Shown here: positions 1 to 64,000 of the stretch, in pieces
How the letters are laid out: every line of letters starts with the position of its first letter
How positions within the stretch are numbered: the stretch's first letter is position 1
Source of the DNA: Ignavibacteria bacterium
GTDB taxonomy: Bacteria > Bacteroidota > Ignavibacteria > Ignavibacteriales > SURF-24
Direction of reading: 5' to 3'
Length of the DNA stretch: 64,000 bases
NCBI GenBank assembly: GCA_025612375.1
Contig: JAAXKN010000001.1
Location: forward strand, 228,669 to 292,668
The notes under the pieces: generated by a model
What the model was told of the DNA's origin: nothing
Seen by the model: only the letters and a program-made list of their open reading frames with translations
Databases searched by the model: none
Translations under genes and position numbers: made by a program

Positions 1-789
1 CCTTTCGATGCAGGCTTCAATGTAGGCAAAGCCGTCGGCCAGAGTAAAAGCCAGCTCCTGCACGGCTGTTGAACCGGCCTCTCTTATATGGTAGCCGCTG
101 ACGGAAACAGGGTTCCACTGCGGGACTTCATTGGTGCAGTATTCAATCATATCCGTAATAATTCTCATTGAGGGTTTGGGAGGATAAATAAACTCCTTCT
201 GGGCTATGTACTCTTTCAGAATATCGTTCTGCAGTGTGCCGCGAAGCTCCTTAAAATCGATCCCCTGCTTTTTGGCTACAGCCAGGTAGAAGGCAAATAT
301 CATAGCCGCAGGTGAATTTATGGTCATTGATGTTGAAACCTTATTAAGCGGGATATTCTTAAAAAGGGTTTCCATATCTTCAAGCGAAGAGACTGCGACG
401 CCGCAGATGCCTACTTCGCCCTGGCTTAAGGGGGCATCCGAATCCCAGCCCATGAGTGTAGGAAGGTCAAAAGCTACGGAAAGCCCCGTCTGTCCGTGAC
501 TTAAGAGATAGTGGAATCTTTCGTTTGTATCCTCCGGAGTTCCGAAGCCTGCGAACTGTCTCATTGTCCAGATCTTTCCCCTGTAGCCGTTGGCATGGAT
601 TCCTCTTGTGTAAGGATACTCGCCCGGGAAGCCCAGGTCGCGCATATAGTCCTGGCCTTCAAGGTCTTTTGGTGTATAGAGAACGTTAACGGGTTCACCG
701 CTTACTGATGTGTATTTCATACCTGTATTTTTAGCCTTTTGGGCCTTTTCCAGGTACTGTTCCATCGCTTTTTTAAAGTCTTGGTTCAT
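1..789 (-). CDS. Acyl-CoA (methylmalonyl-CoA) mutase large subunit, N-terminal part
   Basis: This B12-dependent carbon-skeleton mutase most likely interconverts methylmalonyl-CoA and succinyl-CoA. The 263 visible codons run off the left edge, so only the start of the substrate-binding barrel is present. Family landmarks are [20 protein letters not shown] (residues 61-80), [33 protein letters not shown], and [14 protein letters not shown] further on. The YRGK...FGTPEDTN wording is closest to the short large subunits that pair with a separate B12-binding subunit. A related acyl-CoA mutase, such as isobutyryl-CoA type, cannot be excluded. The ATG at 789 follows an AGAGGGT-like ribosome site. Confidence 0.9.
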
Positions 790-910
790 TATTACCCTCT
801 GAATTTCTTGTATTATTAAAAATACATAATGTCGTGAATATATAAAAGTTGAAAAAGGAGAAGATGTGGGATTATAGAGCCGGCGTGGGATATTAGAGTG
901 AATCAATCTA

Positions 911-1062
911 TGACTAGCCCTGAGCTTTAGCTCGGGGTACCGGATATTCCCCCTCTCCCCTTTGGGCTTCAGCCCCAGATTCCCAGACGGAGGATCGGGG
1001 GCTAAAGCCCAAATGTCTTTGAATTCATTTCCCACCCCGACCTGAAGGTCAGGGCAAGTCAT
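911..1062. repeat. Nested palindromic intergenic element (REP/BIME-like)
   Basis: Four short hairpins are stacked symmetrically. The outer arms (about 911-939 and 1033-1062) are inverted copies that share the pattern TGACTwGCCCTGAsCTTnAG followed by sTCGGGGT; each arm is itself a hairpin (918-937 and 1035-1054). The inner arms (961-976 and 998-1013) form a second inverted pair, TTTGGGCTTnAGCCCC. A short unique centre lies between them. The element fills the gap between mutL and the mutase. It resembles REP doublets and could also act as a transcript end. The structure is seen directly; the mobile origin is inferred. Confidence 0.75.
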
Positions 1063-1077
1063 ACCGGGGATTTAATT

Positions 1078-2982
1078 TTATGTGCGGCCGAAGCGCTTGT
1101 CGAATTCCTCCAGGGGAATTTTAATTATTATCGGGCGGCCGTGCGGGCAGACGTAGGGCATGGAGGTTGCAAAAAGCTGGTCCACAAGGAGCCTCATCTC
1201 TTTTTCCGAGAGCCTGTCGCCTGCCTTGATTGCAGTCTTGCATGAAAACGATTTTGCGAGGTTATCCCTTTCTTCAAGGTGCTTTTCCCTCTGGTTACGC
1301 TTGTACTCGTCCACAATTTCAAGGAGTATCTTCTCCTCTGTTCCGAGCTTTACGTCCTGCGGAACGCCGTCAATAACAACGGTATTTTTGCTGAAAAATT
1401 TAATTTCAAAGCCCAGCTTTGTAAGATAAGGCCTCAGCTCTTTTAAGAGCGCGTAGTCTCCCGCGTCAACGGTAATCGACTGCGAGAACAAAAGCTGCTG
1501 CGAAAACGGCAGGTCGGCATTAAAGGATTTGAGTGCTTTTTCATAGAGTATCCTCTCGTGCGCCACGTGCTGATCAATAATCATAAGTCCGCTTTTTATC
1601 TGCGAGAGAATATACTTATTGTGAAGCTGAATTATAAAGGATGAAAATACCTTCAGGTCCTGCGCTTCATCTTCAGGCCTGCCCGGTGAAACACTATGAT
1701 AGACTTCCCTGTTCTCGGTCTGGCTAAAGGGATGTTCTACAGCCTCCCCGGGGGCGGTTTTCCTGATCTCTGTATTAAGCGAGTTAAACAGCATGTCTAT
1801 GTCGCGGTCTGAAAAGTCGCTTCCGCGGCTGCCGCGCATAGCCTGGGGAGCATTTGGCATTGCCTCCTCCCTGTGCGAAGTGTTCTGGAAGTTCGGGCGG
1901 TCCTCAAAATCGTTTTTTTCTGTCCTGCGGAAGTCATCAAAGTGCAGCTTTTCTTTTCCGGGCTCGGTGCCGAAAGTCATCGAAGGCACCAGGTCGTAGC
2001 TTCCAAGGGCTTTTTTGATGACAGCATGCATGAAGGCGTAGACGTCTTTTTCATCCTCAAACTTTACTTCGAGCTTTGAGGGATGAACATTTATATCGAT
2101 CCCCCTGGGATCAAGTTCCATAAAAAGAATAAAGAAGGGATAATCCCCCTTATCCAGTATATTCTCATAAGCATGAAAAACAGCGTGGTTAACCTGCTTG
2201 CTTACTACAAAGCGGTTATTGATAAAAAGGTACTGCTCCCCTTTGCTTTTCCTTAAATAGGCAGGTTTTGCAATGTAGCCCGAAACGCTCAGGAAGTTGG
2301 TGAGTTCCTTAACCTCCACCAGGGCATCCAGCATATTATCCGCAAAAATGGCCTGTATTCTTTCGTCTCTTGTTCCCGAGGGGAAGTCAAATATCACCTC
2401 GTCGTCGTTAAAGAAGCGGAAGGCGATATCGGGGCGGCTCAAGGCAATTTTCTTGAAAGTTTCAATTATATGCTTTAATTCCGTAGCATCGCTTTTCATG
2501 AAGCTGCGCCGGGCCGGCGTATTGAAGAAAAGGTTTTTAACTGAAATTGAAGTGCCTTTGGAGAATGAACCCTTTTCAATTGTAACGCTGGCCCCGTCTT
2601 CCACCTTAAGGCAGATACCCACCTCGTCTTCCATCATCTCAGTTTTTATTTCAAGCTGGCTTACGGCTGCAATTGAGCTGAGAGCCTCTCCACGGAAGCC
2701 GAGGGTCTTAATGGCCTCAAGGTCCTCATAGACGTGTATCTTGCTCGTAGCGTGGCGCTGTATGCTTAAGACGGCATCTTCTTCAGTCATGCCGTCACCG
2801 TCGTCGACCACCTGAATGAGGGCCTTACCGGCCCTTTTTATTACAACGTCTATACTCTTTGCATTGGCATCTATGGAATTCTCCAGGAGCTCTTTTATGA
2901 CAGATTCAGGGCGCTGCACCACCTCGCCGGCTGCGATCTTGTTGGCAATATTCTCCGGGAGTATTTGTATTTTATTTTTCAT
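1078..2982 (-). CDS. mutL: DNA mismatch repair protein MutL
   Basis: MutL couples mismatch recognition by MutS to strand incision. At 634 aa it has the normal length. The N-terminal GHKL ATPase shows IAAGEVVQRPESVIKELLEN, DDGDGM, RHATSKI and TLGFRGEALSSIAAVS. A charged, low-complexity linker (about 340-440) leads to the C-terminal dimerisation domain. That domain carries the metal-binding endonuclease motif as DQHVAHERILYE (from D470; the usual Ala after the His is Val), plus AIKAG and CPHGRP near 611. This predicts a nicking-competent MutL, as in bacteria without MutH. It is the last gene of a thyA-folA-mutL run and begins 26 bp after folA. Confidence 0.97.
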   Translation of the reverse strand: MKNKIQILPENIANKIAAGEVVQRPESVIKELLENSIDANAKSIDVVIKRAGKALIQVVDDGDGMTEEDAVLSIQRHATSKIHVYEDLEAIKTLGFRGEALSSIAAVSQLEIKTEMMEDEVGICLKVEDGASVTIEKGSFSKGTSISVKNLFFNTPARRSFMKSDATELKHIIETFKKIALSRPDIAFRFFNDDEVIFDFPSGTRDERIQAIFADNMLDALVEVKELTNFLSVSGYIAKPAYLRKSKGEQYLFINNRFVVSKQVNHAVFHAYENILDKGDYPFFILFMELDPRGIDINVHPSKLEVKFEDEKDVYAFMHAVIKKALGSYDLVPSMTFGTEPGKEKLHFDDFRRTEKNDFEDRPNFQNTSHREEAMPNAPQAMRGSRGSDFSDRDIDMLFNSLNTEIRKTAPGEAVEHPFSQTENREVYHSVSPGRPEDEAQDLKVFSSFIIQLHNKYILSQIKSGLMIIDQHVAHERILYEKALKSFNADLPFSQQLLFSQSITVDAGDYALLKELRPYLTKLGFEIKFFSKNTVVIDGVPQDVKLGTEEKILLEIVDEYKRNQREKHLEERDNLAKSFSCKTAIKAGDRLSEKEMRLLVDQLFATSMPYVCPHGRPIIIKIPLEEFDKRFGRT

Positions 2983-3003
2983 TTTTTCCGTATTTCTTTC
3001 AAA

Positions 3004-3477
3004 TTATTTTCTCTTGTACCAGATGACCTGAAAATCATCATATTCAGCTTTGACTTCACTTTCCCATTCTGAAGGGTCGAACGGAGGGAAAAACACGTCC
3101 CCTTCGGCTATAAACTTCATCCTGGAAATGCTCATCTCATCTGCAGTTTCAATGGCCTCATTATAGAGCTGCCCGCCGCCAATTACAAAAACCTTTTCAG
3201 CCTTTGCTTCATTTTCACAATAATCATAAGCCTCCGGAAGCGAACTAAAAACCTTAACTTCAGGGCTTTCACTTTTCATATGGCGTGAAATTACAACGTT
3301 CAGCCTTCCCTTTAAGGGCCTGCCCAGAGACTCGAGTGTCTTTCTTCCCATAATTACGGGATTGCCCAGTGTAAGTGACTTAAAGTACTTAAAGTCCTCA
3401 CTGGAATGCCAGGGCATTACGCCCTTATTTCCAATAACGCCATTTTGGGCTACAGCCGCCACAATTATTTTTTGCAA
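3004..3477 (-). CDS. folA: Dihydrofolate reductase
   Basis: This enzyme reduces dihydrofolate to tetrahydrofolate with NADPH, which regenerates the cofactor consumed by the thymidylate synthase encoded just upstream. The 157 aa match the family length. Visible landmarks are IIVAAVAQNGVIGNKGVMPW (substrate loop), the acidic residue in SSEDFKYFK, VIMGRKTLESLGRPLKGRLN and FVIGGGQLYNEAI. The loop reads MPWHSSED where most bacterial enzymes have LPWHLPED. It follows thyA by 14 bp, the classic coupled thyA-folA arrangement. Confidence 0.97.
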   Translation of the reverse strand: MQKIIVAAVAQNGVIGNKGVMPWHSSEDFKYFKSLTLGNPVIMGRKTLESLGRPLKGRLNVVISRHMKSESPEVKVFSSLPEAYDYCENEAKAEKVFVIGGGQLYNEAIETADEMSISRMKFIAEGDVFFPPFDPSEWESEVKAEYDDFQVIWYKRK

Positions 3478-3491
3478 ATAATTTTCTCCTG

Positions 3492-4331
3492 TTAAACAGC
3501 CACTTCAAATTTGATTCTATCCAGGTGCTGATAGTTCCTGAGCTCAAAGTCGTCAAATGTCAGTTCATCAATCGGCTTTTTTGCAATTATGAGCTGAGGC
3601 AGGGGTAAAGGCTTTCTTTTCAGCTGTTCTTTCAAGCCTTCCAGGTGGTCGTACTTTTCCATCTCGCTGCCCTTGTCGGCTACATATATATGTGCGTCAA
3701 CGATCGTATGGGCAAAGTATCCGAGCTCAAGCCCCACTTCCTGCGCAATTATCTGCGTTAAAAGCGAGTAGGCGGCAAGGTTAAACGGAATGCCGAGGGC
3801 AATATCGCCCGAGCGCTGCGTAAGGTGGCAGTTGAGCTTTCCGTCGTTTACGTTAAAAGCATAAGTGTAATGGCACGGGGGAAGCTTGCTTTTTGTTGCG
3901 TTGCCCGGTTCCCAGGCAGTTACAATGAGCCTTCTGCTGTAAGGGTCCTTTTTGAGTGTATCAATAACGTACTTAATCTGGTCGATCTCGGTAACCTTCC
4001 AGTTACCCTCTTTGTCTTTCTCGGCACTCGGAAAATGCCTCCAGTAGTAGCCGTAGGCCGTTTCAAGGTTTCCATCCTCGTCAGCCCAGGCGTCCCATAT
4101 CTTTGTATGTTTCCTCAGGTTCCTGATGTGGTTATCTCCGGACAAATACCAGAGGACTTCATAAAGAAGCGAGCTCCACATCATTTTCTTTGTTGTAAGA
4201 AGCGGAAAACCCTTCGAGAGGTCCACGCGGTAAAAAGCTCCAAAATAAGATATTGTATCTACACCTGTGCGCGAAGGCTTGCGCGTGCCCTCATCCATCA
4301 CAAGTTTAACCAGGTCAAGATATTCTTTCAT
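3492..4331 (-). CDS. thyA: Thymidylate synthase (ThyA type)
   Basis: This folate-dependent enzyme methylates dUMP to dTMP and releases dihydrofolate for FolA. The 279-aa protein shows RTGVDTISYFGAFYRVDL near the start, SRRLIVTAWEP, the catalytic PPCH (Cys about 153), LTQRSGDIALGIPFNLAAYS, and the AHTIVDAHIY segment. The start at 4331 is the only plausible one. About 96 bp separate it from the glycerate kinase gene upstream, enough for its own promoter, although I could not read one confidently. Confidence 0.97.
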   Translation of the reverse strand: MKEYLDLVKLVMDEGTRKPSRTGVDTISYFGAFYRVDLSKGFPLLTTKKMMWSSLLYEVLWYLSGDNHIRNLRKHTKIWDAWADEDGNLETAYGYYWRHFPSAEKDKEGNWKVTEIDQIKYVIDTLKKDPYSRRLIVTAWEPGNATKSKLPPCHYTYAFNVNDGKLNCHLTQRSGDIALGIPFNLAAYSLLTQIIAQEVGLELGYFAHTIVDAHIYVADKGSEMEKYDHLEGLKEQLKRKPLPLPQLIIAKKPIDELTFDDFELRNYQHLDRIKFEVAV

Positions 4332-4427
4332 TTATTATTTCTCATCCAAAAACTTAGTTCTAAATTAACTCCAAACAAGAATAGTTTAGGTACCTGAATA
4401 TAAAAAATTCTGTAGCCTATTTCTAAT

Positions 4428-5582
4428 CTATGTTTTGTTTCTAAAATAAAATTTCAAAATTTCTTCAGAGGCCAGGCGCACCCCCTTTTCAATATTTCTC
4501 ATGGATTCTTCCGGCGTATGAAAAAACTTCGAAATTTCAATAAATTTAATGTTTTCTTTCTTCAGTTCCTGCGGTATCTGTTTAATTATGCCGGCACAGA
4601 TAAACTGAAGGGCTCCTGATGGCATAAACTCATCAATTACCAGGAAAGCCCCCTTCTGCATCATGGATTGAGAGTCGAATGATCCTTCGCCGGTAATGAT
4701 AAGGTCGGGATTCAATTTATTTTTATTCAGGCCCAGGTCTTCTTTTAGGAAGTCGCGGGCGAACTTGTACTTACCGTCCAGGAAAAAGTGCAGACCGCCT
4801 GCCAGGCCGCCTCCGGCACCCAAAAGGTCCCCTGTATTTTTCTTTTTACCAAGTATTCGTACAATGTTTTCCAGACCCTTTTCAAGCCTTTCCACTTCAT
4901 GAGGGGTTGCCCCCTTCTGCGGAGCAAAAATGCGTGCAGCTCCCTTTTCTCCCAGCAGAGGCGCATCGACGTCAAGAACTATCTCAATGTTAAAATTAAG
5001 GCCGGGGTTTACCCAAATAATTTCTTCTGTAAGCAGGAAATTTTCAGGGACTGCATTAAGTTCTTTTCCTGAACCGTCCAGGAGTTTTAAGCCTAAGGCA
5101 GAACACATACCGATGCCAAAATCGCTTGTTCCGGTGCCGCCAATACCGATAATCACCCTTTCAATGTCCATTTCACCTGAAATTTTTTCATTTTTCAGGT
5201 GCAGGAGCATTTCACCAAGCCCCCTTGAACTTAACTTAAGAGGATGTCTTTTTTCTTCAGGAATGAGTTTCATCCCCAGCACGTCGGCTGACTCAATGTA
5301 AACGGATTTATTTTCCCTGGAATATCCGTAGCAGGTACTTATACTATCATCCTGAAAAGGAGCACTAACTTTCAGTTCCACTTTCTTAAGGTTGAAATTC
5401 TCGATGCATACCTGGAGAAACCCGTCGCCTCCGTCTGAGACAGGTTTATCTATGAACCGGAAGTCTTTGGTTTTATACCTGTTCAGGAGTTCATCCTGGA
5501 GCGCTTCATGGAACAGGTGCGTAAGGCCTGCAGAATCCATGCACTCCTTAAAGCTGTTTGGAGCAATTAAGATTTCGGGCAT
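4428..5582 (-). CDS. Glycerate kinase (GlxK/GarK family)
   Basis: This kinase phosphorylates glycerate with ATP, feeding photorespiratory-type or sugar-acid carbon into lower glycolysis. The 384-aa protein starts with ILIAPNSFKECMDSAG, typical of the family, and carries GIGGTGTSDFGIGMCSALGL, the glycine-rich GAGGGLAGGLHFFL and TGEGSFDSQS. Its ATG overlaps the stop of the HIT gene (TAATG), so the two are translationally coupled. Whether the product is 2- or 3-phosphoglycerate cannot be told from sequence alone. Confidence 0.92.
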   Translation of the reverse strand: MPEILIAPNSFKECMDSAGLTHLFHEALQDELLNRYKTKDFRFIDKPVSDGGDGFLQVCIENFNLKKVELKVSAPFQDDSISTCYGYSRENKSVYIESADVLGMKLIPEEKRHPLKLSSRGLGEMLLHLKNEKISGEMDIERVIIGIGGTGTSDFGIGMCSALGLKLLDGSGKELNAVPENFLLTEEIIWVNPGLNFNIEIVLDVDAPLLGEKGAARIFAPQKGATPHEVERLEKGLENIVRILGKKKNTGDLLGAGGGLAGGLHFFLDGKYKFARDFLKEDLGLNKNKLNPDLIITGEGSFDSQSMMQKGAFLVIDEFMPSGALQFICAGIIKQIPQELKKENIKFIEISKFFHTPEESMRNIEKGVRLASEEILKFYFRNKT

Positions 5583-6088
5583 TATTTATTTTTCAGTTCA
5601 TTAAAGGCTTTGAGGAGGTTTTTCTTTGTTTCCAGGAGGTCCTGTGAAATCACCTTCACTTCGCCAATTGCTGGCATAAAGTTAATATCCCCGTTCCATC
5701 TCGGGACTAGGTGGAAGTGGATATGCTGGTCAATTCCGGCTCCTGCGGCTTTGCCTATATTTGCCCCCATATTAAATCCGTGGGGTTTCATTGCAATTTC
5801 AAGCGCCCGGCTTGCGAGCTGGAGGTTTTCCATAATCTCGAGATTTTCCTCCCTGGAAAAGCTCTTAAAGTCGCTTGTATGCCTGTAGGGCACAACCATA
5901 AGGTGTCCGCTATTGTAAGGGTAAAGGTTCAGGACAACAAACGTCAGTTCCCCCTTATAGACCACAAGGTTATTCATGTCGTTTACGTCGGCGTCCTGCT
6001 GGCTGCAGAAGATGCAGCCCTGGGATTTTTTTTCTTCCTTAAAAGAATCTATATAGAGTGATCTCCAGGGAGACCAGAGCTTGTCCAT
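5582..6088 (-). CDS. HIT family nucleotide hydrolase/phosphorylase
   Basis: Histidine-triad proteins hydrolyse or phosphorolyse dinucleoside polyphosphates and other adenylated nucleotides. The triad is HIHFHLVPRW (His122, 124, 126), preceded by GHLMVVPYRH and an N-terminal CIFC pair that may bind zinc. The MDKLWSPWRS N-terminus is usual for Ap4A-phosphorylase-like HIT proteins. I chose the ATG at 6088 because GAGG lies 6 bases upstream; an ATG at 6100 would add four residues. It is coupled by overlap to glycerate kinase, with no obvious biochemical link. Confidence 0.9.
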   Translation of the reverse strand: MDKLWSPWRSLYIDSFKEEKKSQGCIFCSQQDADVNDMNNLVVYKGELTFVVLNLYPYNSGHLMVVPYRHTSDFKSFSREENLEIMENLQLASRALEIAMKPHGFNMGANIGKAAGAGIDQHIHFHLVPRWNGDINFMPAIGEVKVISQDLLETKKNLLKAFNELKNK

Positions 6089-6151
6089 TTCAGACCTCAT
6101 AATGCACTTCTTCTTAATTTAAGTTCAAAAATATTGGGATTCTATAATAAA

Positions 6152-6180
6152 AAAGGCGGAAGAGAATTTCCTCCGCCTTT
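6152..6180 (-). terminator. Intrinsic terminator after the EF-G-like gene
   Basis: The inverted arms AAAGGCGGA and TCCGCCTTT are followed, in the minus direction, by a run of seven T. It lies about 20 bases after the stop of the EF-G-like gene and separates it from the HIT/glycerate kinase pair. Confidence 0.85.
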
Positions 6181-6202
6181 GGAAAAACCGGGACAAAAGA
6201 TA

Positions 6203-8293
6203 TTACTCTTCTTCTCTTGATTTCTTGTATTCTTCGATAACCTTTGCTTCAACTTCCTTGGGAACTTCCTCATAGAAAGCGAACTTCATCTTATAGAGTC
6301 CGCGACCTGAAGTAAGGCTTCTTAAGTGAGTTGAGTACCTGTAGAGTTCAGACAATGGAACGTTAGCCTTAATGATCTGGAAGGGGCCTTCTGAATCCAT
6401 GCCGAGGATCTTGCCGCGGCGGCTGGAGAGGTTGCCCATAACGTCGCCCATGAACTCTTCTGGAACGGTTACTTCAACTTCGTAGATCGGTTCCAGGAGA
6501 ACAGGTTTGGCTTCCATGAAGCCTTTCTTGAAGCCCTGGGAGGCAGCGATCTTAAACGACATTTCATCTGAATCCACGTCGTGGTATGAACCGAAGAACA
6601 AAGTAGCCTTGATGTCAATTACCTTTGAGCCTGTAAGAATACCCTTCTGCATTGTTTCAATTATACCTTTTTCAACTGCAGGGATAAACCTTCCTGGAAT
6701 AACGCCGCCAACGATGGCGTTAACGAATTCGAAGCCGGTACCTCTCGGTACGGGTTCAAGCTTCATTACAACGTGACCGTACTGGCCGCGTCCGCCTGAT
6801 TGTTTCTTGTGTTTATATTCAACGTTTTCGCAGATTCCCTTAATGGTTTCGCGGTACGGGATCCTGGGTTCGGCAAGATCCACATCCACGCCGTAGCGGT
6901 CCTTAAGGAGTTTTACGGCAAGTGAAAGCTGAAGTTCGCCCTGGCCTGAGACTATAGTCTGGCTCAGTTCAGGATCAAACTTTACGCTGAATGTAGGATC
7001 TTCCTCGTGCAGCGTATGCAGGCCGGCCGAGATCTTGTCCTCATCGCCCTTGGCCTTGGGTATAATTGCGCTGCTTATAATAGCATCCGGGAATTTGATC
7101 GGGGTAAGTATAACCGGGAAATTCTTTGAGGACAATGTATTATTTGTATGGGTGTCCTTCAGTTTAACTACTGCACCTATGTCGCCGGCGTGGACTTTCT
7201 GAGCGTCCTTTCTGTTCTTTCCGTTAAGGAAGAAAAGCTGGCTTAATCTTTCAGTCTTGCCGTTGTTTTCGTTCATAAGATCCAGGCCTGCCTGGACTGT
7301 GCCCGAGAACACCTTAAAAACTGAAAGTTCGCCCACGTGTGACTCAGAGAGTGTCTTAAATACAAAAAGCACAGGTTCAGCCTTATCGTCTACAGGAACC
7401 TTAACCTTCTGTTCCTTATCCTTAAACTTGCCTTCAACATTATCCCTTTCGGCCGGTGAAGGGAAATATTTGGCTGCAAAGTCGAGGAAGTTATTCAGAC
7501 CCACGCCCTTAAGGGCGCTGACTGCAAAAGCGGGCACGATGCCGTTTTTCATGACAGCGGTTTTGAGCCCCTTCTGGAGTTCGTCTTCAGTAAGAGTGCC
7601 GTTTTCAAAAAACTTATTCAGCAGGTCCTCATCGCTTTCAGCAACTTTTTCAATAAGGGCTTCCCTCATTGCTTCAGCCTCAGGCTTAATATCGCCGGGA
7701 ATATCGCACTCAGTTACTTTTTTACTTCCTGCAGGTCCGTAGGTATAAGCTTTCATACTGATAAGGTCAATAACAGTATCAAAATTTACACCTTCTTTTG
7801 CAGGTATTGTAACTGCAGTAACGTCGGGCGACAATCTTTCCTTTGCCATTTCAATTGTCTGGCTGAACTTGGAGTGTTCATTATCAACTTTATTGATAAG
7901 AACAGCAGCAGGCAGGTTATATTCTTTTACGAAGTTCCATGTAGCCTCTGAGCCGACTTCAACACCTTCGGCAGATTTCAGTACAGCCACAGCAGTATCA
8001 GCTATATGAAGAGCGCTTTTAACCTGCCCAATAAAGTCTGAATAACCGGGTGTATCTAAAATGTTGATTTTTGTATTATTCCATTCGATATGAAGAGGAG
8101 TAGCAGAAATAGAGATTTGTCTTTCGATTTCGTTGGCATTATAATCCGAAGTCGTATTACCTTCTTCAATTTTGCCAATACGATTAATTTCACCACCAGT
8201 GAACAGAATCAATTCAGATAGAGAAGTTTTACCGCTTCCGCCATGACCGATGAACGCAATATTCCGGATAGAATCCGATCCGTATTCTTTCAA
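6203..8293 (-). CDS. Elongation factor G-like translational GTPase
   Basis: This 696-aa GTPase has the EF-G domain order: G domain, beta-barrel, domains III-V. G motifs are GHGGSGKTS (P-loop, where canonical EF-G has AHIDAGKT), DTPGYSDF and INKVD. Domain IV contains GGRGQYGHVVMKLEPVPRG and domain V LSSRRGKILGM. The switch-II residue that is catalytic His in EF-G and EF-Tu is Tyr here, as in the EF-G-like subfamily, so this is probably not the main translocase. The start is TTG, fixed by GGAGG six bases upstream. No rpsL/rpsG/tuf neighbours are present. Confidence 0.9.
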   Translation of the reverse strand: MKEYGSDSIRNIAFIGHGGSGKTSLSELILFTGGEINRIGKIEEGNTTSDYNANEIERQISISATPLHIEWNNTKINILDTPGYSDFIGQVKSALHIADTAVAVLKSAEGVEVGSEATWNFVKEYNLPAAVLINKVDNEHSKFSQTIEMAKERLSPDVTAVTIPAKEGVNFDTVIDLISMKAYTYGPAGSKKVTECDIPGDIKPEAEAMREALIEKVAESDEDLLNKFFENGTLTEDELQKGLKTAVMKNGIVPAFAVSALKGVGLNNFLDFAAKYFPSPAERDNVEGKFKDKEQKVKVPVDDKAEPVLFVFKTLSESHVGELSVFKVFSGTVQAGLDLMNENNGKTERLSQLFFLNGKNRKDAQKVHAGDIGAVVKLKDTHTNNTLSSKNFPVILTPIKFPDAIISSAIIPKAKGDEDKISAGLHTLHEEDPTFSVKFDPELSQTIVSGQGELQLSLAVKLLKDRYGVDVDLAEPRIPYRETIKGICENVEYKHKKQSGGRGQYGHVVMKLEPVPRGTGFEFVNAIVGGVIPGRFIPAVEKGIIETMQKGILTGSKVIDIKATLFFGSYHDVDSDEMSFKIAASQGFKKGFMEAKPVLLEPIYEVEVTVPEEFMGDVMGNLSSRRGKILGMDSEGPFQIIKANVPLSELYRYSTHLRSLTSGRGLYKMKFAFYEEVPKEVEAKVIEEYKKSREEE

Positions 8294-8328
8294 GTGAGAC
8301 CTCCACTAAATTAAAATTTACCCTTAAT

Positions 8329-8721
8329 TTATTTATTTTTTAGAGTACCCCAAAAGGCAGATATTCCGCGGGAAATTCCAACTACTTTCCTGAAAACATC
8401 TCCCCCCGGACTATCTCCCACACTTGCTTTGATTCGTTTAGTTTTGTCCAGAAGATCTTCAGCTTTATCCTTTAAGTTTTCGATTAATACTTTTACTGCC
8501 GAAATAACAGATTCAACCTCTTCGGTAACAAGGGCCACCTTGCCTGTAATAATGTTAACGTTGGCAAGAATAGGTTCCACATTTCCCTTTATCTGTTCGA
8601 CATCCTTCTGTAGGGCCGCAATTGTCTTTGTAACCTGTTTAAGGGTAATTATAAGATAAATGCACAGAATTGATGCCGCAATCAGCAAAATAATCAGAAA
8701 GATATTCAACGCTGTATCCAT
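8329..8721 (-). CDS. DUF948-like single-pass membrane protein
   Basis: This is a 130-aa protein with one N-terminal transmembrane helix (about residues 5-27). A long amphipathic, Val/Ile/Lys-rich coiled-coil region follows (30-110), then a short basic tail. This resembles the DUF948 family, often encoded next to YtxH proteins in envelope-stress contexts. Here the YtxH gene is directly upstream (8848-9231) and the EF-G-like gene begins 35 bp downstream. The biochemical role is unknown. Confidence 0.7.
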   Translation of the reverse strand: MDTALNIFLIILLIAASILCIYLIITLKQVTKTIAALQKDVEQIKGNVEPILANVNIITGKVALVTEEVESVISAVKVLIENLKDKAEDLLDKTKRIKASVGDSPGGDVFRKVVGISRGISAFWGTLKNK

Positions 8722-8847
8722 AGTTCAATCTCCCTGCCTTAATGACGAGGCTTTAAGTTAGATAATAATTAGACTCATCCTCTAAAATCAAACAGATCTG
8801 CATCTTAAGAATAACGCAGCCAGAAAAAAATAGTTGCTTTTCGGATT

Positions 8848-9231
8848 TTAAGAATTCTGTTCGTTCCTGTATGCATCAAGCCCCGCCTTGAAAGCGCTTT
8901 TGAGCTTGTCGCCTTCGTCGCCGGCCAAATTCTTTGCATTATCAAGAGCCTTCTCTGCATCCTGAAGCAAGCCCTCTACTTTAACTCTGGCGTCAGAAAT
9001 CAGCTTTTCAGATTTTTTTTTCCCATCGTTGATAAGTTCCACGGCTTTAACCTTAGCGTCGGCAAGGTACTGTTCAGCCTCCCCCATAAATTCGTCAGTT
9101 TTGTCCTTAATGTCGCGTCTGAGTTCCTTGCCGCTTTTAGGAGCGTACAGGAGAGCGACGATTGAACCTACAACTGAACCGGTTATTAAACCTATTAATA
9201 ATCCTTTTCCCAGACCGTTATCTCTGGACAT
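8848..9231 (-). CDS. YtxH domain membrane protein
   Basis: The 127-aa protein starts with a glycine-rich transmembrane segment and the YtxH signature, GLLIGLITGSVVGSIVALLY then APKSGKELRRDI. A long Ala/Lys/Asp-rich helical tail follows, predicted to be coiled coil. YtxH proteins are small stress-associated envelope proteins of unknown mechanism. The start is well set by GAGGAGG seven bases upstream. Two further YtxH genes lie at 50.6 and 51.2 kb. Confidence 0.85.
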   Translation of the reverse strand: MSRDNGLGKGLLIGLITGSVVGSIVALLYAPKSGKELRRDIKDKTDEFMGEAEQYLADAKVKAVELINDGKKKSEKLISDARVKVEGLLQDAEKALDNAKNLAGDEGDKLKSAFKAGLDAYRNEQNS

Positions 9232-9260
9232 GGTGCCTCCTCAATTTTAATAGTTTTGTT

Positions 9261-9289
9261 AAAATAAGAAGTCCACTTTTGAAAATCAA
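9261..9289 (-). promoter_or_regulatory. Probable sigma-70 promoter of the YtxH gene
   Basis: Reading the minus strand, TTGATT (9284-9289) and TATTTT (9261-9266) are separated by exactly 17 bp. It lies 30-58 bp upstream of the YtxH start and inside the hairpin that ends icd. Confidence 0.55.
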
Positions 9290-9310
9290 CATAATGGATA
9301 AAGTGGACTT
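9269..9310 (-). terminator. Probable terminator after icd
   Basis: The ten-base arms AAGTCCACTT and AAGTGGACTT pair perfectly across a 22-base loop, 24 bp after the icd stop. The minus-strand tail (CTTATTTT) is only moderately T-rich. The left arm overlaps the promoter of the next gene. Confidence 0.6.
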
Positions 9311-9333
9311 ATTTATTTTATATTATATCAAAT

Positions 9334-10587
9334 TTACTTCATATTATCTACAATTGCACGCGCAAATTCTGAAGATTTTACCTCTTTTGCGCCCGTCATA
9401 AGGCGTGCGAAGTCATAGGTCACAACTTTTGACTTAATGGTTTTGGTCATTGCCTTTTCAATCAGCTTTGCAGCCTCATTCCACCCCATATATTCAAACA
9501 TCATTACACCCGACAAAATGACTGAACCGGGATTGATCTTATCCAGTCCGGCATATTTGGGAGCTGTTCCGTGGGTCGCCTCAAAAAGAGCGACGTGGTA
9601 GCTGATGTTTGCGCCCGGAGCAATACCAAGGCCGCCTACCTGTGCTGCTGCGGCGTCTGAAAGGTAATCGCCGTTAAGATTAGGTGTTGCAACGACGTCA
9701 TACTCACTGGGTCTTAACAAGAGCTGCTGGAACATGCTGTCTGCAATTCTGTCCTTAATAAGGAGTTTGCCTTCGGGCATTTTGCCATTATATTTTGAAG
9801 AAAGTTCTTCTTCAGTTACAATTACGTCTGCGTAGTCTTCTTTGGCAGCCTTATAGCCCCATTCCTTGAATGAGCCTTCTGTAAACTTCATTATGTTGCC
9901 TTTATGGACCAGGGTAACGCTTTTCCTACCGTTAGCCAGGGCGTAGTCGATTGCCTTTTTAACGAGGCGTTTTGAGCCGAATTCGCTCATAGGCTTTATG
10001 CCGATACCTGAATCCGGGCGGACTTCCTTCTTAAGGTCCTTTTCGAGCATTTCAATTATCTTATTTGCTTCCTTAGAGCCTGCCTTGAATTCAATACCGG
10101 CATAAACGTCTTCAGTATTTTCCCTGAAGAGTACGATATTGAGGTCCTGGGGGCGTTTCATGGGGCTCGGGGTTCCGGCATAGTATTTAACCGGCCTTAC
10201 GCAGGCAAACAGGTCGAGTTTCTGTCTTAAGGTAACGTTCAGGCTTCTGATTCCGCCGCCGATCGGGGTTGTAAGGGGGCCTTTGATTGCAACAACAAAT
10301 TCCCCGATTGCCTTAATTGTTTCATTAGGGAGCCACTGGTTTTTCCCATAAACTTTAGTTGCTTTCTCGCCGGCATAGATTTCCATCCACGAGATTTTTC
10401 TTTTACCTTTATACGCTTTTTCAACTGCAGCGTCGAAGACTATCTTTGAAGCTTTCCAGATATCGGGACCTGTGCCGTCGCCCTCGATAAAAGGGATGAC
10501 CGGGTTATCGGGAACGACCAGTTTGTCGTTCTGGATGGTAATTTTAGCACCTTCGCTGGGGATGCTGATATTCTTAAATTTTGCCAT
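9334..10587 (-). CDS. icd: Isocitrate dehydrogenase, NADP-dependent
   Basis: This TCA-cycle enzyme converts isocitrate to 2-oxoglutarate and CO2. The 417 aa align in order with the Escherichia coli Icd type: [34 protein letters not shown] with the substrate serine at 115, [48 protein letters not shown] and [11 protein letters not shown]. The KY pair in APKYAG and the YDFARLM segment keep the residues that select NADP over NAD. AGGAG precedes the ATG at 10587. It appears to be transcribed alone, between a membrane protein gene and ytxH. Confidence 0.96.
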
Positions 10588-10598
10588 GGCGAATTCTC

Positions 10599-11564
10599 CT
10601 ATGAGTTATTTATTGAAGTTTCAACAGATATATTACCATATCGATGTTGATAAAATGAGACACTAAAGACACCAATTAAGACTGCGAACCAAAGCGTAAC
10701 TGCCCTTACGATAAAGGTAGAAGATACGGCAATGTCTTTGGGTACTTTGTTTCTTATCAATAAAAATGTCAATGAGCCGTCTGTAACACCCAGACCCCCT
10801 GGCAGCATCGTTATGGCACCGGCAATAGTGGAGAATGTATAAACAAATGTAGGCCAGAGGATGTTAAAATGAAGTCCAAAATTAAAAAGAATTATGTAAT
10901 AACCCAAACACTCCAGGAACCAGGAAAAAAAGCTGATAACGACCATATAAGTCAATGGCCATGGGCGAAGCAGAAGGTAAACACTTTCGTACGCCGTACG
11001 GATCCTGGCTCCGTGTTTTTTAAGAACACCGACTCTTACAATTAAGTCAATCAGGTAAAAAGAAAGCCTCTTATGGCTTATTACAAGAGTAACCAGTATG
11101 AAAAATATTCCTGTGCCTATTACAATTATGCGCCCGTAATTAAAGACATAGGCGCCTATGAGGGCCAAAAGAACGAGTGAAATAAAATCGGTAATCCTTT
11201 CAACCATTACGATCGGCGCGGTTTTGCTGATAGGCTCGTTGGATACCTGCTTGACAAGGTAGGACTTTAAGAGTTCCCCCATCTTTCCGGGAGTAACGCT
11301 CATTATGAGTCCCGACATAAATATTGCAAAGGAATCCACCTTAGAGATCCTGACCTTCAGCACTTTAAGATAATAATCCCACTTATAAAATCTTGTTAAG
11401 TAGTTCACAAAAGTAAGCAGGAGCAGGAGGGGCAAAAGGAGCCAGTTGAATCTTGCGAATGCCGAGATCACGCTTCTGTAATCTGCATATATGGTAAATG
11501 CCAGGTAAAGGATTGCTGCAACGGCAAGGGAGCGGAATATGTTCTTTTTGACTTTTTCCAGCAC
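10599..11564 (-). CDS. LPG synthase TM/flippase-like (UPF0104) integral membrane protein
   Basis: The 321-aa protein has about eight hydrophobic helices and the family motif [16 protein letters not shown] near residue 262, plus the N-terminal [16 protein letters not shown]. Members of UPF0104 resemble the flippase half of MprF and are linked to lipid or glycolipid transport. No soluble aminoacyl-transferase domain is attached, so lysyl-phosphatidylglycerol synthesis is not indicated. The gene follows maf by 9 bp and precedes icd by 11 bp. Confidence 0.82.
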
Positions 11565-11573
11565 TTTGTCCTC

Positions 11574-12152
11574 TTAAATAACTCTTTTTAATGTATCGTA
11601 GAGGCGTGTCAAAGGCAGGCCTACAACGTTATAGTAGCAGCCGTCAATGCGGCGCACAAAGACAGCGCCAAAGTCGTCCTGTATTCCATATGCCCCGGCC
11701 TTATCCATCGGGCTTCCCGACTTAATATAGTCCACTATCTCTTCTTTTTCCAGGTGACGGAAAGTAACGAGTGTTTTCTCGTATTCAATGAGTGTAATAT
11801 TTTTTTCAGTGTTGCAGACGGCAAAGCCTGTATAGACAGCATGTGTCTTTCCGCTTAAGGATTTGAGGATTCTTTCGGCGTCGGCTTCATCTTTTGGTTT
11901 ACCAATGATCTGTTCCTCAAGTACCACAATTGTGTCGGCCGTAATTATTATCCCCTTTGAGATTTTTTTACGCGCTTCCATGAGTTTCTGTTCAGAAAGC
12001 CTTTTTACGGTCTTAACCGGGTGTTCCCCGTCCAGTATCTCCTCATTTAAGTCAACGCTGAAAGTTTCAAACTTAAGGTTCAAAAGTTCCAGAAGATGCT
12101 TTCTTCTCGGGGACTTTGAAGCGAGGTAAACAGGAATATTTGTCTTTATCAT
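11574..12152 (-). CDS. maf: Maf-like nucleoside triphosphate pyrophosphatase
   Basis: Maf proteins hydrolyse non-canonical or pyrimidine NTPs to the monophosphates; the dTTP/UTP branch (YhdE type) seems closest. The 192-aa protein shows LASKSPRRKHLLELL at the start, ADTIVVLEEQIIGKP, LSGKTHAVYTGFAV and the C-terminal DKAGAYGIQDDFGAVFV and YYNVVGLPL. It overlaps the stop of the SpoIID gene by four bases (ATGA), so the two are coupled. Confidence 0.93.
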   Translation of the reverse strand: MIKTNIPVYLASKSPRRKHLLELLNLKFETFSVDLNEEILDGEHPVKTVKRLSEQKLMEARKKISKGIIITADTIVVLEEQIIGKPKDEADAERILKSLSGKTHAVYTGFAVCNTEKNITLIEYEKTLVTFRHLEKEEIVDYIKSGSPMDKAGAYGIQDDFGAVFVRRIDGCYYNVVGLPLTRLYDTLKRVI

Positions 12153-13384
12153 TGTTCTATTTCACCTAATTCTGTGCCTGGAAAATAAAAGCTAAGAATG
12201 TCCTCAAACTTCCGGCCCTTCCTCGACTGCCCGATTGAGCCCCACTGGCATAAGCCCACGCCATGGCCGTTACCACGCCCCTGAAAAGCAACCTTCAGGA
12301 GGCTGCCGTCTTCATAGACGGGAGTTATGTCGAACATTGTACTTCTAAGAAGGCTTTTAGACGCCCTGGATCTAATGACGTAGCGGATTTTATTTCCTAC
12401 AATTACAACCTCCAGAGGCACTCCCTGCCTGTCCACTAAAGAAATCGCGAGTTCGTTTACGCGGCCCGAGTCGAACCTGCTTTTAATTTCAATATTATTT
12501 ATGGTATAGCCGCTTTTTTTTATATATCCCGCGCCCGTAAGATAATTCAGTATATCCTGCTGCGAATAGCTTTCAGTCCATTCATATCCCGGAGCAATAC
12601 TGCAGAAATCCTCATCCCCTTCATCTACTCCCCTAAGGTAAGGGATATTCTTCTGTCTGAATACATAGTCTGCATTTTCAGTCCTTCCCCCGCATGAAGA
12701 AGAATAGAATACAGTTGCGGGCTCCCCGTTATACTTTAGAATGAGCCCCCGGGTTTCATCAACCGCGCGGTCTATTAGTGTTTTTGAAGGATGATAGCCC
12801 CCGTAGACCTGGTCGCGGATGTCGGAATAAAGGTCAAACTCATGTCCCGGCTCTTTAAGCTTCATTACCGTATAGTTCCTGGCGCAGACGGCAAATGCCT
12901 TCAGGGCTTCCAGGTCCTCTTCCCTAGAAGAGGCCACGCCCATCTCTGAGAAAAGGACGCCTTTTAAGTAGTCTTCCAGACCGAGTGAATTTACAAGGAG
13001 AAGTTTCCCCTTAGAGTTCAGCACGGAGAAGCTCCCCAAATAGGATTTGCCTTTATAAGTCAGGTACTCAGCCTCTGACTTAGGCTGAATTCCGCAGAGG
13101 CTTAAGGAATATTTTTTCCTTCCCAGTTTCAAAGCTATTCCACCTTCCTCAGCCGAAAGAGAGAACTTTTCACCCGCCTCTATATCCAGCACTTTATCAT
13201 TCCCGCTTCTAAAGACGACGGGAACATCAAAAGATACGGTTTTCTTCTGAATGTCATCATCCAAAAGGACACGGACTAAAGAGGATTCGTTATTAGGTCT
13301 AAAACGGGTTTTGTTATATCTTGCGGGAGCGGAGCACTGTATAAAGAGCAGGGCAAACAGAATAAAAGAAAGAAATCCGGTCAT
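12149..13384 (-). CDS. SpoIID/LytB domain lipoprotein
   Basis: SpoIID-domain proteins act on peptidoglycan glycan strands. I chose the ATG at 13384 because it begins with a clean lipoprotein signal, MTGFLSFILFALLFIQC, giving 411 aa; the open frame reaches 13552 but would bury that signal. Domain landmarks are NSLGLEDYLKGVLFSEMG, LKAFAVCARNYT, DQVYGGY, VFYSSSCGGRTENADYVF and the C-terminal GRGNGHGVGLCQWGSIGQS. It is predicted to be anchored in an envelope membrane. It overlaps maf by four bases. Confidence 0.88.
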   Translation of the reverse strand: MTGFLSFILFALLFIQCSAPARYNKTRFRPNNESSLVRVLLDDDIQKKTVSFDVPVVFRSGNDKVLDIEAGEKFSLSAEEGGIALKLGRKKYSLSLCGIQPKSEAEYLTYKGKSYLGSFSVLNSKGKLLLVNSLGLEDYLKGVLFSEMGVASSREEDLEALKAFAVCARNYTVMKLKEPGHEFDLYSDIRDQVYGGYHPSKTLIDRAVDETRGLILKYNGEPATVFYSSSCGGRTENADYVFRQKNIPYLRGVDEGDEDFCSIAPGYEWTESYSQQDILNYLTGAGYIKKSGYTINNIEIKSRFDSGRVNELAISLVDRQGVPLEVVIVGNKIRYVIRSRASKSLLRSTMFDITPVYEDGSLLKVAFQGRGNGHGVGLCQWGSIGQSRKGRKFEDILSFYFPGTELGEIEQ

Positions 13385-13439
13385 TTTGAGGAATCTGAAA
13401 AGCTGCAGATCTAAGAAAGAATAGTACAGAGAATGCGTT

Positions 13440-13847
13440 TCATCTGAACATTGCTTTGATGCTGCCCCAGGTACGTTTAACGCCTGAGACTGAATGCGAA
13501 ATACCCTGCGGGTCGATATGATTAACTGTTCCACCATTTTCATAAATTGCAAGCCGATAGGAATAAAAACTGTCAGTTGGTTTGTATGCGGACTGGTCTG
13601 TATACGAATAATAAGAGTTACTGCCTTTGGGGTAAACTCTGGCTATCTCGTGAAAATCTGTGCTATTGCCGGCCTTTCTTTCGATTGCAAAATACTGGAG
13701 ATTGCTTTCTAAAGTAGTTTTCCATTCAACTTTTATATTTTCTCCTTCATTTTTTACAGAAAATTCAAAAATATAGGCCCCTGCAATTAAGGTGCCTGCA
13801 CAAAAAGCTGCGAAAATGACGGATAGTATAGTTGCTTTAATTTTCAT
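13440..13847 (-). CDS. Secreted fibronectin-III-like small protein
   Basis: The 135-aa protein has a signal peptide ending near AGAYI (residues 1-25). One beta-sandwich domain follows, with VEWKTTLESNLQYFAIERKA and YSYRLAIYENGG, a pattern seen in FnIII-like domains that sit next to T9SS sorting domains in Bacteroidota. No sorting domain is attached. It lies 55 bp upstream of the SpoIID lipoprotein, on the same strand. The function is unknown. Confidence 0.65.
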   Translation of the reverse strand: MKIKATILSVIFAAFCAGTLIAGAYIFEFSVKNEGENIKVEWKTTLESNLQYFAIERKAGNSTDFHEIARVYPKGSNSYYSYTDQSAYKPTDSFYSYRLAIYENGGTVNHIDPQGISHSVSGVKRTWGSIKAMFR

Positions 13848-14039
13848 GACGGCAATATATATTGATTAAAAAATAATGTCAAGCCTTTAAGAGAAAATTC
13901 ACACTCATTTTTTATCAAAACCTTAAATCAACACATGTATAATGTATACAGTTCAGAGGAGAAAGGCAAGTGACTAAAATCACTTACCCCTGAAGAATTC
14001 ATGCATAAAACCAGTGTAAAACTCCCCATATCCGGGGGG

Positions 14040-14975
14040 TTAAATCCTTCGTCTGAAGCCTTCTCCCAGGACCTCATGCACGTCGCCAATGATCATGAAG
14101 GCATCGGGATCCACCTCATGTATAGCCTCCGTAAGCTCCGGAATTTCCTTAAAGGTAACCACGGTAAAAATGATCTCGCGGTCAATATTTTTATAAAGCC
14201 CGTGAGCCTTAAGTCCCGTTGCCCCGCGGCTGAAGTCATTCATAATGATCTTTGCAATTTCATCAGATTTATCCGAAATAATATAGGCCATACGGGCATA
14301 ATCGAATCCGTCCACAATAAAATCCACCAGCTTGCTTGAGACGAAAAGCAGGAAGAAAGCATAAAGTGTAAGTGACATGGCCGGTCTTAAGGGTGAAAGG
14401 TGTTTCATTTCTATAATAAAGCCTGCAATAGCAATGACGAAGAAATCAGTAAACATTATTGCCTGCCCCGGTTTCCAGCCGTAGCGTTTCTGCATAATAG
14501 CAGCAACGATATCGCTTCCGGCCGTAGTGCCCTTAAACTTAAATATAATACCGAGTCCGATGCCTAGCATTACCGCGCCGATAAGTATGAGGAAGAGGAA
14601 GTCGTGCTGCATCAGGTCGCGTATGGTTTGTGTATCCTGCAGTCTGATAAATCTGAAGCCGGGCACGTCACCGCGGAAAAAATCAATAAAGAAAGAGTTC
14701 AGTGTAAAGCCGTAGAAAGTTCTTATGCCGAATCTCTTTCCCAGTTCCTTAAGACCCCAGGCATAAAGCGGCATATTAAGGAGCCACATCATAAGGCCGA
14801 CAGGTATTGTGCCATTTGAAAGGTAATGTATAGCCATTGAAAGGCCGCTGACGCCTCCGGGGACGACCTGAGCATCGACAAGGAAGACACCTATGCCCAT
14901 GGCCATAATAGAGGCACCAATTAAAATGAAGAAGTAGTCAAGGATCGGATATTTTTTAAGGAATTTGGATTTCAT
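14040..14975 (-). CDS. YitT family membrane protein (DUF161 + DUF2179)
   Basis: The 311-aa protein has five to six N-terminal helices, including GVFLVDAQVVPGGVSGLSMA and FKFKGTTAGSDIVAAIMQ. A soluble C-terminal DUF2179 domain follows (about 215-311), with GFDYARMAYIISDK, FSRGATGLKAHGLY and DVHEVLGEGF. This two-part layout is that of the YitT family, widespread and without a firmly assigned substrate. It stands alone; a short palindrome follows the stop. Confidence 0.88.
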   Translation of the reverse strand: MKSKFLKKYPILDYFFILIGASIMAMGIGVFLVDAQVVPGGVSGLSMAIHYLSNGTIPVGLMMWLLNMPLYAWGLKELGKRFGIRTFYGFTLNSFFIDFFRGDVPGFRFIRLQDTQTIRDLMQHDFLFLILIGAVMLGIGLGIIFKFKGTTAGSDIVAAIMQKRYGWKPGQAIMFTDFFVIAIAGFIIEMKHLSPLRPAMSLTLYAFFLLFVSSKLVDFIVDGFDYARMAYIISDKSDEIAKIIMNDFSRGATGLKAHGLYKNIDREIIFTVVTFKEIPELTEAIHEVDPDAFMIIGDVHEVLGEGFRRRI

Positions 14976-15041
14976 TTAAGACCGGGTTATGGATATTGAC
15001 TATGAGCAGAATTCCGCTCATAATGGTTCATAAAAAACTGT

Positions 15042-15075
15042 AATCCTGCCTTGAGAGGACAAAAGGGGCAGGATT
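15042..15075 (-). terminator. Probable terminator after the Asp-rich gene
   Basis: The arms AATCCTGCC and GGCAGGATT pair across a 16-base loop. On the minus strand ACAG and a run of six T follow. It lies about 50 bp after the stop at 15124. Confidence 0.6.
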
Positions 15076-15123
15076 TTCAGCGCGATTAATTTAAGAAATT
15101 ACATAATTGAGAATTTACATAAT

Positions 15124-15663
15124 TCAGTATTTACCGTATCTGTCGTCCTCGTCGTCGTCGTCGTAATCCGGGCCGAAGCCATCCTCATCGTCATCCTCGT
15201 CGGGGCCAAATCCGTCCATAGCGTCATCATCCTCAAAGAAGCCCTCTTTTTCCAGGTCGGCGTCGGATTCTCCGTAGGAGGAGTAATCGCTGCTGTCGTC
15301 CTCGAAATCGAGGTCATAAGGATTTACAATGGGAAGGAGTTTTCTTCTGGCAGGAATATCCTCATTAAAATCCTCAAGTGTATCTTCAAGGAAGTAGAGA
15401 GCTTCCCTGACGTCGTCAAACTCTTTTACTATCAGTTTTGGAGGGTTTTCCTGTTTTGCTGTAGTTTTAGTGCCCTTCTTCCCTTTTGCTTTAGCCTGAT
15501 AATTTTCTTCCAGCTGTGAGAGGCTTTTAACTGCAGGGTCCTCGGTTTTTACAATATAGTCCTCTTCAACTGAATAGTTAATAACTTTCCCTTCCTCTTC
15601 GGCATATATATTATTGCAGATATATTCTTCATCTATATATTTGAATAAAAAGTAGATTTTCAT
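15124..15663 (-). CDS. Hypothetical protein with Asp-rich tail
   Basis: I do not recognise this 179-aa protein. The first 60 residues are mixed alpha/beta (KIYFLFKYIDEEYICNNIYA), followed by a basic patch with AKAKGKKGTKTTAK and then a helical DDVREALYFLEDTLEDF region. The last 60 residues are strongly acidic with repeated GFGPD(E/Y)DDD blocks. There is no signal peptide, so it is probably cytosolic. The acidic tail could bind cations or a basic partner, but nothing in the neighbourhood points to one. Confidence 0.6.
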   Translation of the reverse strand: MKIYFLFKYIDEEYICNNIYAEEEGKVINYSVEEDYIVKTEDPAVKSLSQLEENYQAKAKGKKGTKTTAKQENPPKLIVKEFDDVREALYFLEDTLEDFNEDIPARRKLLPIVNPYDLDFEDDSSDYSSYGESDADLEKEGFFEDDDAMDGFGPDEDDDEDGFGPDYDDDDEDDRYGKY

Positions 15664-15869
15664 AATACTACCTAAATTTTAATGACAAACTTTTATAAAA
15701 CAATATGATAATTTAGCGGCTATTTTCCCAAAATTCAAATGCATAGAAGAAAATTTCCGTCATAATTTAATTTTGTGATAAAAGCCCCATATATTTCAAT
15801 TTTCAGGTGGAAGGCCTGTTCCGGATCGTTTGTTGTATGTCCCCGGTTCGAACGGCTTATCCCTTAGTG

Positions 15870-18800
15870 CTACACACGTTTTATTACAATGACTGTCATG
15901 TCGTCGTGGGGGCTGCCGCCTGTACAGAAGTTATTGACATCCCAGATAATGCGGTCTTTTATTTCGGATGCTGACTGAAGAGAAACGTCAGGCATTGAAA
16001 GGATGGTCTTTACTCTTTCCATGCCGTAGAGCTCTCTGGACTTTGCCTGTGCTTCTACGAGTCCGTCTGTCATTAGGACAAGTACGTCGCCCTTATTAAA
16101 GTCGGCAATATTTTCCTCATACTGAACGTCGCAGATAAGCCCCAGGGGGAATCTGGGTTCGCTGGAGGTCAGGCTGCAGACCGTGAGGTTCTGTTTTATT
16201 ACCGGATTTACGTTACCGGCGTTAATATAGGTTATACTGTTATTCTTGACGTCAATGAGGAGTATGCAGGCTGCAACAAATACACGCTTGTCGGTTTTCA
16301 GGTATAAAGCCTTGTTAACCCTGGTGAAAATAGTTTTAGCGTCCTCTACTGCAATAATGTCGGTCATCATCATTCCACTTGCAAGGACCGCCGTCATTGC
16401 AGCTTTCATAGCCTTGCCTGAAACGTCACCAATTAAGACTCCCAGGATATTTTTATCATTATTGCGCCTGAAATAGTCAAAGAAGTCGCCTCCGACTTCG
16501 CTTGCAGGAATGCAGATGCCGGAAACATCAAGTCCGTTAAATTTTGGGTCTGAGTCAGGCATAATTGACATCTGGGCTTCGTGGGCGGCTTTGAGTTCGG
16601 TCTTCATGGCGTGGTTCTTAAGGCGCCACCTGTATAGGAAATACGCCAGAAAGAAGAGCAGAAGGAACATAAGAGCAATGAACCACCACGTTCTGTAGAA
16701 AGGCGGAGTAATTACAATGCTTACCATTGCACCCGTATCGTTCCATATGCCGTCGCTGTTGGAAGCCGTAACCATGAATGTATACCTGCCGGGAGAAAGG
16801 TTTGTATAATAAGCAAACCGTTTTGAGGCATCCACAAAAGTCCAGTCCTTATCGAACCCTTCCATTTTATATGCGTATTTATTTTTCTCAGGCGCCATAT
16901 AGTCAAGTCCCGCAAATTCGAAAGAAAACACGTAATCCTGGTAAGAGAGTTCAATTTCCTTAACCTCAGAGGCCGGGCGCCCGAAGTCCACCACCTTATT
17001 AAGCCTGCTGAAAGAGGTTATAATTACCGGAGGCACGCTGCTATTGCTCTTGATTTTTTCGGGATTGAAGGAGTTAAAGCCGTTAATGCCGCCGAAGAAG
17101 AGTTCTCCGCTCCGGCTCTTAAAGTAAGATCCTCCGTTAAACTCATTATCCTGAAGTCCGTCCTTAACATCAAAATTAGTAAAGGTTTCTGATTTGGGAT
17201 CGAACCTGGAAAGCCCCATATTGGTGCTAAGCCAGAGATGGCCAAAATTATCTTCCAGTATGCCGTAAATGGAGTTACTGGGAAGCCCGTTATCCTCATT
17301 AAAGCGCTGAAATTTCTCTTTTACCGGGTCAAACTTATTTAATCCCCCGCCCCATGTTCCAAGCCACAGGAAGCCCTCCTTATCCTCGTAAATTGTAAAG
17401 ATGTGATTGCTGCTGAGGGAGTTCATGTCCGAGGGGTTATTCATATAGCTCTTAAACTTCCCGGTTCTTCTGTCGAATTTATTTAAGCCCCCACCTTCGG
17501 TTCCAATCCAGAGGTTTCCTTTTTTGTCCTCAAAGATTATCCTTACAAAGTCATTACTTAAGCTTTCCCTGTTGCCTGTTTCATTTTTATAGTGCCTGAA
17601 TGCATGGCGGGAAGGCTCATACATGTCCATTCCATGGCCGTAGGTGCCGATCCAGATTGTGCCTGAGCGGTCTTTGAAAATGGATCTGATCTCATCAAAG
17701 GCGAGGCTATTGGGGTTTTGGGGATCGTGTCTGAACTCGCTGCACCTGCCTGTTATTTTATTTAGAACGTTAATGCCTCCTCCGTGTGTGCCGATCCAGA
17801 GGTTTCCGTCGCCGGCATCCGTGATCACCCTTATGATGTTTCTGCTGAGGCTTTGAGGGTCACCGGGATCATTTCTGAAATGCCTGTATTTGCCACTCCT
17901 GCGGTCCAGGCGGTCAAGCCCGTCGTGTGTACCTATCCAGAGGATGCTGTCTTTATCCTCATAGATCGACCAGACAATTGCGTGGCTGAGGCTCATCTGG
18001 CCGCCGGGTTTATAGAAGTAGTGCAAAAACTGCCCTCCTGCACGGGAGACCTTGCTTATGCCGCTTCCATAGGTACCGACCCACATGATGCCTGAGCTGT
18101 TTCTGTAAATGGATCTTATTTCATCATAGCTGAGCGAGGCGGGGTCAAAGCGGTCGTGCCTGAAGTGGCTGAACTTCCCGTTCAGAGGATTCAGGAGGTC
18201 TACTCCCCCGCCGTTTGTTCCAATCCACAGCATTCCGTCCGGGTCCTCACTGAGCGCAAAAATGTCATTGCTGCTGAGGCTGCAATTATCTTTAGGGTTA
18301 TTTCTGTATTTAGTAAGCCCCGGATCCTGGGAATTTATTTCTGACGCTTTAAGGCGTACAAGCCCGTTTTCGGACCCGAACCAAATATCCCCCCGTGAAT
18401 CCTCATAGATTGCCCTGATGTGTCCGCTTGAAGGGGACTTATCGCCGGCATAAACGTGTGTAAAAGAAGGATTTATTCCATTAAAAGTAATTTTATCAAC
18501 ACCCGCCTCCGTGCCTGCCCACAAATTGCCGGCATGGTCCCTGAGTAAAGACAGGACCCTGCTGCTGCTAATAGAGCGGGATTCCTGCTCCTTAAAATAA
18601 TATCTGATAAACCTGTAAGGCGTTTTAGAGGTTTTGTTTTTCTCAAGCATACAAAGCCCGTTATCAGTAGCGACCCACAGGTTGCCTTTATTGTCCTCTG
18701 TTATGTCGTTTACATTACTGTTGCTTAGAGAGTTTGAATTCTTGGGGTTGAAAGGAAACCTCGTTATCCTGCCCGAGAAAGGATCATACCTGTTAAGCCC

Positions 18801-19172
18801 CGCGTTGAATGTGCCCACCCAGATTATTTTGTCCCTGTCTTCAAAAAGCGCAGTAATATCGTTATATGACAGGCTGTTTGTATCGTTCGGGTTATTGCGG
18901 AGGATGTTAAATCTATACCCGTCATAAATATTAAGGCCGTCTTCCGTGCCGAAATACATTAGGCCTCGGCTGTCCTGCATAATGCAGTTAACGATACTTT
19001 GAGAAAGCCCCTGCTCGCGGAAAATATGGTCAAAGTAAATGTCGTTTGATTGTGCTAAGTGGATATGAGGAAAAAAAGAAAAAATGAACACGAGTAGAAT
19101 ACGGGCATAAAATGCCGGAGGATTATTCCCCAAAGGGCATAAGGGATTGGCTGCTGTTAGACCGTAATGCAT
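15870..19172 (-). CDS. Two-component-type propeller receptor with SpoIIE phosphatase output
   Basis: The 1100-aa receptor has a periplasmic part of about 14 Reg_prop blades (repeats like GNLWIGTxGGGLNKFD, residues 45-750), then a Y_Y_Y domain (about 755-820) and a transmembrane helix (829-851). The cytosolic end is a PP2C/SpoIIE phosphatase with GGDFFD, GDVSGKAMKAAMTA, LMTDGLVEAQ and SPHDDMTV. It should dephosphorylate an anti-sigma-antagonist-type protein, but no RsbV/RsbW homologue is nearby. The N-terminus is uncertain: a signal-like stretch starts near residue 24, and a GTG at 19091 is an alternative start. Confidence 0.88.
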   Translation of the reverse strand: MHYGLTAANPLCPLGNNPPAFYARILLVFIFSFFPHIHLAQSNDIYFDHIFREQGLSQSIVNCIMQDSRGLMYFGTEDGLNIYDGYRFNILRNNPNDTNSLSYNDITALFEDRDKIIWVGTFNAGLNRYDPFSGRITRFPFNPKNSNSLSNSNVNDITEDNKGNLWVATDNGLCMLEKNKTSKTPYRFIRYYFKEQESRSISSSRVLSLLRDHAGNLWAGTEAGVDKITFNGINPSFTHVYAGDKSPSSGHIRAIYEDSRGDIWFGSENGLVRLKASEINSQDPGLTKYRNNPKDNCSLSSNDIFALSEDPDGMLWIGTNGGGVDLLNPLNGKFSHFRHDRFDPASLSYDEIRSIYRNSSGIMWVGTYGSGISKVSRAGGQFLHYFYKPGGQMSLSHAIVWSIYEDKDSILWIGTHDGLDRLDRRSGKYRHFRNDPGDPQSLSRNIIRVITDAGDGNLWIGTHGGGINVLNKITGRCSEFRHDPQNPNSLAFDEIRSIFKDRSGTIWIGTYGHGMDMYEPSRHAFRHYKNETGNRESLSNDFVRIIFEDKKGNLWIGTEGGGLNKFDRRTGKFKSYMNNPSDMNSLSSNHIFTIYEDKEGFLWLGTWGGGLNKFDPVKEKFQRFNEDNGLPSNSIYGILEDNFGHLWLSTNMGLSRFDPKSETFTNFDVKDGLQDNEFNGGSYFKSRSGELFFGGINGFNSFNPEKIKSNSSVPPVIITSFSRLNKVVDFGRPASEVKEIELSYQDYVFSFEFAGLDYMAPEKNKYAYKMEGFDKDWTFVDASKRFAYYTNLSPGRYTFMVTASNSDGIWNDTGAMVSIVITPPFYRTWWFIALMFLLLFFLAYFLYRWRLKNHAMKTELKAAHEAQMSIMPDSDPKFNGLDVSGICIPASEVGGDFFDYFRRNNDKNILGVLIGDVSGKAMKAAMTAVLASGMMMTDIIAVEDAKTIFTRVNKALYLKTDKRVFVAACILLIDVKNNSITYINAGNVNPVIKQNLTVCSLTSSEPRFPLGLICDVQYEENIADFNKGDVLVLMTDGLVEAQAKSRELYGMERVKTILSMPDVSLQSASEIKDRIIWDVNNFCTGGSPHDDMTVIVIKRV

Positions 19173-19396
19173 AACACCACCAATTGTTAAACCGGTTAAA
19201 TAAGAGCATTAAGGGAGACATTATCAACTGAAAAAGCGGGGTGCTAAAATAAAATAGAAAGTTTCCTCTATATTTCAAAGCATTCAAAAAATACCCGGAA
19301 TTTAAGTTAAGGCGGGCTTTTTCCATTTCATTATTTGGTTTTAATTGATATTTTTTCTGCCTGAATATTAAAACTTTTGAAAGAACCGGCCATTAA

Positions 19397-20392
19397 ATGA
19401 ACTTTACACCTTCATACATAAAACTTCATGAATCGGGAGAGCTTAATAAGCGCGCCATGTCGGCCGAAGGATCCCTGTCCTCATGCACTAGCTGTCCCAG
19501 GAACTGTCTTTCCGACAGGATAAATGACGAGCTGGGAGTGTGCCTCAGCGGCTACCTTCCGATTGTTTCATCCTATACGCCTCACTTTGGTGAGGAGCCC
19601 GTGCTCTCAGGCAGCCGCGGGGCCGGGAACATATTCTTCGGCAACTGCAATTTAAGGTGCGTATTCTGCCAGAACTACGAGATCTCGCAGAACTGGAAAA
19701 ATGAACGCAGGCACGAGGTATCCTTTGAGCGCCTGGCCTCCATTATGATAGAGCTTCAGGAAAAAAAGTGCCACAATATAGGGCTTGTATCGCCCACGCA
19801 CTTTTCGGCACAGATATTAAAATCCATTTCCATTGCGGCCCAAATGGGCCTTAGGCTGCCCATTATCTATAATACAAACGGGTACGATTCGGTTGACATG
19901 CTGAAGCTCTATGATGGTGTTGCGGATATTTACCTGCCTGACATTAAATACGGTTCGGATGAAAATGCCCGGAAGTATTCAAAAGTTGACAGGTATTTTG
20001 AAAAGGCGAAGCTTGCCGTAAAGGAAATGTTCCGCCAGGTTGGAAGCGAACTTGTTTACGACGGGGATGTTGTTGTAAGGGGGCTAATAATAAGGCACCT
20101 TGTACTTCCGAACGGCCTTTCGGAGTCGGAGGAAGTCTTCAGGTTTATTTCAAACGAGCTTAGCCCTGACGTGCACGTGTCTTTAATGTCGCAGTATTTC
20201 CCGACGAACAAGGCAGAAAAAGACATACTGATCAACAGGACGATAAGAGTGTCGGAATACGAGAAAGTGCTGGACATGATGGAAGAGTATCATCTTAAGA
20301 ACGGCTGGATTCAGGAGATGGAAAGCCAGGAAAACTACCGGCCGGAATTCATGAAAGACAGGGAAGATCCTTTTAATAACAAGAATTCATAA
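19397..20392 (+). CDS. PflX-like radical SAM protein
   Basis: The 331-aa protein carries the radical SAM cluster motif CNLRCVFCQN (about residues 78-87), preceded by an extra Cys group, SCTSCPRNC, and the GVCLSG segment. It follows the COG1313 / PflX pattern, related to pyruvate formate-lyase activating enzymes, and keeps YNTNGYDSVDMLKLYDG, DIYLPDIKYG and RHLVLPNG. The substrate is unknown. It is the only plus-strand gene between 1 and 30 kb apart from the small ORF at 26.75 kb. A bidirectional terminator follows. Confidence 0.87.
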   Translation: MNFTPSYIKLHESGELNKRAMSAEGSLSSCTSCPRNCLSDRINDELGVCLSGYLPIVSSYTPHFGEEPVLSGSRGAGNIFFGNCNLRCVFCQNYEISQNWKNERRHEVSFERLASIMIELQEKKCHNIGLVSPTHFSAQILKSISIAAQMGLRLPIIYNTNGYDSVDMLKLYDGVADIYLPDIKYGSDENARKYSKVDRYFEKAKLAVKEMFRQVGSELVYDGDVVVRGLIIRHLVLPNGLSESEEVFRFISNELSPDVHVSLMSQYFPTNKAEKDILINRTIRVSEYEKVLDMMEEYHLKNGWIQEMESQENYRPEFMKDREDPFNNKNS

Positions 20393-20419
20393 TGCTTAAT
20401 GCTGAATTATAAAAAAAGA

Positions 20420-20457
20420 AAAACCCCGGAATTGTATATAAACAAATCCGGGGTTTT
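20420..20457. terminator. Bidirectional terminator between convergent genes
   Basis: The arms AAAACCCCGGA and TCCGGGGTTTT pair perfectly and are flanked by A- and T-rich tracts. It lies between the convergent radical SAM and DUF6600-like genes. Confidence 0.85.
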
Positions 20458-20476
20458 CAATTGATGGGTAGTTAAA

Positions 20477-21829
20477 TTATCTTCTTCTTTCTCTTCCGTT
20501 TGAGCGGTCATTATTGCCCTGCTGACGGTCGTCCCTCTGGCGGTTTTCCCTCACCTGAGGTTCATTTCTTCTTTCAGGAGGCCTGTTTTCCCTTACCTGC
20601 GGAGACTGATTATTCGTAGTCTCGCGGCGCCTGTCCTGTCCATTCTGGGGCCTGTTTCCATTAGAGTTTTCATTTCTGTTGACAGGAGGATTTACATTCT
20701 GGTTACTCCCCTGTTTTTCAATGACTCGGTCCCTCTGGCGCTCTTCGTTTCCGTTCCTGTTTCCCCTGTCGGTAGGAGTCTGGTTTCCCGGGTTACGGCT
20801 GCCGTTATTTCCAGGTCTGGTGATTACTTCAGGCGTTCTGTTTTGTCCAGGATTATTCTGATTTCCCCTGTCCCTTACAACCGGGGTCTGGTCGGTTCTG
20901 CCGATACGGTTAACATCGCCGCGACTGATATTGCTGCCCATTCTGCGGTCAATTCTATTGACGTCGAGTGTAGTTCTTCTATCCGTTCTTTTGATATCGT
21001 TAGTTTTTATGTCTCTCGTTTTAGCCAGGTCCTGCTGTCTTGGGCGGAAAACTTCAACCCTGTTGTTATCCCTTGTCCTGTTGCCCAGGTCGCGGCTTCC
21101 GGACTGGACCATATCTCTCTGCTGAATATTTCTTCCGGTACGTCTTTCAACAAACTGCCTGTCGACCCCCCTGTTAATTACGCGGCCGTCCCTGTAGGCG
21201 TAATCGTTTCTATAGCGGGTATTTGAATAAAGCCTGTATTTTTCCCTGGGTGCCACGTAATAGCGGTGGACGTCGTAGCCGTCGAAGTAGCGGTAAGGCA
21301 CATAGTTCCAGCAGCTATAGGGGAAATGCCAGTCGTAATCAAAATGGATGCCTATATGTATATCAAATATTGCATAAGGCGGAAGCGGAGCCCAGCCGAT
21401 ATAATCGTCGCTGTAGCGCCATTCGACCCAGGCGGGACCCCACTGGCTGTCGGGAATCCAGATCCAGCCGTAATAGTCGTCGTAGTACCATCTTCCGTAG
21501 TGGTAAGTAGCCCAGCCGAAAGGCTCATATGAGTCCCAGTACCATCCGTCCGAAGTCCATACCCAGCGTCCTACGGTATAAGGCTGCCACATTCTGCCCG
21601 TATTATATGGATGCCAGGCGTAGACGTCGTTATCGAGCTGCATCCACTCGCCATAGGAGTTAAGGGAATTATAGAAGTAGTTAAATGTTTCCCTTTCATG
21701 GCTATAGCCGTGATAGTTCTGGGATTCATAGTTACGTGATCCGTCATCCTGGTATCCGTCATCCTGAGCTTTCAAAGGGTTAAAAGCCAGGAGCAGAATA
21801 AAAGCCGCAAAAATCATTAATTTTTTCAT
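20477..21829 (-). CDS. Secreted Trp/Tyr-rich DUF6600-like protein with disordered Arg/Asn tail
   Basis: The 450-aa protein begins with a signal peptide (MKKLMIFAAFILLLAFNPLK). About 150 residues follow with repeated GxW/YGxW units such as VGRWVWTSDGWYWDSYEPFG, YGRWYYDDYYGWIWIP and YIGWAPLPPY, as in DUF6600-type proteins. From about residue 215 on it is Arg/Asn/Gln/Pro-rich and surely disordered. I chose the ATG at 21829 because AGAGG precedes it and it opens on the signal peptide; the frame extends to 21880. It is presumably exported; the function is unknown. Confidence 0.75.
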   Translation of the reverse strand: MKKLMIFAAFILLLAFNPLKAQDDGYQDDGSRNYESQNYHGYSHERETFNYFYNSLNSYGEWMQLDNDVYAWHPYNTGRMWQPYTVGRWVWTSDGWYWDSYEPFGWATYHYGRWYYDDYYGWIWIPDSQWGPAWVEWRYSDDYIGWAPLPPYAIFDIHIGIHFDYDWHFPYSCWNYVPYRYFDGYDVHRYYVAPREKYRLYSNTRYRNDYAYRDGRVINRGVDRQFVERRTGRNIQQRDMVQSGSRDLGNRTRDNNRVEVFRPRQQDLAKTRDIKTNDIKRTDRRTTLDVNRIDRRMGSNISRGDVNRIGRTDQTPVVRDRGNQNNPGQNRTPEVITRPGNNGSRNPGNQTPTDRGNRNGNEERQRDRVIEKQGSNQNVNPPVNRNENSNGNRPQNGQDRRRETTNNQSPQVRENRPPERRNEPQVRENRQRDDRQQGNNDRSNGRERRR

Positions 21830-22039
21830 GTTAAACCTCTTTTTAAGCCTGTCCGAGTGTCCTTTTCTATGTATATGCAATGCTCATGCCAGAGAGAAAG
21901 GCCGATTTTCCTTTAATATTCAAAGGGCAGGCAATTATAAGTGTTCTTTTTAATATACACTAAACACACAGGACTGTACAAATGTTCATTTCATGAAAGA
22001 TTTTGGGACAGGGTTTTAGGAAAGGCAATAGGTCCACGG

Positions 22040-22064
22040 CTGCCGGGATCAGGCCTCCCGGCAG
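22040..22064 (-). terminator. Weak hairpin after the propeller gene
   Basis: The arms CTGCCGGGA and TCCCGGCAG pair perfectly, 62 bp past the stop at 22126. No T-run follows, so termination here is only a guess. Confidence 0.3.
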
Positions 22065-22125
22065 TGCATGGTTGAACACGATGTTCCTCTTTCTGCAATT
22101 TAATTTTGACTTTCTTGGTCACTGA

Positions 22126-24231
22126 TCACTTTACAAGCATCAGCTTTTTTGAATCCCTGAACTTTCCTGCCTGTAATGTATATATGTACATTCCGCTTGG
22201 AAGACCGGAGGCGTTAAACTTTAGAGTGTGACTTCCTGCAGTCAAGAAATCATTTACAAGTGTTGTTACTTCTCTTCCAAGCAGATCGAAAACGATGAGT
22301 TTTACGAGGCTGTTTTCTGGAATCGAGTAAGAAATAGTTGTCGTCGGGTTAAACGGGTTCGGATAATTCTGTTTAAGAGAATAGTTTTCAGGCTGTCTGA
22401 TATCAATTCCACTGACCTCTGAAAGGACGACTCCTCCCTCCCTAAAAACAGAAAGCCCTCCATATCCGGCAATCCATAAATTCCCCCGGGGATCTGCTTC
22501 CAGTGCAGTAACGCCGTCGAACTTAATGTCAGAATTTGCTGAGGAGTAGACTGTATAATTATTTCCATCAAACTTAATAACGCCGCGATTATTCCCAATC
22601 ATCCATTTATTTCCCTTGCTGTCAATGGCAATTGAAGTAATAAAGTTATCAGGGATAGCTGAATTGGATTTATTGAAAATAGTCCAGTTCTTCCCGTCAA
22701 ATTTAACTAGTCCGCCTCCCGATGTACCGATCCATTTATTTCCCTGTTCATCAACAGCAAGACCATGAATGCTTCTTAAAGAGGGTTCCTCCCCCGGGAT
22801 TAAATACGAGGTAAATGTCTGTCCGTCGAATTTCACAAGTCCGGCGTTATCAGTACCGATCCAGATAGTGTCTGATTTATCGAAAACAATAATATTTACC
22901 CTGCTCCTGGGAAAAGCAGAATTGCGTTCATAATATTGAGTCCATGTCTTTCCGTCATATTTTACAAGTCCCTTAAAATCAGTTCCTATCCATTTATTCC
23001 CCTTCCTGTCGACTGCAACCGACATAACTAAGTAATCAGGCATGCCGGAATTAGACGGGTTATAAAATGTCCATGTGGTGTCATTGAATTTAGCAATTCC
23101 ATCCAAAGTAGCCACCCATTTATTGCCTTCCTGGTCCACGGCCATAGAAATAGAAGTTAAATTTTTGGGGTAATGGATCCATTCCTTGCCGTCGAATTTT
23201 ACAATTCCCATGGCATCAGTACAGAACCATTTGACTCCCATAGAATCTGTACAGATGGCTCTTATATAGGAATGGGGCAATGCGGAGTTAGTAGTAATGT
23301 ACGGGGACCAGGTTTGTCCGTCGTATTTAACCAGTGATCCGAGATCAGTTCCGATCCATTTGTTGCCCTGTGGGTCTATGGCTATATCAGTAACATAATT
23401 ATCCGGCAAGCCGGAATTAGAGTCATTAAAAACTGTCCATGTAGTATCATTAAACTTTACAAGACCGGCTCCCAGAACTCCAATCCATTTATTCCAGCTT
23501 TGGTCAACAGCTATATGGTACTCGGTGTGGTCTGCAAACGGGAGGCCGGAATTGCGGTAAGAAAAAAGAGTTTTAATACCACCATCAACTTTAACAATCC
23601 CATCATTTGATCCGACCCATTTAACTCCTTTCTTATCTATAGCAATTGAGCTGATAGAGTTAGCTATGCTGTCAGAAGACCAGTTCTCCCCGTCAAATTT
23701 TACAAGTTTTCCGTAAGCCGTTCCGATCCATAAAATCCCCTGCTGGTCGACCAGGACCTTAGTAACAAAGTTATCGGGTAATCCAGAATTGGATTTGTTA
23801 AAAATTGTCCAGCTCTGGCCGTCGAATTTTGCAAGTCCGGAGCTTTTCATTCCAATCCACTTATTCCCCTTTTGGTCAACCGCAACAGATGTAATCATGC
23901 TGTCGGGCAAGGGGGAATTCAGGTGATCAAACTTCATCCAAGTTTGTCCGTCAAATTTCATAAGGCCCTCACTATAAACTCCGATCCATTTGACCTTCTG
24001 GGAATCGACAGCAATTGAAGTGATACATTTGCCAGGGAGGAAATACTCCTTTTGCCCGTCAAATCTGTTCAGTTTTGTTAACATATTAGCCGTTCCAATC
24101 CAGAGATACTCATTTTCAAAAGCCTGAGCCTCCACTCTGCCCCGGGAATAAAAGTGCATCCATTCCGGATTTTGTGCAAATAAAAGAGAAGAAAGTAAAA
24201 CAAGAGCTGAAAGAAGTTTTAGAATTTTCAC
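22126..24231 (-). CDS. Secreted Reg_prop beta-propeller protein with T9SS sorting domain
   Basis: The 701-aa protein has a short signal peptide and about 13 propeller repeats of some 43 residues, pattern GNKWIGTxxxGLVKFDGxxW followed by TxFNxSNSGLPDNxV. The last 80 residues are a type IX secretion sorting domain (QNYPNPFNPTTTISYSIPEN, DLLGREVTTLVND, LPSGMYIYTLQAGKFRDSKK). It is predicted to be exported and surface-attached or released. No membrane or signalling domain is present, unlike the propeller kinases. The start is GTG at 24231, about 98 bp after a close paralogue. Confidence 0.88.
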   Translation of the reverse strand: MKILKLLSALVLLSSLLFAQNPEWMHFYSRGRVEAQAFENEYLWIGTANMLTKLNRFDGQKEYFLPGKCITSIAVDSQKVKWIGVYSEGLMKFDGQTWMKFDHLNSPLPDSMITSVAVDQKGNKWIGMKSSGLAKFDGQSWTIFNKSNSGLPDNFVTKVLVDQQGILWIGTAYGKLVKFDGENWSSDSIANSISSIAIDKKGVKWVGSNDGIVKVDGGIKTLFSYRNSGLPFADHTEYHIAVDQSWNKWIGVLGAGLVKFNDTTWTVFNDSNSGLPDNYVTDIAIDPQGNKWIGTDLGSLVKYDGQTWSPYITTNSALPHSYIRAICTDSMGVKWFCTDAMGIVKFDGKEWIHYPKNLTSISMAVDQEGNKWVATLDGIAKFNDTTWTFYNPSNSGMPDYLVMSVAVDRKGNKWIGTDFKGLVKYDGKTWTQYYERNSAFPRSRVNIIVFDKSDTIWIGTDNAGLVKFDGQTFTSYLIPGEEPSLRSIHGLAVDEQGNKWIGTSGGGLVKFDGKNWTIFNKSNSAIPDNFITSIAIDSKGNKWMIGNNRGVIKFDGNNYTVYSSANSDIKFDGVTALEADPRGNLWIAGYGGLSVFREGGVVLSEVSGIDIRQPENYSLKQNYPNPFNPTTTISYSIPENSLVKLIVFDLLGREVTTLVNDFLTAGSHTLKFNASGLPSGMYIYTLQAGKFRDSKKLMLVK
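22158..22220. repeat. 63-bp exact repeat, copy 1 (T9SS domain coding)
   Basis: This segment is base-for-base identical to 24362-24424. Both encode the FKDSK-proximal ASGLPSGMYIYTLQAGKF part of the sorting domain, while the propeller parts of the two genes differ. Confidence 0.9.
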
Positions 24232-24329
24232 GATTTACCCCAATAATATTATTCAAATAGAGCAAGGAAACACAGCGGTTTTCCAGGAAAATATTTATTA
24301 AAGAATTACCTTTAGCCTGCCTGACAAAT

Positions 24330-26462
24330 TTACTTAACAAGAAGCAGCTTCTTTGAATCTTTGAACTTTCCTGCCTGTAATGTATATATGTACATTCCGC
24401 TTGGAAGACCGGAGGCGTTAAACTGAACATGGTAAGTGCCCGGACCCTGTTCCCTGTCCACCAGGGCTGCCACTTCACGCCCAAGCATGTCAAAGACTCT
24501 CAGATTAACTTTAGATTGTACTGCCAGGTTGTAGCTGATAGCTGTAGAAGGATTAAACGGGTTCGGATAATTCTGACTTAAGCTGAAGGCCCCGGGGTTA
24601 TTAAGAATATTATTATTAACATTCACCAGTATCGAACCATCTTCAGATAAGCTAATGCCTTCTTCATTGAAAACAGAGACGCCGATATCGGTGGCAAGCC
24701 ACCAATTGTCCATTGAATCTTTTGCCATGCATCTAATCCTGTCGGATAATATGCCGGAGTTCCGGGTATTATAAACCTTCCAGTTCACTCCGTCAAACTT
24801 AATAAGCCCGTCGTCACTGGCGATCCAGATATTTCCCTTTGCGTCAGTTTGAACAGAGTTGATCAGATCGCTTGGCAAGCCGGAATTGGCCCGGCTCAAG
24901 AGACTGAAGTTTTGACCGTCATACTTTGCCAGACCGGTATTACATATTCCGACCCATGTATCACCAAATTTGTCGAATGCAACAGAGGAAATTTGGCCGC
25001 TCGGAATATCAGAATTTTTGGTATCAATCACCCTGAAGTTCTCTCCGTTTATTACGGCAATTCCCCCTGGAGTTCCCACCCAAAGGTTTCCACTAGGATC
25101 GGGTTTAATAAGTGTAATATTGTTATCAGGCAGCCTGGAATTTGATGTATTAAAAACAGTGAAGTTGTTCCCGTCCAATTTTAAGAGCCCCTCAGGAGTT
25201 CCTATCCACAGATTGCGCTCTTTGTCAAATACGAGCCTGTTTATCTTATTACTGCTTATACCATACTTCAAAAGATATTGTAATGTTTTAGTACCATTTC
25301 CATATCTTAAAAGCCCATAGTTTGTACCTATCCACAAGTTACCATCATCCGCTGAGGCAATGGAGTTAATAGAATTACTTGTAACATTATGCGGATACCA
25401 GCATTTGCCGTCGAATTGAACGAGGTTGCTGTAAGGTCCGTCCACGAGCCCAAACCATATGTCGCCTTTCCGGTCGGCCTCCATGGACTGGATTTCGCTT
25501 TCAGGCAGCCCGGAGTTAGAGGGATTAAAGGCAGTCCAGTTTTCTCCGTCGTATTTATACAATCCCCCGTAGAACACAACCCATAAGTTATCCTGCGGGT
25601 CTGCGGAAGTTGAGGTAACGAAAGCAATCGGGCTATTAACTTTCAGGCTATCCCATTGACATGAGGCGGAGTCGTTGAACTTAAAGAGCCCGAAATTAGT
25701 GCCTATCCACTTATTATTCTTTTGATCGACGCTTATTGATGTAACAGACTTAAAAGGTTCTAACTTAGAGACTAAATATTTTGTCCAGGTATTTCCGTCA
25801 AATTTCACGAGTGTGCTCACACTTCCGATCCACACGTTTCCTTTCAGGTCTACAGTCATAGAATTGATATAATTATTAGGGATTCCGGCCTTTGAGAGGT
25901 CATAATTTTTCCAGCTCACACCGTCAAATTTTGAGAGTCCTTTATAGGAGCATCCTATCCAGACATTTCCCTCCTGGTCGATTTCAATTTCTTCAAATTT
26001 ATTTGATATTATGCCGGAATTAGAGGTATCAAAGACCGTCCATTTAGAGCCGTCGAACTTTATGAGGCCGGTACCCCAGGAAGGGATCCAAATATTTCCC
26101 TTTTTGTCGGTAAGTATGGTCTGTGCACCATTTTGAGGCAAGCCTGAGTTGGAGGGATGATATTCCGTCCAGTTTTGCCCGTCGTATTTGATGAGGCCGT
26201 GGGAAGCCGTTCCGATCCACTTGTTGTTATTAATATCTACAGCAACTGAAGTAATATCCAGGCCAACCAGGAAATATTCCTTTGCTCCTGTATGCATGTC
26301 GATTTTGGCCAGGTAATTTCTTGTAGCCACCCATGTGTACTGTCCTTCAAAAGCCAGAGACATTATTTCAGACTGTTTGAGATAATTAAAAAACTGTTTT
26401 GTCTGGCCGAAGACCAGGTTAGATAAAATGAGCAAGAGTGAAAAGGCTTTAAAAAGGTTCAT
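24330..26462 (-). CDS. Secreted Reg_prop beta-propeller protein with T9SS sorting domain (paralogue)
   Basis: This 710-aa tandem paralogue of the downstream gene has a signal peptide (MNLFKAFSLLLILSNLVFG), about 13 propeller repeats (GNVWIGxxxKGLSKFDGVSW type) and a terminal sorting domain (SLSQNYPNPFNPSTAISYNL, DMLGREVAALVD, LPSGMYIYTLQAGKFKDSKK). The ATG at 26462 opens directly on the signal peptide; the open frame reaches 26531 but the added residues are not signal-like. The two genes probably arose by duplication and are probably co-transcribed. Confidence 0.88.
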   Translation of the reverse strand: MNLFKAFSLLLILSNLVFGQTKQFFNYLKQSEIMSLAFEGQYTWVATRNYLAKIDMHTGAKEYFLVGLDITSVAVDINNNKWIGTASHGLIKYDGQNWTEYHPSNSGLPQNGAQTILTDKKGNIWIPSWGTGLIKFDGSKWTVFDTSNSGIISNKFEEIEIDQEGNVWIGCSYKGLSKFDGVSWKNYDLSKAGIPNNYINSMTVDLKGNVWIGSVSTLVKFDGNTWTKYLVSKLEPFKSVTSISVDQKNNKWIGTNFGLFKFNDSASCQWDSLKVNSPIAFVTSTSADPQDNLWVVFYGGLYKYDGENWTAFNPSNSGLPESEIQSMEADRKGDIWFGLVDGPYSNLVQFDGKCWYPHNVTSNSINSIASADDGNLWIGTNYGLLRYGNGTKTLQYLLKYGISSNKINRLVFDKERNLWIGTPEGLLKLDGNNFTVFNTSNSRLPDNNITLIKPDPSGNLWVGTPGGIAVINGENFRVIDTKNSDIPSGQISSVAFDKFGDTWVGICNTGLAKYDGQNFSLLSRANSGLPSDLINSVQTDAKGNIWIASDDGLIKFDGVNWKVYNTRNSGILSDRIRCMAKDSMDNWWLATDIGVSVFNEEGISLSEDGSILVNVNNNILNNPGAFSLSQNYPNPFNPSTAISYNLAVQSKVNLRVFDMLGREVAALVDREQGPGTYHVQFNASGLPSGMYIYTLQAGKFKDSKKLLLVK
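24362..24424. repeat. 63-bp exact repeat, copy 2 (T9SS domain coding)
   Basis: Identical to 22158-22220 over all 63 bases, which suggests recent gene conversion or module shuffling of the sorting domain. Confidence 0.9.
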
Positions 26463-26752
26463 TGTGTGCACCCCGTATTGTTCGATAAAAGCGAATCCAA
26501 AGGGCAAAAATGACAGGTCTGCAAAACTCAATATTCAACGTTAGGAATTTCCACAGGAAAAATCAAACTGTTTTTCGGTTATTTCTTTGCCTGAGGGCAC
26601 AGCCCCGGGAAAAATACTTTGAGTGAAGGCGGGCTAAAGACAGGACTCAAAAAAAAATTTTTAAATTTTTTCAGAAATTTTTCCGAAAACGGCTTCCGTC
26701 ACCATATATATATGTATAGGCTCACAATTTTACGGGGGGAATTAAACCGGCG

Positions 26753-26905
26753 ATGACAAAAGAAAAACGAAAGCGCAAGCCTCTTACAGACACTGAACTA
26801 AGACAGAGGTTAAAAGAGCTCCAGAAGGAGAACGAGTACCTGAGGACGTACATGGATATTTTCAGGACACAGCTGATGGCAGAGCTCAGGAAACCGACGA
26901 TATAG
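26753..26905 (+). CDS. 50-aa basic/leucine-zipper miniprotein (putative)
   Basis: A 50-codon ORF starts at ATG 26753 and ends with TAG at 26905. It opens with a basic block (KEKRKRKP) and continues as a heptad helix with core positions L16, L20, L23, N27, L30, M34, F37. The single Asn at a core position is a hallmark of parallel dimeric zippers. A GGGGGGA tract lies about 14 bases upstream, too far for an ideal ribosome site. It could be a small DNA-binding dimer, or a relic of an IS3-type OrfA, whose C-terminus also has KEN...L zippers. Confidence 0.5.
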   Translation: MTKEKRKRKPLTDTELRQRLKELQKENEYLRTYMDIFRTQLMAELRKPTI

Positions 26906-26919
26906 AATATTCAGACACA

Positions 26920-26961
26920 AGATCTATTCAAAGAGATCTATTCAAAGAGATCTCTTCAAAG
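26920..26961. repeat. Three tandem 14-bp repeats
   Basis: AGATCTATTCAAAG occurs twice exactly (26920-26933, 26934-26947), followed by AGATCTCTTCAAAG (26948-26961), with no spacers. Each unit contains a BglII-like AGATCT palindrome. It lies 15 bp downstream of the 50-aa ORF. Confidence 0.9.
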
Positions 26962-27112
26962 CAATTTGAATTTCCTTTATGGTAAAGCCGGCAATACCGG
27001 AAACCTAATACTCCGGTTTATCTAGAATGGCATTCCAATCACCAAATTTCACGACAAAAAGATTTAGCAAAATAAAAATTTTATTATTTCGGCTGACCGT
27101 TTTAAAATAAAA

Positions 27113-27140
27113 ACAGCCGGTAATGTTTGTTACCGGCTGT
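27113..27140 (-). terminator. Terminator of tRNA-Gln
   Basis: The arms ACAGCCGGTAA and TTACCGGCTGT pair perfectly and are followed on the minus strand by TTTTATTTTAA. It begins 7 bp after the tRNA 3' end. Confidence 0.9.
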
Positions 27141-27147
27141 AAGATTG

Positions 27148-27220
27148 CTGCCCCGCCAGGGCTCGAACCTGGACTTTTCTGATCCAGAGTCAGACGTGTT
27201 GCCAATTACACCACAGGGCA
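27148..27220 (-). tRNA. tRNA-Gln (anticodon CTG)
   Basis: The cloverleaf is complete on the minus strand: acceptor TGCCCTG/CGGGGCA, D stem GTGT/ACAC, anticodon stem TCTGA/TCAGA with loop CTCTGGA (anticodon CTG), T stem CCAGG/CCTGG with TTCGAGC loop, discriminator G. CCA is not encoded. It reads codon CAG. Its own promoter and terminator can be seen on either side, so it is a single-gene unit. Confidence 0.95.
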
Positions 27221-27232
27221 ATTGTGTCTACA

Positions 27233-27260
27233 AATATAATAAAAGTTCTTAGTAAATCAA
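27233..27260 (-). promoter_or_regulatory. Promoter of tRNA-Gln
   Basis: On the minus strand, TTGATT (27255-27260) and TATATT (27233-27238) are 16 bp apart. The -10 box ends 12 bp before the mature 5' end. Confidence 0.7.
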
Positions 27261-27378
27261 AAGAATTTTATGCGGGATTTTTTCATTTTTTAAGATAAAA
27301 TTATGCATTTTTTTTGTGATCCTTCTCTCAAAAAATGCTTCAGCTTGTTTTCCTTTTCTTTTCTTACTGATTTGGTGC

Positions 27379-27407
27379 TTGACAGTTCTATAAAGACTTC
27401 ATATCTT
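27379..27407 (+). promoter_or_regulatory. Consensus promoter in an otherwise empty intergenic region
   Basis: A perfect -35 box TTGACA (27379-27384) and TATCTT (27402-27407) are separated by 17 bp on the plus strand, preceded by a T/C-rich stretch. No annotated gene lies downstream on this strand before the terminator at 27608. Confidence 0.65.
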
Positions 27408-27413
27408 ATAGTT

Positions 27414-27646
27414 GTAAGGCATCCGGAGCCTTGCTGTTGAAATTGATATCACTTTCAACATTTAATTCCTTAATATTAGTTTTCTTTCACTAGTATGGAG
27501 GGAATGAATGGTAGAAGAAAAGGCAGAAAAACATATTGATTAGTTTTTTACCGGTCAGCAAAGGCTAAGCCGGTTGAAAAAGTAATTCAAATATTAGATA
27601 ATTTATGCTGGAGAAGCCTTAAAAAAGCTTCTCCAGATTTTATTTT
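27414..27646 (+). ncRNA. Candidate structured small RNA (about 230 nt), possibly with a micro-ORF
   Basis: The stretch fills most of the 456-bp gap between tRNA-Gln and the next minus-strand gene. It begins just after a consensus promoter. It contains hairpins at 27416-27432 (AAGGC/GCCTT), 27435-27460 (TGTTGAAA/TTTCAACA, 8 bp perfect) and 27550-27574 (ACCGG/CCGGT with inner AGC/GCT). It ends in a strong intrinsic terminator. An 11-codon ORF (27508-27543, MVEEKAEKHID) has GGAGGG at 5-6 bases spacing. I recognise no known family: it does not look like SRP RNA, tmRNA, RNase P or a clear 6S RNA. No expression evidence is available. Confidence 0.5.
27608..27646 (+). terminator. Strong intrinsic terminator, plus strand
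   Basis: A ten-base perfect stem, CTGGAGAAGC/GCTTCTCCAG, with a nine-base loop is followed by ATTTTATTTT. The T-rich tail exists only in the plus direction, so it cannot serve the minus-strand gene at 27677. Confidence 0.8.
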
Positions 27647-27676
27647 AAAGCCTCTAAAAAACTTATACTTCAATTT

Positions 27677-29155
27677 TTATTTTAATAAAACTACTTTCTT
27701 TGTTATAGTATAACTCCCTGCGCTCATTCGGCATAAGTATATTCCGCTTGGAAGCGAGGATGCGTTGAACCGTACCTTATAGCTCCCCTCTTTCCTTTCT
27801 TCACTCACAAGTGTTGTTACTTCCTTACCCAGAGCATCATAAATCTTAAGTTCAACTTTTCCTGCTGAAGGTATATTAAATTCCAGCGTTGTCACCGGGT
27901 TAAACGGGTTGGGATAAGCTGAAAGCGAGTAGCTTTTTACAGTTGAACTATTTTCTTCAACAGAAAGAATTGAGCTGTTTTCTTCAAATGTAGTCTGATG
28001 CAGGTAAACATAAGGTGAATCCACTACGGGTCTGACCGGTCTGTTGATACCTGCAATACATATTGAATTTATATAGCGCTCCTTGTCAATGTCATATATT
28101 TTCAGTGAATCTCTGGTTATCAGTGCTGCGTACCTGAAATTCCTGTCTACTCCGATGCTGTCCCCATAAGAGTCTGAGCTAATGAGTACTCTCCTGTTAA
28201 TGAGTGTGGTATCTGAAAGGTTAAAATCATAAGAAGTCAGCTCTCTGCCCGAAAACTTGTACAACCTGTTATTCCTGAAATCCCACTTCGCATTTTTCCC
28301 AGAGAAGATTTCATTGCCGGGTCCACCAGGCTGAAACTTAATAAAATTAAAACTTGTATCGGCGAATTTGTAAAACCGCACCCAATCTTCCTCGCTCTGA
28401 ACTATATAAAGATCATCGCGTATTTTCCTTAATTTTTCAAAAATTACTGCCCTTTTATAAAGGTTAGGGTCACCTTCAAAGTTAATAGGCCGGCTATATT
28501 CACCGATGTAAGGTGAATTTGAGAGGTCCACCAGACGGTATTCATATTTCCATGAGTTGTTTTCGTTTGTCATAAAAGCTGCCAGGTAGCGGCTGCCAAC
28601 TGGTCCTAAAATGGAAACCAGGTTTTCCTCCATCGACTGGCTGTATTCCCGCCCGACAATTCCCTTAAAAATATGGAGGCTGTCATTATTGCCTATAAAA
28701 GCGTTGCCTAGCGATCCATTAATAAGCCAGCTGCCGCAGGATAATGATGTAACTTCCGTTGTTTCAATAAAATAAGGAGGAATAACGTCCCACCCTGTTC
28801 CTGTAATACTGAAAGGTCTTGAGACATTCTGCCCTTCAGTCTCAATGTAATTCTGTCCCCAGAACTGCTCAATAAAGTAGCCTCTGTAGCCCATATTTTG
28901 CTTTATCAGATAGCTGCGTTCAGGAAGAGTTACATGCGTGTTGTAATATGTACGGTTTACATGAATGACCTGAGGAGAATAATAGCTATAGTCCACCCAG
29001 CGGCCAAGGGTATCTGAGAGCGATGCGGACTTACTGAGCATTGAAATTTTTACGAGGTTGCCGGAATAGCTGGTAGAACTGGTGGTCTGCGCAGGGGATG
29101 TTCTATAAGTCAGCGCGAAAATTAAGAGCATGAATAACAAAAAATACCTTTTCAT
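27677..29155 (-). CDS. Secreted protein of unknown function with T9SS sorting domain
   Basis: The 492-aa protein has a signal peptide (MKRYFLLFMLLIFALTY) and a beta-rich body of unrecognised family (GNLVKISMLSKSASLSDTLG, LVDLSNSPYIGEY, DSPYVYLHQTTFEENSS). A sorting domain of about 85 residues ends it (SLSAYPNPFNPVTTLEFNIP, YDALGKEVTTLVSEERKEGS, LPSGIYLCRMSAGSYTITKK). The ATG at 29155 has AGGAG seven bases upstream. It is a tandem paralogue of the next gene: the bodies differ considerably while the sorting domains are almost the same. Confidence 0.82.
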   Translation of the reverse strand: MKRYFLLFMLLIFALTYRTSPAQTTSSTSYSGNLVKISMLSKSASLSDTLGRWVDYSYYSPQVIHVNRTYYNTHVTLPERSYLIKQNMGYRGYFIEQFWGQNYIETEGQNVSRPFSITGTGWDVIPPYFIETTEVTSLSCGSWLINGSLGNAFIGNNDSLHIFKGIVGREYSQSMEENLVSILGPVGSRYLAAFMTNENNSWKYEYRLVDLSNSPYIGEYSRPINFEGDPNLYKRAVIFEKLRKIRDDLYIVQSEEDWVRFYKFADTSFNFIKFQPGGPGNEIFSGKNAKWDFRNNRLYKFSGRELTSYDFNLSDTTLINRRVLISSDSYGDSIGVDRNFRYAALITRDSLKIYDIDKERYINSICIAGINRPVRPVVDSPYVYLHQTTFEENSSILSVEENSSTVKSYSLSAYPNPFNPVTTLEFNIPSAGKVELKIYDALGKEVTTLVSEERKEGSYKVRFNASSLPSGIYLCRMSAGSYTITKKVVLLK

Positions 29156-29278
29156 GTTTGCTCCTGGGAGACTTGAGTAATTTGAGCTGAACTAAATTAG
29201 TTACCGGCAGCAAATTCTTACTAAAGTACGTCAGAATATGCTGCCGCTAAAACAGGATAATATTCTTAATCGATAGTT

Positions 29279-30760
29279 TTATTTTAATAATACTAGCTTC
29301 TTTGTAATAGAATAACTTCCTGCGCTCATTCGGCATAAGTATATTCCGCTTGGGAGCGATGAAGCGTTGAACTGAACTTTATAGCTCCCCTCTTTCCTTT
29401 CTTCACTCACAAGTGTTGTTACTTCTTTTCCGAGTGCGTCATAAATCTTTAATTCCACTTTCCCTGCTGTAGGTATATTAAATTCCAGTGTTGTTACAGG
29501 GTTAAACGGATTTGGGTATGCCGAAAGCGAGTAGGTTCTAACAGCTGAATTATTTTCTTCAACAGCCAGGATTGAATTGTTTTCTTCCACTATAGTCTGA
29601 TGCAGATAAACGTAAGGATAATCTATTACAGGCCTGAACGGTTTATTGACGCCCTTAATGCTTATTGCGTTTATATAGCATCCCTTGTTTATGTCATATA
29701 TCCTGAGTGTGTCGCCATCAATTTGAACCGCATAATTAAAGTTCCAGTCAACCGCGGTTTCACCCGAAGCCTTAAGGAATCCCGGCAGTTCTCTTTTGTT
29801 AATAAAAGTTGTGTCTGAGGGATTAAATTCATATGTCAGGAAGCCATCTACATAAAGTTTGTTATTCTTAAAAATCCAATGGGCATTGTGGGAAGTACTG
29901 ACGGGTTCCGGACTATCAGAAAGGGTTTTTATATAAGTAAAGCATGTATCGTCAAACCTGAAGAAATGGAGCTGCGGATTATATTCGCTCTGGAAAAGAT
30001 AGAGGTTATTGCAGATCTTCGCTGCTCTTCTAAAAAGCTGACGGTCCCTGGCCCAATCCGGGTTGCCTCCATCAGGAACGCCGTAAAACTTAATAGGGGT
30101 ACTGCTTCCTTCTGCAATATCAGGAGAGTGCGAAAGATCGACAAGACGGCATTCGTATCTGACGTACCCATTCTCAATTACTGCCAGGTAGCGGTCCGAC
30201 ACTTTTCCTAAAATGGTCACCAAGTTTCCTTCCAGTGCCTGGGTTTCCTGATCATAGCCATTATGGTTGTAAAATACCGTTAAACTGTCATTATCATTTA
30301 TAAAAGCGCTGCCATCTACTCCATTTATGAGCCATGCGCCTGAGCATACAGGTGTAACTTCTGTATTTGTCATCAGATAATTCACCATTCCGCACCATAC
30401 GTCACCCGAGCTGCTAAAGCTTCTTTCAGTTTTTTTGCTTTCATTTACAAGAATTTTATGTCCCCAGGACATCGAGATGTAAGGACCCGAACCGCCATGG
30501 GTATCTTTGAGGAAGTAAGAATTTCCTTTAAGCGTAAGGTGATCGTAATAATAGGAATTTTCCTCTGTGTACTGGCCTGTGCTTAGAGGGGTATAGGTAT
30601 CATACCAGTTTCCAAGCGTATCGGAAAGATTAACGGATTTAGCCGTCATGTCAATTTTGACAAGGTTTCCACGGTAATTGTGCCCCTGGTTCTGGGCAAT
30701 AGAGGTTCCACACAAAAGTGTAATAAGCGAGAATAAAAGGAAAGAAATAAAACAACGCAT
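29279..30760 (-). CDS. Secreted protein of unknown function with T9SS sorting domain (paralogue)
   Basis: This 493-aa paralogue of the downstream gene has a signal peptide (MRCFISFLLFSLITLLCGTS), a body sharing GNLVKIDMTAKSVNLSDTLG, LINGVDGSAFINDNDSL and LVDLSHSPDIAE with its partner, and a near-identical sorting domain (YPNPFNPVTTLEFNIP onward). Runs of 35 bp (27717-27751 versus 29319-29353) and 47 bp (27777-27823 versus 29379-29425) are identical in DNA. I chose the ATG at 30760 because of GGAG upstream and the signal peptide; the frame extends to 30787. Confidence 0.82.
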   Translation of the reverse strand: MRCFISFLLFSLITLLCGTSIAQNQGHNYRGNLVKIDMTAKSVNLSDTLGNWYDTYTPLSTGQYTEENSYYYDHLTLKGNSYFLKDTHGGSGPYISMSWGHKILVNESKKTERSFSSSGDVWCGMVNYLMTNTEVTPVCSGAWLINGVDGSAFINDNDSLTVFYNHNGYDQETQALEGNLVTILGKVSDRYLAVIENGYVRYECRLVDLSHSPDIAEGSSTPIKFYGVPDGGNPDWARDRQLFRRAAKICNNLYLFQSEYNPQLHFFRFDDTCFTYIKTLSDSPEPVSTSHNAHWIFKNNKLYVDGFLTYEFNPSDTTFINKRELPGFLKASGETAVDWNFNYAVQIDGDTLRIYDINKGCYINAISIKGVNKPFRPVIDYPYVYLHQTIVEENNSILAVEENNSAVRTYSLSAYPNPFNPVTTLEFNIPTAGKVELKIYDALGKEVTTLVSEERKEGSYKVQFNASSLPSGIYLCRMSAGSYSITKKLVLLK

Positions 30761-30916
30761 AAGGGCTCCATAAGTTGTTATTATCACTGAGGTAAGTTAA
30801 TGAATCTCCCCAAAAATTCAAAGGGCTATAAACAAATTATTCATCCTTGCACTCCCGGTGCCGGAAGATTATATCCGTTGCCTTTCTCAGAAGGACTTTG
30901 TACTTTGCAGATCATG

Positions 30917-31807
30917 ATGAGAAATTTTTTAACAGCATTATTCCTTTGCGGAATTATTTTTACTTCCGCTTACTCCCAGACTTATGAATTTGCAGGTGAG
31001 CTGGGGCATTTCCAGGGAGCCTCGTCATTTTCTGTAAGCCCAATAGGCTTTCTTTATGTAGCCGATGCCGCAACAAATGAAATCCATAAGCTCGACCTGA
31101 CGGGAAACGAGGTAAGATTTATTGGGGGCTACGGCTGGGATGAATCGGCTTTTGATGATCCCGTGGATGTATTCTCCACCACGCTTAACGTCTACGTATC
31201 CGACAGGAATAACCACAGGGTGCAGGTCTTTGACAGGGATCTTAATTTTGCTGCCACTGTTCAGGCGCGCGGTGACGAGAGCCGGAACAGAAATAATACA
31301 AACACCGATTCAGACGGCAACATAACCTTTGGATATCCCACCTGCTCGTCAGTCTCAACTCAGGGGGATATGTACATACTTGATTCTGAAAATAAAAGGA
31401 TACTGAAGTTCAACATTTCAGGCGAGTACGCTCTTCAGTTCGGGAATTACCGCTCGGGTGAATACGCCCTTAGTAATCCCCAGAAGTTTGCAATTTCGCA
31501 GGATAACAGGATCTATGCCCTGGATGAGTCAGGTTTGGTAATTTTCGATCAGTTCGGCACAGGGCTTGCAAAGGTTCCTACAGAAGTATCTTTCAGGAGC
31601 ATTAATATCACCTTCAACAATCTTGTTTTAACTTCCTCCGATAGGGTATTTACCGCAGATCTGAACGAGAAAGAGGTGCAGTTTAAGGAAGTGCACCTCA
31701 CAGGGTTTGAAGCCGGCAGTGAAATTGTTGCCGGACTAATCTTTAAGGGGAATTTGTACGTACTTACGCAGAAACAGATAGCCGTATTTAAAATAAAAAA
31801 AGGCTGA
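30917..31807 (+). CDS. Secreted NHL/six-bladed propeller-like protein
   Basis: About 296 aa with a signal peptide (MRNFLTALFLCGIIFTSAYS) followed by NHL-like blades: FLYVADAATNEIHKLDLTG, DVFSTTLNVYVSDRNNHRVQ, DMYILDSENKRILKFN and NRIYALDESGLVIFD. This is a six-bladed beta-propeller pattern without enzyme motifs. The frame is open from 30800, but only the ATGs at 30914/30917 open on the signal peptide. It has no T9SS domain, in contrast to its neighbours. The function is unknown, perhaps ligand or glycan binding at the envelope. Confidence 0.72.
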   Translation: MRNFLTALFLCGIIFTSAYSQTYEFAGELGHFQGASSFSVSPIGFLYVADAATNEIHKLDLTGNEVRFIGGYGWDESAFDDPVDVFSTTLNVYVSDRNNHRVQVFDRDLNFAATVQARGDESRNRNNTNTDSDGNITFGYPTCSSVSTQGDMYILDSENKRILKFNISGEYALQFGNYRSGEYALSNPQKFAISQDNRIYALDESGLVIFDQFGTGLAKVPTEVSFRSINITFNNLVLTSSDRVFTADLNEKEVQFKEVHLTGFEAGSEIVAGLIFKGNLYVLTQKQIAVFKIKKG

Positions 31808-31818
31808 TAGAACAGCCT
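31799..31818. terminator. Bidirectional terminator overlapping the propeller stop codon
   Basis: AGGCTG pairs with CAGCCT across a six-base loop. On the minus strand (rpmB) it is followed by seven T. The plus-strand stop codon lies inside the stem-loop. Confidence 0.7.
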
Positions 31819-31820
31819 CT

Positions 31821-32015
31821 TTATGCAACAGCTTTTACAACTTTATTGCTCTTAAGGCAAGTTGTGCAAACTTTCATTTTTGTTTTTTTGCCGTCTACTA
31901 TAGCATTTACATTCTGCAGGTTAGGAAGCCATCTGGTCTTAGTCCTGTTGTTAGCATGACTTACGTTATGACCTGTGATAGGACCTTTACCGCAAATTTC
32001 GCATACTCTTGACAT
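31821..32015 (-). CDS. rpmB: 50S ribosomal protein L28
   Basis: The 64-aa protein starts [20 protein letters not shown] and carries [11 protein letters not shown] and [14 protein letters not shown], the L28 pattern. The CxxC (5, 8) and CxxC (50, 53) pairs should bind one zinc, the zinc-ribbon (C+) form. GGAG precedes the ATG. No rpmG lies next to it; the gene has its own promoter and terminator. Confidence 0.96.
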
Positions 32016-32041
32016 TACAACTCCATGAATTTTGAAACCTT

Positions 32042-32070
32042 AATATAAGGCTTATTTTTCTGTTAATCAA
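32042..32070 (-). promoter_or_regulatory. Promoter of rpmB
   Basis: On the minus strand, TTGATT (32065-32070) and TATATT (32042-32047) are 17 bp apart. The -10 box ends 26 bp before the rpmB start codon. Confidence 0.7.
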
Positions 32071-32181
32071 GATTTTTTCAGGGGATATTATCTGTTTATC
32101 ACTTTTTGCCCCACAAAAAACTGTTAAAAATCATATTTTCAGCATATTTTTGCGCATATGATAATTTTATAAAAATTGTAA

Positions 32182-32652
32182 ATGAAGATAAAAATTAAAT
32201 ATTTTCTGTTTATTCTGATGTTAATATGGTTTACGGGAATTTTTCTTAATGTCCTTGTTCCCTGCGTTGAATTTCCAGCGGGAGTCTACCTCTTCAGTGA
32301 ACTCTGCTATAGTCACGTATGTCATCAGATAACGGAAAAGACAATTTTTATCCTTGGGCGGCCTCTTCTTGTATGTTCAAGGTGCTTCGGCATTTACGCG
32401 GGGCTTTTTGCAGCTTCTCTTTTTTCCCTCTTCATTTCAGTCAAAAGACCATTAAGAAAAAAGTACCTCATTTTTGCAGGCATTCCGATGCTGCTTGACG
32501 TAATGCTTTATTCTGTTAACATTTATAATTATTCCAAAATAACAGCTTTTCTTACCGGGCTTCTTTTAGGTTCAGTTGGTTTTTTTTATATTTTGGGAGC
32601 TTTTGAAAAATTTATTGCAGAATTAAAATCTCAGGATAGGAATCTTAATTGA
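32182..32652 (+). CDS. DUF2085 membrane protein
   Basis: The 156-aa protein has about four hydrophobic helices and the DUF2085 signature FSELCYSHVCHQITEKTIFI then GRPLLVCSRCFGIYAGLFAA. The conserved His and Cys residues (CHQ, CSRC) may bind a metal. No Shine-Dalgarno is visible; an A-rich leader precedes the ATG, which is common in this phylum. It is coupled to the next gene by a TTGA overlap. The function is unknown. Confidence 0.85.
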   Translation: MKIKIKYFLFILMLIWFTGIFLNVLVPCVEFPAGVYLFSELCYSHVCHQITEKTIFILGRPLLVCSRCFGIYAGLFAASLFSLFISVKRPLRKKYLIFAGIPMLLDVMLYSVNIYNYSKITAFLTGLLLGSVGFFYILGAFEKFIAELKSQDRNLN

Positions 32653-33161
32653 AAAAATATTTACCGGCTCTGGTATGCGGGTTTGCAGCAGGTGTTCTTA
32701 ATATTGTTCCTTTGGTTAGAAGTCTTTCATGCTGCCTGATTGTACCCGTGGCAGCTTTCTTTGCACTTGTGCTTCACCAGAAGGCCAATAGAAGTGACTC
32801 AGACATTAAAGCCTCCCTGGCCGTGCTTTTAGGCCTTTCGACAGGAATAATTGCCGCCTTTTTCGGCACTGCCTTCGATATGCTTATAGTTTATCTGACC
32901 AGGGAGATCTCAATTGCGGGATCACTGCCTGAACTTGAGAATATGCTGCAGTCGGTTTACCCTGCTGATCTTGCGCGCGAGGTTATGGACATAATGTACA
33001 GGGTTGTCGATGAAGTCAATAAGTACGGGTTCTCCATGCTATATACGTTTTCTGTTTTCATGAGCAGCCTGATCATAAATTCAATTTTCGGCATTATAGG
33101 CGGATTGATAGGCATGCAGATCATAAACAGGCGGAAGGACAGCGAGGATAATAATTTCTAA
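32649..33161 (+). CDS. Four-helix membrane protein, unknown
   Basis: The 170-aa protein has hydrophobic segments at about residues 5-20, 27-43, 56-85 and 130-160, separated by a soluble loop (PELENMLQSVYPADLAREVM). It resembles the DUF4199-type small membrane proteins of Bacteroidota in layout only. It starts with TTG, whose last two bases belong to the TGA stop of the DUF2085 gene. No function is proposed. Confidence 0.62.
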   Translation: MKKYLPALVCGFAAGVLNIVPLVRSLSCCLIVPVAAFFALVLHQKANRSDSDIKASLAVLLGLSTGIIAAFFGTAFDMLIVYLTREISIAGSLPELENMLQSVYPADLAREVMDIMYRVVDEVNKYGFSMLYTFSVFMSSLIINSIFGIIGGLIGMQIINRRKDSEDNNF

Positions 33162-33187
33162 TCACAAAAAAACAGATTTGATTAAAG

Positions 33188-33499
33188 ATGATAACAGCAT
33201 TTATATTTTTCGTTCACCTGGTTTTTGTTACGGTAATCTTCACAAAAAAGTGGCAGGATGAAGGCCTGTCAACTGCACTGTCCAATGTAGCTTTGATAGT
33301 AATACTTTTCAGCGTAGGCTGGGCAGTTACAGGGATGATTGCGCGTGCCCTCATGGAGTCGAAAGGCTTCGGGTTGTATTTTGACAGGGATACCTTTTCC
33401 TTATTCCTGTTAGCAATAGCAGAATTCTTTTTCTATAAACTCTACTACGGAGGGGATAAGGAAAAGGAAGTTAGCGAAGACGATACGGAAAAACAATAA
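33188..33499 (+). CDS. Small membrane protein, unknown
   Basis: A 103-aa protein with three hydrophobic segments (about 2-18, 32-52, 67-85) and an acidic C-terminal tail (KEKEVSEDDTEK). It is the third gene of a small membrane-protein run, 26 bp after the previous stop. Its 3' end overlaps the convergent tonB-like gene by 29 bp. I do not recognise the family. Confidence 0.6.
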   Translation: MITAFIFFVHLVFVTVIFTKKWQDEGLSTALSNVALIVILFSVGWAVTGMIARALMESKGFGLYFDRDTFSLFLLAIAEFFFYKLYYGGDKEKEVSEDDTEKQ

Positions 33500-34250
33500 C
33501 CGCAGTCTGTTCAAGCTGCTTCTGTCCCGGGGGCAGCGGTTCAAATCTCCATTGCCTGAGTGAATTTATAGCCGAATTTTCAAGTCTTGTATCGGCCTTC
33601 ATTAAAGGGATGATGGTTCCAACGGTGCCGTCGGGCAGTATAGTAAATTTCAGTTTAAGGTCAATTTCCTTTGAAACGCCTTCAGGATACCTGGGAAGCG
33701 AATAGCTGTAGATTTTCCTGTTACCCTTTCCTCCCCAGAAGATATCGTATCCGTCGCCGTTTGCGTCTCCCGATCCGTTACCGTTGCCTGAGCCGCGTCC
33801 GATGCCGTTTCCGATACCTGAGCCAAGAGGGTTGGTTCCGATTCCAGCTGCAGGATGGCCGTTGCCGGGCTTTACAACGTCCTTGGTTGTAGAACCGTTT
33901 CTTGCCGTAAAATTTTCATTTTTAGGTTTTTCAGTTGTTTTTGCAGGAATGCGGTCTTCAGATGTATTCTGTGTTTTATCGACTTTCGGGATATCTTCCT
34001 TTTTAGTCTCCTGCACCACGTCCTGCTGTCCCTGCAGGGGAAGGTCGCCTGCCTGCGGGTCCTCGGAAACCACTTCGGTCTCGCCGTTTCCTCCCCCTCC
34101 TGAGCCGCCCGGGGTACCGAAGCCGATCTCAACATATTCTGTAGGGGTATAGGTAAAGCCTGCCCTGAGGAAAAGGAATATGGCAAGCAGAACCCCGTGC
34201 ACACCGACTGACAACAAATAAGAAGTATTTTTTATTTTAGGAATAGTCAT
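33471..34250 (-). CDS. TonB-like energy transducer
   Basis: The 259-aa protein has one N-terminal helix (about 9-27), a periplasmic spacer rich in Gly/Asn/Pro/Lys (GNGIGRGSGNGNGSGDANGD), and a C-terminal TonB fold with YPEGVSKEIDLKLKFTILPD, GTVGTIIPLMKAD and LENSAINSLRQWRFEPLPPG. TonB proteins transmit proton-motive force to outer-membrane receptors. No exbB/exbD is in the window. It is the last gene of the DUF92-TPR-barrel-HU/SPOR run, 40 bp after the HU/SPOR gene. Confidence 0.85.
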   Translation of the reverse strand: MTIPKIKNTSYLLSVGVHGVLLAIFLFLRAGFTYTPTEYVEIGFGTPGGSGGGGNGETEVVSEDPQAGDLPLQGQQDVVQETKKEDIPKVDKTQNTSEDRIPAKTTEKPKNENFTARNGSTTKDVVKPGNGHPAAGIGTNPLGSGIGNGIGRGSGNGNGSGDANGDGYDIFWGGKGNRKIYSYSLPRYPEGVSKEIDLKLKFTILPDGTVGTIIPLMKADTRLENSAINSLRQWRFEPLPPGQKQLEQTAVIVFPYRLR

Positions 34251-34290
34251 CGTTTAACAATCTAATTTTCTAGTTTATAACGCTTAAGCT

Positions 34291-36528
34291 TTATCTTATC
34301 CTTTTAAGCGTATTTTCAGTTTCTTCCAGTGACGGGAAGTCACCTATTCTGACCCTGTACCATACTTTTGCCCCTTTGGGAGCATACTTTGTATAATAAG
34401 CGTCTAGCCCCCGGCTTTTGAAGTACTTTACCCTTTTTACGGCTTCAGAGGCTGACTGCCAGGAGGATTCCTGAATTGTATAGCGCCCTCTGCCGTCTGT
34501 AAAGATATCCTTTTTAATCAGCTTATCCTTTGTATCGCCTCTTGGCTGAATCTGCAGGTCGGATACGGTCTGGTTCTGTTTAGGGGCTGAGTTTTTATTT
34601 ACAAAATTATTATTCTTCTGAACCGGAGTATTAGTTTTCTGGACCGGTTTAGTAACCTGCGCATTTGTCTCAGGAAGCTTTGTTACTGTAGTCTGCTGCC
34701 TGTTTTCAGGCTTTTTCTCCTGACCGGTTTTTGGAGCAGTACTGGCGCCGTTTACAGTGTTGCCAGGAGTAGTTTTATTTTCAGCCAGAGGCTTATTTTC
34801 TGCAGGAGCAGTGTTCTGAGGTTTAGTATTATTCTCGTCTTCAGCATCTGCAGATTCGGTTTCATATTTCTGAAGTTCCTGTGGGCTTTCAGCGCTTCTT
34901 TTATAAACCGTTACAGGAACGCTGTAATCCCTTTCAATAATCTGGGGTTTTATGGCGGAAACCTTTTCGGCAGCCGTTTTTTTCTGGACAACGTCGGGAA
35001 GAAGCGGGTTACTTTTCCCCATGAAGAAGAAGTAATAAGCGCCTCCAAGCGTAACAAGCACAAGAGCGCCAAGTATCATCCAGAAGGTTCCGGGATACTT
35101 CACCTTGTGTGCGGCTTCATCCTCATCTTCAAGCATTTTATCGTCAGTTAGAGTTATGCCTGACATGCTGTCATTCTCAAGCTTAAGCGTGTCCAGTTCA
35201 TTTCCCTTTTCAGGCTCCTCTTCAGCCGGCTTATCTTCTGCGGACTCTTCCTCAATTAGTTCTTCTGTGAGCTCTTCTTCCACAGGTTTTTCTTCCTCTT
35301 CAGTTAAAGAGAAATCCTCGAACGGGTCAATTTCAAGTCCGGCATCCATTTCGGTAAGAAGTTCAAGCTTTTCGTCTATGTTCTCCGCCTGGTCGTCCAC
35401 AGGTGTTGGTTTATCAATTGCAAAAGGCTCTTCTTCAGTAAAAGCCTTTTCCCCGGCAAAAGCTGCATCTTCTGCAAAAGCTGCATCTTCTGCAAAGGTT
35501 TTATCTTCAGCAAAAGCCTTCTCACTTTCAGAAGCCTCTTCCTCATCGTCATCTATTTCCTTAAGGCTGAACCAGTCCTCGCCAAGCTCAGAGTTACCCT
35601 GCAATTCAGAGGGCTTTTCCGGAACTTCATCTACCGGAGTTTCATCCACTGGAATTTCATCCTCCGGAAGTTCATCTTCACCCAAAAGGTCCTTAAAGAG
35701 GTCGTCGGGATTCTTAAGACTTTCCCCGGGCATGATCTCATTCAAGACTTCTTCAGTCTCGCTCGGCTGGTCACTTTCGTCAGGCGTTTCATCTGTTTCC
35801 ATGAAAGTCTCATCCGCCGGGGTATCCAAAGCAGGTGTCTCGTCTGAGAAATCATCTGTAATGCTGGCTACAATTGCATCAAAATCCTCATCCGCCTTCT
35901 CATCAGAAGCTTCCGGGGTATTTTCAATTTCAGCAGTTTTTTCCTCTTCCCCGAATTCCCATGGTATGCTTTCATTATCTTCAGTTTCAGTTTCCTTTTC
36001 AGGCTCCGGAGCCAGGCCGAACTTATTTTCCTCGGGGATTGCTGAAAAATTATGGTCTATTTCAAAGTCGCTAAGGTTAACGGAATTTAAGAGCAGTCCG
36101 TCCACCCTGTCCTCAAAGTTCTTCTGCATCATGAGGTAGGATGAATGTACGAGAAATTCCTTTTTAGCCTGTTCTGTTACAGGTATTACGGGCTGGTCGA
36201 CGCTAAGGCTGAATACGTCGTCGTCAATTTCAGTCTTTTTCAGGTTACGAGGGTTAACCTGGAAGGCCAGGACCTCGTTTTTATCTTTTCTGTTGTATTT
36301 AAGCGGCACAAACAAGAGGTAAAAAGAGCCTTTTCCCTGGCTGCCCGATTCATCCAAAGTCCCCTTTTTCTTCAGCTGGAAAATTCCCACCTCAGGGATC
36401 TTTACCGATTCATTCACCTCAAGGGATTCTGCCACTTTCTGCAAAAAAACATCGAAAGCAACAGCCGTTTCTTTTCCCTGTGAGGAAAGCCGCGCGGAGA
36501 TAATATTTACTAATTCTTCTTTCTTCAT
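34291..36528 (-). CDS. HU-CCDC81-like/SPOR domain transmembrane protein
   Basis: The 745-aa protein joins an N-terminal HU/IHF-like region (about 1-70: MKKEELVNIISARLSSQGKE, IPEVGIFQLKKKG) with a second small domain (to about 150), an acidic low-complexity stretch (150-470), a transmembrane helix (about 480-500), a Thr/Asn/Gln/Pro-rich periplasmic linker, and a C-terminal SPOR domain (about 680-745) that should bind denuded septal peptidoglycan. HU-CCDC81 plus SPOR is an architecture known in Bacteroidota. It could link the nucleoid, or a cytosolic partner, to the division site. Its operon also encodes TonB and a barrel. Confidence 0.8.
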   Translation of the reverse strand: MKKEELVNIISARLSSQGKETAVAFDVFLQKVAESLEVNESVKIPEVGIFQLKKKGTLDESGSQGKGSFYLLFVPLKYNRKDKNEVLAFQVNPRNLKKTEIDDDVFSLSVDQPVIPVTEQAKKEFLVHSSYLMMQKNFEDRVDGLLLNSVNLSDFEIDHNFSAIPEENKFGLAPEPEKETETEDNESIPWEFGEEEKTAEIENTPEASDEKADEDFDAIVASITDDFSDETPALDTPADETFMETDETPDESDQPSETEEVLNEIMPGESLKNPDDLFKDLLGEDELPEDEIPVDETPVDEVPEKPSELQGNSELGEDWFSLKEIDDDEEEASESEKAFAEDKTFAEDAAFAEDAAFAGEKAFTEEEPFAIDKPTPVDDQAENIDEKLELLTEMDAGLEIDPFEDFSLTEEEEKPVEEELTEELIEEESAEDKPAEEEPEKGNELDTLKLENDSMSGITLTDDKMLEDEDEAAHKVKYPGTFWMILGALVLVTLGGAYYFFFMGKSNPLLPDVVQKKTAAEKVSAIKPQIIERDYSVPVTVYKRSAESPQELQKYETESADAEDENNTKPQNTAPAENKPLAENKTTPGNTVNGASTAPKTGQEKKPENRQQTTVTKLPETNAQVTKPVQKTNTPVQKNNNFVNKNSAPKQNQTVSDLQIQPRGDTKDKLIKKDIFTDGRGRYTIQESSWQSASEAVKRVKYFKSRGLDAYYTKYAPKGAKVWYRVRIGDFPSLEETENTLKRIR
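35456..35515. repeat. 18-bp in-frame minisatellite in the HU/SPOR gene
   Basis: Two exact 18-bp units (35456-35473, 35474-35491) plus two degenerate ones encode repeats of the type (K/A)xFAED. Gain or loss of units keeps the frame and changes the length of the acidic linker. Confidence 0.75.
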
Positions 36529-36633
36529 CTTTAATGGTATTTTTCAAAAAACTGGCTTAAATACACTCTGCGAATTAAAGTAAATTCGCACACAAAATCA
36601 AAAACACAGGCATTAAAACTTATTTTATCCCAT

Positions 36634-38268
36634 TTACCATCTATAGTCAATTCCGAAAACTATGTCAAAAGGCTTCTCTTTATAGCCGTACCAGTAGTAG
36701 TTATTCCTGTTAAAGAGATTAGAAACCTGGCCGAACAAGCTGAAGTTGTCCTGAAGCTTATAGCCCAGGCGGAGCGACATATCTGCAAAGGCCGGAATCT
36801 CCGTCCTGTTTTCAATATCAGCATAAGATGAAGAGTTCAGCTCAAGCGAAGCCTTGAGCTCCATCTGCGTAAAATCGTAGCCGTATGAAAGGCTTGAGCG
36901 GATGGCAGGTGTAAAGGGAATCTTGCTGCCGTGTGTGCTCTGGAAATCCTCCATCTCAAACTTCCCGTAGAATGAGCCGTAGGGGCCGGCATGGAAAAGC
37001 AGGTTTGCATAACCCATCAAGCGGTTAGCCTTTGTAGTTGAGACATAATACTTCCCTTTTGGGGGATAAACCGTACCCGGCAGGTCAATAATTCTGCTTT
37101 CGAGCTTGTTTGTCCTGAAGTACGCGTAGTTATCAAATCTTGAGTATTTTACCCCGCCTTCAATTTCGAAGTAAGTATCGAACTCATACTTAAGTGCAAC
37201 GTTAAGGTTAATGGGGTTTTTCTGGAATACGTGTCCAATGTTAAGGTTATAATATTTATTTATTCCTGCGAGGTCACCCGCCGAAAGGAAGTCTGCCTGC
37301 GGCACCAGTTCGCCCAGCAATGAGATCTGGTTGCTAATTTTGAGGAAAAAGAATCCCTGGGGCAGAAGCATCCAGCTGGAATCTGTAGTAGCATAATAAA
37401 GTCCGAAGCCGAACTGCCAGTCGCCAGTGGGTTTAAGTTTCAGCGAGGCTCTTGCGTCCATAAAGCCGACTGCACTTTTGCCGTTTATCTTTTCGTTCAT
37501 ATTCTGGTATTTAACGTTTGCATCTCCTGCGATCTTAAAGCCGTTGTAGCCCGTTTCAATGCCGCCTTTTAACCAGAGAAGGTTTTCGCCGAAATCCCTG
37601 TCGCTTAAGTAGAGCATATTATCAGTCACATCAAGCGAGATCTTAAAATAGTCGCTTGTAAGGTTGGACATTGACAACCTGAGGTTGCCCTTATGCATAT
37701 TTCTTGTCTCATCAGGATTATCTGAAGCGAAGAACTTATATGAGTTCATATTATAGCCTCCGCCCATCTTGTAGACTGTTCCCGGCAGGAAGCCCGAAGT
37801 ATCGCTTGAGAAGAATGATGTGGAGAGGTCGAGTCCCAGTCCGCTCTTATTTGAATTAGGAACGTATGCCCTGTCGTTGAGTGTCCACAAACGTCCGAAG
37901 AACGCCCCGCCGTCAAAGCCCGAGCCGTATGTGAGCTCCGCTCCGGGCAGTCTGTAGTATCCTGCGCCAAGGCTGAGAGCGCCTTTATATCTGGAGCCGG
38001 TGGAATTAAAGGTCACCTCTTTTTTCACGGGGTTGGATATTTCCGCAATCGGGAGGTCCTCGGGTGAATAGACAGGCTTAAAGAACTCCTCAGACATAAC
38101 CGGCACAAGTTCGGCCTTGGGTTTAGTTACAGTAGGAAGGCTTACCCTTTCCACTCCTGTTATAACAAATTCAGGCAGTTCAACGCTCTGTTGTTTTCTT
38201 TCTGTATTTTCCTGGGCAAGAAGAAGACAAGGGATAGCCCACGCGAGTATTATTATTTTCTTTATCAT
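36634..38268 (-). CDS. Outer-membrane beta-barrel, TonB-receptor-like without a plug
   Basis: The 544-aa protein has a signal peptide (MIKKIIILAWAIPCLLLAQ) and a TonB-box-like segment, VELPEFVITGVERVS. It then goes straight into barrel strands with alternating aromatic and polar residues (LSLGAGYYRLPGAELTYGSG), ending NLFNRNNYYWYG...FGIDYRW with a terminal Trp. No plug-domain sequence is visible between box and barrel. The ATG at 38268 is one base after the TGA of the TPR gene. It is probably a partner of the TPR protein; the cargo is unknown. Confidence 0.72.
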   Translation of the reverse strand: MIKKIIILAWAIPCLLLAQENTERKQQSVELPEFVITGVERVSLPTVTKPKAELVPVMSEEFFKPVYSPEDLPIAEISNPVKKEVTFNSTGSRYKGALSLGAGYYRLPGAELTYGSGFDGGAFFGRLWTLNDRAYVPNSNKSGLGLDLSTSFFSSDTSGFLPGTVYKMGGGYNMNSYKFFASDNPDETRNMHKGNLRLSMSNLTSDYFKISLDVTDNMLYLSDRDFGENLLWLKGGIETGYNGFKIAGDANVKYQNMNEKINGKSAVGFMDARASLKLKPTGDWQFGFGLYYATTDSSWMLLPQGFFFLKISNQISLLGELVPQADFLSAGDLAGINKYYNLNIGHVFQKNPINLNVALKYEFDTYFEIEGGVKYSRFDNYAYFRTNKLESRIIDLPGTVYPPKGKYYVSTTKANRLMGYANLLFHAGPYGSFYGKFEMEDFQSTHGSKIPFTPAIRSSLSYGYDFTQMELKASLELNSSSYADIENRTEIPAFADMSLRLGYKLQDNFSLFGQVSNLFNRNNYYWYGYKEKPFDIVFGIDYRW

Positions 38269-38269
38269 A

Positions 38270-41200
38270 TCAGTCCAGCGTCCGTAATTTGTTTTGTGCT
38301 TCGGCTCCGAATTTATCACCGCGATGGCGGCTTACAACCATCCGGTACATTTCCCTGGCCTTATTGTTGTCATTTTTCTTCTCATAGCATTCACCAAGCT
38401 TAAGGTAAGAGCTTGTAAGCCACTCGTCAAATCCGGCAAATGCAAATTTAACCCTTACAAGAGCCGAAATAGCGTCATCTAATTTATTCTGCTCAAGGAG
38501 TGAAACTCCGTAATAGTACTGTGACTTGGCTCCCAGTTCGTCTGTTCTTTCTGAAGAGAGTTCCTTCAGGAGCATATCCGTTGTTTCAAAGTTCTTCCTG
38601 GCAAGTTCAATGAGGGCAATTTCAAACTTTGCATCTGCGGCAAATAAGGTGCCTGAATAGTACTGTATGAGGTAATTAAAATCGTCATAAGCCTTCGGGA
38701 GGTCACCCTTTGCTATATATGCCATTGCCCTGTTGTACATTATCTCCGGTATCCTGGAGGATTCCGGGGGAAACTTGTCTATTGCCGTAGAGTAAATGCT
38801 TATTGCAGCGTCATAGTTCTTAAGATCCGAATGAATCTTCCCCATTTCGAGCACGGAGGCTATTCCGGGATCCGTCGTGAGGTAACTCTTAAAAACTATG
38901 TTAAAGTTATAAAGGGCCTCTTCATTCTGTTTTAATATTTCGGCACTTTTACCGATAGCGTAATATGCATCGGGCACAAGCGGGCTCTTGGGGTACTGGC
39001 TTACAAAGTCCTTGTAGCTCTTCTTGGCCATTTCATAGTTCCTGAGGTTGAAGTAGAGGTCCCCTTTTCTGAACATTATCTGGTCTATATTTGCGGCCTG
39101 CGGATTTTCAGCAGCATAGTTGTCTATGAAATTTACTGCCTGCTGCGGCTTGTCATCTGCCATATAGGCGTCTTTAATTCCCATTACGGCGTCAAAAGCG
39201 TAGCTGCTTGCAGGGTAGCCTGTTATAACCCTGTTGTAATAAACGATGCTTGAATCATAGTTGCCCATGTTGAAGTAAGCGTTACCGATAGAATTATATG
39301 TAATAGGCACAACAGAGGATGAAGGGTACCGGCTTAAGAGTGTATGATAGCTTGCAACAGCCTGGCGGTAGTTTCCCTTCTGGAAGAATATCCATCCGAT
39401 GATATACTGCGATTCAGCCACGTACTTTGAATCGGGAAACTTTTCCTGGAGACTTGAGAACTCCCTAATAGCTTCATTGGAGTTGCCTGCTTTATAGAGG
39501 GCCTGTGCATACTGATAATAAGCGTAGTCGCTGCTCATGCTGCTCTCGGCCAGGAATACTTCCTTATATATGCGGCTTGCTTCTGCAAATTTCTTCTCCC
39601 CGTAATAGCTGTCGGCCAGGCGGAGCTTGGCGTCATTGGAATTTGGGCTGTTCTTATATCTTCTTAAGTATTCGGAAAAATTATAAGATGCGTTAGGAAA
39701 TTCCTTCAGGTTAAAATATGTATAAGCCTTCCCGTAGAGCACCTGGGAAACAAGTTCTTTTTCCTTTTCGCCGGCTGCGTTATACTCCTTAAGGGCCTTC
39801 TTAAAATCCTTCTTAGCAAAATATGCCTCGGCCAGGTAGAAGTGGGTTTTGCCCGTTTCAAATGCAGGGGCTTCAGAAGCAAGTTTATTAAGCGAGCTTA
39901 CCGCCTCGTCTGTGCGGTTCAGGTAGTAGTCAGCTATGCCAAGGCCAAGCATGCTGCTATTTTTAAGTTCAGGGGCAAGCGATTGAAGGGCGAGTGCATC
40001 GCTGAAATATTTTTTTGCTGCAGGGTAGTCCTTTGCCTTAAGCCTGATCTCGCCAAGAACAGCAAGCGCACGGCCGCGCACGGTTTCATCGCTTGAGCCG
40101 GCGGCATCCTTCAGGTATTCTTCCGAGACCGTTTCCTTGTTGGTTTTGTATTTTACCACGCCGATCAGGTATCTTACCTGTGAAGCCAGTGAACTGGAGG
40201 GGTATCTTTTCAGAAAGTCGTCATAAATTTTTAGTGCCGCGTCATCTTTTCCGGCATAACGCCTGCTTTCAGCGCTCCAGAAAAGTGATTTGACGGAAAC
40301 GGAGTCACCTTCCCCTTTTCCGGTTAAAGATGAAAACAAGTTATATGATTCTTCATACTTTGCCTGCTGAAAATTGACCCAGGCAAGTCCGTATTTGACG
40401 TTCCTATCGACCTGAGTGTTAGGTTTCTCCCCTAAGATTTCATTATATGTTTCCCCCGCCTCTTTATATTCTCTCAGCCTGTAGTATGAGTTGGCAAGTA
40501 TATATTTGGCTTCAGTCTGGAGGCTGTCTGCAAGTTCCTTAATAAGAGGGTCGTTCAGTTCCAGTATTGCGTTATCATATTCCTTCAGTTCGAAGTAGCA
40601 GAGGCCGATTCTTATCTGTGCATGAGGAGCAAGCGGGCTTGTCTTATAGTAAGCAAGAAGAGTATCATAGTTGGCAACGGCCTGGCGGTAGTCGCCCTTC
40701 TTCTCATAAATGATGCCCAAAAGGTAAATGCTGTTAGGCTTATATTTGCTGTTGTTCCTGGCTACAATAGCGTCATCCAGATACTTAATAGCCTCATCGT
40801 ACCGCGCCTCCTGGCTGTAGGAGTCACCTGTGAGGTACATTGCAGAGCCGACGTATTCATTATAAGGGTAGTCTTCAATTAGTGTCTTAAAAGTCTCGCG
40901 TGCTTCAGCATATTCTTTCTTTCTGTAGTAGAGGGTTCCGAGCTTATAGAGCGCGTCTGCACGGAAGTTCGATTCTGTGTACTTGCCGGTAAAATAGCTG
41001 AATTCAGCGGTTGCAGCATCAACCTGGTTCAGTCTCAGGAGGCTTTCAGCCGAATAGTACTTTGCAGATGAAGAGAGTTCCTCGTCTACTCCTCTTTCTG
41101 CATAAAAGCCTTCAAAGAGCCTGTAGCTTTTTACATAGTCCCCCTTTTGGAATGCATCCATCGCGCGTGCATAGGCTGCGGGCAGGTTCACAAGAGGTGT

Positions 41201-41296
41201 GCTATGCTCAGGCAGAGGCTGTGTGTTGACGATCTGCGCACGGCTCAGGGCCGAAAGCGTTCCCAGAAATAAAAGTGTCAGTAATATATTTTTCAT
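38270..41296 (-). CDS. Large periplasmic TPR protein
   Basis: The 1008-aa protein has a signal peptide (MKNILLTLLFLGTLSALSRA) and about 25 TPR-like units across the rest (for example YVKSYRLFEGFYAERG, YKLGTLYYRKKEYAEARETF, NSIGNAYFNMGNYDSSIVYY). Some units are of the BamD/YbgF class. TPR superhelices serve as scaffolds for envelope complexes. It starts two bases after the DUF92 stop and is coupled to the barrel gene, which suggests one complex. Confidence 0.85.
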   Translation of the reverse strand: MKNILLTLLFLGTLSALSRAQIVNTQPLPEHSTPLVNLPAAYARAMDAFQKGDYVKSYRLFEGFYAERGVDEELSSSAKYYSAESLLRLNQVDAATAEFSYFTGKYTESNFRADALYKLGTLYYRKKEYAEARETFKTLIEDYPYNEYVGSAMYLTGDSYSQEARYDEAIKYLDDAIVARNNSKYKPNSIYLLGIIYEKKGDYRQAVANYDTLLAYYKTSPLAPHAQIRIGLCYFELKEYDNAILELNDPLIKELADSLQTEAKYILANSYYRLREYKEAGETYNEILGEKPNTQVDRNVKYGLAWVNFQQAKYEESYNLFSSLTGKGEGDSVSVKSLFWSAESRRYAGKDDAALKIYDDFLKRYPSSSLASQVRYLIGVVKYKTNKETVSEEYLKDAAGSSDETVRGRALAVLGEIRLKAKDYPAAKKYFSDALALQSLAPELKNSSMLGLGIADYYLNRTDEAVSSLNKLASEAPAFETGKTHFYLAEAYFAKKDFKKALKEYNAAGEKEKELVSQVLYGKAYTYFNLKEFPNASYNFSEYLRRYKNSPNSNDAKLRLADSYYGEKKFAEASRIYKEVFLAESSMSSDYAYYQYAQALYKAGNSNEAIREFSSLQEKFPDSKYVAESQYIIGWIFFQKGNYRQAVASYHTLLSRYPSSSVVPITYNSIGNAYFNMGNYDSSIVYYNRVITGYPASSYAFDAVMGIKDAYMADDKPQQAVNFIDNYAAENPQAANIDQIMFRKGDLYFNLRNYEMAKKSYKDFVSQYPKSPLVPDAYYAIGKSAEILKQNEEALYNFNIVFKSYLTTDPGIASVLEMGKIHSDLKNYDAAISIYSTAIDKFPPESSRIPEIMYNRAMAYIAKGDLPKAYDDFNYLIQYYSGTLFAADAKFEIALIELARKNFETTDMLLKELSSERTDELGAKSQYYYGVSLLEQNKLDDAISALVRVKFAFAGFDEWLTSSYLKLGECYEKKNDNNKAREMYRMVVSRHRGDKFGAEAQNKLRTLD

Positions 41297-41298
41297 TT

Positions 41299-42135
41299 TC
41301 AGTGTAATATATTCCGGAAAATAATTGCAAAAATTGCGCCGGTTATGCCGGCAGCAAGGTTAACTACGTCGTTTCCGATCCATAAAAATCCCTTTTTATG
41401 AATGGCCGGCCTCGTGCAGTGGAACTTCTTTTCAGTAAGTTTACCGCATTGTGTGCAGTAAAATTCTGCCTGAAAAGCAGCTCCCAGTATGCTGTCGGTT
41501 AAGCTTCCCAAGGTGCCGGAAAAAACAATAATACAAAAGTACAGAAATAATCCGTTATTTACCCACAATGCAGAGGAGATCGCAACCGTAAGCGCCCCGG
41601 CAACAGAGCCGAGAGTGCCTGCAAGAGATACGCCTCCTGAGCTCCCCTGTTCGCACATCTGCAGGTTCAGGATGTTATACGTCTTTGACCCTGCCCAGGT
41701 TCCAATTTCGGTACCCCACGTATCGGCGCAGACAGCAGCAAGCATTCCAATATAGGCCGTGTAAAACGCGCCCGAATTAAGGGAATAGTCCATTACTGCC
41801 AGAATTCCCCCCAGGCCGCCGTTTGAAATAACCTGGAGATAATCGCGCACACCGGTTTTTTCGAAGTAATTATCAACCCCGGGATTATGCTTTTTCCTTT
41901 GCTTTGAAAGAATGCTGGATGAAAGGAAGAAGTACAGAAGCGGCACTCCCCACTTCCAGCCTCCCAGTCCAAAAACTGGGACTGCGAGCAGAAAAGCAGC
42001 CCGGGAGCCGCTTTTAGTCAGGAACTTCAGCCTAAAGGACAAAACTGCTGCAATTGCGCCCAGAACAATAGCTAAAATTATCTTTTCCGACAAGCCAAAA
42101 TTAAGGGCGTTGAACTGAATATTCATAAAAGTCAT
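41299..42135 (-). CDS. DUF92 family membrane protein
   Basis: The 278-aa protein has about seven helices and the DUF92 signature with GSRAAFLLAVPVFGLGGWKW, ADTWGTEIG and GGVSLAGTLGSVAGAL. Plant VTE6, a phytyl-phosphate kinase, belongs to this family, but bacterial members are unassigned and often sit near isoprenoid genes, which is not the case here. A CxxC...C pair lies in the loop after helix five (YCTQCGKLTEKKFHC). The start may be at 42135 or three codons later. It is first in the envelope operon. Confidence 0.85.
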   Translation of the reverse strand: MTFMNIQFNALNFGLSEKIILAIVLGAIAAVLSFRLKFLTKSGSRAAFLLAVPVFGLGGWKWGVPLLYFFLSSSILSKQRKKHNPGVDNYFEKTGVRDYLQVISNGGLGGILAVMDYSLNSGAFYTAYIGMLAAVCADTWGTEIGTWAGSKTYNILNLQMCEQGSSGGVSLAGTLGSVAGALTVAISSALWVNNGLFLYFCIIVFSGTLGSLTDSILGAAFQAEFYCTQCGKLTEKKFHCTRPAIHKKGFLWIGNDVVNLAAGITGAIFAIIFRNILH

Positions 42136-42280
42136 CTATATATTATAATCCGGCAGAAATGCCTGTTTTTCAGTAAAAATTGTCTTATTGTATTAAAATT
42201 CCGGAATATATTACTTATGAGTTCTATTGTCAAGAAACAGAGGAAGAATTCACTTCATGCAGAAATTTCTTTTGAACTGC

Positions 42281-43201
42281 CTACACATTGCTCGTCCGGC
42301 AGGTTTTTGATGTTGAGGCTTTTTCAATCTGAATTGTGGGATGGTCAATACCGAACTTTTCGTGCAGCTCGCGGCAGATCCTGCTTGTCAGCTCGTCGCT
42401 CACCTCGGCATCTGGTTTAACAATATGAACCGTAAGAGCCGTTTCAGTGGTACTAAGGGGCCAGATGTGAAGGTCGTGCACCTCCTTTACGCCCGGCAGG
42501 TGTTCTAGGTATTCAACTACTTCCTGGACCGGAATGTGTGAGGGAACGGCATCCATGGCAAGGTTAAATGAATCCCTTAGAAGGTCCCAGGTGCCTATAA
42601 CAATTACAAGCGAAATAATGAGGCTAAGGAGCGGGTCCAGGCGGTTCCAGCCGGTAAAAAGTATAATTATTCCGGCAGCCACAACGCCTAACGACACGGC
42701 GGCATCGGCCGTCATGTGAAGAAATGCGCCTTTTATGTTAAGGTCCTTCTTTCTTTCATTAATGAATAAAAGTGCCGTTGCGCTATTGATTAAAAACCCG
42801 ATAAAGGCCACCATTATCATTACAGTGCCCTGTATCGTTTCGGGATTTCTGAGTCTCTGAACTGCTTCAAAAGTGATCATTCCAACCGTAATAAGGAGAA
42901 TTACGGCATTAAGCAAGGCTGCAAAAATGGAAGTTTTCCTGAAGCCGTAGGTCCTGTACTCAGTCGGGGGTTTTTGCACAAGAAGTGAGGCTCCCCAGGC
43001 AAGCACGAGTCCAAGCACGTCGCTTAAGTTGTGCCCCGCATCGGCAATCAGGGCCAGGGAATTTATTGAAAAACCGAATACCGCCTCTACCAGAACGTAA
43101 AGCAGGTTAAGTCCTATACCGAGGGCAAAAATCCTGTTGTACTCTCCTGCCCCTTCGTGCTGATGTGAATGGCTATGTGAATGACTGCTGTTATGTGACA
43201 T
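42281..43201 (-). CDS. Cation diffusion facilitator (CzcD/ZitB-like zinc exporter)
   Basis: The 306-aa protein has a His-rich start (SHNSSHSHSHSHQHEG), six helices and the two-part zinc site, ADAGHNLSD in helix 2 (His57, Asp61) and HMTADAAVS in helix 5. A cytosolic ferredoxin-like domain ends it (VHDLHIWPLSTTETALTVH). It exports Zn2+ and perhaps Co2+/Cd2+ by proton antiport. It is divergent from the persulfide dioxygenase gene across 229 bp containing a 14-bp palindrome. Confidence 0.93.
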   Translation of the reverse strand: MSHNSSHSHSHSHQHEGAGEYNRIFALGIGLNLLYVLVEAVFGFSINSLALIADAGHNLSDVLGLVLAWGASLLVQKPPTEYRTYGFRKTSIFAALLNAVILLITVGMITFEAVQRLRNPETIQGTVMIMVAFIGFLINSATALLFINERKKDLNIKGAFLHMTADAAVSLGVVAAGIIILFTGWNRLDPLLSLIISLVIVIGTWDLLRDSFNLAMDAVPSHIPVQEVVEYLEHLPGVKEVHDLHIWPLSTTETALTVHIVKPDAEVSDELTSRICRELHEKFGIDHPTIQIEKASTSKTCRTSNV

Positions 43202-43291
43202 CAGTTAAAACTTTTTAATATCATGCAAATCTAAACAAACAATACTGCAAATAATAATATTGCCGCCTCTTAAGTTAAGATAAAAATAAGC

Positions 43292-43305
43292 AATTCCCGG
43301 GAATT
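43292..43305. promoter_or_regulatory. 14-bp perfect palindrome between divergent genes
   Basis: AATTCCCGGGAATT lies 91 bp before the CDF start and 126 bp before the persulfide dioxygenase start. The position suits an operator serving either gene, but no regulator is known. Confidence 0.35.
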
Positions 43306-43430
43306 TTAGTAGTGAAGAATTCCCTCAGCAGCGATAGTTTTTTCCTGGCCAAAGCATGAAACCTTTAGCTTTTTCATGTATCACACTAATAAAGGGCAAA
43401 AGCTGTTTTTAAGAAATTCAAGGAGAGACT

Positions 43431-44543
43431 ATGATATTCAGGCAGATCCGTTCGAAAGATGATACAGGTACGCTGAGCTATTTAATTGCAGACGAAGAAT
43501 CAAAAGATGCGGTTGTAATTGATCCTAATATTGAGGATCTGGACAGGATTCTTTACATGACTGATGAGCTTGGAGTAAGAGTGAAATATGTAATCGACAC
43601 ACACACCCATGCAGACCACACTACTGCCGCAGGTGAAATTAAAAATCTTACGGGGGCGGAAGTAATAATGCACGAAAATACAAAGGATAAATGGAAAGTT
43701 GTTGATGAAGGCGACAAGTTCGGAATAGGCGACACACTGAGGGCCAATGCGGCAGTTGAAGTTGACCTATATGTTGTTGACGGGGATGTAATTAAAGCCG
43801 GATCACTTGAATTCCGTGTAATCTTCACACCGGGGCATACCGATAACCACATAAGCCTCCTCCTGCAGGACATGCTTTTTACGGGAGACCTGCTTTTAGT
43901 CGGGCAGGCAGGAAGAAGCGACCTTCCGGGCGGAAATCCTTCGGATCAGTATGAGAGCCTGTTTAATAGAATTATGACTCTGCCCGAAGAAACAAGAATA
44001 TTTCCGGGGCATGATTATGAGGATAATGAATATTCAGTATTAATGGAAGAAAAGGAAGATAACCCGTTTCTGCAGGCAAGGACCAAAGATGAATATATTG
44101 AATTTGTGAAAGATTTCTTCCCTCCCTTTGCCGAGGCATCTTCTGATGGGAAAATGACGCTTCAGTGCGGAACAAAAAGAGTTTCAAATTCCGGCGAACC
44201 TTTTGAAAACATTTCCACCGAAGAGCTGGCAGATATGATAAAAAGTGAAAAAGAACTCCTCCTTCTGGACGTAAGGGAGCCTTTTGAACTTATGGCTTTC
44301 GGAATGGTTCCCGGGGTTGTAAATATACCTGTAGGTCAGATTGCAGGCAGGATAAAAGAAATTCCGCGCGATAAAAAGATTGTAGTAATATGCCAGTCGG
44401 GAAACCGTTCATTTGAAGTCTCTCATTATCTTTCGAAGCAGGGTTTTCCAAAAGTATATAATCTTGAAGGAGGCACCTCAGGCTGGATTAACAGCCGCAG
44501 CCCCAGAGTAAATGAGCTTAAACTCTCCGGGGCAAAGAGCTAA
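43431..44543 (+). CDS. Persulfide dioxygenase-rhodanese fusion (MBL fold)
   Basis: The 370-aa protein joins an ETHE1-type metallo-beta-lactamase domain (1 to about 235: THTHADH at 57-63, PGHTDNHI, TGDLLLVGQAGRSDL, FPGHDY) to a rhodanese domain (about 255-365: LLLDVREPFELMAFG, active-site CQSGNRS with Cys321). This is the PRF architecture: glutathione or low-thiol persulfide is oxidised to sulfite, and the rhodanese half moves sulfane sulfur to or from thiosulfate. AAGGAGAG precedes the ATG. A sulfite-exporter remnant follows in frame right after the stop. Confidence 0.9.
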   Translation: MIFRQIRSKDDTGTLSYLIADEESKDAVVIDPNIEDLDRILYMTDELGVRVKYVIDTHTHADHTTAAGEIKNLTGAEVIMHENTKDKWKVVDEGDKFGIGDTLRANAAVEVDLYVVDGDVIKAGSLEFRVIFTPGHTDNHISLLLQDMLFTGDLLLVGQAGRSDLPGGNPSDQYESLFNRIMTLPEETRIFPGHDYEDNEYSVLMEEKEDNPFLQARTKDEYIEFVKDFFPPFAEASSDGKMTLQCGTKRVSNSGEPFENISTEELADMIKSEKELLLLDVREPFELMAFGMVPGVVNIPVGQIAGRIKEIPRDKKIVVICQSGNRSFEVSHYLSKQGFPKVYNLEGGTSGWINSRSPRVNELKLSGAKS

Positions 44544-44705
44544 TTGACACTTTTAGCAATTGTTTTTTCGCTGCCGGGAGTTTACCTGGGTACTTATTTA
44601 AGCCACAGCCTGAAGAGCAGAACACTAAGGCTGATACTTGCAATGCTGATCGGAGGCGTGGGGCTTCAGATGGGATTCAGTATTTTTTTAAATAATAGAG
44701 TCTAA
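44544..44705 (+). pseudogene. C-terminal remnant of a TauE/SafE sulfite-exporter permease
   Basis: Immediately after the TAA of the rhodanese fusion, in the same frame, 53 sense codons (possible TTG start at 44544) encode two hydrophobic helices: LLAIVFSLPGVYLGTYLSH and LRLILAMLIGGVGLQMGFSI. The pattern matches the final two helices of TauE/SafE permeases (GxYLGxxL...LRxxLAxxLxxxGxxM). A full permease has about 250 aa, so the N-terminal four-fifths are missing. Such permeases often follow persulfide dioxygenase genes, which supports the reading as decay. A functional mini-protein is less likely. Confidence 0.55.
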
Positions 44706-44733
44706 TAAAGTTACCTCTTTTGCTTACCTCCTA

Positions 44734-44762
44734 TTGTTTATATAAATTTTTCCCCTTAATTT
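44734..44762 (+). promoter_or_regulatory. Possible promoter of the PAS/GAF kinase
   Basis: TTGTTT (44734-44739) and TAATTT (44757-44762) are 17 bp apart, about 120 bp upstream of the start codon. Both boxes deviate from consensus. Confidence 0.3.
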
Positions 44763-44884
44763 ACGGACAATTTGTTCGAAAATAGTTCAAAGGAAAAGTT
44801 TTAGATCCTGCAGGGTTGAATCCCCTTTTTCAGGCAAACTGTCATTAGGGAGATTTACCTCAGGAAAACATATACAGAAGCAGA

Positions 44885-47851
44885 ATGCAAAAGAAAAATA
44901 GCCGTAATATACCTACAAACACTGCCCAGCCAGACTACAGCAGCGGAGATATCTGCAGGACACTCATTGAGACCTCAATGGATTCCATTATAATAATGGA
45001 CCTGGATGGCGTTATTAAGGAGGTTTCCCCCCGCACTCTGGAAATTCACGGCTATGAGAGTACTTCGGAGTTAATCGGGAAAAAAGCTGCGGATTTAATT
45101 GCACCGGAAGACAGGCCGAAGGTTTCGCATTTGCGCCAGATTATGCTTGCCGAAGGCGAGAACAAGAAACTCGAGCTTTCCTTTCTTAAAAAGGGCGGAC
45201 TGAAGTTTTGGGGTGAAGTAAGCACTTCACTGGTAAAAAACAGCCAGGGAGAGGGCATATGCTTTGTTTCAGTGCTTAAGGATATCAACAAGCACAGGCA
45301 GGAGCAGAAAAAGCAGGCCGCAATCTTTGAAATTTCTGAAGCCGCAAACAGCTCAAAGGATCTGGATGAGCTGTATGCTAAGGTGCACGCAATATTAAAA
45401 GAGTTCATTCCGGCGGAAAACCTATATTTAGCGCTCTATGACGATATGTCTGAGACGCTGACTTTCCCATATTATGTAGATAAATACGATTCGCAGCATG
45501 AAAAGCCGGGGGACAACAGACGACGGAAGTTCGGACGCGGGCTTACTGAATATGCCCTCAGATACGGCAGGCCTTTGCTGGTTACAAAAGAAAAATATTG
45601 TGAGCTTCTGGATAAAAATGAGGTTGAGCTTCTGGGCGCCATATCGATTGAATGGCTGGGCGTACCCTTGAAGACTTACGATGCAAAGAAGATAGGGGTC
45701 CTTGCTGTTCAGATTTATGATAATGAAAACCTTCGGTATACAAAAGAAGACGAGGAACTGCTCGCATTCGTCTCCACGCAGATAGCCATGGCAATTGAAC
45801 GCAAGCGTACCGAGCAGGTGCTTCAGGAAAGCCAGGAAGCTTCAGAAGCCGTAATTTCAAACCTGCCGGATATCGTTATTGTTCACAAAAAAGGAAGCAT
45901 TGTATTTGCAAATAATACTGCAGTTGACTTTTGGGGCTACAGCTATGAAGAACTCATGAACAGGTCTGTACTGGATCTGGTTGCCCCGGATAAGAAGGCA
46001 TTTGTTGCCGGAATGCTTAGCAAAAGATCCCAGGGCAGAGCTCTGCCCGATTATGAGACTGAAATTGTAACCAAGTCCGGATACAGGAAATCCACCGTTA
46101 TAAGAGGTGTGGATATGTTCTATGGAAAAGAGCCTGCCACACTGATTGTTCTGATTGATGTGACTGAAAGAAAAGAAAACGAGGCAATACTTGCCAAATT
46201 CAAACAGGCCGTTGAATGGTCAAATGAGGCGATCTTAATTACAGATCCCGACGGACTGATAACTTATGTTAACCCTGCATTTACAGAACTTTACGGATAC
46301 AGCTGCAAAGAGGTTGTAGGAAAAGTCACCCCCAGGATACTAAAAAGCGGATTTCACACGCCGGAGCAGTACACACATCTTTGGAACCTGCTCAAACAAA
46401 AGCAGCCTGTACAGGGGGAAATGGTAAATAAGACCAAAGACGGCAGGCTGGTTCCAATTGAAGCCTCTGCGAGCTCCATACTGAATGAAAGCGGCAATAT
46501 TATTGGATACCTTGGCATTCAAAAAGACATCAGCGACAGGAAGGGCAGCGAAAAAGTTAATAATGCACTTTACAAGATATCAGAAGCTGTAAATACAACA
46601 AGCGACCTCGATATGCTCTACAGCAAGCTGCACGAAATTATAAAGGACCTGATGCCGGCAGACAATTTTTATATTGCAGTTTACGACCAGATAAATGAGC
46701 TTCTGAGTTTCCCCTACTTTGTTGATGAGTTCGATCCCCCGCAGGAATCAAAGAAAGTAGGAAAAGGCCTTACCGAGTATGTTCTAAGAACAGGCCAGGG
46801 AGCCCTGATCAACGAAGAGCAGGATCTTGCCTTAAGAGACCTGGGTGAAGTTGAAATAATAGGAACTCCTTCCAAAATATGGCTCGGAGTGCCATTGAAG
46901 GTAATGGATAAAATAACGGGTGTTATGGTAGTCCAGGATTATGAAAACCCCGATGCATATGGTGAAGAGGAAAAGGAGATCCTTACATTCGTTTCAGAGC
47001 AGATAGCTTCAGCCATTTATAAAAAGACTGTAGAACAGGAGCTTCTTGAGTATACGACAGACCTTCAGACTCACAGGTATCTGCTTGAACAGAGGACTGA
47101 AGAGCTGACGGAGCTTAACAAGCAGCTTGAAAAATCGGAAAAGGAGCTTCAGGAATCGCTTTCAGAAAAAGACAGGTTCTTCTCAATTATTGCTCACGAC
47201 TTAAAGAGCCCCTTCAACGGGCTCATGGGCTTTACAAACCTTCTGATGCAGGACTTTGAGCAGTTCTCGACAGGCGAAGTAAAAAACTTCATTGTGCATA
47301 TAAATACATCTGTTAAGAACATCTATAACCTGATTGAGAATCTGCTCGACTGGTCGAGGATACAGACAGGAAGGATGGAATTTAACCCTGAGGCTTTAAG
47401 CCTGCCCGGGCAGGTAAAACCCGTGTTCTCCCTTCTTAAGAACAATGCTATTACAAAGGGCATAAAGCTTGAGCAGCGGATAAACAAGGATATTGCAGTT
47501 TTTGCAGATGAGAAGATGCTGCACTGCGTGCTGCAGAACCTCATCTCGAACGCAATTAAGTTTACAAATCCCGACGGGAAAATAACAATTGCAGCAACGA
47601 AGGAAGACGGTCACGTAAAGGTTTCAGTTACGGATACCGGCGTAGGCATTCATCCGGCCTCATTGGACAAACTTTTTAAGATCGACTCAAATCTTTCCAC
47701 AGAAGGAACGGCGCATGAAAAAGGTACCGGCCTGGGCTTAATACTATGCAAGGAGTTTATCGAGAAAAACGGAGGGTCCATTTCAGTGGATAGCAAGCTA
47801 AACAAAGGAACAACATTTACCTTTACGCTTCCTGCAGTAAAAAGCAATTAA
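44885..47851 (+). CDS. Multi-PAS/GAF sensor histidine kinase
   Basis: The 988-aa soluble kinase has domains in the order PAS (about 25-140), GAF (150-308), PAS (315-432), PAS (436-556), GAF (565-712), coiled coil, HisKA with FFSIIAHDLKSPFNG (phospho-His771) and HATPase_c (about 870-985: NLISNAIKFTNPDG, DTGVGI, KGTGLGL). The two GAF domains are close relatives of each other. There are no transmembrane helices, so it senses an intracellular cue. No response regulator lies nearby. The kinase core closely resembles that of the propeller kinase at 51.7-54.8 kb. Confidence 0.93.
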   Translation: MQKKNSRNIPTNTAQPDYSSGDICRTLIETSMDSIIIMDLDGVIKEVSPRTLEIHGYESTSELIGKKAADLIAPEDRPKVSHLRQIMLAEGENKKLELSFLKKGGLKFWGEVSTSLVKNSQGEGICFVSVLKDINKHRQEQKKQAAIFEISEAANSSKDLDELYAKVHAILKEFIPAENLYLALYDDMSETLTFPYYVDKYDSQHEKPGDNRRRKFGRGLTEYALRYGRPLLVTKEKYCELLDKNEVELLGAISIEWLGVPLKTYDAKKIGVLAVQIYDNENLRYTKEDEELLAFVSTQIAMAIERKRTEQVLQESQEASEAVISNLPDIVIVHKKGSIVFANNTAVDFWGYSYEELMNRSVLDLVAPDKKAFVAGMLSKRSQGRALPDYETEIVTKSGYRKSTVIRGVDMFYGKEPATLIVLIDVTERKENEAILAKFKQAVEWSNEAILITDPDGLITYVNPAFTELYGYSCKEVVGKVTPRILKSGFHTPEQYTHLWNLLKQKQPVQGEMVNKTKDGRLVPIEASASSILNESGNIIGYLGIQKDISDRKGSEKVNNALYKISEAVNTTSDLDMLYSKLHEIIKDLMPADNFYIAVYDQINELLSFPYFVDEFDPPQESKKVGKGLTEYVLRTGQGALINEEQDLALRDLGEVEIIGTPSKIWLGVPLKVMDKITGVMVVQDYENPDAYGEEEKEILTFVSEQIASAIYKKTVEQELLEYTTDLQTHRYLLEQRTEELTELNKQLEKSEKELQESLSEKDRFFSIIAHDLKSPFNGLMGFTNLLMQDFEQFSTGEVKNFIVHINTSVKNIYNLIENLLDWSRIQTGRMEFNPEALSLPGQVKPVFSLLKNNAITKGIKLEQRINKDIAVFADEKMLHCVLQNLISNAIKFTNPDGKITIAATKEDGHVKVSVTDTGVGIHPASLDKLFKIDSNLSTEGTAHEKGTGLGLILCKEFIEKNGGSISVDSKLNKGTTFTFTLPAVKSN

Positions 47852-47866
47852 AAGAAAGAATTTAAT

Positions 47867-47901
47867 AAAAAAGGCGCACGTTAACTCCGTACGCCTTTTT
47901 T
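47867..47901. terminator. Bidirectional terminator
   Basis: AAAAAAGGCG pairs with CGCCTTTTTT. It lies between the convergent histidine kinase and MbfA-like genes, with A- and T-tracts on both sides. Confidence 0.85.
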
Positions 47902-47911
47902 TTGCGGAGTT

Positions 47912-49048
47912 TTATCCGGCAAGTGAAACACCCATGAACCATCCGATGCCGAAGGTCACTCCGGCGGCAAGAAGGCCAAAGATAAGCTGCCTGGTGCCCG
48001 AGGACCAGATGCTTTTGCCCGTCATAACCGTAATGGCGCTTCCTATTCCGAAAAGTCCCAGAGCGCTTAAGACAAGACTAAGGATTATACTTTCACTGCC
48101 AGAGGTAATAATGAAGGGAATTACAGGAATAATAGCTCCGAAAGAAAAGAGGACGAATGACATTCCGGCAGCCTCCCAGGCCGAGCCTCCAAGTTCCTCG
48201 GGATCAATGCCCAGCTCTTCCCTGGCAAGCGTGTCAAGCGCTGTGTTCGGGTTACTGACGAGCTGGCTTGCCATAAGTTTTGCATTCTCCTCAGAAATCC
48301 CTTTTGACTGGTATATAAGAGCGAGTTCCTCCATTTCCTCCTGAGGATTAGAGGCAAGTTCACTTTCTTCAATGCTCATCTGTCTTTGATAAAGCTCGCG
48401 TGAACTTTGAACAGAGAGCCATTCACCCAATGCCATTGAAATTGCACCTGCGAGGAGCCCTGCAAATCCGGTAATAAGAATTGTCCCGTTTGAAAGAGCA
48501 GCGCCTTCGGCCGCGCCGGCAACGCCCATTACAAGGCTCAGATTTGAGACCAGGCCGTCGTTAGCGCCCAGGACTGCAGCCCTGAGCGCGTTTCCTCCCA
48601 CGCCCTTATGCCTGCCCTCAAAGCGGGCTATCTGAGTGCCTTCAAGTCCCCCGGTATTCATCATAGCCTTAAAGAGTCTTCCATGCGACTTTTCCTCTGC
48701 GACCATATTGGTCTTTTTCGTCTCAGGCTGTTTACTGTAGCTGTCGCTTCCTGTTTCTTCCATTTCCACCAGAGTAGGCAGAACAAACTGGGGTCCGAAC
48801 TTTTTCGCCAGGAATATGAGAATTTTTGTACGCCAGTCGGGTTTTACAAGAGGGTCTTTTCCCCCGGCCTTGAGTATCTGTTCGCGCCAGAAAGAGGCGT
48901 GTTTTTCCTCTGTTTCAGCCAGACGCAAGTATACTTTTTGTAATTCTTCTTTTGTTTCTGTTTCCGCCAGCACCCTATAGAGCGCTGAACTGTTGGTTTC
49001 AGCCTGCAGGTTAGCCTTATACTGCGGAACGTTTGCCTTATAAGCCAT
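47912..49048 (-). CDS. Ferritin-like/VIT1 fusion (MbfA-like iron or manganese transporter)
   Basis: The 378-aa protein has an N-terminal rubrerythrin/ferritin-like four-helix domain (1 to about 140; metal ligands in AETNSSALYRVLAETE, ETEEKHASFW and AEEKSHGRLF). A CCC1/VIT1 transporter domain with five helices follows (GANDGLVSNLSLVMGVAGA, AGAISMALGEWLSVQSSREL, WEAAGMSFVLFSFGAIIPVI). This is the layout of MbfA, which exports iron and protects against peroxide. The gene stands alone; no Irr-type regulator is nearby. Confidence 0.88.
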   Translation of the reverse strand: MAYKANVPQYKANLQAETNSSALYRVLAETETKEELQKVYLRLAETEEKHASFWREQILKAGGKDPLVKPDWRTKILIFLAKKFGPQFVLPTLVEMEETGSDSYSKQPETKKTNMVAEEKSHGRLFKAMMNTGGLEGTQIARFEGRHKGVGGNALRAAVLGANDGLVSNLSLVMGVAGAAEGAALSNGTILITGFAGLLAGAISMALGEWLSVQSSRELYQRQMSIEESELASNPQEEMEELALIYQSKGISEENAKLMASQLVSNPNTALDTLAREELGIDPEELGGSAWEAAGMSFVLFSFGAIIPVIPFIITSGSESIILSLVLSALGLFGIGSAITVMTGKSIWSSGTRQLIFGLLAAGVTFGIGWFMGVSLAG

Positions 49049-49164
49049 TTAATCTATCCTCCCGGTTTAAAATCATATAAATTTTACCCCTTTATGATAA
49101 GATATTATTTCATTTTCCGCAAAGATTCCGCAGCATAATTTTTTGATATATTCACATTTTGCAG

Positions 49165-49446
49165 TTATTCATTATCCTCGTCGTCTTCAAACTCAACACC
49201 AAGATATTCCAGGCTGCTTTCGCATATGGAGATCATAATATCCAGACCGTACCTGACGGAAGCCATGGCGGCAAGGGCCGATTCGCGGGAGATATAATTG
49301 ATCTCATTTACAGCATTCTGGTCTTTCATCAGTTCATCTGCCTCATCGTAGAGTTCCCAGAGACGGTCGTGCAGCTGTTCTAATTTTTCGGTAAAAGCGT
49401 CGATTTTATCCGAATTCCCTTCTCCGTTCAATTTATCCTCGTTCAT
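49165..49446 (-). CDS. Small acidic helical protein, unknown
   Basis: A 93-aa hypothetical protein, almost entirely helical (EKLEQLHDRLWELYDEADEL, ALAAMASVRYGLDIMISI) with an acidic tail (EFEDDEDNE). There is no signal peptide. It stands alone between the MbfA-like and HEAT genes. Codon use and length look genuine, but I do not recognise the family. Confidence 0.55.
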   Translation of the reverse strand: MNEDKLNGEGNSDKIDAFTEKLEQLHDRLWELYDEADELMKDQNAVNEINYISRESALAAMASVRYGLDIMISICESSLEYLGVEFEDDEDNE

Positions 49447-49581
49447 TTATACTTCTCCGGAAATTGAAAAAAATATGGTTTCAATTCTGACCATGGTGCA
49501 ACTCATTGCTGTCATTAATAATTATATAAGAAAATGAAATAAATAATGAAAGTCCAATGTCCGAGGTCTGAGTGGAAGAAA

Positions 49582-49617
49582 AAAAAGGGCTATAGACTCT
49601 GATATTTACAGCCCTTT
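49582..49617 (-). terminator. Terminator after the HEAT gene
   Basis: AAAAGGGCT pairs with AGCCCTTTT; on the minus strand T8 follows. It begins 25 bp past the stop codon. Confidence 0.85.
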
Positions 49618-49641
49618 TAAGTTAATATTTGGAAATTTGTA

Positions 49642-50334
49642 TTACTTGCTTTTTTCCTGGATCTGATAGGTATTGTAAAAAATTGCGCACATTCTTTTGA
49701 CTCTAGCACTCTCATCAAATTCATATGCTCTCCTTAGGGCAAAGATGCTCTGCGCATTGCCCAGTTTATAAAGTGATAATGCCGCCATCAGTTTTCCGCC
49801 ATCTTCTTTCTCCTCGCGCAGCATCTTCATTAAAGGGATCATTGCTTTGGATGATTTCATTTCGCCAAGTATATATGCTGCACTCACACGGCTATTTAAG
49901 TCATCCGATTTAATGGCTTCCAGAAGATCCTTTTCAATATCGGGGCTATCAGCTTTACTGTTTAATACGTAATCGTTGTAGAAATTAGCGCACATTTTTC
50001 TTACCCTTTCACTTTTATCGAATATGGCAGCGCGCTCAATTGCGTAAAGGCCCTGTGCATTGCCGATTTTATAGAGGGAGAGTGCGGCCATAATCCTGGC
50101 GCCCTCGACCGGTTCACTGTGCAGCATCTGGAGTAAAGGGATTAAAGCTTTTGAGGATTTTATCTCGCCTAAGGCAAAGGCGGAATTAACTCTTTCATCG
50201 AAGTTATTTGATTTTATTGACTGCAGGAGGGACTCTTCATCCCGGGAGTCCGGATTATAATTAGCGCTGGCATTTGAAAAGCCGAAGAAGAGCACGCAAA
50301 GCGCCCCAAACAGAATAACAGCTATCCGTTTCAT
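49642..50334 (-). CDS. Secreted HEAT-repeat protein
   Basis: The 230-aa protein has a signal peptide (MKRIAVILFGALCVLFFGFS) and two near-copies of a unit of about 105 residues, each with three HEAT-like helix pairs: ALGEIKSSKALIPLLQMLHS / ILGEMKSSKAMIPLMKMLRE and MAALSLYKIGNAQ / MAALSLYKLGNAQ. It probably acts as a periplasmic binding scaffold. AGGTGG precedes the ATG. A 12-bp palindrome lies 44 bp upstream. Confidence 0.78.
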   Translation of the reverse strand: MKRIAVILFGALCVLFFGFSNASANYNPDSRDEESLLQSIKSNNFDERVNSAFALGEIKSSKALIPLLQMLHSEPVEGARIMAALSLYKIGNAQGLYAIERAAIFDKSERVRKMCANFYNDYVLNSKADSPDIEKDLLEAIKSDDLNSRVSAAYILGEMKSSKAMIPLMKMLREEKEDGGKLMAALSLYKLGNAQSIFALRRAYEFDESARVKRMCAIFYNTYQIQEKSK

Positions 50335-50377
50335 TTGTCCACCTCTTAAAAAGAAATTGTTAAAAATCTTTCCTTTT

Positions 50378-50389
50378 TTGAGCGCTCAA
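50378..50389. promoter_or_regulatory. 12-bp perfect palindrome upstream of the HEAT gene
   Basis: TTGAGCGCTCAA lies 44 bp before the HEAT-protein start, a position compatible with an operator. The regulator is unknown. Confidence 0.3.
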
Positions 50390-50494
50390 TAATTAGGACG
50401 CACCAATATTAAAAGAGTTCCGTTGTGGATAAATTTTTCTTTCCCTTTAAGAGAGCAGGGCGCCAAATTCATAACGCGTAGTTTATTTATAATA

Positions 50495-50523
50495 TTGACT
50501 TATAAGGATTTATCGTATATAAT
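50495..50523 (+). promoter_or_regulatory. Promoter of ytxH copy 2
   Basis: TTGACT (50495-50500) and a perfect TATAAT (50518-50523) are 17 bp apart, with AT-rich sequence upstream. The start codon is 56 bp downstream. Confidence 0.8.
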
Positions 50524-50579
50524 ATTACAAACAGCGTTCAGCAGATTTGAGATACGAATAAAACTTAAGGAGGGCAACT

Positions 50580-50918
50580 ATGTTTAAAAGGCGGAACATG
50601 ACTAAAACGATGATTACAGGAGTTTTAATTGGCGGAGCAACCGGCAGCATTCTGACATTTTTATTTACTCCCAAAAGCGGCAGAGAGCTTAGAGGGGATA
50701 TTAAGAACACAATGGATAATTCCATGGAAAAAGTAAGGACTTCCTCCTCCAATATCTACTCGGGCGCAAAGAATGTTACAACAGGGGCAATAAACAAGAT
50801 TCAGTCAGCTTTTAATGCCGGTATCACCTCATACAGAAATGCCACTGACAAAGTAAAAACCAGCAAAGAGATGGTTGAAGAATCACTGGCCGAAGAAAAT
50901 ACCGGATCAAATATTTAA
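50580..50918 (+). CDS. YtxH domain protein (copy 2)
   Basis: The 112-aa protein has the glycine-rich helix and signature ITGVLIGGATGSILTFLFTP KSGRELRGDI (residues 11-40), followed by a helical tail rich in Asn/Thr/Ser/Lys. Start set by AGGAGGG, seven bases upstream. It is transcribed as a single gene from a strong promoter and ends in an intrinsic terminator. It is closer to the next gene than to the copy at 8.8 kb. Confidence 0.85.
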   Translation: MFKRRNMTKTMITGVLIGGATGSILTFLFTPKSGRELRGDIKNTMDNSMEKVRTSSSNIYSGAKNVTTGAINKIQSAFNAGITSYRNATDKVKTSKEMVEESLAEENTGSNI

Positions 50919-50936
50919 GGCAGTACTTGTACCAGG

Positions 50937-50980
50937 AAAAAGGGAAAGGCGGAATAAAAACATTTGTCTTTCCCTTTTTT
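50937..50980 (+). terminator. Terminator after ytxH copy 2
   Basis: AAAAAGGGAAAG pairs with CTTTCCCTTTTTT across 19 bases, with the T-run in the plus direction. Confidence 0.85.
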
Positions 50981-51092
50981 CTATGTCCCATTTTTCTATG
51001 TTCCCTTTTCCCTGAAGCCGGCCTCTGAAAGCAACCGTAAAATTATTGCGGCAAAAAATTCGGAAGGCAGGTATTAATAACACCGGGGGATC

Positions 51093-51121
51093 TTGATTTC
51101 CTTTGTTTTTAGCTATATACT
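51093..51121 (+). promoter_or_regulatory. Promoter of ytxH copy 3
   Basis: TTGATT (51093-51098) and TATACT (51116-51121) are 17 bp apart, 76 bp upstream of the start codon. Confidence 0.65.
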
Positions 51122-51197
51122 ATATTGAGATGCGATGGTTATATGTAAGAGACCAGATGTGCTTAAGGATAAGTAACAATTAACAGCGAGGGAATAT

Positions 51198-51569
51198 ATG
51201 TTTAACAGCAGACGCAAAAGCAATCAAAAACTAATTACCGGGATCTTCATCGGCAGTGCCGCAGGCAGCATACTTGCCTTCCTTTTTACTCCGAAGACGG
51301 GCAAAGATTTAAGACATGATATTGCTGAAACATTTGATAGTTCAGTTGATGTGGTAAAAGATACGAGCGGCAGAATTTACAATACCGCCTTGACAGCAAC
51401 CACAGGTACAGTTAACAAATTCCAGGCCGCAATTAAAGCGAGCATAGACAAATACAAACAGGCCGGCGAAGAATTAAGAAAAGCCAGGAAAGCCCCGTCT
51501 GAAAACATTGCCGCTCCGAAAGGCAGAAAGAGAACCACCACAAGAAAGACAGCTAAATCCACTACATAA
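51198..51569 (+). CDS. YtxH domain protein (copy 3)
   Basis: The 123-aa paralogue of the preceding gene shares LITGIFIGSAAGSILAFLFT and PKTGKDLRHDIAETFDSS, a helical middle with TGTVNKFQAAIKA, and a basic C-terminus (KGRKRTTTRKTAKS). GAGGG precedes the ATG. The basic tail differs from the acidic end of copy 2 and may contact nucleic acid or phospholipid. It has its own promoter and terminator. Confidence 0.85.
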   Translation: MFNSRRKSNQKLITGIFIGSAAGSILAFLFTPKTGKDLRHDIAETFDSSVDVVKDTSGRIYNTALTATTGTVNKFQAAIKASIDKYKQAGEELRKARKAPSENIAAPKGRKRTTTRKTAKSTT

Positions 51570-51580
51570 TTTAAAAAGGA

Positions 51581-51613
51581 AAAACTCCGTAATAGACATC
51601 TTTACGGAGTTTT
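51581..51613. terminator. Bidirectional terminator after ytxH copy 3
   Basis: AAAACTCCGTAA pairs perfectly with TTACGGAGTTTT. It also lies 47 bp beyond the stop of the convergent propeller kinase. Confidence 0.85.
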
Positions 51614-51659
51614 ATTCCTTACTTTTTAATTTTTACTTTTTAATTTTTAATTGACTTCC

Positions 51660-54600
51660 TCATGCCAGCGGAAGAGTAAAGCTGAAAGAGCTTCCATGTC
51701 CGGGTTTACTTTCAACGGATATGAATCCCCCGTTCTTCTCAATTAACTCCCTGGAGAGTATAAGTCCAAGTCCTGTGCCTTTTTCCCCGGTTGTACCGTT
51801 CTTAAAGAAGTGGGAATCGATCTTAAAGAGTTTTGAGACTTCAGACTCTTCCATACCAATACCGTTATCCGAGATTGTCACGGTGGCAAAGCCGCCGTCA
51901 CGCCGGGCACTAACCTCAATTTTCCCGCCGGGCCAGGTAAATTTAATTCCGTTTGAGACGAGGTTATTTAAGATAGCAGAAACCATGTTCTTATCTGCAA
52001 AAACCGTGATCTCGGCGGTCATAAGGTTAACAAGATTAATTCTTTTCTTTGAGGCGCTGGCTTCCTGAACCATGAGGGCTTCCCTGACAGCAGCAAGAAG
52101 TCCCATCTCCTTCGGGGAATACTCCATTCTCCCGGTCTGAATCCTCGACCAGTCGAGCAGGTTTTCAACCAGGCTATAAACGTTTCTGGAATACCTGGAG
52201 ACTTTAATTGTAAATTCCCTCAGCTCTTCCTGAGAGATGTGGTCTATATTTTCCACCACCGATTCAGAATAAGTAAGAAGCGCATTAAACGGGCTCTTCA
52301 GGTCGTGTGAAATAATTGAGAAAAACTTATCCTTGCTGCTGTTTACCTCCTTAAGGTATCTTTCCGATTCGGCCAGGTCATCAAGCCATTTGGCCTGAAG
52401 CTCATTTATTTTTGTCAGCTGGTAACGGTTTTTTTCGAGTTCGCTATTTATATTTTCGACCTTCTGTTTTTCCTCATTAAGTTCCGTGGTCCTCTGGGCA
52501 ACCAGCTTCTCGAGGTAGTTGGTTCTGATCCTGATGTAGGAAAATATGAACCCGATCCCCGAAACACTTACCAGAAGGTAAAACCACCATGTTTTCCAGA
52601 ATGGGGGAAGAATTCTGAAAGTAAAAGAAGCGGCCTCCTTACTCCACTGGCCGTCCTTATTGCGGGCAATTACCGTAAAGGTATATTCACCTGGCTCCAG
52701 GTTACGGAAAATGACATCATTATTACGGTTTAGTTTTGACCAGTAATAATCCTGTCCGTTTAGTCTGTACTGGTACTGAACGCCTTCAGGACACCTGTAG
52801 TCAATTCCGGCAAAAGAAAACTGCAGATGATTTTTGTTGTAAGGCAGCCTGAGGTTTACAGGCAGTCCGGTTTTGGGATCCATCCCTTTTGAATATGAAA
52901 AGATATTTGCAGTATCGTACAGGAAGCTGACATTTGTAATATAAACGCCCGGATTGTAACTGAAAAAAGGCTCGCAAGTCTTCTCTGCGCTTATTTTAGC
53001 CACTTTATCCAATACTCCGACCCAAACGTTGCCTTCTTTGTCGCAGAAAATAGCATCATTGTTGCATCTGGGGAATCCGTCCTCGACGCCAAAATTCTTA
53101 AAAATTATTTTTCCCGAACGGTTGTATTCATTTACATTAAGTTCACTCAAGCCCGACTTTGTACCGATCCAAAGGTTATTCTGTTTATCAAAAGTCATTG
53201 AAGTTACATCATTACTGTTAAGCCCCTGCCTGGATGATATGCATTCATAAGTTTTATTCCAGGGGGAATATCTGAGAATTCCCTTTTCCGTGGTACCAAG
53301 CCAGCAATTGCCCTTATTGTCAACAGCAATTGCAGTATAAGAAAATTTTTCATTTGATCCATTAAAACGTGTGGGGATAAAGACGCTATTATCCGGTGTT
53401 GTTACACCCTTTGCTGATTGAAGCCAGATTCTTCTGTCTGTACTGTTTAGGAATTCTGAACGATGGGGATCTTTTTTGTATAAAACTCTTTCTTTTCCAT
53501 TAATTATTCCTGTATATAGAGTACCCGGTTTGCACAACATAACTGCTTTTGTTCCATCATAATGGTAAACATCTTCTACGCTTTGAAACCAGATAGTGTT
53601 GTCGGGGCCCTCTTTGATCTGGGTAATTTTTTTTAGTCTAGGATCTGTTGGCAGGACGGAAAGTTTGCCGTTTTTAAGCCTGTAGAGGCTTCCGCTGTTA
53701 TTGGCGCCAAACCAGAGCGAACCATCCCGGGCGGCACAAACGGTAATTATCTCTGAGGGATCAAGTTTTCCACTGAGCAGGTTTTTGGTAAAAACATTGC
53801 CTGTAAGCCTGCAGGTACCACCTTTATAACTATAAAACCAGTAGTTACCCGAATTATCCTCACTTATTCCGCTTACCAGGCTGATATCCAGCCCCTGAGC
53901 AGCGTCAAAAATTTCATAGTTTTTGGGTATCATTCTGCATACACCGGTCAGCATGCTGACCCAGAGGACTCCATCACTGCTTTCATTAACAGAAAAGATA
54001 GTTTTGTAATAAGAATTGTTTGTAACGGGAATAAGGACAAGTTTGTTATTTTTATATCTGAAAAGTCCCGCATCAGTGCCGATCCATGTGTTGCCCCGGC
54101 TGTCGTTACATATAGAATTGACAACTTTGATACCGTACTTAGCAAGTCCCAGGAGTATATTAAAGCCGTGGCTATCCCAAACGATGAGATTTTCCTTGGT
54201 TGCAAACCAGAGACTGCCGGCCTTGTCACACGAGATTGCGTTAGACATTTTATCTTCGTAAACCCAGAATAATGAACTCCCGTTGAACTTGAGGATACCG
54301 TTCCGGCACATGAACAAGACATTGCCTTCCGGATCCGAAGTTATATCCTTGACAAAGACGATTTCAGAACCGTCCTTAAGAGATGTTATCTTAGTCCATT
54401 TTCCCTTATAGTACCTGGCCAGGTATCTGTCGCATGCGGCCCAGATGCTGCCATCCTTAGCCTCAAAAAGGCGGTTTACCTTGCTTAGTTTCTCAGATCT
54501 CACCAGCCGCACCCCGTCATACTTTCCGACACCAGTGGGCATTGCAAACCAGTAATTCCCCTTTGAGTCCTGGATTGCATGGTAGACATTTCTATCCAAT

Positions 54601-54815
54601 AGATCAGAATCTTCTTTGAATCCCCTTATATTCACCCCGTCGAAAGTGCGCACTCCCATACTCATGCAAAACCAGAGGAATCCTCTTTTATCCTCAAAGG
54701 TGGAAAAGGTGGCATTTTTGCTCTGAGCAAAGTCGAAATAATGTTTAAATGAATATTCCTGAGGGAATGCCATAACAGGAAAAAGAAGTAAAAAAGATAA
54801 AACTCTTAATTTCAT
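51660..54815 (-). CDS. Reg_prop/Y_Y_Y sensor histidine kinase
   Basis: The 1051-aa receptor kinase has a signal peptide (MKLRVLSFLLLFPVMAFPQ), about 13 periplasmic Reg_prop blades (KGNCWLGTTEKGILRYSPWN type), a Y_Y_Y domain (GIDYRCPEGVQYQYRLNGQD), a transmembrane helix (about 743-764), coiled coil, HisKA with FFSIISHDLKSPFNA (phospho-His837) and HATPase_c (NLVSNGIKFTWPGG, DNGIGM, KGTGLGL). Unlike the hybrid systems of Bacteroides it has no receiver or AraC domain. The ATG at 54815 opens on the signal peptide; the frame extends to 54872. No response regulator is adjacent. Confidence 0.92.
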   Translation of the reverse strand: MKLRVLSFLLLFPVMAFPQEYSFKHYFDFAQSKNATFSTFEDKRGFLWFCMSMGVRTFDGVNIRGFKEDSDLLDRNVYHAIQDSKGNYWFAMPTGVGKYDGVRLVRSEKLSKVNRLFEAKDGSIWAACDRYLARYYKGKWTKITSLKDGSEIVFVKDITSDPEGNVLFMCRNGILKFNGSSLFWVYEDKMSNAISCDKAGSLWFATKENLIVWDSHGFNILLGLAKYGIKVVNSICNDSRGNTWIGTDAGLFRYKNNKLVLIPVTNNSYYKTIFSVNESSDGVLWVSMLTGVCRMIPKNYEIFDAAQGLDISLVSGISEDNSGNYWFYSYKGGTCRLTGNVFTKNLLSGKLDPSEIITVCAARDGSLWFGANNSGSLYRLKNGKLSVLPTDPRLKKITQIKEGPDNTIWFQSVEDVYHYDGTKAVMLCKPGTLYTGIINGKERVLYKKDPHRSEFLNSTDRRIWLQSAKGVTTPDNSVFIPTRFNGSNEKFSYTAIAVDNKGNCWLGTTEKGILRYSPWNKTYECISSRQGLNSNDVTSMTFDKQNNLWIGTKSGLSELNVNEYNRSGKIIFKNFGVEDGFPRCNNDAIFCDKEGNVWVGVLDKVAKISAEKTCEPFFSYNPGVYITNVSFLYDTANIFSYSKGMDPKTGLPVNLRLPYNKNHLQFSFAGIDYRCPEGVQYQYRLNGQDYYWSKLNRNNDVIFRNLEPGEYTFTVIARNKDGQWSKEAASFTFRILPPFWKTWWFYLLVSVSGIGFIFSYIRIRTNYLEKLVAQRTTELNEEKQKVENINSELEKNRYQLTKINELQAKWLDDLAESERYLKEVNSSKDKFFSIISHDLKSPFNALLTYSESVVENIDHISQEELREFTIKVSRYSRNVYSLVENLLDWSRIQTGRMEYSPKEMGLLAAVREALMVQEASASKKRINLVNLMTAEITVFADKNMVSAILNNLVSNGIKFTWPGGKIEVSARRDGGFATVTISDNGIGMEESEVSKLFKIDSHFFKNGTTGEKGTGLGLILSRELIEKNGGFISVESKPGHGSSFSFTLPLA

Positions 54816-54987
54816 ATATTTTGTTATATTAGAGTTTCCATTAAGGGATAATTCTTTCCCTTTAAGCAGCACTGACTGTGACTGCAGGAAAAAATTTTAA
54901 TTTTTGCTGAATTAAAATATAAAAAGATTTCAAATTATGCATTCCGAATTTTAATTATTCTCATTTATTAAACAGTAAGGCTATTAC

Positions 54988-55968
54988 ATGAAAAAATTTA
55001 CGCTGCCGGGAACGGACCTTGAAGCATCCAGAATTGCACTTGGATGCATGACTTTGGGCAAAAGCTGGGACAAAGAGCCTCTGGATGAACAGACAAAGAA
55101 AGATGCAGTTGTTTCAATACGTGCGGCACTGGATGAAGGGATAAACTTTTTCGACCACGCCGATATTTATACCATGGGTAAATCCGAAGAGGTGTTCTCC
55201 TCTATCTGGAAGGAAGAACCGGGACTGAGGGACAAAATAGTTCTGCAGTCCAAATGCGGGATACGGTTTCTTAACGATCCCAGAGAGGGTTTTCCTCAGA
55301 GATACGACTTCAGTTATGAGCACATTATAAATTCAGTTGAAAAAAGTCTTGGGCGCTTAAAGACAGATTATCTGGATATACTGCTTCTGCACCGCCCAGA
55401 TCCCCTGGTCGAGCCGGAAGAAGTGGCAAAAGCCTTCGACAGGCTTTTCTCTGAAGGGAAAGTCCGCTATTTCGGAATCAGCAATCACACCGGAATCCAG
55501 ATAGAGCTATTAAAAACATGTGTAAAGCAGCCGTTAGTGGTTAACCAGATGGAGCTCAGCATTCTGCATCCGGACCTGATTGATGCAGGAATTATAACAA
55601 ACCAGAGAAAGCCTCAGCACCAGGTGCGCGGGGAAGGTACTTTGGACTACTGCAGGATAAATAACATTACCGTACAGGCCTGGAGCCCGCTGGCACAGGG
55701 ACTTCTTACGGGAAAACCTGCGGCAGAGGATAATGAGGTAGTTGAAAATACATTCCGCGTCATCAGGCAGATGGCCGAAGAGAAAAATGTAAGTCCCGAG
55801 GCAATAGCTGTTGCCTGGATACTAAGGCATCCTGCAAATATACAGCCGGTAGTGGGAACGACAAAACCTGAAAGGATAAAAGCCTGTGCAGAGGCAGACC
55901 GTATTGAGCTTTCAAGAGAAGAATGGTACACGCTCTTTACTGCAGGAAGGGGCCGGATGGTTCCATGA
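54988..55968 (+). CDS. Aldo/keto reductase (YdhF-like)
   Basis: This 326-aa NADPH-dependent carbonyl reductase has a TIM-barrel fold and a readable catalytic tetrad: Asp and Tyr in FFDHADIYTMGKSEE, Lys in LQSKCG and His in LLLHRPDPL. The cofactor end shows WSPLAQGLLTG and HPANIQPVVGTTKPERIKAC. The overall wording is close to the YdhF group. The physiological substrate is unknown. It is divergent from the propeller kinase across about 170 bp and is followed by a bidirectional terminator. Confidence 0.92.
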   Translation: MKKFTLPGTDLEASRIALGCMTLGKSWDKEPLDEQTKKDAVVSIRAALDEGINFFDHADIYTMGKSEEVFSSIWKEEPGLRDKIVLQSKCGIRFLNDPREGFPQRYDFSYEHIINSVEKSLGRLKTDYLDILLLHRPDPLVEPEEVAKAFDRLFSEGKVRYFGISNHTGIQIELLKTCVKQPLVVNQMELSILHPDLIDAGIITNQRKPQHQVRGEGTLDYCRINNITVQAWSPLAQGLLTGKPAAEDNEVVENTFRVIRQMAEEKNVSPEAIAVAWILRHPANIQPVVGTTKPERIKACAEADRIELSREEWYTLFTAGRGRMVP

Positions 55969-56013
55969 GGAATTATGAATTTTGAGTTTTAAGTTTTGAT
56001 AAGGAGCTTTAAC

Positions 56014-56058
56014 AGGGCGCCATAAAGGTTTAGTTCATAAAGGTTTAGATGGCGCCCT
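56014..56058. terminator. Bidirectional terminator with internal direct repeat
   Basis: AGGGCGCCAT pairs with ATGGCGCCCT, followed by a T-run. The loop region carries a repeated AAAGGTTTAG. It separates the convergent aldo/keto reductase and DUF2279 genes. Confidence 0.8.
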
Positions 56059-56075
56059 TTTTATAATTACAAATC

Positions 56076-57152
56076 TTAAAATCTAAGGCTTCCGAGGTTG
56101 ATGCGGAATGGGTAGAACATGTAAAACCTGGTTCCCTTTTCTGTAAATTCCACTGCCGGCAGTGGAAGCTTAAGATAGTTCAGGCTCTGCCTGGCCCAGT
56201 TCCAGAACCATCCGCCTTCAGGCAGAAGCCTTACAAGATTAAGATCGAGTCCCAGAATGTAGCGCCTTACAGAGAGCTGATCAGGCGGGCCGTTAGGATC
56301 AGGATTAGCATCAATGGCATCGCCGCCGTAACCAATGGCGACGTTCAGCCATTTTGGCCAGTACTTCTTTTCATTTTCACCTAAAATGTTATAGACGTCC
56401 ACCGACCACCAGAAGGTGGAGCTGTTATAGTCATCTATAAATGTCCTTGGGCGCAAAATGATAGGTTTGCCCGTCCATTCTGAGGGCACGAACTGCCACT
56501 TGGGCGTAATATTCTGCAGGAAGGGGTTATAATGCTGAGCCAGGAAAAAGCCGGCACCCAGGGCATCAAAATACCAGTCCGAAGGGCTGAAGCCCCAGTT
56601 TTTTGCATACCCATCCTCAGTTTCAACATAAGTCTGGTATGCAAGTGCTAGTGCACTTCCCCAGACGGCCGAGGCTTCGTAACTGACTCCGGAGGCCATA
56701 AGCCCCTCGCTTAAGACATAAGACGTGATATAGCATCCGAAGGAATGCCCTGCCTTATCGACCTGCAGAGCAGAAAACCAGTCCTCCTGGAAATGGAATG
56801 CCCCCCTGTTATCGCTCCACCATGCATTACGCTGGTTAATATGAAGCCCCACAATTGCACCGAGGTATATCCCCCCGACAATTGAGGCAGTAAGGGGTTT
56901 AATCTTAGTCTCTGTAAGCGGCAGTGAGCCATCTAAAGTGTATCGTCTTTCGCCGGCATAAGTAAAGTCACTGAGCGCAAGGTGTTTTGGAGCTGTTTCA
57001 GGATCAGCCAGCGATGAATCGGAAAGCGATGAATCGGCATCGGCCATTGTTACAGCTCCCAGAGGGTTTACAGCTGATGTGATCTGCCAGACAAGGAGCA
57101 GAAGAAACAGAACAGTATATTCCGGTATATTTTTTCTCAGTTTATTGAACAT
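56076..57152 (-). CDS. DUF2279 family envelope protein
   Basis: The 358-aa protein has an N-terminal hydrophobic segment (TVLFLLLLVWQITSAV) and a DUF2279/YfiM-like core with FHFQEDWFSALQVDKAGHSF, YITSYVLSEGLMASG, YQTYVETEDGYAKNWGFSPS and DWYFDALGAGFFLAQHY. The C-terminal third is beta-rich (YILGLDLNLVRLLPEGGWFW). The conserved D-K-x-G-H-x and PSDWYxDxLG residues suggest an intramembrane or lipid-facing active site, but no activity is established. The next gene upstream encodes a small outer-membrane-like protein. Confidence 0.75.
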   Translation of the reverse strand: MFNKLRKNIPEYTVLFLLLLVWQITSAVNPLGAVTMADADSSLSDSSLADPETAPKHLALSDFTYAGERRYTLDGSLPLTETKIKPLTASIVGGIYLGAIVGLHINQRNAWWSDNRGAFHFQEDWFSALQVDKAGHSFGCYITSYVLSEGLMASGVSYEASAVWGSALALAYQTYVETEDGYAKNWGFSPSDWYFDALGAGFFLAQHYNPFLQNITPKWQFVPSEWTGKPIILRPRTFIDDYNSSTFWWSVDVYNILGENEKKYWPKWLNVAIGYGGDAIDANPDPNGPPDQLSVRRYILGLDLNLVRLLPEGGWFWNWARQSLNYLKLPLPAVEFTEKGTRFYMFYPFRINLGSLRF

Positions 57153-57206
57153 TATTCAGCACCGCAACAGATTTATGATTTTATCCGGTAAATTAATTAA
57201 GATAGT

Positions 57207-57785
57207 TTAATGGACGCCTAATCTTAAAGTAAAAAGTGAATTAAAGCTGCTAAGGTCTTTATTTTGAAGTCCGATATAGCCATCCATGCCTGTTACGTAC
57301 CTGTAGCTCAAACCGAGTCCCAGGTGCAGAAGGCGTGTAAGATCTGCCTCCAGGGAAAGCTGAGGCTCCCAGATAAGTAAGCTTTGCCCGTAGTATCCGG
57401 CGTGGGGAATTGAGCTATCCTGAACTTTTGGTTTCAGGCCGCCCCCGCCCATAAAGAAAAGAATGGAACCGTGTAAAAAGCTTTTAGAAGGATAGAGGTA
57501 TTCAATTTCAAGCCCGCCGCAGTTAAAGCCTGCCTGGAGCCTCCGGCCGCTTAAAGGGTCCACCTCGTTAGTTTCAACTTTATTTACAAGGCCGTAGAAA
57601 GCACCGCCAAGGAAAAAACCGCCGCTTATTTCCCAGCCGGCTCTTCCCCCTGCAATAATGCTGTTCTGTCCTATGATAGAACCGCTTTTAATTACAGCCG
57701 CAGCATAAGCCCCGTGCCCGGTCTGGGCAGAAGAAGTTGTTCCAATAAGGGTAATTAATAAAGCCAAAGCAGCAAAAATTCGCAT
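57207..57785 (-). CDS. Outer-membrane beta-barrel-like small protein
   Basis: The 192-aa protein has a signal peptide (MRIFAALALLITLIGTTSSA) followed by glycine-rich amphipathic strands (GGRAGWEISGGFFLGGAFYG, LLHLGLGLSYRYVTGMDGYI) and a C-terminal LFTLRLGVH end, as in eight-stranded barrels. I chose the ATG at 57785 on the signal peptide; the frame reaches 57851. It is 54 bp upstream of the DUF2279 gene and probably co-transcribed. The function is unknown. Confidence 0.68.
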   Translation of the reverse strand: MRIFAALALLITLIGTTSSAQTGHGAYAAAVIKSGSIIGQNSIIAGGRAGWEISGGFFLGGAFYGLVNKVETNEVDPLSGRRLQAGFNCGGLEIEYLYPSKSFLHGSILFFMGGGGLKPKVQDSSIPHAGYYGQSLLIWEPQLSLEADLTRLLHLGLGLSYRYVTGMDGYIGLQNKDLSSFNSLFTLRLGVH

Positions 57786-57894
57786 ACGGGAATTCCAATA
57801 AATAGTAACAGGATAGTCAGACAAATATAAACAAAAATTATCAATGTGCACAATAAGGCGGTTTACCCGGCAAGGGAGGAAATTTAGTCATTTA

Positions 57895-58611
57895 TCAGAT
57901 GCTTCCGCCGATTGGTTTCATGATTATCTTCTCTGTCACAAGGGTTTCGTTCTGTTTATAGACCGATACCATCATGCGTGCAATTTCGAAGGGGTCCATC
58001 ATTTTACTGCCATGTTCTTTAAGCATTTCCCCCGGCCACATTGGTGTGCGTGTAGGCCCCGGAAAAATATCAATTACCCTGATGTTGTATTTTCTGACCT
58101 CTTCCCTCAGGACGTCTGAATAGGCTTTAAGTCCTGCCTTGGAAGCCGAATAGGCACTGCTGTTTGCCAGGACCTCAAGCGCGGCGGTTGAAACGACATT
58201 TATTATTGTCCCCCCTTTTCTTTTAATCATTCCGGGCAGGACGGCCTTAATGGTATAAATTGAACCCAGGAGATTAGTCCCAATTATTTCCTTAATTTCA
58301 TCCAGTGAGTTTTCTTCGGCAGGCTTAAATGAGGTTACCCCGGCGTTGTTGACGAGGCAGTCTATATCCCCTCCAAGGGAGCTAATTCTGCCCATGGTTA
58401 CCTCTATGGCCGAAGGCAGGCTGATGTCGCATGGGAATGTATAGAGTGAAAGGTTTTCTTCTCTTAGTTCCGCCTTCAGCCCTTCCAGCAGGTCTTCCCT
58501 TCTTGAAGAAGCAAAGGTCTTAAAACCCTGGCGGGCAAATTCAATGGCAGTGCACCTGCCAATACCTGAGGCTGCACCGGTTATCCAAACGACCGGGACA
58601 TTCTTATCCAT
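57895..58611 (-). CDS. SDR oxidoreductase, candidate sepiapterin reductase
   Basis: A 238-aa Rossmann-fold reductase with TGAASGIG (11-18), NNAG (88-91), catalytic Ser141 and YSASK (Tyr154, Lys158). The sequence alone says only classical SDR. Context is more telling: its ATG overlaps the TGA of folE by one base, and folE overlaps a 6-pyruvoyl-tetrahydropterin synthase-type gene. The third step of tetrahydrobiopterin synthesis is an SDR (sepiapterin reductase), so that role fits. A pteridine or unrelated ketone reductase is possible. Confidence 0.8.
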   Translation of the reverse strand: MDKNVPVVWITGAASGIGRCTAIEFARQGFKTFASSRREDLLEGLKAELREENLSLYTFPCDISLPSAIEVTMGRISSLGGDIDCLVNNAGVTSFKPAEENSLDEIKEIIGTNLLGSIYTIKAVLPGMIKRKGGTIINVVSTAALEVLANSSAYSASKAGLKAYSDVLREEVRKYNIRVIDIFPGPTRTPMWPGEMLKEHGSKMMDPFEIARMMVSVYKQNETLVTEKIIMKPIGGSI

Positions 58612-59204
58612 CAGTATCTTGAAAATGAGACTAAATTCAGGAATTCAGCTCTTGTACGGGCATCCTCCTTAAAAAGGCCGTGCATTGCGCTTGCTGTTGC
58701 CGCAGAATTCTGCTTTTCCACGCCGCGCATCATCATACACATATGCCGTGCCTCGGAGACGACCGCTACCCCCTTGGGTTCCAGGTACTCTTTTATTGTG
58801 TCTGCTATCTCCTGAGTCATACGTTCCTGGACCTGAAGGCGGCGCGAGAATACTTCAACTATGCGTGGAATTTTGCTGAGGCCTACAATTTTCCCGTTCG
58901 GGATATAGGCTACGTGCACCTTGCCGAAGAAAGGCAGGAGGTGATGCTCACAAAGGCTGAAGAAATCTATATCCTTTACAACCACCATTTCATCATAGCG
59001 TTCCTCGAAAATTGCCCCGTTGAGGACCGTTTTAATGTCTTTTTTGTATCCCTGGGTCAGGAATTCATAAGCCTTGGCCACCCTGTGAGGGGTTCTTAAG
59101 AGCCCTTCGCGGTGCGGGTCTTCACCCAGTTCCTCAAGAAGCATTTTTACCTGGGCTTCCACTACGTCCAGATTAATGTGCCTATTCTCCTTTGTATTCA
59201 ACAT
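58611..59204 (-). CDS. folE: GTP cyclohydrolase I
   Basis: This enzyme opens GTP and recloses it to 7,8-dihydroneopterin triphosphate, the entry point for folate and biopterin. At 197 aa it has the usual length. The zinc ligands are Cys85 and His88 in [17 protein letters not shown] and Cys156 in [30 protein letters not shown] and the C-terminal RAEFLNLV match FolE1. It overlaps the upstream PTPS gene by 23 bp and the downstream SDR by one base. Confidence 0.96.
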
Positions 59205-59589
59205 AATTATTTTCCGTTTCGTATAATTTTACTGAAAAAAGCCTGCCGGAAGTGATTTTATCTTTTAACTCTTTCCATATGGCAACGGCTAAGTTTTCTG
59301 TTGTGGGTATAATTCCTTTTAAGAAATCCACCTCGTAATTTAAGTGCTTATGGTCTACTTTATCAATAACGTTTCTTAAAATTATTTCCTTAAGGCATTT
59401 TATATCGATAAGGTAGCCTGTTTTGGGGTCAGTTTCCCCTGCAATTACTACCTCCAGGATATAATTATGCCCGTGTCCGTACTGGTTGTTGCATTTACCG
59501 TATATACTTCTGTTTTCATTGTCATCAAGCTTTGGGTTATGCAAGCGGTGCGATGCGCTGAAGACTTCCCTGCGGGTAACATATAGCAT
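59182..59589 (-). CDS. 6-pyruvoyl-tetrahydropterin synthase-type (PTPS-II) enzyme
   Basis: The 135-aa T-fold enzyme keeps the zinc histidines (His14 in FSASHRLHN; His39 and His41) and the catalytic cysteine as [13 protein letters not shown]. The spacing is C-x5-HGH, as in eukaryotic PTPS and bacterial PTPS-II, not the C-x3-HGH of QueD. Further landmarks are [21 protein letters not shown] and [11 protein letters not shown]. The predicted reaction is dihydroneopterin triphosphate to 6-pyruvoyl-tetrahydropterin. Queuosine synthesis is less likely, since no queC/queE is nearby. It is first in a three-gene operon. Confidence 0.87.
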
Positions 59590-59642
59590 TTCTGATAACC
59601 TTTCTCATTTATTGCACTGAAAAGCCACTTTTGAAGATTTTT

Positions 59643-59669
59643 GGGATGAGGCCTTTAAGGCCCCATCCC
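59643..59669 (-). terminator. GC-rich hairpin after bcp (weak terminator)
   Basis: GGGATGAGGCC pairs with GGCCCCATCCC with one mismatch, 8 bp past the bcp stop. No T-run follows on the minus strand. Confidence 0.35.
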
Positions 59670-59676
59670 CTATATT

Positions 59677-60153
59677 TCAGCTTACTGTTTCTTTTCTGCT
59701 GCCGATTACGTTCATAACCTCTTCAACGTGGCCATCGACTTTGACTTTCGGGAAAACCCTCATTATTCTGCCATTTTCATCTATAACAAACGTTGTGCGT
59801 TCAATTCCCATGGACTTTTTGCCGTACAGATTCTTCTCCTTCCAGACCTCATATTCCTGAATCACCTGTTTATCCGGGTCGCTCAGGAGTGTAAAAGGAA
59901 GCTCGTACTTGGAAGCAAACTTCTTATGCGAGGCTTCAGAGTCGGCACTGATACCAAGAACCACGGCGTTCAGTTTCCCGAATTCCGGCAGATTATCCCT
60001 GAAGCTGCAGGCTTCCTTTGTACAGCCCGGAGTATCGTCCTTGGGATAAAAATATAGTACCACTTTTTTCCCGTGAAAATCCTTCAAAGAAACTGTATTT
60101 CCGTTACTATCCTTTAATGAAAACTCAGGTGCTTTATCGCCTTCTTTGAGCAT
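59677..60153 (-). CDS. bcp: Thiol peroxidase BCP (peroxiredoxin)
   Basis: This 158-aa peroxiredoxin of the PrxQ/BCP class reduces hydrogen peroxide and organic peroxides with thioredoxin. The peroxidatic Cys44 and resolving Cys49 lie in [15 protein letters not shown], and [20 protein letters not shown] follows as usual. I chose the ATG at 60153 because of the AAGGAG six bases upstream and the canonical [11 protein letters not shown] start; the frame extends to 60312. It lies downstream of the dodecin gene. Confidence 0.95.
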
Positions 60154-60277
60154 ATTATCTCCTTTTTTAAGTTTTAACGTTTTACAATTAAAAAGAAGTT
60201 CCGTATTAACAGTTCCAGGTAGAGTGTACCTTTCCTGCCATGAATTTATTTTGAACTTCCTTTCGGGAGGAATTACA

Positions 60278-60481
60278 TCATTCTGAAATTTTCCTGCCGA
60301 TTTTGACGGCAACCTGGAACTCCACTTTCCCCTCCTGTGTAACGCGGCCCCTTTCCTCGACGACGTGGAACCATGCTACCGGGTGGTTCTTGTTTGCTTC
60401 CATGACGGCATTTTTTACCGCCTCTGAAGAGCTTTCATAGGAAACTCCTACAATTTCAATGATTTCAAACGTTTTCGACAT
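60278..60481 (-). CDS. Dodecin (flavin-storage protein)
   Basis: The 67-aa protein has the one-domain dodecin pattern: [20 protein letters not shown], then [11 protein letters not shown] with the flavin-stacking Trp, and [13 protein letters not shown]. Dodecins form hollow dodecamers that bind FMN or riboflavin and quench photochemistry. AAGG precedes the ATG. The gene is upstream of bcp with 124 bp between. Confidence 0.92.
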
Positions 60482-60634
60482 ATCCTTTTCTTCCTATTAG
60501 ATTGTTGAAAATAGTGTAAGTTACAATAAGATCATGAAAATCCCGGATAAACTCAAAGATTTTTTGCCTCTGTGGTCAAATTATTAAGAATTGTTCTATG
60601 GGAAAAGAAAAACAGATAAATTTATTCTATACTA

Positions 60635-60663
60635 TTGATTATAAAGGACAAAAATTCTATTTT
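60635..60663 (+). promoter_or_regulatory. Promoter of the fur-feoA-feoB operon
   Basis: TTGATT (60635-60640) and TATTTT (60658-60663) are 17 bp apart, 42 bp before the TTG start. I saw no clear Fur box in the same region. Confidence 0.55.
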
Positions 60664-60705
60664 TACACAGACTAAATCTAAATAACATAAAAAAATAATA
60701 CGAAA

Positions 60706-61152
60706 TTGAAAGCAGAAGCCGAAGAAAAATTCCGGGAATTCCTGAAAAACGGGAAAAACCGCATCACGCCTGAAAGATTTGAGGTATTAAACGCCGCCCT
60801 GGATTACCAGGGGCATTTCGGGGCCGACGACCTCTACATCGCAATGAAAAAAATGAACTCCAGCGTCTCCAGAGCCACTGTTTACAACACGGTGGAACTC
60901 CTCGAGCAGTGCCAGATAATATCCAAAAGAAATTTTGGCGACAATATGAACCGCTATGAAAGCAGTTTCGGAAAGACTAACCATGAGCACCTTGTATGTA
61001 CGAGCTGCGGAAGTATTATAGAATTCAATGCCCCAGGACTAGATGAGATCATTGAAGAAGTCTGCAGAAAAGAAGGCTTTAACATGACAAACTACACATT
61101 TAACATTTTTGGCAAATGCTCTAAAGAAAATTGCGGTAATAAAGATGAATAA
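60706..61152 (+). CDS. Fur family metal-responsive regulator
   Basis: The 148-aa regulator has a winged helix (residues 1-80, with VSRATVYNTVELLEQCQII as the recognition region) and a dimerisation/metal domain with HEHLVCTSCGSIIEF and two Cys pairs (CTSC and CSKENC) for structural zinc. It starts with TTG at 60706; an upstream Shine-Dalgarno is weak. Being first in a feo operon, an iron-sensing role is likely, but a Per- or Zur-like role is not excluded. Confidence 0.88.
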   Translation: MKAEAEEKFREFLKNGKNRITPERFEVLNAALDYQGHFGADDLYIAMKKMNSSVSRATVYNTVELLEQCQIISKRNFGDNMNRYESSFGKTNHEHLVCTSCGSIIEFNAPGLDEIIEEVCRKEGFNMTNYTFNIFGKCSKENCGNKDE

Positions 61153-61366
61153 CACACTAGACAAAGCAAAAAAGGGCACCTACATCACGGTGATATCACT
61201 ACCCCAGGGGTTACTTAAAGTACAGTTAATAAGGCTTGGAATAACCGAAGGGTCGAAGGTTTACTGCCTGGAACGCCTGCCCGGCGGGACTGTTGTGCTG
61301 CAGAAAAGCCGCCAGGAAATTGCCATTGGATATGACCTGGCCAAAAAGATTATAATTGCAAACTAA
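61145..61366 (+). CDS. feoA: Ferrous iron transport accessory protein FeoA
   Basis: The 73-aa SH3-like protein (GTYITVISLPQGLLKVQLIR, LGITEGSKVYCLERLPGG, EIAIGYDLAKKIII) modulates FeoB. The ATG at 61145 overlaps the regulator gene by eight bases and is preferred to the upstream open frame. It is followed closely by feoB. Confidence 0.9.
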   Translation: MNNTLDKAKKGTYITVISLPQGLLKVQLIRLGITEGSKVYCLERLPGGTVVLQKSRQEIAIGYDLAKKIIIAN

Positions 61367-61391
61367 ATTGCTCAAAAAAAAGAAAAACAAA

Positions 61392-63434
61392 ATGAAATCA
61401 GATACTATTATAAATAAATTTCACAATGACTGCCACTCGCATTTAGACGTCAAGGAGGTTCTGGGCTCTTCCAAGGGAACAAACAAGGTTGTCCTGGCAG
61501 GTAACCCGAACGTCGGCAAGTCGCTTTTCTTTAACTATTTAAGCGGAATGTACGTTGACGTATCGAACTTTCCCGGTACAACAATTTCCATTACAAAAGG
61601 CACATATAAAGATTACGAGATATTTGATACGCCGGGCGTATACGGTGTCTCATCATTTAATGATGAAGAAAAAGTTGCCCGCGACATCATTCTCTCGGGA
61701 GATATAGTTCTTAATGTTGTAAACGCCCTTCACTTGGAGCGCGATCTTTTCCTTACCATGCAGCTGATAGAAATGGGGAAAAAGGTTACTGTATTCTTAA
61801 ATTTCAGCGACGAGGTGAAGAAAAGGAAGCTTAAAATTGACGTAAAACGCCTTTCCGAACTTCTGGGGGTAGAGGTAATTGAAACCTCGGCTGTAACAAA
61901 GGCAGGCTTTGACAAAGTTGAATATGCCATAGAGAATGCAAGGGAAGGCAACCAGTCGCCTGAGCTCCACCACCTTTTGCACAATACGCTTGACCGTGTA
62001 GGAACGCAGGCCGAGGCCCTCATTATACTTGAAGGCGACGAGTTTATTGCCGAGAAACACGGCATCCCTCCGGGAACAGCAGACCAGAGGGAGGCCATAT
62101 ACATTAACCGCCGGAACACGGTAAATGAAATTGTAAGCGAAGTTGAGTTTGAGGACTCTAAAAAAGGTGAATTTTTCAACAAGCTGGGCAGAATGTCGGT
62201 TAACCCTGTAACGGGACTCCCGATTCTGGCAGTGGTGCTTGTAATTGTTTATTTCTTTATTGGTGACTTTATATCTCAAAGAGTAGTAAAGTACACCGAA
62301 AACACGCTTGGCAAAGGGGAATTTGAATACCACGTTAAATCCTTTGTCGGCAAGTACACGCCCGTAGATATTACTGTGGATATACAGGACGACAACGGGA
62401 ACCCGATTTCCACAAAAGATTTCAGCTTCCCCCACGGGCTCAACAGCGACGTTCAGAAAGCAGCCGAGTTCAAGAAAATCTCCGCGCCGCACGGCACAAG
62501 CACGTCATTTGAATTTCAGAATCCCTTTGTCAAACTTTTCTTTGGTGAGTTCGGTATAATTACAATGACCATCACCTATCTTCTTTTCCTTCTTCTGCCT
62601 CTCGTGGCGGCTTTTTACTTTGTAATGGCTCTTTTGGAAGATTCCGGTTACCTGCCGCGCCTGGCAACGATGCTTGACCGTTCCTTAAACAAGCTTGGCT
62701 TAAACGGAAGGGCTGTAATTCCTTTAATACTTGGCTTCGGGTGCGTTACAATGGCTACCATTACAACCAGGCTTCTTGGGACAGAAAGAGAGAAGACAAT
62801 TGTAACGGCCATTCTGCAGTTTGTAATCCCCTGCTCGGCTCAGCTGGCAGTTATTGCCGTTTTAATGAGCATGGCAGGCGCCGTGCCCTTTACAATTTAT
62901 GTAATTACCATATTAACCGTTCTTATAGTGCTTTCAACACTGCTTAACCGGTTTCTGCCTGGTGAAAGCTCGCCGCTTCTTATAGATCTTCCTGCAATGA
63001 GGCTGCCTAGGCTGGACAATATATTTAAGAAGATGTTCTACAGGACCTACGGTTTCATGAAAGAAGCCAGTTTCTGGTTCTTTGTCGGGGCACTTGCCGT
63101 TGGAATTATGGAGCTTACGGGGCTTTTAACAGTATGGCAGGACATACTGGAGCCATTTACGACAATGTGGCTGAAGCTTCCAAAGGAGGCAGCAAATGCG
63201 TTTGTAATGGGAATGGTAAGAAGGGATTTCGGGGCTGCAGGTCTTTTCCACCTTACATTAAGCCCGATGCAGATAACCGTGGCAATAACGACAATTACGC
63301 TCTTTGTTCCCTGTATAGCTTCATTTGTAATAATGTTAAAAGAAAGGGGCTGGAAGCAGGGTCTTATAATCTGGAGCGGCACCTGGTTTTTTGCATTCCT
63401 GGTTGGCGGAATAATAGCACAGATATTTGTTTAA
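61392..63434 (+). CDS. feoB: Ferrous iron transporter FeoB
   Basis: The 680-aa transporter has an N-terminal G domain with GNPNVGKS (about 37-44), FPGTTIS, DTPGVYG, NFSD and ETSA, then a GDI-like helical region and about eight membrane helices. Between helices 1 and 2 lies an unusually polar loop of some 75 residues (YTPVDITVDIQDDNGNPIST). The pore motif is GFGCVTMATITTRLL, so the cysteine is kept and the following Asn-Val-Pro of the E. coli form is replaced. I prefer the ATG at 61392; a TTG at 61356 overlaps feoA. Confidence 0.93.
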   Translation: MKSDTIINKFHNDCHSHLDVKEVLGSSKGTNKVVLAGNPNVGKSLFFNYLSGMYVDVSNFPGTTISITKGTYKDYEIFDTPGVYGVSSFNDEEKVARDIILSGDIVLNVVNALHLERDLFLTMQLIEMGKKVTVFLNFSDEVKKRKLKIDVKRLSELLGVEVIETSAVTKAGFDKVEYAIENAREGNQSPELHHLLHNTLDRVGTQAEALIILEGDEFIAEKHGIPPGTADQREAIYINRRNTVNEIVSEVEFEDSKKGEFFNKLGRMSVNPVTGLPILAVVLVIVYFFIGDFISQRVVKYTENTLGKGEFEYHVKSFVGKYTPVDITVDIQDDNGNPISTKDFSFPHGLNSDVQKAAEFKKISAPHGTSTSFEFQNPFVKLFFGEFGIITMTITYLLFLLLPLVAAFYFVMALLEDSGYLPRLATMLDRSLNKLGLNGRAVIPLILGFGCVTMATITTRLLGTEREKTIVTAILQFVIPCSAQLAVIAVLMSMAGAVPFTIYVITILTVLIVLSTLLNRFLPGESSPLLIDLPAMRLPRLDNIFKKMFYRTYGFMKEASFWFFVGALAVGIMELTGLLTVWQDILEPFTTMWLKLPKEAANAFVMGMVRRDFGAAGLFHLTLSPMQITVAITTITLFVPCIASFVIMLKERGWKQGLIIWSGTWFFAFLVGGIIAQIFV

Positions 63435-63435
63435 T

Positions 63436-63476
63436 AAAAAAAGGCGCCAGGAAATGGTTTTCCCGGCGCCTTTTTT
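63436..63476. terminator. Bidirectional terminator after feoB
   Basis: AAAAAAGGCGCC pairs perfectly with GGCGCCTTTTTT. It lies two bases after the feoB stop and 20 bp before the convergent rnhA stop. Confidence 0.9.
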
Positions 63477-63496
63477 AAATATTTAAGACAGAGAAT

Positions 63497-63979
63497 TTAA
63501 TTCTGCTTGCCTTTGTAGCCTGTATCCTCCAGAAGATCAGATCCCTGGGCGGCCTGTTTGCACAGTTTATCACACATCTCGTTTTCAGTGTGCCCCGCGT
63601 GCCCCCTTACCCACTTGAATTCAACTTCATGATAAGCGATAAGATCCAGGAGCTTTGCCCACAGGTCAACGTTTTCAGCTTTTTCGGTTTTGTTCCTCAT
63701 CCACCCCTTGGCCTTCCACTTTTTAGCCCAGCCTTTCATTACACCGTTTACAAGATACTGCGAGTCGGTATAAAGCGTAACGCGGCAGCGTTCTTTAAGT
63801 GCCGTGAGGCCCGTAATTGCCGCCATGAGCTCCATGCGGTTATTTGTAGTAAGGCGGTAGCCCTGAGAAAGCTCGCGCCTTCTGTCCTTATATTCAACAA
63901 TTGCGGCATAGCCGCCGGGACCGGGGTTGCCGAAGCTTCCGCCGTCTGTAAAAATTGTAACGTGTTTTAATTCTTCCAT
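63497..63979 (-). CDS. rnhA: Ribonuclease HI
   Basis: This enzyme cleaves the RNA strand of RNA-DNA hybrids. The 160-aa protein carries the four catalytic acids: Asp12 in FTDGGSFGNPGPGG, Glu50 in NNRMELMA, Asp72 in LYTDSQYLVNG and Asp137 in NEMCDKL, plus the VRGHAGHTEN loop. The basic protrusion with KKWKAKGWMRN is present, so it is of the E. coli type rather than a shortened form. The ATG at 63979 is close to the right edge; the promoter is outside or just inside the window. Confidence 0.96.
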   Translation of the reverse strand: MEELKHVTIFTDGGSFGNPGPGGYAAIVEYKDRRRELSQGYRLTTNNRMELMAAITGLTALKERCRVTLYTDSQYLVNGVMKGWAKKWKAKGWMRNKTEKAENVDLWAKLLDLIAYHEVEFKWVRGHAGHTENEMCDKLCKQAAQGSDLLEDTGYKGKQN

Positions 63980-64000
63980 ATAAAAAAATAATGAATGTTT

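Follow-up and report, generated by a model that had tools for sequence, protein, structure and literature searches.

The segment from position 27379 to 27646 on the plus strand of the window, the 64,000-nucleotide stretch of Ignavibacteria bacterium DNA analyzed here, is a well-supported candidate for a free-standing small RNA (sRNA) gene, belonging to a family of the Ignavibacteriales that is absent from Rfam. Taken as a whole, the best explanation is that the locus represents a new sRNA family whose members would act as mRNA-like, dual-function regulatory RNAs with a mostly occluded ribosome-binding site. We judge this complete reading to be somewhat probable, and its dual-function mechanism is a step that we infer from comparison of the homologous sequences. 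The features of the locus are the following (genomes are designated by G numbers, G000 being that of the window).

27147–27220, minus strand: tRNA-Gln(CTG), divergent neighbor with its own promoter (27260–27231) and its own terminator (27140–27113)
27379–27407, plus strand: sigma-70-like promoter TTGACA-17-TATCTT (TTGACA at 27379–27384, TATCTT at 27402–27407; 10/12)
27414–27646, plus strand: predicted small RNA of about 225–233 nt, based on fold z and on covariance-model homologs in 11 other genomes
27414–27434, plus strand: hairpin H1, GTAAGGC/GCCTTGC, 7 pairs
27435–27460, plus strand: hairpin H2, TGTTGAAA/TTTCAACA, 8 perfect pairs
27459–27510, plus strand: hairpin H3, enclosing the Shine-Dalgarno (SD) sequence and the start codon; 20 pairs with three mismatches, z −4.3
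27497–27502, plus strand: SD sequence GGAGGG; GGAG is invariant in the alignment of 11 homologs
27508–27543, plus strand: micro-ORF MVEEKAEKHID, 11 codons, from ATG at 27508 to TAG at 27543
27531–27537, plus strand: conserved motif ACATATT, little changed in any of the 11 homologs
27538–27587, plus strand: hairpin H4, variable in sequence and conserved in structure; 8/8 counted pairs with double changes
27608–27646, plus strand: intrinsic terminator with T-tail, kept in all homologs

Promoter, terminator and comparison with known RNAs

The predicted RNA lies in a 456-bp gap and the gene that follows it is convergent. A promoter as good as the one found here arises on the plus strand in 15.8% of dinucleotide shuffles of this gap and, taken alone, the promoter is weak evidence. 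The terminator, on the other hand, is a strong element of the locus, beyond chance. Its stem (CTGGAGAAGC/GCTTCTCCAG, 27608–27636) comprises 10 perfect pairs with a 9-nt loop and is followed by ATTTTATTTT, and a comparable plus-strand terminator arises in 0.1% of the shuffles. The loop limit of the site scan was 8, and hence the terminator was missed by that scan. The whole RNA, the 5' end of which (near 27414) was inferred from the sequence, folds with −68.8 kcal/mol (z −5.0, or −5.1 without the terminator). Since the minus strand of the same segment is nearly as stable (z −4.9), fold energy alone cannot assign the strand; the plus strand is indicated by the T-tail, for which no minus-strand counterpart was found at the terminator stem, together with the promoter and the SD sequence, rather than by energy. 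These results bear out an earlier note on this DNA, which had described the promoter in the gap and a terminator with a T-tail on the plus strand only, and had proposed an unannotated, free-standing RNA gene, a proposal that is further supported by the varying neighbors and the diverged relatives reported below.

The same note had recognized no standard RNA in the segment, and a search with the Rfam covariance models agrees, yielding no match above the gathering score for any family, including 6S RNA, tmRNA and the SRP RNA. Like the dual-function sRNAs SgrS, SR1 and RNAIII, the window RNA is free-standing, about 200 nt or longer, equipped with its own promoter and terminator, and carries a short, SD-led ORF, but it shares no sequence or model similarity with them, comes from a different phylum and has a peptide that is barely conserved within its family. 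6S RNA (RF00013), with its Bacteroidota forms, is likewise a structured, free-standing RNA of about 200 nt; nonetheless, no Rfam match to it was obtained at E up to 10, and the window RNA is a row of separate hairpins, while 6S RNA is one long rod with a central bubble. One homologous locus (L131) gave a sub-threshold match to MicC (RF00121; 38.2 bits against a gathering score of 90, E 0.023), which is probably an AT-rich chance match; neither the window copy nor any of the nine further homolog loci that were scanned matched MicC. Finally, leader-peptide attenuators also present an SD sequence, a short ORF, hairpins and an intrinsic terminator in series, but the RNAs of the window family have no conserved downstream gene.

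Homologs in two taxonomic families

BLASTN over 164 genomes of the order recovered only the copy in G001 (MAG bin-C14), the only other genome of the genus, and the remaining matches were AT-rich chance similarities. No match was found in plasmid and phage collections, and exact-pattern scans returned a sole match, JAAXKQ010000017.1 (G001), with none in viral contigs. The block from the tRNA-Gln gene through the sRNA terminator (27147–27641) differs from G001 by one base (99.8% identity over 494 nt), the spacer between tRNA-Gln and promoter being identical as well, and it is sharply bounded at both ends, with flanking genes about 73–78% identical and flanking spacers that do not align. Further identical tracts are shared with G001 elsewhere: 1177 bp at 8169–9345 containing coding genes, with flanks of about 80% identity, and a tract of 119 nt. 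In view of these tracts, ultraconservation of the RNA was dropped as the cause of the identity, which probably reflects recent recombination between lineages, or shared assembly, rather than constraint. As either of these explains it better, the G001 identity was excluded as evidence for the RNA.

A diverged copy was identified at the tRNA-Gln locus of G003, from another genus of the same family, where its position and orientation match those of the window copy. It consists of TTGACA-17-TACATT, AGGAGG, ATG, ACATATTGA, a hairpin and TTTATGCTGGAG..CTCCAG followed by eight T, and agrees with the window copy in promoter spacing, SD sequence, ACATATTGA and the TTTATGCTGGAG terminator start. A first covariance model, built from these two copies only and spanning SD to terminator, matched G004, which belongs to the window's family, and G018 and G025, which belong to another, with E values of about 1e-5 per genome when the 164 genomes were scanned. 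In all three, a TTGA..-17-TAnnTT promoter precedes the SD sequence by 105–113 nt; these predicted promoters lie upstream of the modeled region and are thus an independent confirmation of the homologs at the sequence level. Six more genomes (G017, G019, G024, G014, G077 and G083) were added when the model was refined twice; the match in G083 is weak (E 0.001) but follows the MBL-fold gene that also precedes the RNA in G018, G025, G017 and G019. In total, 11 distinct sequences were obtained from 12 of the 164 genomes, a patchy distribution across two families, with eight of the genomes belonging to the family other than that of the window. A TTGACA/TTGAAA/TTGTAA-17-TAnnTT promoter lies 105–141 nt before the SD sequence in seven of the 10 other homologs, and is weak or was not found in G014, G077 and G083. 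Among 391 genomes of the class, scanned with strict filters, no convincing match was found outside the order; most matches there with E between 1e-3 and 1e-2 covered the terminator only or looked like coding sequence, and these matches were not counted. Also rejected were candidates in G009 (L146) and G084 (L160), as coding or terminator-only, and a match in G139 to the pattern ACATATTGA..GCTGGAG, which lies inside a coding gene.

The genes surrounding the RNA vary. It neighbors tRNA-Gln in G000, G001 and G003, lies downstream of the MBL-fold gene in the five genomes mentioned above and faces a convergent gene, identified by eye as glucose-6-phosphate dehydrogenase, in G018, G025, G017 and G024, with other neighbors in G004, G014 and G077. 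The adjacency to tRNA-Gln that the earlier note had remarked upon holds for the window, but the surface-protein island in which it had placed the RNA is incidental, as relatives adjoin other genes. A synteny check detected no copy after the MBL-fold gene in other genomes of the second family, and the RNA may accordingly be either patchy in distribution or fast in divergence.

Several observations were made in passing around the tRNA-Gln gene. Its minus-strand promoter contains the box TATATTTG, which resembles the −7 consensus of Bacteroidota (TAnnTTTG), and the predicted sRNA promoter, which looks classical sigma-70, is unlike it in this respect. A short coiled-coil-like ORF (MTKEKRKRKPLTDTELRQRLKELQKENEYLRTYMDIFRTQLMAELRKPTI), parts of which are 84–90% conserved in G001, lies at 26753–26905 on the plus strand, below the usual length cut. 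In G022 and G004 (L065 and L069), a beta-propeller-like gene resembling window positions 30800–31807 directly follows tRNA-Gln, an arrangement which suggests that the sRNA and surface-protein genes may have been inserted between these two genes in the window lineage.

Conserved structure and a predicted occluded start site

The covariance search among related Ignavibacteria genomes that the earlier note had proposed as a check thus recovered relatives in 11 other genomes. The note's claim would have fallen had the stems lacked conservation there; the diverged relatives keep them, with compensatory changes. When the 11 sequences are aligned, pairing is possible in 84.4% of cells, against 74.0 when shuffled and at most 48.0 when slid, and 13 of 18 pairs have changes on both sides. 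The double compensatory changes of H4 (see above) are accompanied by others in the terminator (5/10 counted pairs). Because fitting the final alignment to the model structure favors pairing, an alignment-free shuffle test was run as well. In all 11 homologs, the stretch between ACATATT and the terminator, which holds H4, is predicted to be more stable than shuffled versions of itself are on average (z −0.5 to −4.4); the combined Stouffer z over the 11 homologs is −8.2, the significance of which is overstated by the kinship of the sequences. H4 is kept even though its sequence is largely replaced among homologs, and the whole RNAs give z values of −1.2 to −3.9 without the terminator. The homologs have in common the spacing, the SD/start box, the ACATATT motif, H4 and the terminator, with a consensus (alignment A7) that reads CTAAta-AGGAG..tGG-NTG, an A-rich stretch, aACATATT, H4, AA.aAgT and GCcGGAg..CTCC.G-TTTTTT. 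These comparisons support a predicted RNA gene with a terminator and with a structure that selection maintains.

In the 5' half, hairpins analogous to H1 and H2-like hairpins of different sequence are present in G003, G004, G018 and G025. H3 overlaps the base of H2, and the two consequently compete at their boundary. The three hairpins claimed at the outset, including the one with eight pairs (H2), were found, but the count was too low: there are four in addition to the terminator. The 11-codon ORF with a well-spaced GGAGGG was likewise recovered; an alternative reading, MNGRRKGRKTY (ATG at 27504), was rejected, the correct SD spacing being that of the ATG at 27508.

Among the 11 homologs, the start codon, located 5–7 nt after GGAG, is ATG in seven, TTG in two, GTG in one and CTG in one (G083). 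The distance from start to CATATT is mostly 24 nt and 25 nt in G003, G004 and G077, so that the frame differs in these three. The homologous ORFs have 10 to 13 codons, sometimes more, and encode peptides of 10 to 29 residues that show a partial likeness (MVEEKAEKHID, MEEEESNKHIS.., MGKTKSDKHIS, MGKTKSDKHISYL). Nonetheless, the codon differences among the three closest copies (G018, G025 and G017) are all amino-acid changing, and peptide charge flips between homologs. Hence, the start position is broadly kept across the 11 homologs, and peptide and frame only partly. Because of the one-nucleotide frame shift in G003, G004 and G077 and the CTG start in G083, it is doubtful that a conserved peptide is translated. 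The predicted unpaired probability of the SD sequence is below 0.4 in eight of the 11 homologs, this occlusion being absent from the accessibility predictions for G019, G024 and G014; mean predicted accessibility is 0.31 for the SD sequence and 0.32 for the start, as against 0.56 for the A-rich segment and 0.51 for CATATT.

Competing readings and implications

According to the favored explanation, the ribosome-binding site would be mostly hidden in H3, at the beginning of an ORF of 10 to 13 codons (sometimes longer), and H3 might be opened by a ribosome, a partner RNA or a protein. Opening would expose the A-rich/ACAUAUU segment, which could then pair in trans with putative target mRNAs; as an AUG is present in the complement of ACAUAUU, such targets may be bound at their start codons. 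The changes in frame lean towards a function at the RNA level. More tentatively, the RNA could represent an order-specific class of mRNA-like sRNAs in which ribosome binding at the occluded start is regulated and the peptide is largely free to change. The same frame difference between clades, the charge flips, the amino-acid-changing codon differences and the CTG start would also fit a purely non-coding sRNA in which GGAGG and the start codon serve as a binding motif for RNA, protein or the 30S subunit and the peptide is irrelevant. We consider this rather unlikely, given that an ATG, GTG or TTG start at plausible SD spacing is found in 10 of the 11 homologs and that MVEEKAEKHID resembles MEEEESNKHIS and MGKTKSDKHIS. 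If the RNA were instead a small mRNA for a peptide of 10 to 29 residues, with hairpins in its untranslated regions controlling translation, the conserved SD sequence and start, the partly alike peptides of most homologs and the SD occlusion in most of them would be accounted for, but one-base frame changes would not be expected, there is no synonymous excess and the structure 3' of the ORF is better conserved than the peptide, making this reading improbable.

The remaining alternatives are far less likely. The succession of leader-peptide ORF, hairpins and terminator looks like that of a leader or attenuator controlling, in cis, the gene downstream, but the next gene is convergent in the window, G018, G025, G017 and G024 and downstream genes vary; with neighbors that change, are often convergent and include no constant downstream gene, this explanation was excluded as very improbable. 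A short ORF, a sequestered SD sequence and a structured RNA would equally suit the toxin gene of a type I toxin-antitoxin pair, yet the peptides carry charges, are hydrophilic and lack a membrane segment, and the scan of the window copy revealed no antisense transcription unit across it, so that we give this possibility very little credence. Lastly, the near-identity of 27147–27641 to G001 amid sequence of about 73–78% identity, together with the identical 1177-nt coding tract, could point to chance hairpins kept merely through recent sharing of a segment between two species. However, G003, G004 and eight genomes of the other family keep the architecture, which refutes this as a full explanation and leaves it barely credible.

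A literature search of limited breadth found no papers pairing Ignavibacterium with sRNA, and regulatory RNA in Ignavibacteria appears to be hardly studied. Conservation across two families, covariation in a hairpin and a start site that is both conserved and occluded provide a concrete entry point. If true, the occluded-start class would count among the earliest sRNA families reported from Ignavibacteria, and its members would offer a case for asking whether selection keeps ribosome binding rather than the peptide.

Follow-up and report, generated by a model that had tools for sequence, protein, structure and literature searches.

A conserved locus joining a giant TPR protein, a plugless outer-membrane barrel, an HU/SPOR protein and a TonB motor in Ignavibacteria and other Bacteroidota

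A giant TPR protein, a plugless TonB-dependent-transporter-type barrel, an HU/SPOR protein, ExbB, ExbD and TonB are encoded in one conserved operon-like unit of Ignavibacteria and other Bacteroidota, and these genes likely form one machine. The TPR protein and barrel are found in genomes without canonical TolB and Pal, a distribution suggesting that the machine may stand in for the Tol-Pal division system, which is missing from these bacteria. We slightly favor the view that the locus is a proton-motive-force-driven trans-envelope tether, one that works like Tol-Pal-CpoB without being a member of that system.

Layout and conservation of the locus

The window (the whole 64,000-nucleotide stretch of Ignavibacteria DNA that was analysed) carries five genes of this locus, all on the minus strand: a DUF92 membrane protein gene (41299..42135; DUF92 192.5 bits), the giant TPR gene (38270..41296), the barrel gene (36634..38268, with its ATG at 38268), the HU/SPOR gene (34291..36528) and the gene for a TonB-type force transducer (33471..34250). 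A preliminary description of this DNA had read them as a tight single-strand set, and its open reading frame coordinates and gaps (2, 1, 105 and 40 bp in the order just given) were all reproduced. A promoter-like site precedes DUF92 (42205..42233, minus strand; 11/12 matches, a consensus match only), and a second, together with a weak stem-loop, falls between barrel and HU/SPOR.

We compared 121 loci, namely the window and 120 others: 80 neighborhoods fetched from the class, out of 107 genomes with a TPR match, 39 loci added by a phylum search, and a second locus of one genome (G003). The unit as redrawn from them runs giant TPR, outer-membrane barrel, HU/SPOR, ExbB, ExbD and TonB, with TPR in 121 loci, barrel in 112, HU/SPOR in 84, TonB in 81, ExbB in 64 and ExbD in 63. 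The association is more than chance, since the TPR protein was matched in 107 of the 149 class genomes and 180 of the 247 phylum genomes sampled, and in 110 of the 121 loci the barrel and TPR genes are immediate neighbors (modal spacing –4 bp). The genes were thus not scattered in close relatives, the outcome that would have told against the preliminary description. Its five-gene set was right in placing barrel, TPR, HU/SPOR and TonB in one locus and wrong in its fifth member: DUF92, present in 26 loci, was rejected as a working part and is better regarded as a lineage-local neighbor, and ExbB and ExbD belong to the set in relatives. The window copy has no ExbB/ExbD: its 40-bp gap (34251..34290) is the site of both genes in relatives, whose ExbB is about 215 aa and ExbD about 134 aa long. 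Relatives' loci hold both a TolQ/TolR-type motor and a TolA/TonB-type transducer, and the window operon TonB alone, with other ExbB/ExbD pairs elsewhere in its genome.

Genes that merely share a housekeeping region and act separately could also be kept as neighbors, and the internal promoter-like site and stem-loop, as well as several Bacteroidia loci that retain TPR and barrel only, speak for such an arrangement. We nonetheless judge it distinctly unlikely, in that gene order survives across the phylum and each of the nine genomes whose TPR gene is unlinked retains the barrel gene at another place. In the main lineage with a relocated TPR gene, moreover, the barrel is followed by HU/SPOR, ExbB, ExbD and TonB in 7 of 7 loci; an ORF of 825–893 aa lies upstream in six of these, and the two tested were FtsK. 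Across the genomes tested, presence of the TPR protein tends to go with presence of the barrel, and absence with absence.

The barrel and its putative TonB box

The 544-aa barrel protein matched TonB_dep_Rec_b-barrel at 21.5 bits, under that family's cut-off of 27, and its predicted structure is of the TonB-dependent-transporter family (about 22 strands). The AlphaFold model has a pLDDT of 84.7, with residues 21–91 disordered. The barrel domain (residues 93–544; 36637..37992, minus strand) matches BtuB 135–594, with a VIA-align Z of 22.5, and FhuA 159–714; alignment to 3m8b (Z 22.5, rmsd 3.5, 387 aligned) starts at the first barrel strand. Pfam found no plug domain (PF07715) in the protein, and none of the 43 plug matches in the genome falls at the locus. 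The model is therefore that of a full TonB-dependent-transporter barrel lacking the plug, as the preliminary description had read it.

A giant TPR gene beside an outer-membrane barrel gene is the hallmark of the BcsC, PelB, PgaA and AlgK-AlgE polysaccharide exporters, whose barrel receives polymer from a TPR scaffold in the periplasm. The locus shares this adjacency, and in a few lineages some downstream genes look by eye like sugar genes (UDP-glucose dehydrogenase, sugar transferase). It differs from these exporters in barrel fold and TonB motor: the fold is that of TonB-dependent transporters (Z about 22), which made up all 50 of the Foldseek matches listed, no synthase was seen among recurring neighbors (typed in part), and TonB, ExbB and ExbD have no place in the exporter class. 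An exporter of this kind is thus very improbable.

More credible, if still unlikely, is a specialized TonB-driven transporter, in which a TPR-gated plugless barrel powered by its own ExbB/ExbD/TonB would carry a large cargo, be it protein, glycan or lipid, through the outer membrane. The transporter fold, the TonB within the operon and the frequent service of TPR proteins as adaptors all suit it, and there is a precedent in Myxococcus, where the canonical transporter Oar is reported as required for PopC secretion (PMC6434023). Against it, the partly typed neighborhoods showed no substrate enzyme or binding lipoprotein that recurs, and the SPOR/HU partner and wide single-copy spread point to housekeeping; we favor a transport role less. 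Conventional ExbB-ExbD-TonB systems with their TonB-dependent transporters resemble the locus in the transporter-type barrel, TonB_C and, in relatives, ExbB/ExbD, whereas the locus has no plug, adds TPR and HU/SPOR partners, and is a single-copy operon in most of the phylum sampled.

The disordered N-terminus of the barrel protein contains a conserved motif of the type ELP[DE]FVITG (ELPEFVITG at residues 30–38 in the window; 38155..38181, minus strand), at the place corresponding to the TonB box in the same genome's canonical transporters, whose boxes were located by reading the residues ahead of the plug. A strict pattern was found in 59 of 85 class barrels, against none of the 85 within residues 131–260 and 0.4% in shuffles. 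Variants were judged by eye in 19 further class barrels, leaving seven without the motif even by eye (L050, L058, L059, L066, L067, L083 and L151). Judged from these sequences, the motif is conserved in the TonB-box position. That it is a TonB box is a weak proposal and not statistically secure: scored with a matrix derived from 24 of this genome's canonical boxes, it ranked first in the window barrel, narrowly (1.22 vs. 1.14), and reached P < 0.05 in just 17 of 85 barrels from the class and 9 of 27 from the phylum.

Motif counts from alignment A4 or from the 80 named loci were discarded as circular, because that scan had selected on ELP[DE]FVIT. Alignment A1 was made from 56 diverse barrels, minus L050 (motif absent), L058 (short N-terminus) and L088 (variant), and A2 from 48 TPR proteins, minus L032, L034, L037, L050 and L110. 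Alignment A3 (members of the order and two of the sister family, without L050) was chosen after the motif had been seen, so that its invariance serves for illustration alone. A6 holds 50 barrels, 25 from the class and window and 25 of the 26 from the phylum (L117 left out).

The TPR, HU/SPOR and TonB proteins

The giant TPR protein (1008 aa), mostly with one clear ortholog per genome, has a signal peptide followed by about 53 helices (about 26–27 TPRs), and its Pfam matches are to TPR families (TPR_6, 231 bits). The CpoB/YbgF model TIGR02795 gave 306.6 bits against a cut-off of 90.1, a score summed over 11 stretches of this repeat protein; the full CpoB model PRK10803 gave 102.7 against 383. 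Structure searches returned generic superhelices only; the Parabacteroides TPR protein 4r7s matched the fold of the C-terminus and was set aside as not an ortholog by sequence. The PorW/SprE model NF052312 scored 124.3 bits, and the TPR profile's relatives of solved structure include SprE, as might be expected of a type IX secretion or gliding accessory; yet this score is half of the curated cut-off of 250, other TPR models did equally well or better, and typing of the neighborhoods, which was not aimed at type IX, turned up no type IX gene, so we hold such kinship to be the most improbable reading of all.

The HU/SPOR protein (745 aa) consists of an HU region (residues 1–55), an acidic linker, a transmembrane helix at about 481–503 (placed by eye) and a SPOR domain (680–745), with Pfam scores in the window of 28.3 bits for HU (PF00216) and 35.6 bits for SPOR. 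It is like the HU-CCDC81/SPOR proteins (PF18174/PF18175 with PF05036) in pairing an N-terminal HU with a C-terminal SPOR, and unlike them it shares its operon with genes for a TonB motor and an outer-membrane barrel. A 2017 paper by Burroughs et al. is said to deal with HU-CCDC81. The HU end in the window matches PF00216 only, and among six Bacteroidia neighbors tested, two (L142 and L131) matched both HU-CCDC81 models and SPOR over cut-off, one (L146) both HU-CCDC81 models with SPOR just under cut-off, two (L137 and L140) HU-CCDC81 below cut-off with no SPOR match, and one (L130) SPOR alone, below cut-off.

The TonB protein (259 aa) has TonB_C at residues 198–255 (28.2 bits, cut-off 24.6) and SVGVH in its transmembrane helix (residues 14–18, by eye), an SxxxH pattern seen in the TonB of 57 of the 81 loci. 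The conserved locus thus joins barrel, TPR, HU/SPOR and TonB, parts that, as had been claimed, span every layer of the envelope.

A candidate counterpart of Tol-Pal

Neither TolB (TIGR02800) nor Pal (TIGR02802) exceeded cut-off in any of 61 class genomes (the window's own included for TolB) or of 13 TPR-positive phylum genomes, and hence in none of the 60 TPR-positive genomes (47 class and 13 phylum); in the TolB search the controls E. coli and Caulobacter were both over cut-off. Weaker matches to the Pal model, from OmpA-type domains, occurred in 58 of the 61 class genomes. The 17 FMO-bearing green-sulfur-type genomes all had TolB at full length, which passed the cut-off in 15 of them, and all had Pal over cut-off; the TPR ortholog was missing from all 17, and no full-length barrel was found in the 13 searched for it. 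This complementary pattern rests mainly on one clade and may therefore represent one evolutionary event. Neither system was seen in ten genomes (three of family f8, five of family f15, G152 and G314). Weak matches across the barrel domain in two of these ten, G152 and G046 (94 and 69 bits), could be diverged barrel members, and four genomes of intermediate status (G008, G010, G013 and G020) were counted neither as TPR-positive nor as TPR-lacking in the barrel search.

Tol-Pal-CpoB and the locus have in common an ExbBD/TolQR-type motor, a TonB/TolA-type transducer, a periplasmic TPR protein and a partner on the outer-membrane side whose N-terminus offers the transducer a short strand; residues of TolB are reported to bind TolA much as the TonB box binds TonB (PMC7391070). 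The locus system differs in having no TolB and no Pal, a plugless transporter barrel as outer-membrane partner, a TPR protein of about 1000 aa vs. the 28-kDa CpoB, and an added HU/SPOR protein. PorE, too, has been proposed as an outer membrane-peptidoglycan tether and Tol-Pal substitute of Bacteroidetes, and it has a TPR domain; unlike the locus, it is a lipoprotein with CpoB-, TolB- and Pal-like domains in one chain, and the accessible part of the PorE paper makes no mention of a TPR-barrel-HU/SPOR operon (PMC12204202). Our search of open-access literature found no description of, or experiment on, the operon, which does not imply absence elsewhere. In Riemerella, knockdown of TbfA, a TonB-family protein unlinked to exbB-exbD, slowed growth and left hemin use unaffected, according to the accessible part of that report (PMC5109031); TbfA as a relative of the operon is a lead only.

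In the tether that we favor, TonB, energized by ExbB/ExbD (in the window's organism, by a pair encoded away from the locus), would grip the barrel N-terminus and exert a pull on the outer membrane. The TPR protein, as a long superhelix, would dock on the periplasmic face of the barrel, close its otherwise open pore, and link it with peptidoglycan work in the manner of CpoB and TolA. Through its SPOR domain, HU/SPOR would bring the complex to denuded glycan at the septum, and its HU end in the cytosol might meet the nucleoid or the divisome, the net effect being outer-membrane constriction or stability at division. We infer the division role from indirect support, namely SPOR, the ftsK gene adjoining in one lineage, and the distribution complementary to Tol-Pal. 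Counting against the tether are the missing ExbB/ExbD genes in the window operon and the several Bacteroidia loci reduced to TPR and barrel.

More tentatively, and with somewhat less than even confidence, we suggest that most Bacteroidota replaced Tol-Pal with this arrangement, the plugless barrel becoming an outer-membrane anchor pulled by a dedicated ExbB-ExbD-TonB, the TPR superhelix a lumen closure and peptidoglycan link, and HU/SPOR the tie to septum and nucleoid, while green sulfur bacteria kept Tol-Pal. The operon is a concrete candidate for the replacement, each part of which carries a clear prediction, making the question directly testable in standard laboratory species. If true, this would explain outer-membrane constriction in a phylum that includes dominant gut bacteria, and would show that a transporter barrel had been redeployed as a mechanical anchor.

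The locus and its plugless barrel

All five genes of the preliminary description were found again on the minus strand, with the same gaps of 2, 1, 105 and 40 bp: DUF92 (41299-42135), a giant TPR protein of 1008 aa (38270-41296), an outer-membrane barrel (36634-38268, start ATG at 38268, 544 aa), HU/SPOR (34291-36528) and TonB (33471-34250). Pfam models matched DUF92, TPR repeats, HU, SPOR and TonB_C; a transporter barrel model matched the barrel with a score under the cut-off. The upstream neighbour is a cation-efflux gene. Downstream are three small plus-strand membrane-protein genes (32182-33499; DUF2085 and weak DUF4199 and DUF350 matches), convergent with the TonB gene, whose end they overlap by 29 bp; the last of the three has relatives in 32 loci, and each of the others in 20.

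The barrel had been called plugless, and this stands: Pfam shows no plug, and structure alignment covers the barrel alone. The predicted structure (79 sequences, mean pLDDT 84.7) is disordered at residues 21-91 and has about 22 strands between 96 and 543. TonB-dependent transporters made up all 50 Foldseek matches listed, and with the sequence-best solved relatives the match was confined to the barrel part. VIA-align placed model residues 93-544 on BtuB 135-594 and FhuA 159-714 (Z about 22), indicating that in the model the full barrel is retained and a short flexible arm takes the place of the plug (roughly 135-160 residues).

Directly past the signal peptide, at barrel residues 30-38, lies the motif ELPEFVITG. 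Its strict pattern occurred in 59 of 85 Ignavibacteria barrels, against 0.4% of shuffled N-termini and none of the 85 stretches 131-260; variants were seen by eye in 19 more and none in seven. In a scan of 84,980 genomes, ELP[DE]FVIT matched 125 stretches, of which 102 belong to relatives of the barrel, and Bacteroidia-type barrels have other strand-like motifs in its place (e.g., ETVTVVKPY, AEIEIVKER). Canonical transporters of the source genome, which has a large TonB-dependent set (43 plug-domain matches), carry strand-like boxes such as LQEIVVTG immediately before the plug. Scored with a matrix from 24 of these boxes, the motif came top in the barrel of the window by a narrow margin, and only 17 of 85 Ignavibacteria and 9 of 27 Bacteroidota barrels reached p<0.05; the conserved N-terminal motif is thus likely, but not proved, to be a TonB box.

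The TPR protein is predicted to be a single long all-helical superhelix (pLDDT 91), whose structure search gave generic matches. HU/SPOR has an N-terminal HU and C-terminal SPOR domain and, by eye, one transmembrane stretch; in three of six Bacteroidia orthologs tested, HU-CCDC81 models matched, with SPOR at or near the cut-off. The TonB protein combines TonB_C with an S-x3-H pattern in its helix, part of a motif reported in a review (PMC7391070) to be important for motor binding in TolA.

Gene content and linkage in relatives

The TPR protein matched in 107 of 149 Ignavibacteria genomes, almost always once per genome, and its profile in 180 of 247 Bacteroidota genomes. We typed 121 loci with profiles (80 Ignavibacteria, 40 more and the window), finding TPR in 121, barrel in 112, HU/SPOR in 84, TonB in 81, ExbB in 64, ExbD in 63 and DUF92 in 26. 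A set of 80 named Ignavibacteria-type loci, which was picked via the barrel motif and so informs on gene order and not on the motif, had at least one typed gene in 79 cases, with the recurring order (DUF92) TPR, barrel, HU/SPOR, ExbB, ExbD, TonB. The observation of a five-gene set was sound, but its membership is redrawn, since DUF92 is present in 26 of 121 loci and ExbB/ExbD belong in relatives. Loci lacking ExbB/ExbD, like that of the window, are a minority; elsewhere the source genome has four MotA/ExbB-family genes: two belong to ExbB/ExbD pairs, and the other two lie in what looks by eye like a flagellar region.

Other genes accompany some loci. Many Ignavibacteriales (e.g., L032, 2245-4070; clusters c10, c15, c5) have upstream of DUF92 what by eye are an ECF sigma factor, a likely anti-sigma factor and Spy/CpxP-like periplasmic proteins, possibly an envelope-stress regulon. 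Two locus groups have a small c-type cytochrome gene between TPR and barrel genes (L071, 10904-11317, the one tested, with a CytoC_RC match; also L076, L080-L082, L099, L105 and L107). A 623-637 aa protein (OmpA plus barrel in L086, the one tested) lies inside or beside the operon in L086, L087, L089, L090, L091 and L094. Bacteroidia-type loci L129, L130, L138, L141, L142 and L146 have a 428-453 aa gene after TonB, with Mur-ligase domains in L129, the one tested, where it is probably FolC.

Under REARRANGEMENT, in 110 of 121 loci the barrel comes after the TPR gene, and a 4-bp overlap between the two is the commonest arrangement. Seven of the 11 exceptions (L116, L119, L120, L122, L123, L124 and L127) share a different neighbourhood; the gene after TPR is aroA by eye in L116 and L124, the two inspected that show it, and in L119 the next ORF listed differs from this aroA-like gene. 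Genomes with unlinked TPR had a full-length barrel elsewhere in nine of nine searched (E 7e-51 or better). In the main such lineage the barrel is followed by HU/SPOR, ExbB, ExbD and TonB in 7/7, and preceded in 6/7 by an 825-893 aa ORF, FtsK in both tested; in L281 a LolA gene comes after FtsK. Among 23 genomes without a TPR ortholog (13 of family f31, three of f8, five of f15, and genomes G152 and G314), no barrel match exceeded 94 bits: matches spanning the domain in G152 (94 bits) and G046 (69 bits) could be diverged members, and the others had a partial match or none. G008 combines a full-length barrel with a TPR gene truncated where its contig stops, G010 and G020 each have a profile-detected TPR and a weak barrel match (136 and 93 bits), and G013 has neither clearly.

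Distribution relative to Tol-Pal

TolB (TIGR02800) and Pal (TIGR02802) were over cut-off in none of 61 Ignavibacteria genomes, 47 of them TPR-positive, and neither was over cut-off in any of the 13 TPR-positive genomes in a further set of 40. In the same set, 17 of 17 genomes of family f31 had a full-length TolB (over cut-off in 15, slightly under it in the other two), Pal over cut-off and the FMO protein, a marker of green sulphur bacteria. The presence of TolB and Pal in this FMO-bearing family fits the remark in the review that Chlorobi have tol-pal (PMC7391070). The TPR matches in these genomes are all short, with no long ortholog among them; one type sits near Pal and TolB, placed as CpoB would be. 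Neither system was found in ten genomes (G005, G055, G070, G063, G016, G026, G036, G046, G152 and G314); G152 is a single-contig, FMO-bearing genome with a weak barrel match.

The TPR system and Tol-Pal occurred together in no genome tested for both. This complementary distribution, a contrast that is mainly one of a single clade, is the strongest hint of function. No paper describing the operon was found in the open-access literature searched. It is likely that the genes of the locus form one machine, which on balance reads best as an outer-membrane tether that would work in the manner of Tol-Pal.
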